Positions 1 to 12,274 of a DNA stretch of 12,274 nucleotides are shown here, in pieces. The DNA is from Oscillospiraceae bacterium (GTDB lineage Bacteria; Bacillota; Clostridia; Oscillospirales; Oscillospiraceae). The stretch lies in NCBI GenBank assembly GCA_017936205.1, contig JAGBGB010000262.1:1-12274 (forward strand), read 5' to 3'. Both the position numbers and the translations under genes were made by a program. Position 1 is the stretch's first letter, and every line of letters starts with the position of its first letter. The notes under the pieces were generated by a model that saw only the letters and a list, made by a program, of their open reading frames with translations, ran no database searches and was not told the DNA's origin.

Positions 1-2
1 TC

Positions 3-1454
3 ATCGATGTGATCGAGGATGAGGACAGCTTCCTGATCGTGATGGATTACATAGAGGGTATTTCCCTAAAGAAACAGTTAGAGGAATACGGTGCCCAGCC
101 TCAGCAGGATGTGATCAAGTGGGCGAAGCAGCTCTGTGAGGTCTTTGCCTACCTCCACAGCCGTACGCCACCGATCATCTATCGGGATATGAAGCCCGGT
201 AATATTATGCTCAAGCCAAATGGGGATGTAGTTCTCATTGACTTCGGCACAGCCAGAGAATTTAAGGAAAGCAGTGTAGATGATACCAAGTGCTTGGGCA
301 CCATCGGCTACGCCGCCCCCGAGCAGTTCGGGGGAATGGGGCAGACGGACGGCAGGACGGATATTTACTGTTTGGGTACTACCATGTACCATTTGGTTAC
401 GGGGCACAATCCCAGCGCACCGCCCTATGAGATCCTTCCCATTCGTCAGATCAACGAAGCACTTTCCGGAGGCTTGGAGCAGATCATCCTGAAGTGTACC
501 CAGCAGAACCCGGATAACCGTTACCAATCTGCTGCTGAACTGATGTATGCATTAGAGAATTTCCAAACCTTCGATGGTGCGGAGAAGCGGAAGCAGAAAC
601 GGAGATTAGGTACCTTCCTTGCCTGTGCAGGTATGTCCCTTGTATGTCTGGGGGCAGCTATAGGCTTTGGCACACAGGCTACCAGTAAGGCAACAGACAG
701 CTACGAGAATGTGCTTTTCGAGGCTGAGTCTGCCATTGAGGACAGCCAGCGGATCGAGAAGTATCTGGAATGCATCGATATCCCGCAGATGGCAGGGAGA
801 AAAGAAGCCTATATGGGGCTCTTCGAAACCTACAAGAGAGATATGGTCTTTACCAGAGAAGAGCTTGAAACGGCAGTCAATGTGGTCAGCGATCCTGAGC
901 ATTCTCAGGCACTTCTTGCAAATCCGGAAACTTACGGAGAGATCTGCTTTGAGTTGGGAAAGCTGTACTGGTACTACTATGACGATGCAGACCAAACCAA
1001 TCGGGCAAAAAGTGCTATGCCTTGGTTTGAAAAAGCCATTAAGAACAGTTCGGAGCAGGCATCCTTTATAGGAACCGCGAGGGCTTATGCCTCTATCGGA
1101 CATTTCTACACCTCCATTGCCAGCAGCATCAATGAGGCTTCGGATCAGGGGATGTACAAGGAGCTCTTCCACAGCATTTCTCAGATCGTGGATAGCATCG
1201 CAAACGATGCTGCAGAGCCGGACATTGTACGTCTGGAAATTTTTGAGATGTCTCGGAATATGCTGGAGCAGTATGCCACTCGTTTGAAGCGAGATGGCAT
1301 CAGCAGTGCTGAGGCTATGGGACTCTTTGAAAAGATTCGGGATCGCTTGCCTTCTGTTCCGGCAGAAACAGATAAGTGCAGAGTCCTGAAGGATGCGACC
1401 CTTTCCCGTCTGGAGAAGACGAAGGAAACCGTATCCCTTGCATACGGAACATAA
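3..1454 (+). CDS. Membrane-anchored eukaryote-like Ser/Thr protein kinase, 5' end missing
   Basis: The reading frame is open to the window's left edge (I-D-V-I-E-D...), so the glycine-rich loop and most of the kinase N-lobe lie upstream. What is visible starts near the hinge (LIVMDYIEG). The catalytic loop YRDMKPGN (about nt 180-203) has Tyr where most kinases have His, and keeps the catalytic Asp, the Lys and the Asn. DFG is at about nt 240-248, and GTIGYAAPEQF, the activation segment end with APE, at about nt 300-330. DIYCLG of helix F and the closing RYQSAAEL region follow, so the C-lobe looks catalytically intact. A basic stretch (KRKQKRR) precedes one membrane helix at about nt 606-674. 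The remaining 255 or so residues should be extracytoplasmic. They look helical, with a TPR-like piece (ELGKLYWYYY... AMPWFEKAIK), not PASTA repeats. The stop overlaps the ribosome binding site of the next gene. Its target is inferred to be the ETT-repeat protein next door. Confidence 0.93.
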   Translation: MDVIEDEDSFLIVMDYIEGISLKKQLEEYGAQPQQDVIKWAKQLCEVFAYLHSRTPPIIYRDMKPGNIMLKPNGDVVLIDFGTAREFKESSVDDTKCLGTIGYAAPEQFGGMGQTDGRTDIYCLGTTMYHLVTGHNPSAPPYEILPIRQINEALSGGLEQIILKCTQQNPDNRYQSAAELMYALENFQTFDGAEKRKQKRRLGTFLACAGMSLVCLGAAIGFGTQATSKATDSYENVLFEAESAIEDSQRIEKYLECIDIPQMAGRKEAYMGLFETYKRDMVFTREELETAVNVVSDPEHSQALLANPETYGEICFELGKLYWYYYDDADQTNRAKSAMPWFEKAIKNSSEQASFIGTARAYASIGHFYTSIASSINEASDQGMYKELFHSISQIVDSIANDAAEPDIVRLEIFEMSRNMLEQYATRLKRDGISSAEAMGLFEKIRDRLPSVPAETDKCRVLKDATLSRLEKTKETVSLAYGT

Positions 1455-1460
1455 GGAGGG
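1453..1460 (+). promoter_or_regulatory. Ribosome binding site deciding the start of the ETT-repeat protein
   Basis: AAGGAGGG overlaps the kinase stop codon and lies 8 bases before the ATG at 1469. The same frame is open back to an ATG at 1376, but that start would overlap the kinase by 79 bases and would put a charged, non-membrane extension ahead of the hydrophobic helix. I therefore take 1469. Confidence 0.85.
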
Positions 1461-1468
1461 AACGGACA

Positions 1469-2203
1469 ATGACAGTTGAAACATTGGAAATACTGAGTAT
1501 TGTTGGCTACATATTGGCAGGTCTGTTCTTCATCCTGTCTGTGGTATTGTTTTTTACCATGAAGGTTCCCAAGTTGATCTCAGACCTGACAGGTCGTACG
1601 GAGAAGAAAGCCATTGCTGCCATCCGTCAGCAGAGTGAGCAGCGGGAGGATAATGTTCTTACCGGCAATACAGACAGGATCGGCAAACCCGATAACACAG
1701 GCAGGATCGGCAGATCCGGTCTGCTGAGTCGTCAGGATAAGCAGAAGGGGAAGGCTACGGCGAAGAAGGGGATCCGTTATGGCAATGTGGTTACAAAGCC
1801 CGGCAGTGCCAAGGATTCTGAGGTTCCTACAGCCCCTCTGCCTGTTATGCAGGAGATTGTAGAGGAAAACTTGACTACCACACTACGGCAGGATGAGCCT
1901 TCTGACGAGACCTCTGTCCTTTCGGCAGCTGCAGAAGATGATGAGACTACCTTGCTTTCAGCTCCGGCAGATAGTGACGAGACTACCATCCTTTCTCAGC
2001 CTGCCCCAAGCGATGAAACTACCATTCTCTCCCAACCTGCAGTGGGAGAAACCACTGTGCTTTCTCAGGGAATGACCGGAGATTTGACACAGATCACACA
2101 GCAGAACCGTAACAAGCAGTCTGCCAAACAGACAGCAGCTCCGGCTGTGCTTGTAGTCGAGGTCGACCGATTCTTCATGGAGAGTAAGGAGTTGATCGAA
2201 TGA
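1469..2203 (+). CDS. Single-pass membrane protein with cytoplasmic ETT phospho-acceptor-like repeat array
   Basis: This 244-residue protein has one membrane helix at about residues 8-31, preceded by an acidic N-terminus and followed by K/R-rich sequence. By the positive-inside rule the long tail is cytoplasmic, on the same face as the kinase domain. Residues 32-110 are basic and look disordered. Residues 135-199 hold six in-phase copies of an E-T-T/S-x-L-S-like motif, with motif starts at 135, 147, 159, 171, 183 and 194. The C-terminus is a short hydrophobic/acidic stretch (VLVVEVDRFF...). No FHA, kinase or enzymatic domain is visible. The ETT sites resemble those phosphorylated by PknB/PknG-type kinases in GarA and OdhI, which FHA domains then bind. 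With a kinase gene 14 bases upstream, a substrate or phospho-docking scaffold role is the best guess. It could instead be a structural or regulatory membrane protein whose repeats have another use. Confidence 0.88.
   Translation: MTVETLEILSIVGYILAGLFFILSVVLFFTMKVPKLISDLTGRTEKKAIAAIRQQSEQREDNVLTGNTDRIGKPDNTGRIGRSGLLSRQDKQKGKATAKKGIRYGNVVTKPGSAKDSEVPTAPLPVMQEIVEENLTTTLRQDEPSDETSVLSAAAEDDETTLLSAPADSDETTILSQPAPSDETTILSQPAVGETTVLSQGMTGDLTQITQQNRNKQSAKQTAAPAVLVVEVDRFFMESKELIE
1871..2065 (+). repeat. Six in-phase 12-codon repeats encoding ETT(I/L/V)LS motifs
   Basis: The copies, by residue, are LTTTL (135), ETSVLS (147), ETTLLS (159), ETTILS (171), ETTILS (183) and ETTVLS (194). The spacing is 12, 12, 12, 12 and 11 residues. 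The first copy lacks Glu but keeps Thr-Thr-x-Leu in exact phase. The linkers are rich in Asp, Ser, Pro and Ala. The third-base choices differ strongly between copies, so this is not a recent DNA slippage product. Confidence 0.9.
2183..2191 (+). promoter_or_regulatory. Ribosome binding site of the four-helix membrane protein
   Basis: AGTAAGGAG lies inside the end of the preceding gene, 8 bases before the ATG at 2200. Together with the ATGA overlap it implies translational coupling. Confidence 0.75.
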
Positions 2204-2724
2204 GAAGAAATCGAGAACAATGGGCAGCAGTCCGCAAAATGAGGACCCAATTCCACGGAGCACTGGCAGGTGTGGGGCTGTCCGCCTGTGCGCTGCTTTG
2301 TATTCCCTTCCTGGGAAACTACGGCTCCGGCAGTCTCCCAACCTCTTTTTTGATCGTAGGGATCACGTTTTGGCTTGGTATTCTTCTGGAAGCCTTGTGC
2401 TACATTCTTGCTGCAATGACCAAGGCTCGCTATAAACGAGCAGCGGAGGATCCGGAACAATTCACCGAGGGACCTGTAGGAATGATTGGATTTCTACGGA
2501 ACAGAGAGGCGAGGATCGCAGATATCGCCTTGCTCCTATCCCTTGTCTGGTTGATCCTGACCATCGCCCTGTCGTGGAGTGGGGCATGGCAAATCATTCT
2601 ATCTGTTACTGCGTTTTTTATCAGCCTCCAGCTTCATGGAGCGCTGAACGGTAGGATCTATGAGATCCTGAGATCGGAAAATCATCACAGAAAAGGAGAG
2701 CGTAACAATGATGAGAAACCTTAA
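2200..2724 (+). CDS. Four-helix integral membrane protein of unknown function
   Basis: The 174-residue product has four hydrophobic segments, at about residues 20-39, 48-73, 106-127 and 129-149. The N-terminus (MRRNREQW...), the central loop (about residues 74-105, with KARYKR and FLRNREAR) and the C-terminal tail (about residues 150-174) are charged and basic, so all three should face the cytoplasm and the outer loops are very short. No catalytic motif, transporter signature or known domain was recognised. The gene overlaps its upstream neighbour by ATGA and its downstream neighbour by 17 bases, so it is very probably made together with both. Its place between a signalling pair and a giant exported protein suggests a membrane partner of either one, such as an assembly, anchoring or relay factor, but nothing in the sequence fixes this. 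Confidence 0.85.
   Translation: MRRNREQWAAVRKMRTQFHGALAGVGLSACALLCIPFLGNYGSGSLPTSFLIVGITFWLGILLEALCYILAAMTKARYKRAAEDPEQFTEGPVGMIGFLRNREARIADIALLLSLVWLILTIALSWSGAWQIILSVTAFFISLQLHGALNGRIYEILRSENHHRKGERNNDEKP
2692..2698 (+). promoter_or_regulatory. Ribosome binding site of the giant surface protein
   Basis: AAAGGAG lies 9 bases before the ATG at 2708, within the 3' end of the preceding gene. A second in-frame ATG at 2711 is possible, but its spacing of 12 bases is less usual. Confidence 0.8.
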
Positions 2725-2794
2725 ACACAGAATTCTCGCCATGCTCTTGGTACTTGTCCTTCTTCTTGGTATGCTTCCTACTCCGATTTTTGCG
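2708..2794 (+). other. Sec signal peptide coding segment
   Basis: Residues 1-29 have a basic n-region (R3, K6, R8), a hydrophobic core of about 14 residues rich in Leu and Val, and a P-T-P-I-F-A cut region. The mature protein would begin EEGEG. There is no lipobox Cys at the cut, so it should be cut by signal peptidase I. Confidence 0.88.
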
Positions 2795-5700
2795 GAGGAG
2801 GGGGAAGGCTGTACCATTGTCCATGTAAACGAGGAGATCCCTGTAGGCACACGGATCGTCGCAACGAGCTTGAGCTCCGACGATCAGTCCGTTATACAGG
2901 AGGATTGGCTGGATGTGATCGAGCCCGGAGTTGCAAAAACTCTGGACGAGGCAGGTCTTGCAGTCAATGACGATGGCATTTCCTATAAGTTCACCCTGCT
3001 GTATCCTGTGGTTAAGGTAGAGAACCGCTTGATCGGCATCTACGGAGAGTCTGAGAGCTATACTCTGACAAGTGAGCATATCTTGGCACCCGTTAAGGTG
3101 AAGATCAATGAGGCTGCTTCCGTGAAGCATACCTTGGATTTCGGCGCTCCTGTAGGAGTGGCTACCATTACCTCCTATATTGATTTGGACAAAAGCAGTA
3201 CCGGAGAGAATTGGGTCGCACATCGGACCATTACCATTGACAAGAATGCGACCACCGCAATTCTGAGCTGCTATTCTAACTACGACTATTACTTCACTGT
3301 TACAGGCAATGACCTTCAGCCTCTGCAGACCCGACCCATTTCGATCTCTTCCGAAGAGACCACCACGCAGCTTGCTGACATTGAGAGGATCTACAGAGCC
3401 ACTGTGAAGTATGATGCTCAGCTCGGCACAGTAAGCCTTGACGGGAAGACCGTTCAAAGTGGTGAGACCCTGGTTCTGTCTGAGGATCTGCGTTTGACTG
3501 CCACTGCCACTGCAAACTATCACGGCATTACCAAGGTTCTCCTTGGAGATACGGAAGTTACGCCTCCTGCTACAGCACAGAATCTGCCTCCCAAGACCTA
3601 TATCATCGATCTTTCTGCATATGATATTGCAAGCATTGATCAGATCAGCATTACCTTCTCCCGATATGCAAATGAGCAGGAACTGCTGATCGATGGTATG
3701 GGAACGGTCAAGAATCAGAATCAAGACGAGCTGAATTCCGGCATATTCCCTGTAACTGCAGATAAGGATCATACCCTGTATTTTGAAGCAGCAACAGAGT
3801 GGGTGATCCAATCCCTGACGGTCAATGATCAGGCCTTGGCGGATGCTGTAGGCCAGACGACCTATACCCTGCGTTATTCCGGTAGAAGACAGAACACCAT
3901 CCATGTGGTGTTTGTAGAGAAAACCTATCCCGTAACCTACTCCATTGGTGCCAACGGTACCGTGGATGTGGAAAATGAGGGAACCGACCTTAGCGGACAG
4001 GGCTCTTTGACTCTGGGCTACAAGCTTAATGATCAAATTCCTTTTATCATCCGTGCCAAGGAAAACTACCACATTGCTTCTCTTCTGATCAACGGCGCAC
4101 CTGTTATGATCGAAGTGGATGGCAAAATGGTAGAAAAGGTGTGGACCAGAGATGATGCCTCCTATGAGGGCATCCTGACAGTAGGAAGAGAAAAGAATAC
4201 CATTGAGGTCACCTTTGCAGAGAATATTTACTCCTATTCTATTCATGTGAAGGACGAGAACTACGGTTCTGCTTACCTGACCGAAAAAAGCGGCAATTTG
4301 ATCCTTTCTCTGGTTCCCGGCGACAGATGCCATCTGGTATCCATCCAGTGTCGGAACGGTATTACCGGAGAGGTTACTTCTTTGGACCTGAGTCAGGTCG
4401 TACAGGATCCGGAGCATGAGGATCAGTTCATTCTGACCATTGAGAAGCCTAAGTATGATGCATTTTACACCGTGACCTTCGAAGCCAATACCATTTCCAC
4501 CCCTGACCCCAAGGAGGTCAATGCAACCCAAGGCGTTGACGGCTCCTATACGGTCAGCTATGATAAAGAGCTTCCTGTGAGAGTTCATATCGTAGAGGAC
4601 GGTGCTGTGGTCAACGGCAAGAAGTATGACCGCTACTATGTCCTTGTAAAGGATGGAACCAAGGTCACCTTCGCACCCCAGTCTCCTTATCGGAAGATCG
4701 AGCTGAAGACTATGGGACAGGGCGGCTTCGGTGGAGACTACAGGAGCTCCGTATCCTTCACTGTCAAGAAGAATCAGGGCTATAGCTTCGATGAGATCAA
4801 CCTGATTGAGCGTGACCGCTGGTCCATTATTGCAAAGACCAAAACCGAGCGCACCCCCATGATCTTCCTTACGGATGATCTTGCACCCACATTAGAGATC
4901 CTCAATGATCCCGGCGCTCCTGTATATACAAATGAGGATTACATTGTGAACTTTAAGGCTGCTGAAGAGGCTGACGATCTTAGTAAGCAGATCCTTTCCT
5001 CCGGTTTGGATTATCTGAAGTACAGTATTCAGAATGTTACCACCGGAGAGTATGTCAAGCAGGATGCAACTGTGAAGTTTGACGAGCAGGGCAATACCGT
5101 TCCCGCAGGCATTTCTATCAATGCACCGGAAAGCGGCCACGGAACCTTCGAGATCACCGCTATCGCATATGACAAGGCAGGCAATGCCTCCGAGACACGG
5201 AAACTGACGGTTACCATCAGCACCCTGATCCCTGAGATCAGCATTGATTTCAAGAATGCCGCTGAGAGTGCTCCTGTTGAGTATGAGAACGATCTGGACT
5301 GGTATCAGGCTGTTGAGGCTGTGATTACCGTGAAGGATCCCTGCTTTGATGCAGCCCATCAGCAATATGCTCGCAAGGTGCTGGTAGATATCGAGCTGAT
5401 CCCGCAGGAGCATGAAGCTCTCGTCTGGAAACAGACAGAGGATAAGACCGGCTATTACACCACTGTAGCTCTGGCTGACGGAGAGTATATCGCCCTTGCG
5501 ACTGCTCCGTTCCGGTATACCAACATTGCGGGCAACTCTGCGGAGCTTATCCAATTCTCCCGAGACGGAGATCCTGTTCCTTGCTCCTTCGGTGTAGATA
5601 GCGATGCACCGGATGCAAAGGTTCGAGTGGGAGAAGCAAATACCTGGGATACCCTTGCAACTGCTCTGACTTTTGGTCTGTTCTACAGACAGGACAATCA

Positions 5701-8700
5701 GCAGATGGTTCAGGTCTGTGTGGAAGAAGAGAATCTTGCAGCACTGAACTATGTGAAGCTCCCCGGTGCCTATGTTCGTGAGAATGGTCTTGACCAGCTT
5801 GACGGTCTTCAGGCATGGCTGCAGCTGAATGTAGATCAGATCCAATGGACAGATGCTACGGCAGACTGGAATCACTTTGCAGTCGGAACTCCCGAGGGAA
5901 CAGAGCTCTGGATGGATCTGACCGGCTTCACAGAAGAAAATGAAGAAATGGTGGTTCTTGTCGCTGTAATCGATAAGGCAAACAACACCACCTACTGCTC
6001 CACAGACGGCTTGATGCTGGACTCCGAAGCACCTACTATGGAGATGCCTATTATTTCCGAGACGGAGGAGGGCGTATATGTCGTTACCTTCAAGTGTGCG
6101 GATAAGGCAGTAGCTCCCTCTCTGACAGCGGGCTCCCATCCTTTGGGTGGCGAGTTCAATACAGAGAAGGAATATCCCATTCTGTCCGGCGTGACCCATT
6201 TGGAGATCACTCGAGAGTATATGGGACAGACCGAATCCATCAAGATGGATTACTCAGAGCTGATGCAGATGACCATTGACTCTGCTGTTTATGATGCAGG
6301 AGATGTTCGCATCACTGTAGCTGCAGTAGATGCTGCAGGTAATCGCTCTGCTACAAGATCTATCACGCTGGATACCCACCCTGCTGCATTGGAGCTGACA
6401 TCTGATCGTGGAGACCGGTTTGAGGGTGGCTACTATCAGAGTCTGACCGCCAAGGTTATCATTACAGAAGAAAGAGCCATCTTCGATGCACAGAAGGTTC
6501 ATATTTCCCTGATCCGTCATGGAGAGCTTGGGGATGAACCCATTCTTGGAGAGCATAGCTGGTCCGCCAGCGAGGTCGAGAACACCATCGACAACAAGAA
6601 TGTCTGCCTGATTCCCGTTCTTGAAGAAGGCTACTACACCCTGACTGTTAAATATAATGGTATGGAGGAGATTCGTTCCTTCTACATCGACACGACTGCG
6701 CCTCAGGCTGCTGTAGAGTTTGAAGAACAGCTTGCTGATCGGCTCCTGAGAGCAGTTACCTTCGATGCCATTACCAATCAGAACCTGCTGACCTCCGCCC
6801 TTGTCAGTGATAACTATGGCATTGCATCCCTGCAGTATTACAAGGCACCCTTCGATCCCAAGAATGATAGCTTCGCTATTCTGTCCGAGGAGGAGCTGGA
6901 GATGCTCTCCAACGAGGCTTGGCAGGAGGTCGCCCTTTCGAATGGCCAGTCTGCCTACGAGCTGTTCGAGGTGTCTGAGGATGAGGCATTCGTAGTATAC
7001 CTGAAGGTCGTTGACCTCGCAGGTAATGTTACCTACTGCAATACCAAGAGCGTGGCTGTGGTGGATAAGGAGAAGCCTAAGGCAGAGCTCCATGTAGGTG
7101 AGAATACTTGGAACAGCTTGGTGTCTGCTGTGACCTTCGGACTGTTCTCCAGAGAGACCCTTGAGGTTTCCGCTACCATTGAAGACAGTCTCTCCGGTGT
7201 AGAGACTGTAGAATACTTGATCCAGACCAAGGATGAGGAATTCACAAATACAGAGGAAATCTTGGGGCAGTGGATCCCTGTTACCGAGTATGCTCTTGGG
7301 GAGAGCTTTGCTGTTTGTACACTGGACCAGAGCGGTCCCTATGTTGTATACCTTCGTGTAATCGACCGTGCGAAGAATGTTCAGATCGTCAATTCCGAGG
7401 GTATGGTTTATGACAATTCCATTCTGAGTGTAGACTTTACTGCTGAGGATGCAGATCCCGAGAACGCAAGCCAGCCTCCTGTTGAGGGTGAAAAGATCTT
7501 CAATGGAGATGTAAAGCTGTCTATCGCTACCTCCGAGACCGTATTGGGTATTCAGAGCGTGATCCTCCATCTTCCTGTAGAGGGTGCTGTGGAGGATGTG
7601 ATCCTCTTCCAATACGAGATCGTGGAAGAGAACGGTCAGCGTTATGCTCGTGTTCTTGACCGTTCCAAGCCTGAGGGCGAGCAGGAGTACACCATTGCAG
7701 ATCCTGCACCTCAGTATTCTCAGCTGCAATTCTCTTGGACAGGAAGCTTCGTGGTTCCTTCCGGTGAATTTAACCTGAACGATATGCCCATCGGGGTCAC
7801 GGTGACCGATAACTCCGGTGCACAAGCGACTACCACCAAGCATATCTCCATTGACACAGATGCACCTGTAGTCAAGCTGAGCTACTCCGATTCCTTCGTG
7901 GATGAAGAGCAGAATGCGCCTAAGAATGGCTTCTATTACAGAGGCGACAGAACCCTCCGTGTGGAGGTTGCAGAGAGAGCAAGCAACTTCGATCCCACCA
8001 CCATTGAGCTGAACCTTTCTGTCAAGAATAAGAAGGGCGAGGAGCTGAAAAATGCAGAGGGTGAGTTGTTGGGCGAGCTTCTGCTCAAGGATATCCGGGA
8101 TCCCGCAAACTGGAAGTCTCAGGGAGATATCCACAGCTACGAATATGCCTTCTCTGTAGACGGCATCTATACCTTCAGCGAGCTGGAGGAGGGAGCTGCC
8201 CTGTATATCCGCATGAAGGATAAGGCAAATAACAGCAATCAGTCTAATTCCATTGAGGAAGGCTGCATCAATGTGGCACACTATGTTCTGGACAAGGAGC
8301 CTATGACTGCAAGCCTGTTCAGTATGGATCGTACATGGGACACCCTGCTCAGCATCTTCACCTTCGGTCTGTTCTCTCAGAACGAAGAGGAGGTAACCGG
8401 CTTGGTATCCGACACCATCTCTCCCTTGGATAAGGCATACTACTATGTATCCGATGGGGCTGATGCCGTTCCTGAGAAGGTAGAAAGCTGGACTCCTGTG
8501 GCTGACATGGAGCGTATTACAGACGACGAAAGCTTCCCTGTGACCACTCTGGAGAAGAATAGCAAGAATGTTGTCTATCTGGCAGTTATGGACAGAGCCG
8601 GCAATCTGACCAAGATCACCTCTGACGGCATGATCATTGACGATCAGAAGCCTGTTCTTCAGGGGAATGCCATTGCTGTTTCCGGCGGTGCAAAGGATTA

Positions 8701-11700
8701 CTACAACCATGCTGTAAAGCTGGATCTCCATGCTGCAGACGCAGTTGCGGAGGATGGCAGCTATTCCGGTATCGCCAAGGTTGAGATCAAGATCCTTGAT
8801 ACTGTCACTAAGTACGAGGAGACCCATGAGCTGTACAGCTATGAGATCCTCCGTAATGAGGACGATACTGTAAAGTCCATTGTGATCAAGGACAGCACCA
8901 ATGGGGACTCCACCATTGAAGGGGAGAACCTTCCTTCCTTCGAGCAGTTGAAGGCAACTTGGGCAGGGCAGTATACTGTTACTCCCGGCTTCGATACCTT
9001 CAACCATATTACTGAGGTCACACTTCTTGTTACGGATATGGCAGGCAATATTCAGGTCAGCGCTCCCTTCCGTATGGAATTCGACCTGACTGCTCCTGAG
9101 ATCCATGTGACCTACAACGAGACAGAGCCTGTCCGTTATGAGGACGGTGTTGCCTACTTTGCTCATTCCAGAAGTGCTGTGATCACGATCTTCGAGCGTG
9201 AGGGCAGACTGGATCTGGATAGAATGGAAGAGCTGTTGAAGCTGAGCTATACGGCTAAGGATCGCAGAGGAAATGCCGTTGCGGATGCAAAGGTAGAGAT
9301 CGACCATAGCCAGTGGCGCTTCGTTGAGAATGTAGAGGATCCGGATCAGTCCTACTACAGCAATCAGATCCACTTCCTGTCTGATGCCAACTATCAGATC
9401 ACAGAGGTAGAGGGCTATGAGAATGCTCTTGGCTTCGCTGTTAGTGACGCTGCAGGGAACCCCAGCGCAGAGGTGGTGTACGACAACAGCACCGAGCCTG
9501 CTGTGAAGTACAACTACAGCTTCACTGTGGATACTACAGCTCCTACAGGCAGCCTGACCATGAACGACAGCATTACATGGAGCACCTTCCTGAATGTGAT
9601 TACTTTTGGTCTGTATGAGAAGGTAAGCCCCTCTGTGACTGCCAAGGTCGATGACCTGACCTCTCCCATTGATCCTGAGTCTGTGTACTATCTGATCACA
9701 GACGGCAAGATCAACGAGGGCGGCATAGCTCCCACATTAGATGAGCTGCTGAAGCAGTCCTGGACAAAGGCAGAGGGTCTTGATCTGAGCAGCATCCATG
9801 ATAACAAGCTCAGCATTTGTAAGATCCCTGAGTATACCCATGTTGTGTACCTGCAGTTCAAGGACTATGCAGGCAACCGCACAGTCATCAGCACAGATGG
9901 TGTGGTTGTGGACTTTGTCAAGCCGGAAGTCAAGATCACTGCACCCAATGCGGATGAGAGCTTCATTTATAATTCCGATGTAACTCTGAAGCTATGGGCA
10001 GGGGAGCCTGAGAATGCCTACGATTCCTATTCCGGTCTGGCATCTGTGGACTACTATGTCATGTTCCCCAACTCTACTCAGTGGGTAGAGCCTGCGGGTG
10101 GTTCTAACCTCTTTACCTTCAGCTATGACAAGGAAGCAGGTCAGCAGAATCCCTATCGTGAGCAGCTGGTTCAGACTGTTGAGAGAACGGTGGTTCTGGA
10201 TACTGCGCGGTATAACTTCAACAACTTGAAGATCAAGCTGGTTGTCAAGGATAATGCCGGTCATACCAACGAGGTGATCCGCAATATCAACATTGATAGC
10301 ACGCTGCCTCAGATTACCGTGTCCTACGACAACAACACTGCTACCAATGATACCTACTTCAAGGATCAGAGAACTGCAACCATTACGGTACGGGAGCGTA
10401 ATTTCGATCCTGCCAAGTTTGTCTACAGCACCAGCTCCTCTTCCACCGGGGCGCCGAGAATCGGTCAGTGGAGAGAGGTAAGAGCCGGCTCCGAGGCAAA
10501 TCTGGATGATCGCACCTATGAGACCAAGATCGTATTCAGTGCAGATAGTGACTATCGCTTCTCTCTCGGAGAATGCACCCTTACAGATAAGGCGGGGAAC
10601 CGCTGTGCCGGAGCTCGCTTTGTCGACGGTACTGTGGCAGGTGAGAGCTTCACCGTGGATAAGACGGTTCCCGTGATCACGGTTACCTATGATAACAATG
10701 AAGTTGAGAATGGCAAGTACTACAAGGCATACAGAACCGCTACCGTTACCATTCAGGAGCGGAACTTCCGTGACAGCTTGGTCAATGTAAGCCTGACCGC
10801 AACTCTCGATGGCAAGGGTGCCGAGGCACCTAAGGTCAGTGCATGGAATCGTAGCGGTGATGCCTTTACAGCCACCATCCACTACAATGCAGATGCAGAG
10901 TACAGCTTCGACATCGCCCTACAGGATCTTGCAGGGAATGCGTCTGCAGATTATGCGAAGGAAAGCTTCGTGATCGACACCACAGCTCCCGTGCTGGAGA
11001 TCAGCGGTGTGGAGCATGAATCTGCAAACAGCGGGGCCGTGGCACCTGTTGTCAGCTATTCTGACCTGAATCTGGATGAGAAGAACACAAAGCTGAGTCT
11101 CAATGCCGCAAATCGTGGTGAGTTCGACCATAGCCATACCACTGAGGAAATCGAGCATGGTCTGAAGATCAGCTATGAGAACTTCCCTGAGGAGAAGGAC
11201 TATGATGATATCTATGTCATGAAGGCTGTGGTAACCGACATGGCAGGCAATGTGACGGAGCAGGCAGTGGAATTCTCCATCAACCGCTTCGGCTCTACCT
11301 ACGAGATCGACGAGGCCACCCAGGCTCTCAACGGCACCTACGCTCAGGAAGCGGGAGATGTGGTCATCAGCGAGGTCAATGCCAACGAGCTCAGTGAGAT
11401 CGAGGTCACTCTCTACCGCAACAACGAGACCTACACCCTTGTAGAAGGGAAGGATTATGAGATCCTTGTAGAAGGCGGAGAAGGCAACTGGTACAAGTAT
11501 ACCTACCGTATTTTCAGCGAGAACTTTGCTGAGGACGGAAACTATCGTGTCGCTGTCCATTCCAAGGATCAGGCAGGAAATGTTGCAGAGAACTCTCTGG
11601 ATACCAAGAATATGGATATCAACTTTGGTATCGATCGCACCAAGCCCAGCATTACCTTGGGCAACCTCCAGAACGGAAAGACCTATCCCGTAGAGCTGTT

Positions 11701-12064
11701 CACAGCCAATATGCTTGTCAATGACAACCTGAAGCTGGATCAGGTTATCGTATATCTGGACGGAACGGAATGGGCAAGCTGGGACGCTGCCAAGATCATG
11801 GAGATCCTGTCCGGTGATGGTGAATTCACCTTCGACATTGACGACTTCAGCAACAATGCACATGAAGCTCGCATCTACGCAAGAGATGCTGCAGGCAATG
11901 AGCAGGAGCTGACTGTTGAGGATTTCTATGTTACCACGAACCCCGTGGTTCGCTACTACAACAACAAGCCTCTGTTCTATGGCAGCATTGGCGGCGGAGT
12001 GGGTCTGATCGGACTTCTCATTATTCTCCTTGCCAAGCGTAAGAAGAAAGACAATAACGCGTAA
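2708..12064 (+). CDS. Giant Ig-like-repeat surface protein with signal peptide and C-terminal membrane anchor
   Basis: This 3118-residue protein (roughly 340 kDa) starts with a Sec signal peptide: basic MMRNLKHR, a hydrophobic core, and a likely cut after IFA at residue 29. About residues 229-594 form four beta repeats, each ending in a strand such as ISITF or IEVTF, somewhat like divergent InlB B-repeats. From about residue 610 onward there are at least 17 Ig-like domains, marked by 12 DxAGN motifs and five variants (such as DKANN, DRAKN, DNAGH), often followed by D(T/K)xAP linkers. Three domain types recur: A (TFGLF), B (mixed) and C (ERNFD). The C-terminus is a membrane helix at about 3092-3109 followed by KRKKK, and I see no LPxTG motif. 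A long surface adhesin or stalk is likely. No lectin, vWA, protease or glycosidase domain was recognised. The Ig-repeat surface architecture is well supported; the ligand and role are unknown. Confidence 0.93.
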   Translation: MMRNLKHRILAMLLVLVLLLGMLPTPIFAEEGEGCTIVHVNEEIPVGTRIVATSLSSDDQSVIQEDWLDVIEPGVAKTLDEAGLAVNDDGISYKFTLLYPVVKVENRLIGIYGESESYTLTSEHILAPVKVKINEAASVKHTLDFGAPVGVATITSYIDLDKSSTGENWVAHRTITIDKNATTAILSCYSNYDYYFTVTGNDLQPLQTRPISISSEETTTQLADIERIYRATVKYDAQLGTVSLDGKTVQSGETLVLSEDLRLTATATANYHGITKVLLGDTEVTPPATAQNLPPKTYIIDLSAYDIASIDQISITFSRYANEQELLIDGMGTVKNQNQDELNSGIFPVTADKDHTLYFEAATEWVIQSLTVNDQALADAVGQTTYTLRYSGRRQNTIHVVFVEKTYPVTYSIGANGTVDVENEGTDLSGQGSLTLGYKLNDQIPFIIRAKENYHIASLLINGAPVMIEVDGKMVEKVWTRDDASYEGILTVGREKNTIEVTFAENIYSYSIHVKDENYGSAYLTEKSGNLILSLVPGDRCHLVSIQCRNGITGEVTSLDLSQVVQDPEHEDQFILTIEKPKYDAFYTVTFEANTISTPDPKEVNATQGVDGSYTVSYDKELPVRVHIVEDGAVVNGKKYDRYYVLVKDGTKVTFAPQSPYRKIELKTMGQGGFGGDYRSSVSFTVKKNQGYSFDEINLIERDRWSIIAKTKTERTPMIFLTDDLAPTLEILNDPGAPVYTNEDYIVNFKAAEEADDLSKQILSSGLDYLKYSIQNVTTGEYVKQDATVKFDEQGNTVPAGISINAPESGHGTFEITAIAYDKAGNASETRKLTVTISTLIPEISIDFKNAAESAPVEYENDLDWYQAVEAVITVKDPCFDAAHQQYARKVLVDIELIPQEHEALVWKQTEDKTGYYTTVALADGEYIALATAPFRYTNIAGNSAELIQFSRDGDPVPCSFGVDSDAPDAKVRVGEANTWDTLATALTFGLFYRQDNQQMVQVCVEEENLAALNYVKLPGAYVRENGLDQLDGLQAWLQLNVDQIQWTDATADWNHFAVGTPEGTELWMDLTGFTEENEEMVVLVAVIDKANNTTYCSTDGLMLDSEAPTMEMPIISETEEGVYVVTFKCADKAVAPSLTAGSHPLGGEFNTEKEYPILSGVTHLEITREYMGQTESIKMDYSELMQMTIDSAVYDAGDVRITVAAVDAAGNRSATRSITLDTHPAALELTSDRGDRFEGGYYQSLTAKVIITEERAIFDAQKVHISLIRHGELGDEPILGEHSWSASEVENTIDNKNVCLIPVLEEGYYTLTVKYNGMEEIRSFYIDTTAPQAAVEFEEQLADRLLRAVTFDAITNQNLLTSALVSDNYGIASLQYYKAPFDPKNDSFAILSEEELEMLSNEAWQEVALSNGQSAYELFEVSEDEAFVVYLKVVDLAGNVTYCNTKSVAVVDKEKPKAELHVGENTWNSLVSAVTFGLFSRETLEVSATIEDSLSGVETVEYLIQTKDEEFTNTEEILGQWIPVTEYALGESFAVCTLDQSGPYVVYLRVIDRAKNVQIVNSEGMVYDNSILSVDFTAEDADPENASQPPVEGEKIFNGDVKLSIATSETVLGIQSVILHLPVEGAVEDVILFQYEIVEENGQRYARVLDRSKPEGEQEYTIADPAPQYSQLQFSWTGSFVVPSGEFNLNDMPIGVTVTDNSGAQATTTKHISIDTDAPVVKLSYSDSFVDEEQNAPKNGFYYRGDRTLRVEVAERASNFDPTTIELNLSVKNKKGEELKNAEGELLGELLLKDIRDPANWKSQGDIHSYEYAFSVDGIYTFSELEEGAALYIRMKDKANNSNQSNSIEEGCINVAHYVLDKEPMTASLFSMDRTWDTLLSIFTFGLFSQNEEEVTGLVSDTISPLDKAYYYVSDGADAVPEKVESWTPVADMERITDDESFPVTTLEKNSKNVVYLAVMDRAGNLTKITSDGMIIDDQKPVLQGNAIAVSGGAKDYYNHAVKLDLHAADAVAEDGSYSGIAKVEIKILDTVTKYEETHELYSYEILRNEDDTVKSIVIKDSTNGDSTIEGENLPSFEQLKATWAGQYTVTPGFDTFNHITEVTLLVTDMAGNIQVSAPFRMEFDLTAPEIHVTYNETEPVRYEDGVAYFAHSRSAVITIFEREGRLDLDRMEELLKLSYTAKDRRGNAVADAKVEIDHSQWRFVENVEDPDQSYYSNQIHFLSDANYQITEVEGYENALGFAVSDAAGNPSAEVVYDNSTEPAVKYNYSFTVDTTAPTGSLTMNDSITWSTFLNVITFGLYEKVSPSVTAKVDDLTSPIDPESVYYLITDGKINEGGIAPTLDELLKQSWTKAEGLDLSSIHDNKLSICKIPEYTHVVYLQFKDYAGNRTVISTDGVVVDFVKPEVKITAPNADESFIYNSDVTLKLWAGEPENAYDSYSGLASVDYYVMFPNSTQWVEPAGGSNLFTFSYDKEAGQQNPYREQLVQTVERTVVLDTARYNFNNLKIKLVVKDNAGHTNEVIRNINIDSTLPQITVSYDNNTATNDTYFKDQRTATITVRERNFDPAKFVYSTSSSSTGAPRIGQWREVRAGSEANLDDRTYETKIVFSADSDYRFSLGECTLTDKAGNRCAGARFVDGTVAGESFTVDKTVPVITVTYDNNEVENGKYYKAYRTATVTIQERNFRDSLVNVSLTATLDGKGAEAPKVSAWNRSGDAFTATIHYNADAEYSFDIALQDLAGNASADYAKESFVIDTTAPVLEISGVEHESANSGAVAPVVSYSDLNLDEKNTKLSLNAANRGEFDHSHTTEEIEHGLKISYENFPEEKDYDDIYVMKAVVTDMAGNVTEQAVEFSINRFGSTYEIDEATQALNGTYAQEAGDVVISEVNANELSEIEVTLYRNNETYTLVEGKDYEILVEGGEGNWYKYTYRIFSENFAEDGNYRVAVHSKDQAGNVAENSLDTKNMDINFGIDRTKPSITLGNLQNGKTYPVELFTANMLVNDNLKLDQVIVYLDGTEWASWDAAKIMEILSGDGEFTFDIDDFSNNAHEARIYARDAAGNEQELTVEDFYVTTNPVVRYYNNKPLFYGSIGGGVGLIGLLIILLAKRKKKDNNA
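3392..4489 (+). repeat. N-terminal beta-repeat block, four divergent copies
   Basis: About residues 229-594 break into four units of roughly 90 residues, ending in QISITFSR, IHVVFVEK, IEVTFAEN and YTVTFEAN. Units 1 and 3 share a core (ANYHGITKVLLGD near residue 269 and ENYHIASLLINGA near 452), and unit 3 opens with YSIGANGTVDV. This resembles the divergent InlB B-repeat / Listeria-Bacteroides repeat style. It is the only part of the ectodomain without DxAGN motifs, so it is the best candidate for the exposed tip. Confidence 0.6.
5219..6034 (+). repeat. Ectodomain unit 1: C-type domain C1 then TFGLF domain A1
   Basis: C1 (about residues 838-963) is the most divergent C copy: it has KDPCFD at residues 876-881 where other copies have ERNFD. 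A1 (964-1109) starts DSDAP, carries W980 and TFGLF (TF at 988-989), passes through VIDKANNTT and ends with STDGLMLD at a SEAP linker. Confidence 0.7.
6035..7417 (+). repeat. Ectodomain unit 2: B, C2, then tandem A2 and A3
   Basis: A B-type stretch (about residues 1110-1221, ending VDAAGNRS) is followed by C2 (1222-1326, with ITEERAIFD at 1252-1260). Two A domains then stand back to back. A2 (1327-1451) has lost the Trp and reads AVTFDAI in place of the TFGLF core. A3 (1452-1570) has W1468 and an intact TFGLF. This is the only A-A tandem in the protein. Confidence 0.7.
7418..8653 (+). repeat. Ectodomain unit 3: B, C3, A4
   Basis: The B domain opens with IFNGDVKLSIA and ends with the unusual TDNSGAQA. 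C3 (about residues 1716-1859) has GFYYRGDRT and AERASNFD, with two residues inserted in the ERNFD motif. A4 (1860-1982) has W1877, TFGLF, VVYLAVMDRAGN and a DDQKP exit linker. Confidence 0.7.
8654..9925 (+). repeat. Ectodomain unit 4: B, C4, A5
   Basis: The B domain has YYNHAVKLDLHA and TDMAGNIQ. C4 (about residues 2126-2273) has IFEREGRLD in place of ERNFD. A5 (2274-2406) has W2291, TFGLY, VVYLQFKDYAGN and STDGVVVD. From W1877 in A4 to W2291 in A5 is 414 residues, almost the same as the 409 from A3 to A4. Confidence 0.7.
9926..10975 (+). repeat. Ectodomain unit 5: B, then tandem C5 and C6
   Basis: After a B domain (FIYNSDVTLKLWA to KDNAGHTN) two C domains stand in tandem, at about residues 2530-2650 and 2651-2756. 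Both have the full pattern: SYDNN or TYDNN, YFK or YYK, RTAT(I/V)T and ERNF (2563 and 2684). This unit has no A domain. The nucleotide sequences of C5 and C6 have diverged while the protein pattern is kept, so the duplication is old. Confidence 0.75.
10976..11980 (+). other. Membrane-proximal domains of the surface protein
   Basis: Three further Ig-like domains end in TDMAGNVT, KDQAGNVA and RDAAGNEQ. They lack the TFGLF and ERNFD motifs. The segment INRFGSTYEID joins the first to the second. A YYNNKPLFYG stretch just before the membrane helix is probably the linker to the anchor. Confidence 0.6.
11981..12061 (+). other. C-terminal membrane anchor with basic stop-transfer tail
   Basis: A Gly-rich then Leu/Ile-rich helix (about residues 3092-3109) is followed by KRKKK and a short tail, DNNA. 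The layout matches a sortase-type sorting signal except that no LPxTG-like pentapeptide is seen upstream. I read it as a plain membrane anchor. Confidence 0.8.
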
Positions 12065-12079
12065 GCATCCTTAAACACG

Positions 12080-12110
12080 GGGAGCGGATGGATCAACACC
12101 ATCCGCTCCC
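12080..12110 (+). terminator. Probable intrinsic terminator of the operon
   Basis: A perfect 12-bp stem (GGGAGCGGATGG / CCATCCGCTCCC) closes a 7-base loop, 16 bases after the stop codon. The tail TTAATAAAT is U-poor for an intrinsic terminator, so termination may be incomplete or the hairpin may mainly protect the mRNA 3' end. Confidence 0.75.
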
Positions 12111-12133
12111 TTAATAAATGCTGAGGGAATCGT

Positions 12134-12221
12134 TAATACTGTTTCTTGATAAAATGGTTTGAAAACCATTTTATTGCAGGATGAATATCCTGCACCGCCT
12201 ATGGCGGCAAGAACAGTATTA
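12134..12221. repeat. Compact four-way-junction palindromic element
   Basis: The ends pair as a 14-bp stem with one bulged T (12134-12148 with 12208-12221; the outer 10 bases are a perfect inverted repeat, TAATACTGTT / AACAGTATTA). Inside are three perfect hairpins: 11 bp (12149-12159/12164-12174, TGAA loop), 8 bp (12175-12182/12187-12194, GAAT loop) and 5 bp (12195-12199/12203-12207, TAT loop). No base at the branch point is unpaired. There is no convincing ORF. It could be a structured RNA, a REP- or MITE-like repeat, or a DNA cruciform site. Either strand can form the fold. Confidence 0.8.
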
Positions 12222-12225
12222 CAGG

Positions 12226-12274
12226 TTATTTCTTGGCGGCTTTGCCGCCATGCCGCTTACCAGCGGCATAATAA
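12226..12274. repeat. Second hairpin cluster, cut by the window end
   Basis: Two adjacent perfect 7-bp hairpins, TGGCGGC-TTT-GCCGCCA (12234-12250) and TGCCGCT-TACC-AGCGGCA (12251-12268), are bracketed by TTATT (12226-12230) and AATAA (12270-12274), which can pair. The closing stem may continue beyond the window. It looks like a second module of the same kind as the element at 12134. Confidence 0.65.

What the first reader, a model, noticed from the sequence alone, without database searches (positions are those of the whole stretch)
1871..2065. Six phased ETT motifs beside a Ser/Thr kinase: candidate multi-site phospho-scaffold
Seen: motif starts at residues 135, 147, 159, 171, 183 and 194 of a membrane protein whose tail should be cytoplasmic, encoded 14 bases after a kinase gene. 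Known: in GarA and OdhI an ETT motif is phosphorylated by PknB/PknG-type kinases and bound by an FHA domain. Inference: this is an array of phospho-acceptor sites that could recruit several FHA proteins or give a graded response to kinase activity. The protein itself has no FHA domain, so the reader would be another protein, perhaps encoded upstream.
Basis: partly seen in the sequence, partly recalled or inferred. Interest (0 to 1): 0.72.

Follow-up and report, generated by a model that had tools for sequence, protein, structure and literature searches.

The report
Phosphothreonine motif array in membrane adaptor
A gut bacterium's small membrane protein carries a row of near-identical threonine tags that its neighbouring kinase probably phosphorylates so that a partner protein can dock; in relatives the threonines are kept, the spacing is not, and the tags resemble those on the partner.

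Summary
The 244-aa protein (1469-2203) has five good repeats, [DG]-E-T-[TS]-[VIL]-L-S, at T148, 160, 172, 184 and 195 (four ETT, one ETS); the sixth, at residue 135, is only LTTTL. No shuffle of 20,000 gave more than one.

In 25 orthologous tails the kept core is T-x-[VIL]-L: T.[VILM][LIM] 71 matches against 6.1 expected, the Ser version 2 against 5.4. Spacing is not conserved. This fits the FHA ligand rule pTxx[I/L/V], strict for pThr (PMC8786283).

All 23 loci with upstream sequence read FHA, PP2C, kinase, array on one strand. Of 23 FHA proteins examined, 23 carry the motif 28-49 residues before the FHA domain, as in GarA. Motif variants of array and FHA protein match within loci (0 of 20,000 permutations).

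The protein resembles TseK/TseH of type VII secretion variant e, published without a role (PMC11217815), but 14 of 25 genomes carry TadZ (Tad pilus) and none of these has WXG100 over cut-off.

Best reading: a kinase-written, FHA-read membrane docking array. Phosphorylation and binding are inferred, not shown.

The parts
3..1454 (+). 3' part of a membrane Ser/Thr kinase gene (5' end beyond the contig); activation loop D-D-T-K-C-L-G-T; hydrophobic segment at residues 202-220 of the fragment, then about 260 residues presumed extracytoplasmic
   Evidence: Pfam Pkinase E 2e-30; hydropathy; activation loop
1469..2203 (+). array protein, 244 aa: TM helix, disordered-looking tail with the motif array, short conserved C-terminus
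   Evidence: orthologues; alignment
1499..1555 (+). hydrophobic segment, residues 11-29
   Evidence: hydropathy
1670..1708 (+). two T-x-R-I sites (T68 TDRI, T77 TGRI), members of a second Thr motif class T-x-[KR]-[LIM]
   Evidence: 25 matches in 15 of 25 tails against 3.5 in shuffles; but its Ser version is also in excess, 9 against 3.0
1904..1924 (+). unit 1, DETSVLS, T148
1940..1960 (+). unit 2, DETTLLS, T160
1976..1996 (+). unit 3, DETTILS, T172
2012..2032 (+). unit 4, DETTILS, T184
2045..2065 (+). unit 5, GETTVLS, T195
2147..2200 (+). C-terminal 18 residues, a second element recognisable in the orthologues (often ...HT-x-E-x-I); role unknown
2200..2724 (+). small membrane protein, 174 aa, at least three hydrophobic segments; neighbour in many but not all orthologous loci
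   Evidence: Pfam and NCBIfam matches only below their cut-offs
2708..12064 (+). 3118-aa surface protein: hydrophobic start, Ig-like domains, C-terminal hydrophobic segment; resembles the description of TsdI/TseI
   Evidence: Pfam Big_13 E 1.7e-16, Big_3_2 E 4.5e-08; hydropathy; PMC11217815 section 9

Best explanation
The tail is a membrane-anchored array of phosphothreonine docking sites. The kinase encoded just upstream senses something through its extracytoplasmic part and phosphorylates the first Thr of each E-T-x-[VIL]-L unit. An FHA protein, encoded upstream of PP2C and kinase in orthologous loci, binds the pThr with Leu at +3. The same motif stands 28-49 residues before the FHA domain of that protein, so its phosphorylation would close the FHA protein on itself, as in GarA/OdhI, or link FHA proteins to one another. 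The array would thus gather FHA proteins at the membrane beside the giant Ig-like protein and, by gene neighbourhood, at a Tad pilus or a type VII machine; PP2C reverses it. Shown here: the motif, Thr not Ser, +3 Leu, gene order, matched variants. Inferred: phosphorylation, FHA binding, the direction of the effect, and which machine is served in the window's organism (its closest relative locus, G016, has TadZ).
For: 25 tails: T.[VILM][LIM] 71 against 6.1 in shuffles, 0 of 2000 shuffles as high; Ser version 2 against 5.4; without the window and its three genus mates 54 against 4.5. Of 79 X-x-[VILM]-L windows X is T in 66 and S in 2. FHA proteins: 23 of 23 carry the motif in the 120 aa before the FHA domain, 47 against 4.5, Ser version 1 against 4.1. 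Gene order FHA, PP2C, kinase, array in 23 of 23 loci with upstream sequence. Array and FHA-protein variants match within loci: identity at -1, +1, +2 is 0.50 against 0.32, 0 of 20,000 permutations; +4 shows nothing (9769 of 20,000); holds with one locus per genus. Codon drift with constant peptide. FHA domains: strict pT, pTxx[I/L/V] (PMC8786283, passages). GarA: ETTS N-terminal to its FHA domain is phosphorylated (PMC12321487, passages).
Against: No phosphorylation or binding data. 3 of 25 tails have no core motif and 4 have one. The pocket Arg of the classic G-R is Lys in 17 of 23 FHA domains, Arg in 2, Ser in 3, Ala in 1 (read). The window's own FHA and PP2C genes are not seen; its genome, 72.5% complete, shows one FHA match, in another context, and no DUF6382. 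The orthologue profiles A1 and A2 contain the tail, which favours motif-bearing members. Sequences are related, so shuffles overstate independence. Position -2 also matches within loci (93 of 20,000), so some of the matching may be local sequence bias.
Confidence: 0.72

Rival explanations
1. The motif is a kinase substrate or docking sequence only, a buffer or decoy that imitates the kinase's own activation loop; no FHA domain reads the array, which titrates kinase activity.
For: Activation loops of these loci read [DEN]-T-x-x-[LIM]-G-T in 25 of 25 loops that the pattern found, similar to the motif (the loops of L078 and L082 were not found by that pattern). Multi-site substrates can buffer a kinase (general knowledge).
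Against: Thr rather than Ser and Leu at +3 are what FHA pockets ask for; an FHA gene is in all 23 loci.
Confidence: 0.12
2. The units bind another protein without phosphorylation (a plain short linear motif, for instance for the pilus or secretion ATPase); kinase and phosphatase act elsewhere.
For: Hydrophobic [VIL]-L pairs after an acidic residue are common in binding motifs; no phosphorylation has been shown.
Against: A phosphorylation-free motif would not be expected to refuse Ser so strictly (66 T, 2 S), nor to sit beside FHA domains in 23 of 23 proteins.
Confidence: 0.1
3. Low-complexity repeat expansion without function.
For: Repeat number (0 to 7) and spacing vary freely.
Against: Codon differences among the window's units are 34 synonymous to 16 non-synonymous; the same core in 15 of 17 genera with other linkers; matching with another gene.
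Confidence: 0.03
4. The tail lies outside the cell and the Thr residues are, for example, glycosylated.
For: Thr/Ser-rich repeats occur in cell-wall proteins.
Against: Charge flanks and the published prediction for TseK and TsdH put such tails inside (PMC11217815); the motif is shared with cytoplasmic FHA linkers and is not in excess in the giant surface protein (6 against 8.8).
Confidence: 0.03

Closest known systems
TseK / TseH (TsjK) of type VII secretion variants T7SSe and T7SSj, PMC11217815 (abstract, section 9 and passages seen; figures and supplements not)
   Same: One TM helix and a short unstructured cytoplasmic stretch; encoded with a membrane kinase (D), PPM phosphatase (F), DUF6382-FHA protein (J) and giant Ig-like protein (I)
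   Different: Which of K and H it corresponds to was not settled; no motif array or role is described there; 14 of 25 genomes here carry TadZ, and no WXG100 over cut-off
GarA / OdhI (PMC12321487, passages)
   Same: Phosphorylated ETTS N-terminal to an FHA domain; the FHA proteins of these loci have the same layout
   Different: The array protein has no FHA domain; tandem units; no link to 2-oxoglutarate dehydrogenase known
T6SS PpkA-Fha pathway (PMC12607579, abstract and section 8; Agrobacterium case as told in PMC11217815)
   Same: Membrane kinase and FHA protein at a secretion machine; in Agrobacterium a phosphorylated membrane protein binds an FHA protein
   Different: Other organisms and machine; PpkA itself and Fha form condensates there; no tandem Thr array known to me
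Rv1747 with PknF and PstP (PMC9312465, passages)
   Same: Kinase-promoted, phosphatase-reversed clustering through FHA domains and a disordered linker at the membrane
   Different: FHA domains and linker are in one ABC transporter

Membership tests
FHA-ligand motif pTxx[I/L/V] | Thr, not Ser, at position 0 | tested here: met
   66 T and 2 S among 79 X-x-[VILM]-L windows; 71 against 2 for the [LIM] form
FHA-ligand motif pTxx[I/L/V] | I, L or V at +3 | tested here: met
   L in 66, M in 4, I in 1 of 71 ([LIM] was required by the pattern; V was not counted)
FHA-ligand motif pTxx[I/L/V] | Phosphorylated and bound by an FHA domain | not testable with these tools
   needs experiment
GarA/OdhI | FHA domain in the same protein | tested here: not met
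   array protein has none; the FHA proteins of relative loci do have motif plus FHA
[quoted passage not shown]
   23 of 23 have a unit 28-49 residues before the FHA start
T7SSe component TseK/TseH | Single TM helix, short unstructured cytoplasmic stretch | tested here: met
   hydropathy only; disorder judged by eye
T7SSe component TseK/TseH | Neighbours D, F, J, I | tested here: inconclusive
   window: kinase and giant Ig-like protein present, upstream genes beyond the contig; relatives: FHA, PP2C, kinase in 23 of 23
T7SSe component TseK/TseH | Genome has the secretion system (WXG100, TseC) | tested here: inconclusive
   no WXG100 in G000, 72.5% complete; over cut-off in 7 of 25 genomes; TadZ in 14 of 25
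T7SSe component TseK/TseH | Sequence similarity to named TseK or TseH | not tested
   those sequences were not at hand
T6SS-type Thr-phosphorylation pathway | Membrane kinase, PP2C and FHA protein in one cluster | tested here: met
   23 of 23 relative loci with upstream sequence; works-like only, no T6SS claimed

The most novel reading that the evidence does not exclude
A transferable phosphothreonine address code: one cassette of FHA protein, phosphatase, kinase and array, with its own co-varying motif variant in each lineage, is plugged alternatively into Tad pili and type VII secretion systems. There the multivalent array, FHA proteins and, in some loci, zinc-ribbon proteins bearing the same motif form a reversible membrane assembly or condensate that switches or places the machine where the giant Ig-like protein has made contact.
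Probability: 0.3. Interest if true: 0.85.

Novelty: new variant of a known kind. Interest (0 to 1): 0.66.

Why it matters
A published component class of new type VII secretion variants had no proposed role; the motif offers one that a single in-vitro experiment can test, and it names the residues. By gene neighbourhood it extends pThr-FHA control, known at the T6SS, to Tad pili of Clostridia. The matched variants of array and FHA protein suggest that each cassette keeps a private code, a handle on how bacterial kinase signalling avoids cross-talk.

Tried and rejected
Rejected: a conserved 12-residue phase; 'ETT' as the core (the residue after the kept Thr is T in 29 of 71); chance or composition (controls); filing as a T7SSe member. 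An FHA reader in the window's own genome: one FHA match only, in a protein that looks FtsW/RodA-like (by eye); DUF6382 none (no control genome rang there, but the family was found in 11 of 147 genomes of the order).

Led nowhere: the first genome-contig scan found nothing; the second gave two loci. Folding of the motif-FHA stretch (A3) was asked for seven times and never ran, the queue being full; A4 (kinase ectodomain) was aligned but not folded. No fold search, Rfam search or DNA-similarity search was made.

Rows dropped: 34 genomes gave a match; 25 were kept, the window included. Dropped: G148 (near copy of G215), G266 (array gene cut by the contig end), G724 (array ORF not resolved), G747 (like the others only at its C-terminus), and G504, G541, G562, G544, G577 (unrelated ORFs). 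Second matches L024 (G014) and L061 (G745) were also dropped. The FHA set was taken by place beside these genes: it holds G266, G724 and two proteins of G215, and leaves out G268, G433 and G593 (FHA by signature only), a second FHA-like ORF of G014 and the EssC-like protein of G012. Three counted units lie outside the linker proper (G016 and G687 at -9, G014 in a hydrophobic stretch at -119). The matching test used 20 of 25 loci: the window and G292 have no FHA sequence; G272, G433 and G593 have no array unit; units in runs of five hydrophobic residues were left out, an overlapping unit of G745 and a doubtful one of G729 were kept. PP2C and kinase genes of relatives were recognised by signature, not by Pfam.

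Print: no description of the array was found by searches of the open PMC library; subscription papers and supplements were not searched. Most papers were seen as listings only.

Full report
What is there. The window is a whole contig (G000:C14) of a 2.46-Mb assembly in 364 contigs, 72.5% complete. On the + strand it holds the 3' part of a membrane Ser/Thr kinase gene (3-1454), the gene of the finding (1469-2203, 244 aa), a small membrane protein with at least three hydrophobic segments (2200-2724) and a 3118-aa protein with a hydrophobic start, Ig-like domains and a C-terminal hydrophobic segment (2708-12064).

The observation, corrected. The tail has five units [DG]-E-T-[TS]-[VIL]-L-S with T at 148, 160, 172, 184 and 195. 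In 20,000 shuffles of the tail no shuffle had more than one ET[TS][VIL]LS. Among the five units, codon differences are 34 synonymous and 16 non-synonymous, so the peptide was kept while the DNA drifted.

Orthologues. Profile searches found the protein patchily: 11 of 400 genomes of the family, 25 of 394 of the order, several of them spurious, and 4 of 17 of the genus. Twenty-five proteins of 17 genera were kept. They share a TM segment near the N-terminus, a juxtamembrane stretch and a recognisable C-terminus; between them the tail varies. In those tails T.[VILM][LIM] occurs 71 times in 22 of 25, against 6.1 in shuffles, and the Ser version 2 times against 5.4. Of 79 X-x-[VILM]-L windows X is T in 66 and S in 2. 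The residue after that T is T in 29 of 71, S in 11, A in 7, E in 6, then D, G, V, I; spacing varies. So the first Thr and the +3 Leu are what is kept, not the phase and not the second Thr. Fifteen of 17 genera have the motif. Against an indispensable array: three tails (G272, G433, G593) have no unit and four (G012, G215, G466, G755) have one. The profiles include the tail, which favours motif-bearing members.

The reader protein. Upstream sequence exists for 23 of 25 loci (not the window, not G292). All 23 have FHA, PP2C, kinase and array genes in that order on one strand, with other genes between in some, such as a second kinase and a second FHA-like ORF in G014 and zinc-ribbon genes in G734. 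FHA is by Pfam in 20 of the 23 and by signature in G268, G433 and G593; PP2C and kinase are by signature. Of 23 FHA proteins taken by place, 16 have a DUF6382 match (13 over its cut-off), 4 (G014, G215, G748, G755) a trypsin-like domain instead, 3 neither. All 23 carry the motif in the 120 aa before the FHA domain: 47 against 4.5 in shuffles, Ser version 1 against 4.1; each has a unit 28-49 residues before the FHA start, 15 have two or more there. [quoted passage not shown] FHA domains require pT, and one ligand class is pTxx[I/L/V] (PMC8786283, passages). Of the pocket residues, Ser and His of S-[RQ]-x-H are kept in 23 of 23; the Arg of G-R is Lys in 17, Arg in 2, Ser in 3, Ala in 1 (read). 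Lys for Arg is a caution.

Matched variants. Array and FHA protein of one locus tend to use the same variant: QTVIL in G466, TTVL after Lys or Met in G704, T-G in G755, TQVL in G610. Over 20 loci, same-locus identity at -1, +1 and +2 is 0.50 against 0.32 for permuted loci, with 0 of 20,000 permutations as high. Taken singly: -1 and +1, 1 of 20,000 each; +2, 102; -2, 93; +4, 9769. With one locus per genus (14 loci, 20 draws) 0 or 1 of 4,000; Tad loci alone (10) 3 of 20,000; the other 10 loci 19; without the four most striking loci 4. Independent drift of two genes should not give this. Shared composition bias could in part, but +4 shows nothing. The simplest cause is one kinase and one FHA pocket that read both.

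Controls. PP2C: T form 21 against 17.9, Ser form 26 against 17.3. Kinase ectodomains: 13 against 9.8 and 10 against 14.4. Cytosolic kinase parts without the activation loop: 16 against 14.8 and 26 against 15.6. The giant protein of the window: 6 against 8.8 and 7 against 7.0. So the T form is not in clear excess in these. The narrower ET.[VILM][LIM] is in excess in the cytosolic kinase parts, 11 against 1.0; I take this for a conserved helix (AETDIL), so the short pattern alone is no proof in folded domains. Four zinc-ribbon proteins of the G687 and G734 loci carry the motif, 8 against 2.1. Activation loops of these loci read [DEN]-T-x-x-[LIM]-G-T in 25 of 25 loops found, similar to the motif.

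Context. WXG100 is over its cut-off in 7 of 25 genomes and TadZ in 14 of 25, none with both; G178 has TadZ and a WXG100 match below cut-off elsewhere; G000, G012, G748 and G610 have neither. TadZ lies on the array gene's contig within about 21 kb in 10 of the 14; WXG100 on its contig in 5 of the 7. In print the cassette is part of T7SSe: TseJ (DUF6382-FHA), TseF, TseD, TseI, with K and H each described as one TM helix and a short unstructured cytoplasmic stretch, without a role; the authors raise Thr-phosphorylation control in general (PMC11217815, section 9 and passages). The array protein is probably K or H or their counterpart in Tad loci; I could not tell which, and do not file it as a T7SSe member.

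How it probably works (inference). The membrane kinase phosphorylates the array and the FHA protein's linker; the FHA domain binds pT with Leu at +3; PP2C resets it. The array would concentrate FHA proteins at the membrane, as PpkA and Fha form condensates that recruit T6SS parts (PMC12607579, abstract and section 8) and as PknF promotes condensation of Rv1747 (PMC9312465, passages). Whether this turns the machine on, holds it off or only places it is open. No phosphorylation or binding step has been shown.

Verdict. Kinase, FHA and pThr motif are known kinds; the tandem membrane array, its matched variants and its place in Tad loci were not found described in the open papers searched.

Noticed in passing
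window 2147-2200 and C-termini of orthologues: A C-terminal element of about 18 residues (often HT-x-E-x-I) is recognisable even in tails that have no array; its partner is unknown.
   Followed up: no
window 1670-1708 and 15 of 25 tails: A second Thr motif, T-x-[KR]-[LIM] (often T-[DE]-K-[LI]-S), is in excess, 25 against 3.5; its Ser version is too, 9 against 3.0.
   Followed up: partly
L078 4536-5195; L083 3305-4114, 4131-5300, 5488-7206: Zinc-ribbon proteins of T7SS-type loci carry the same TTVL/TSLL motif after the ribbon.
   Followed up: partly
L011, L029, L081, L088: In four loci a trypsin-like domain, a hydrophobic segment and an FHA domain make up the FHA protein in place of DUF6382-FHA.
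   Followed up: partly
25 genomes: TadZ (14) and WXG100 over cut-off (7) do not occur together in the genomes that carry the array protein: the cassette seems to serve either machine.
   Followed up: partly
kinase activation loops: The loops read [DEN]-T-x-x-[LIM]-G-T, similar to the array motif; substrate mimicry of the loop is possible.
   Followed up: partly
L001 178-1896 (G000:C220): The only FHA match of the window's genome is N-terminal in a multi-spanning protein that looks FtsW/RodA-like by eye.
   Followed up: no
L006 1-1562 (G012): FHA protein running off the stretch, near the array locus, with the look of an EssC/TseC N-terminus and G-R, S-R-x-H, N-G pocket residues; FHA E 1.3e-17.
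   Followed up: no
L084 181-924 (G593): The tail lacks the Thr motif but has its own repeat, GGSLRAGLES.
   Followed up: no
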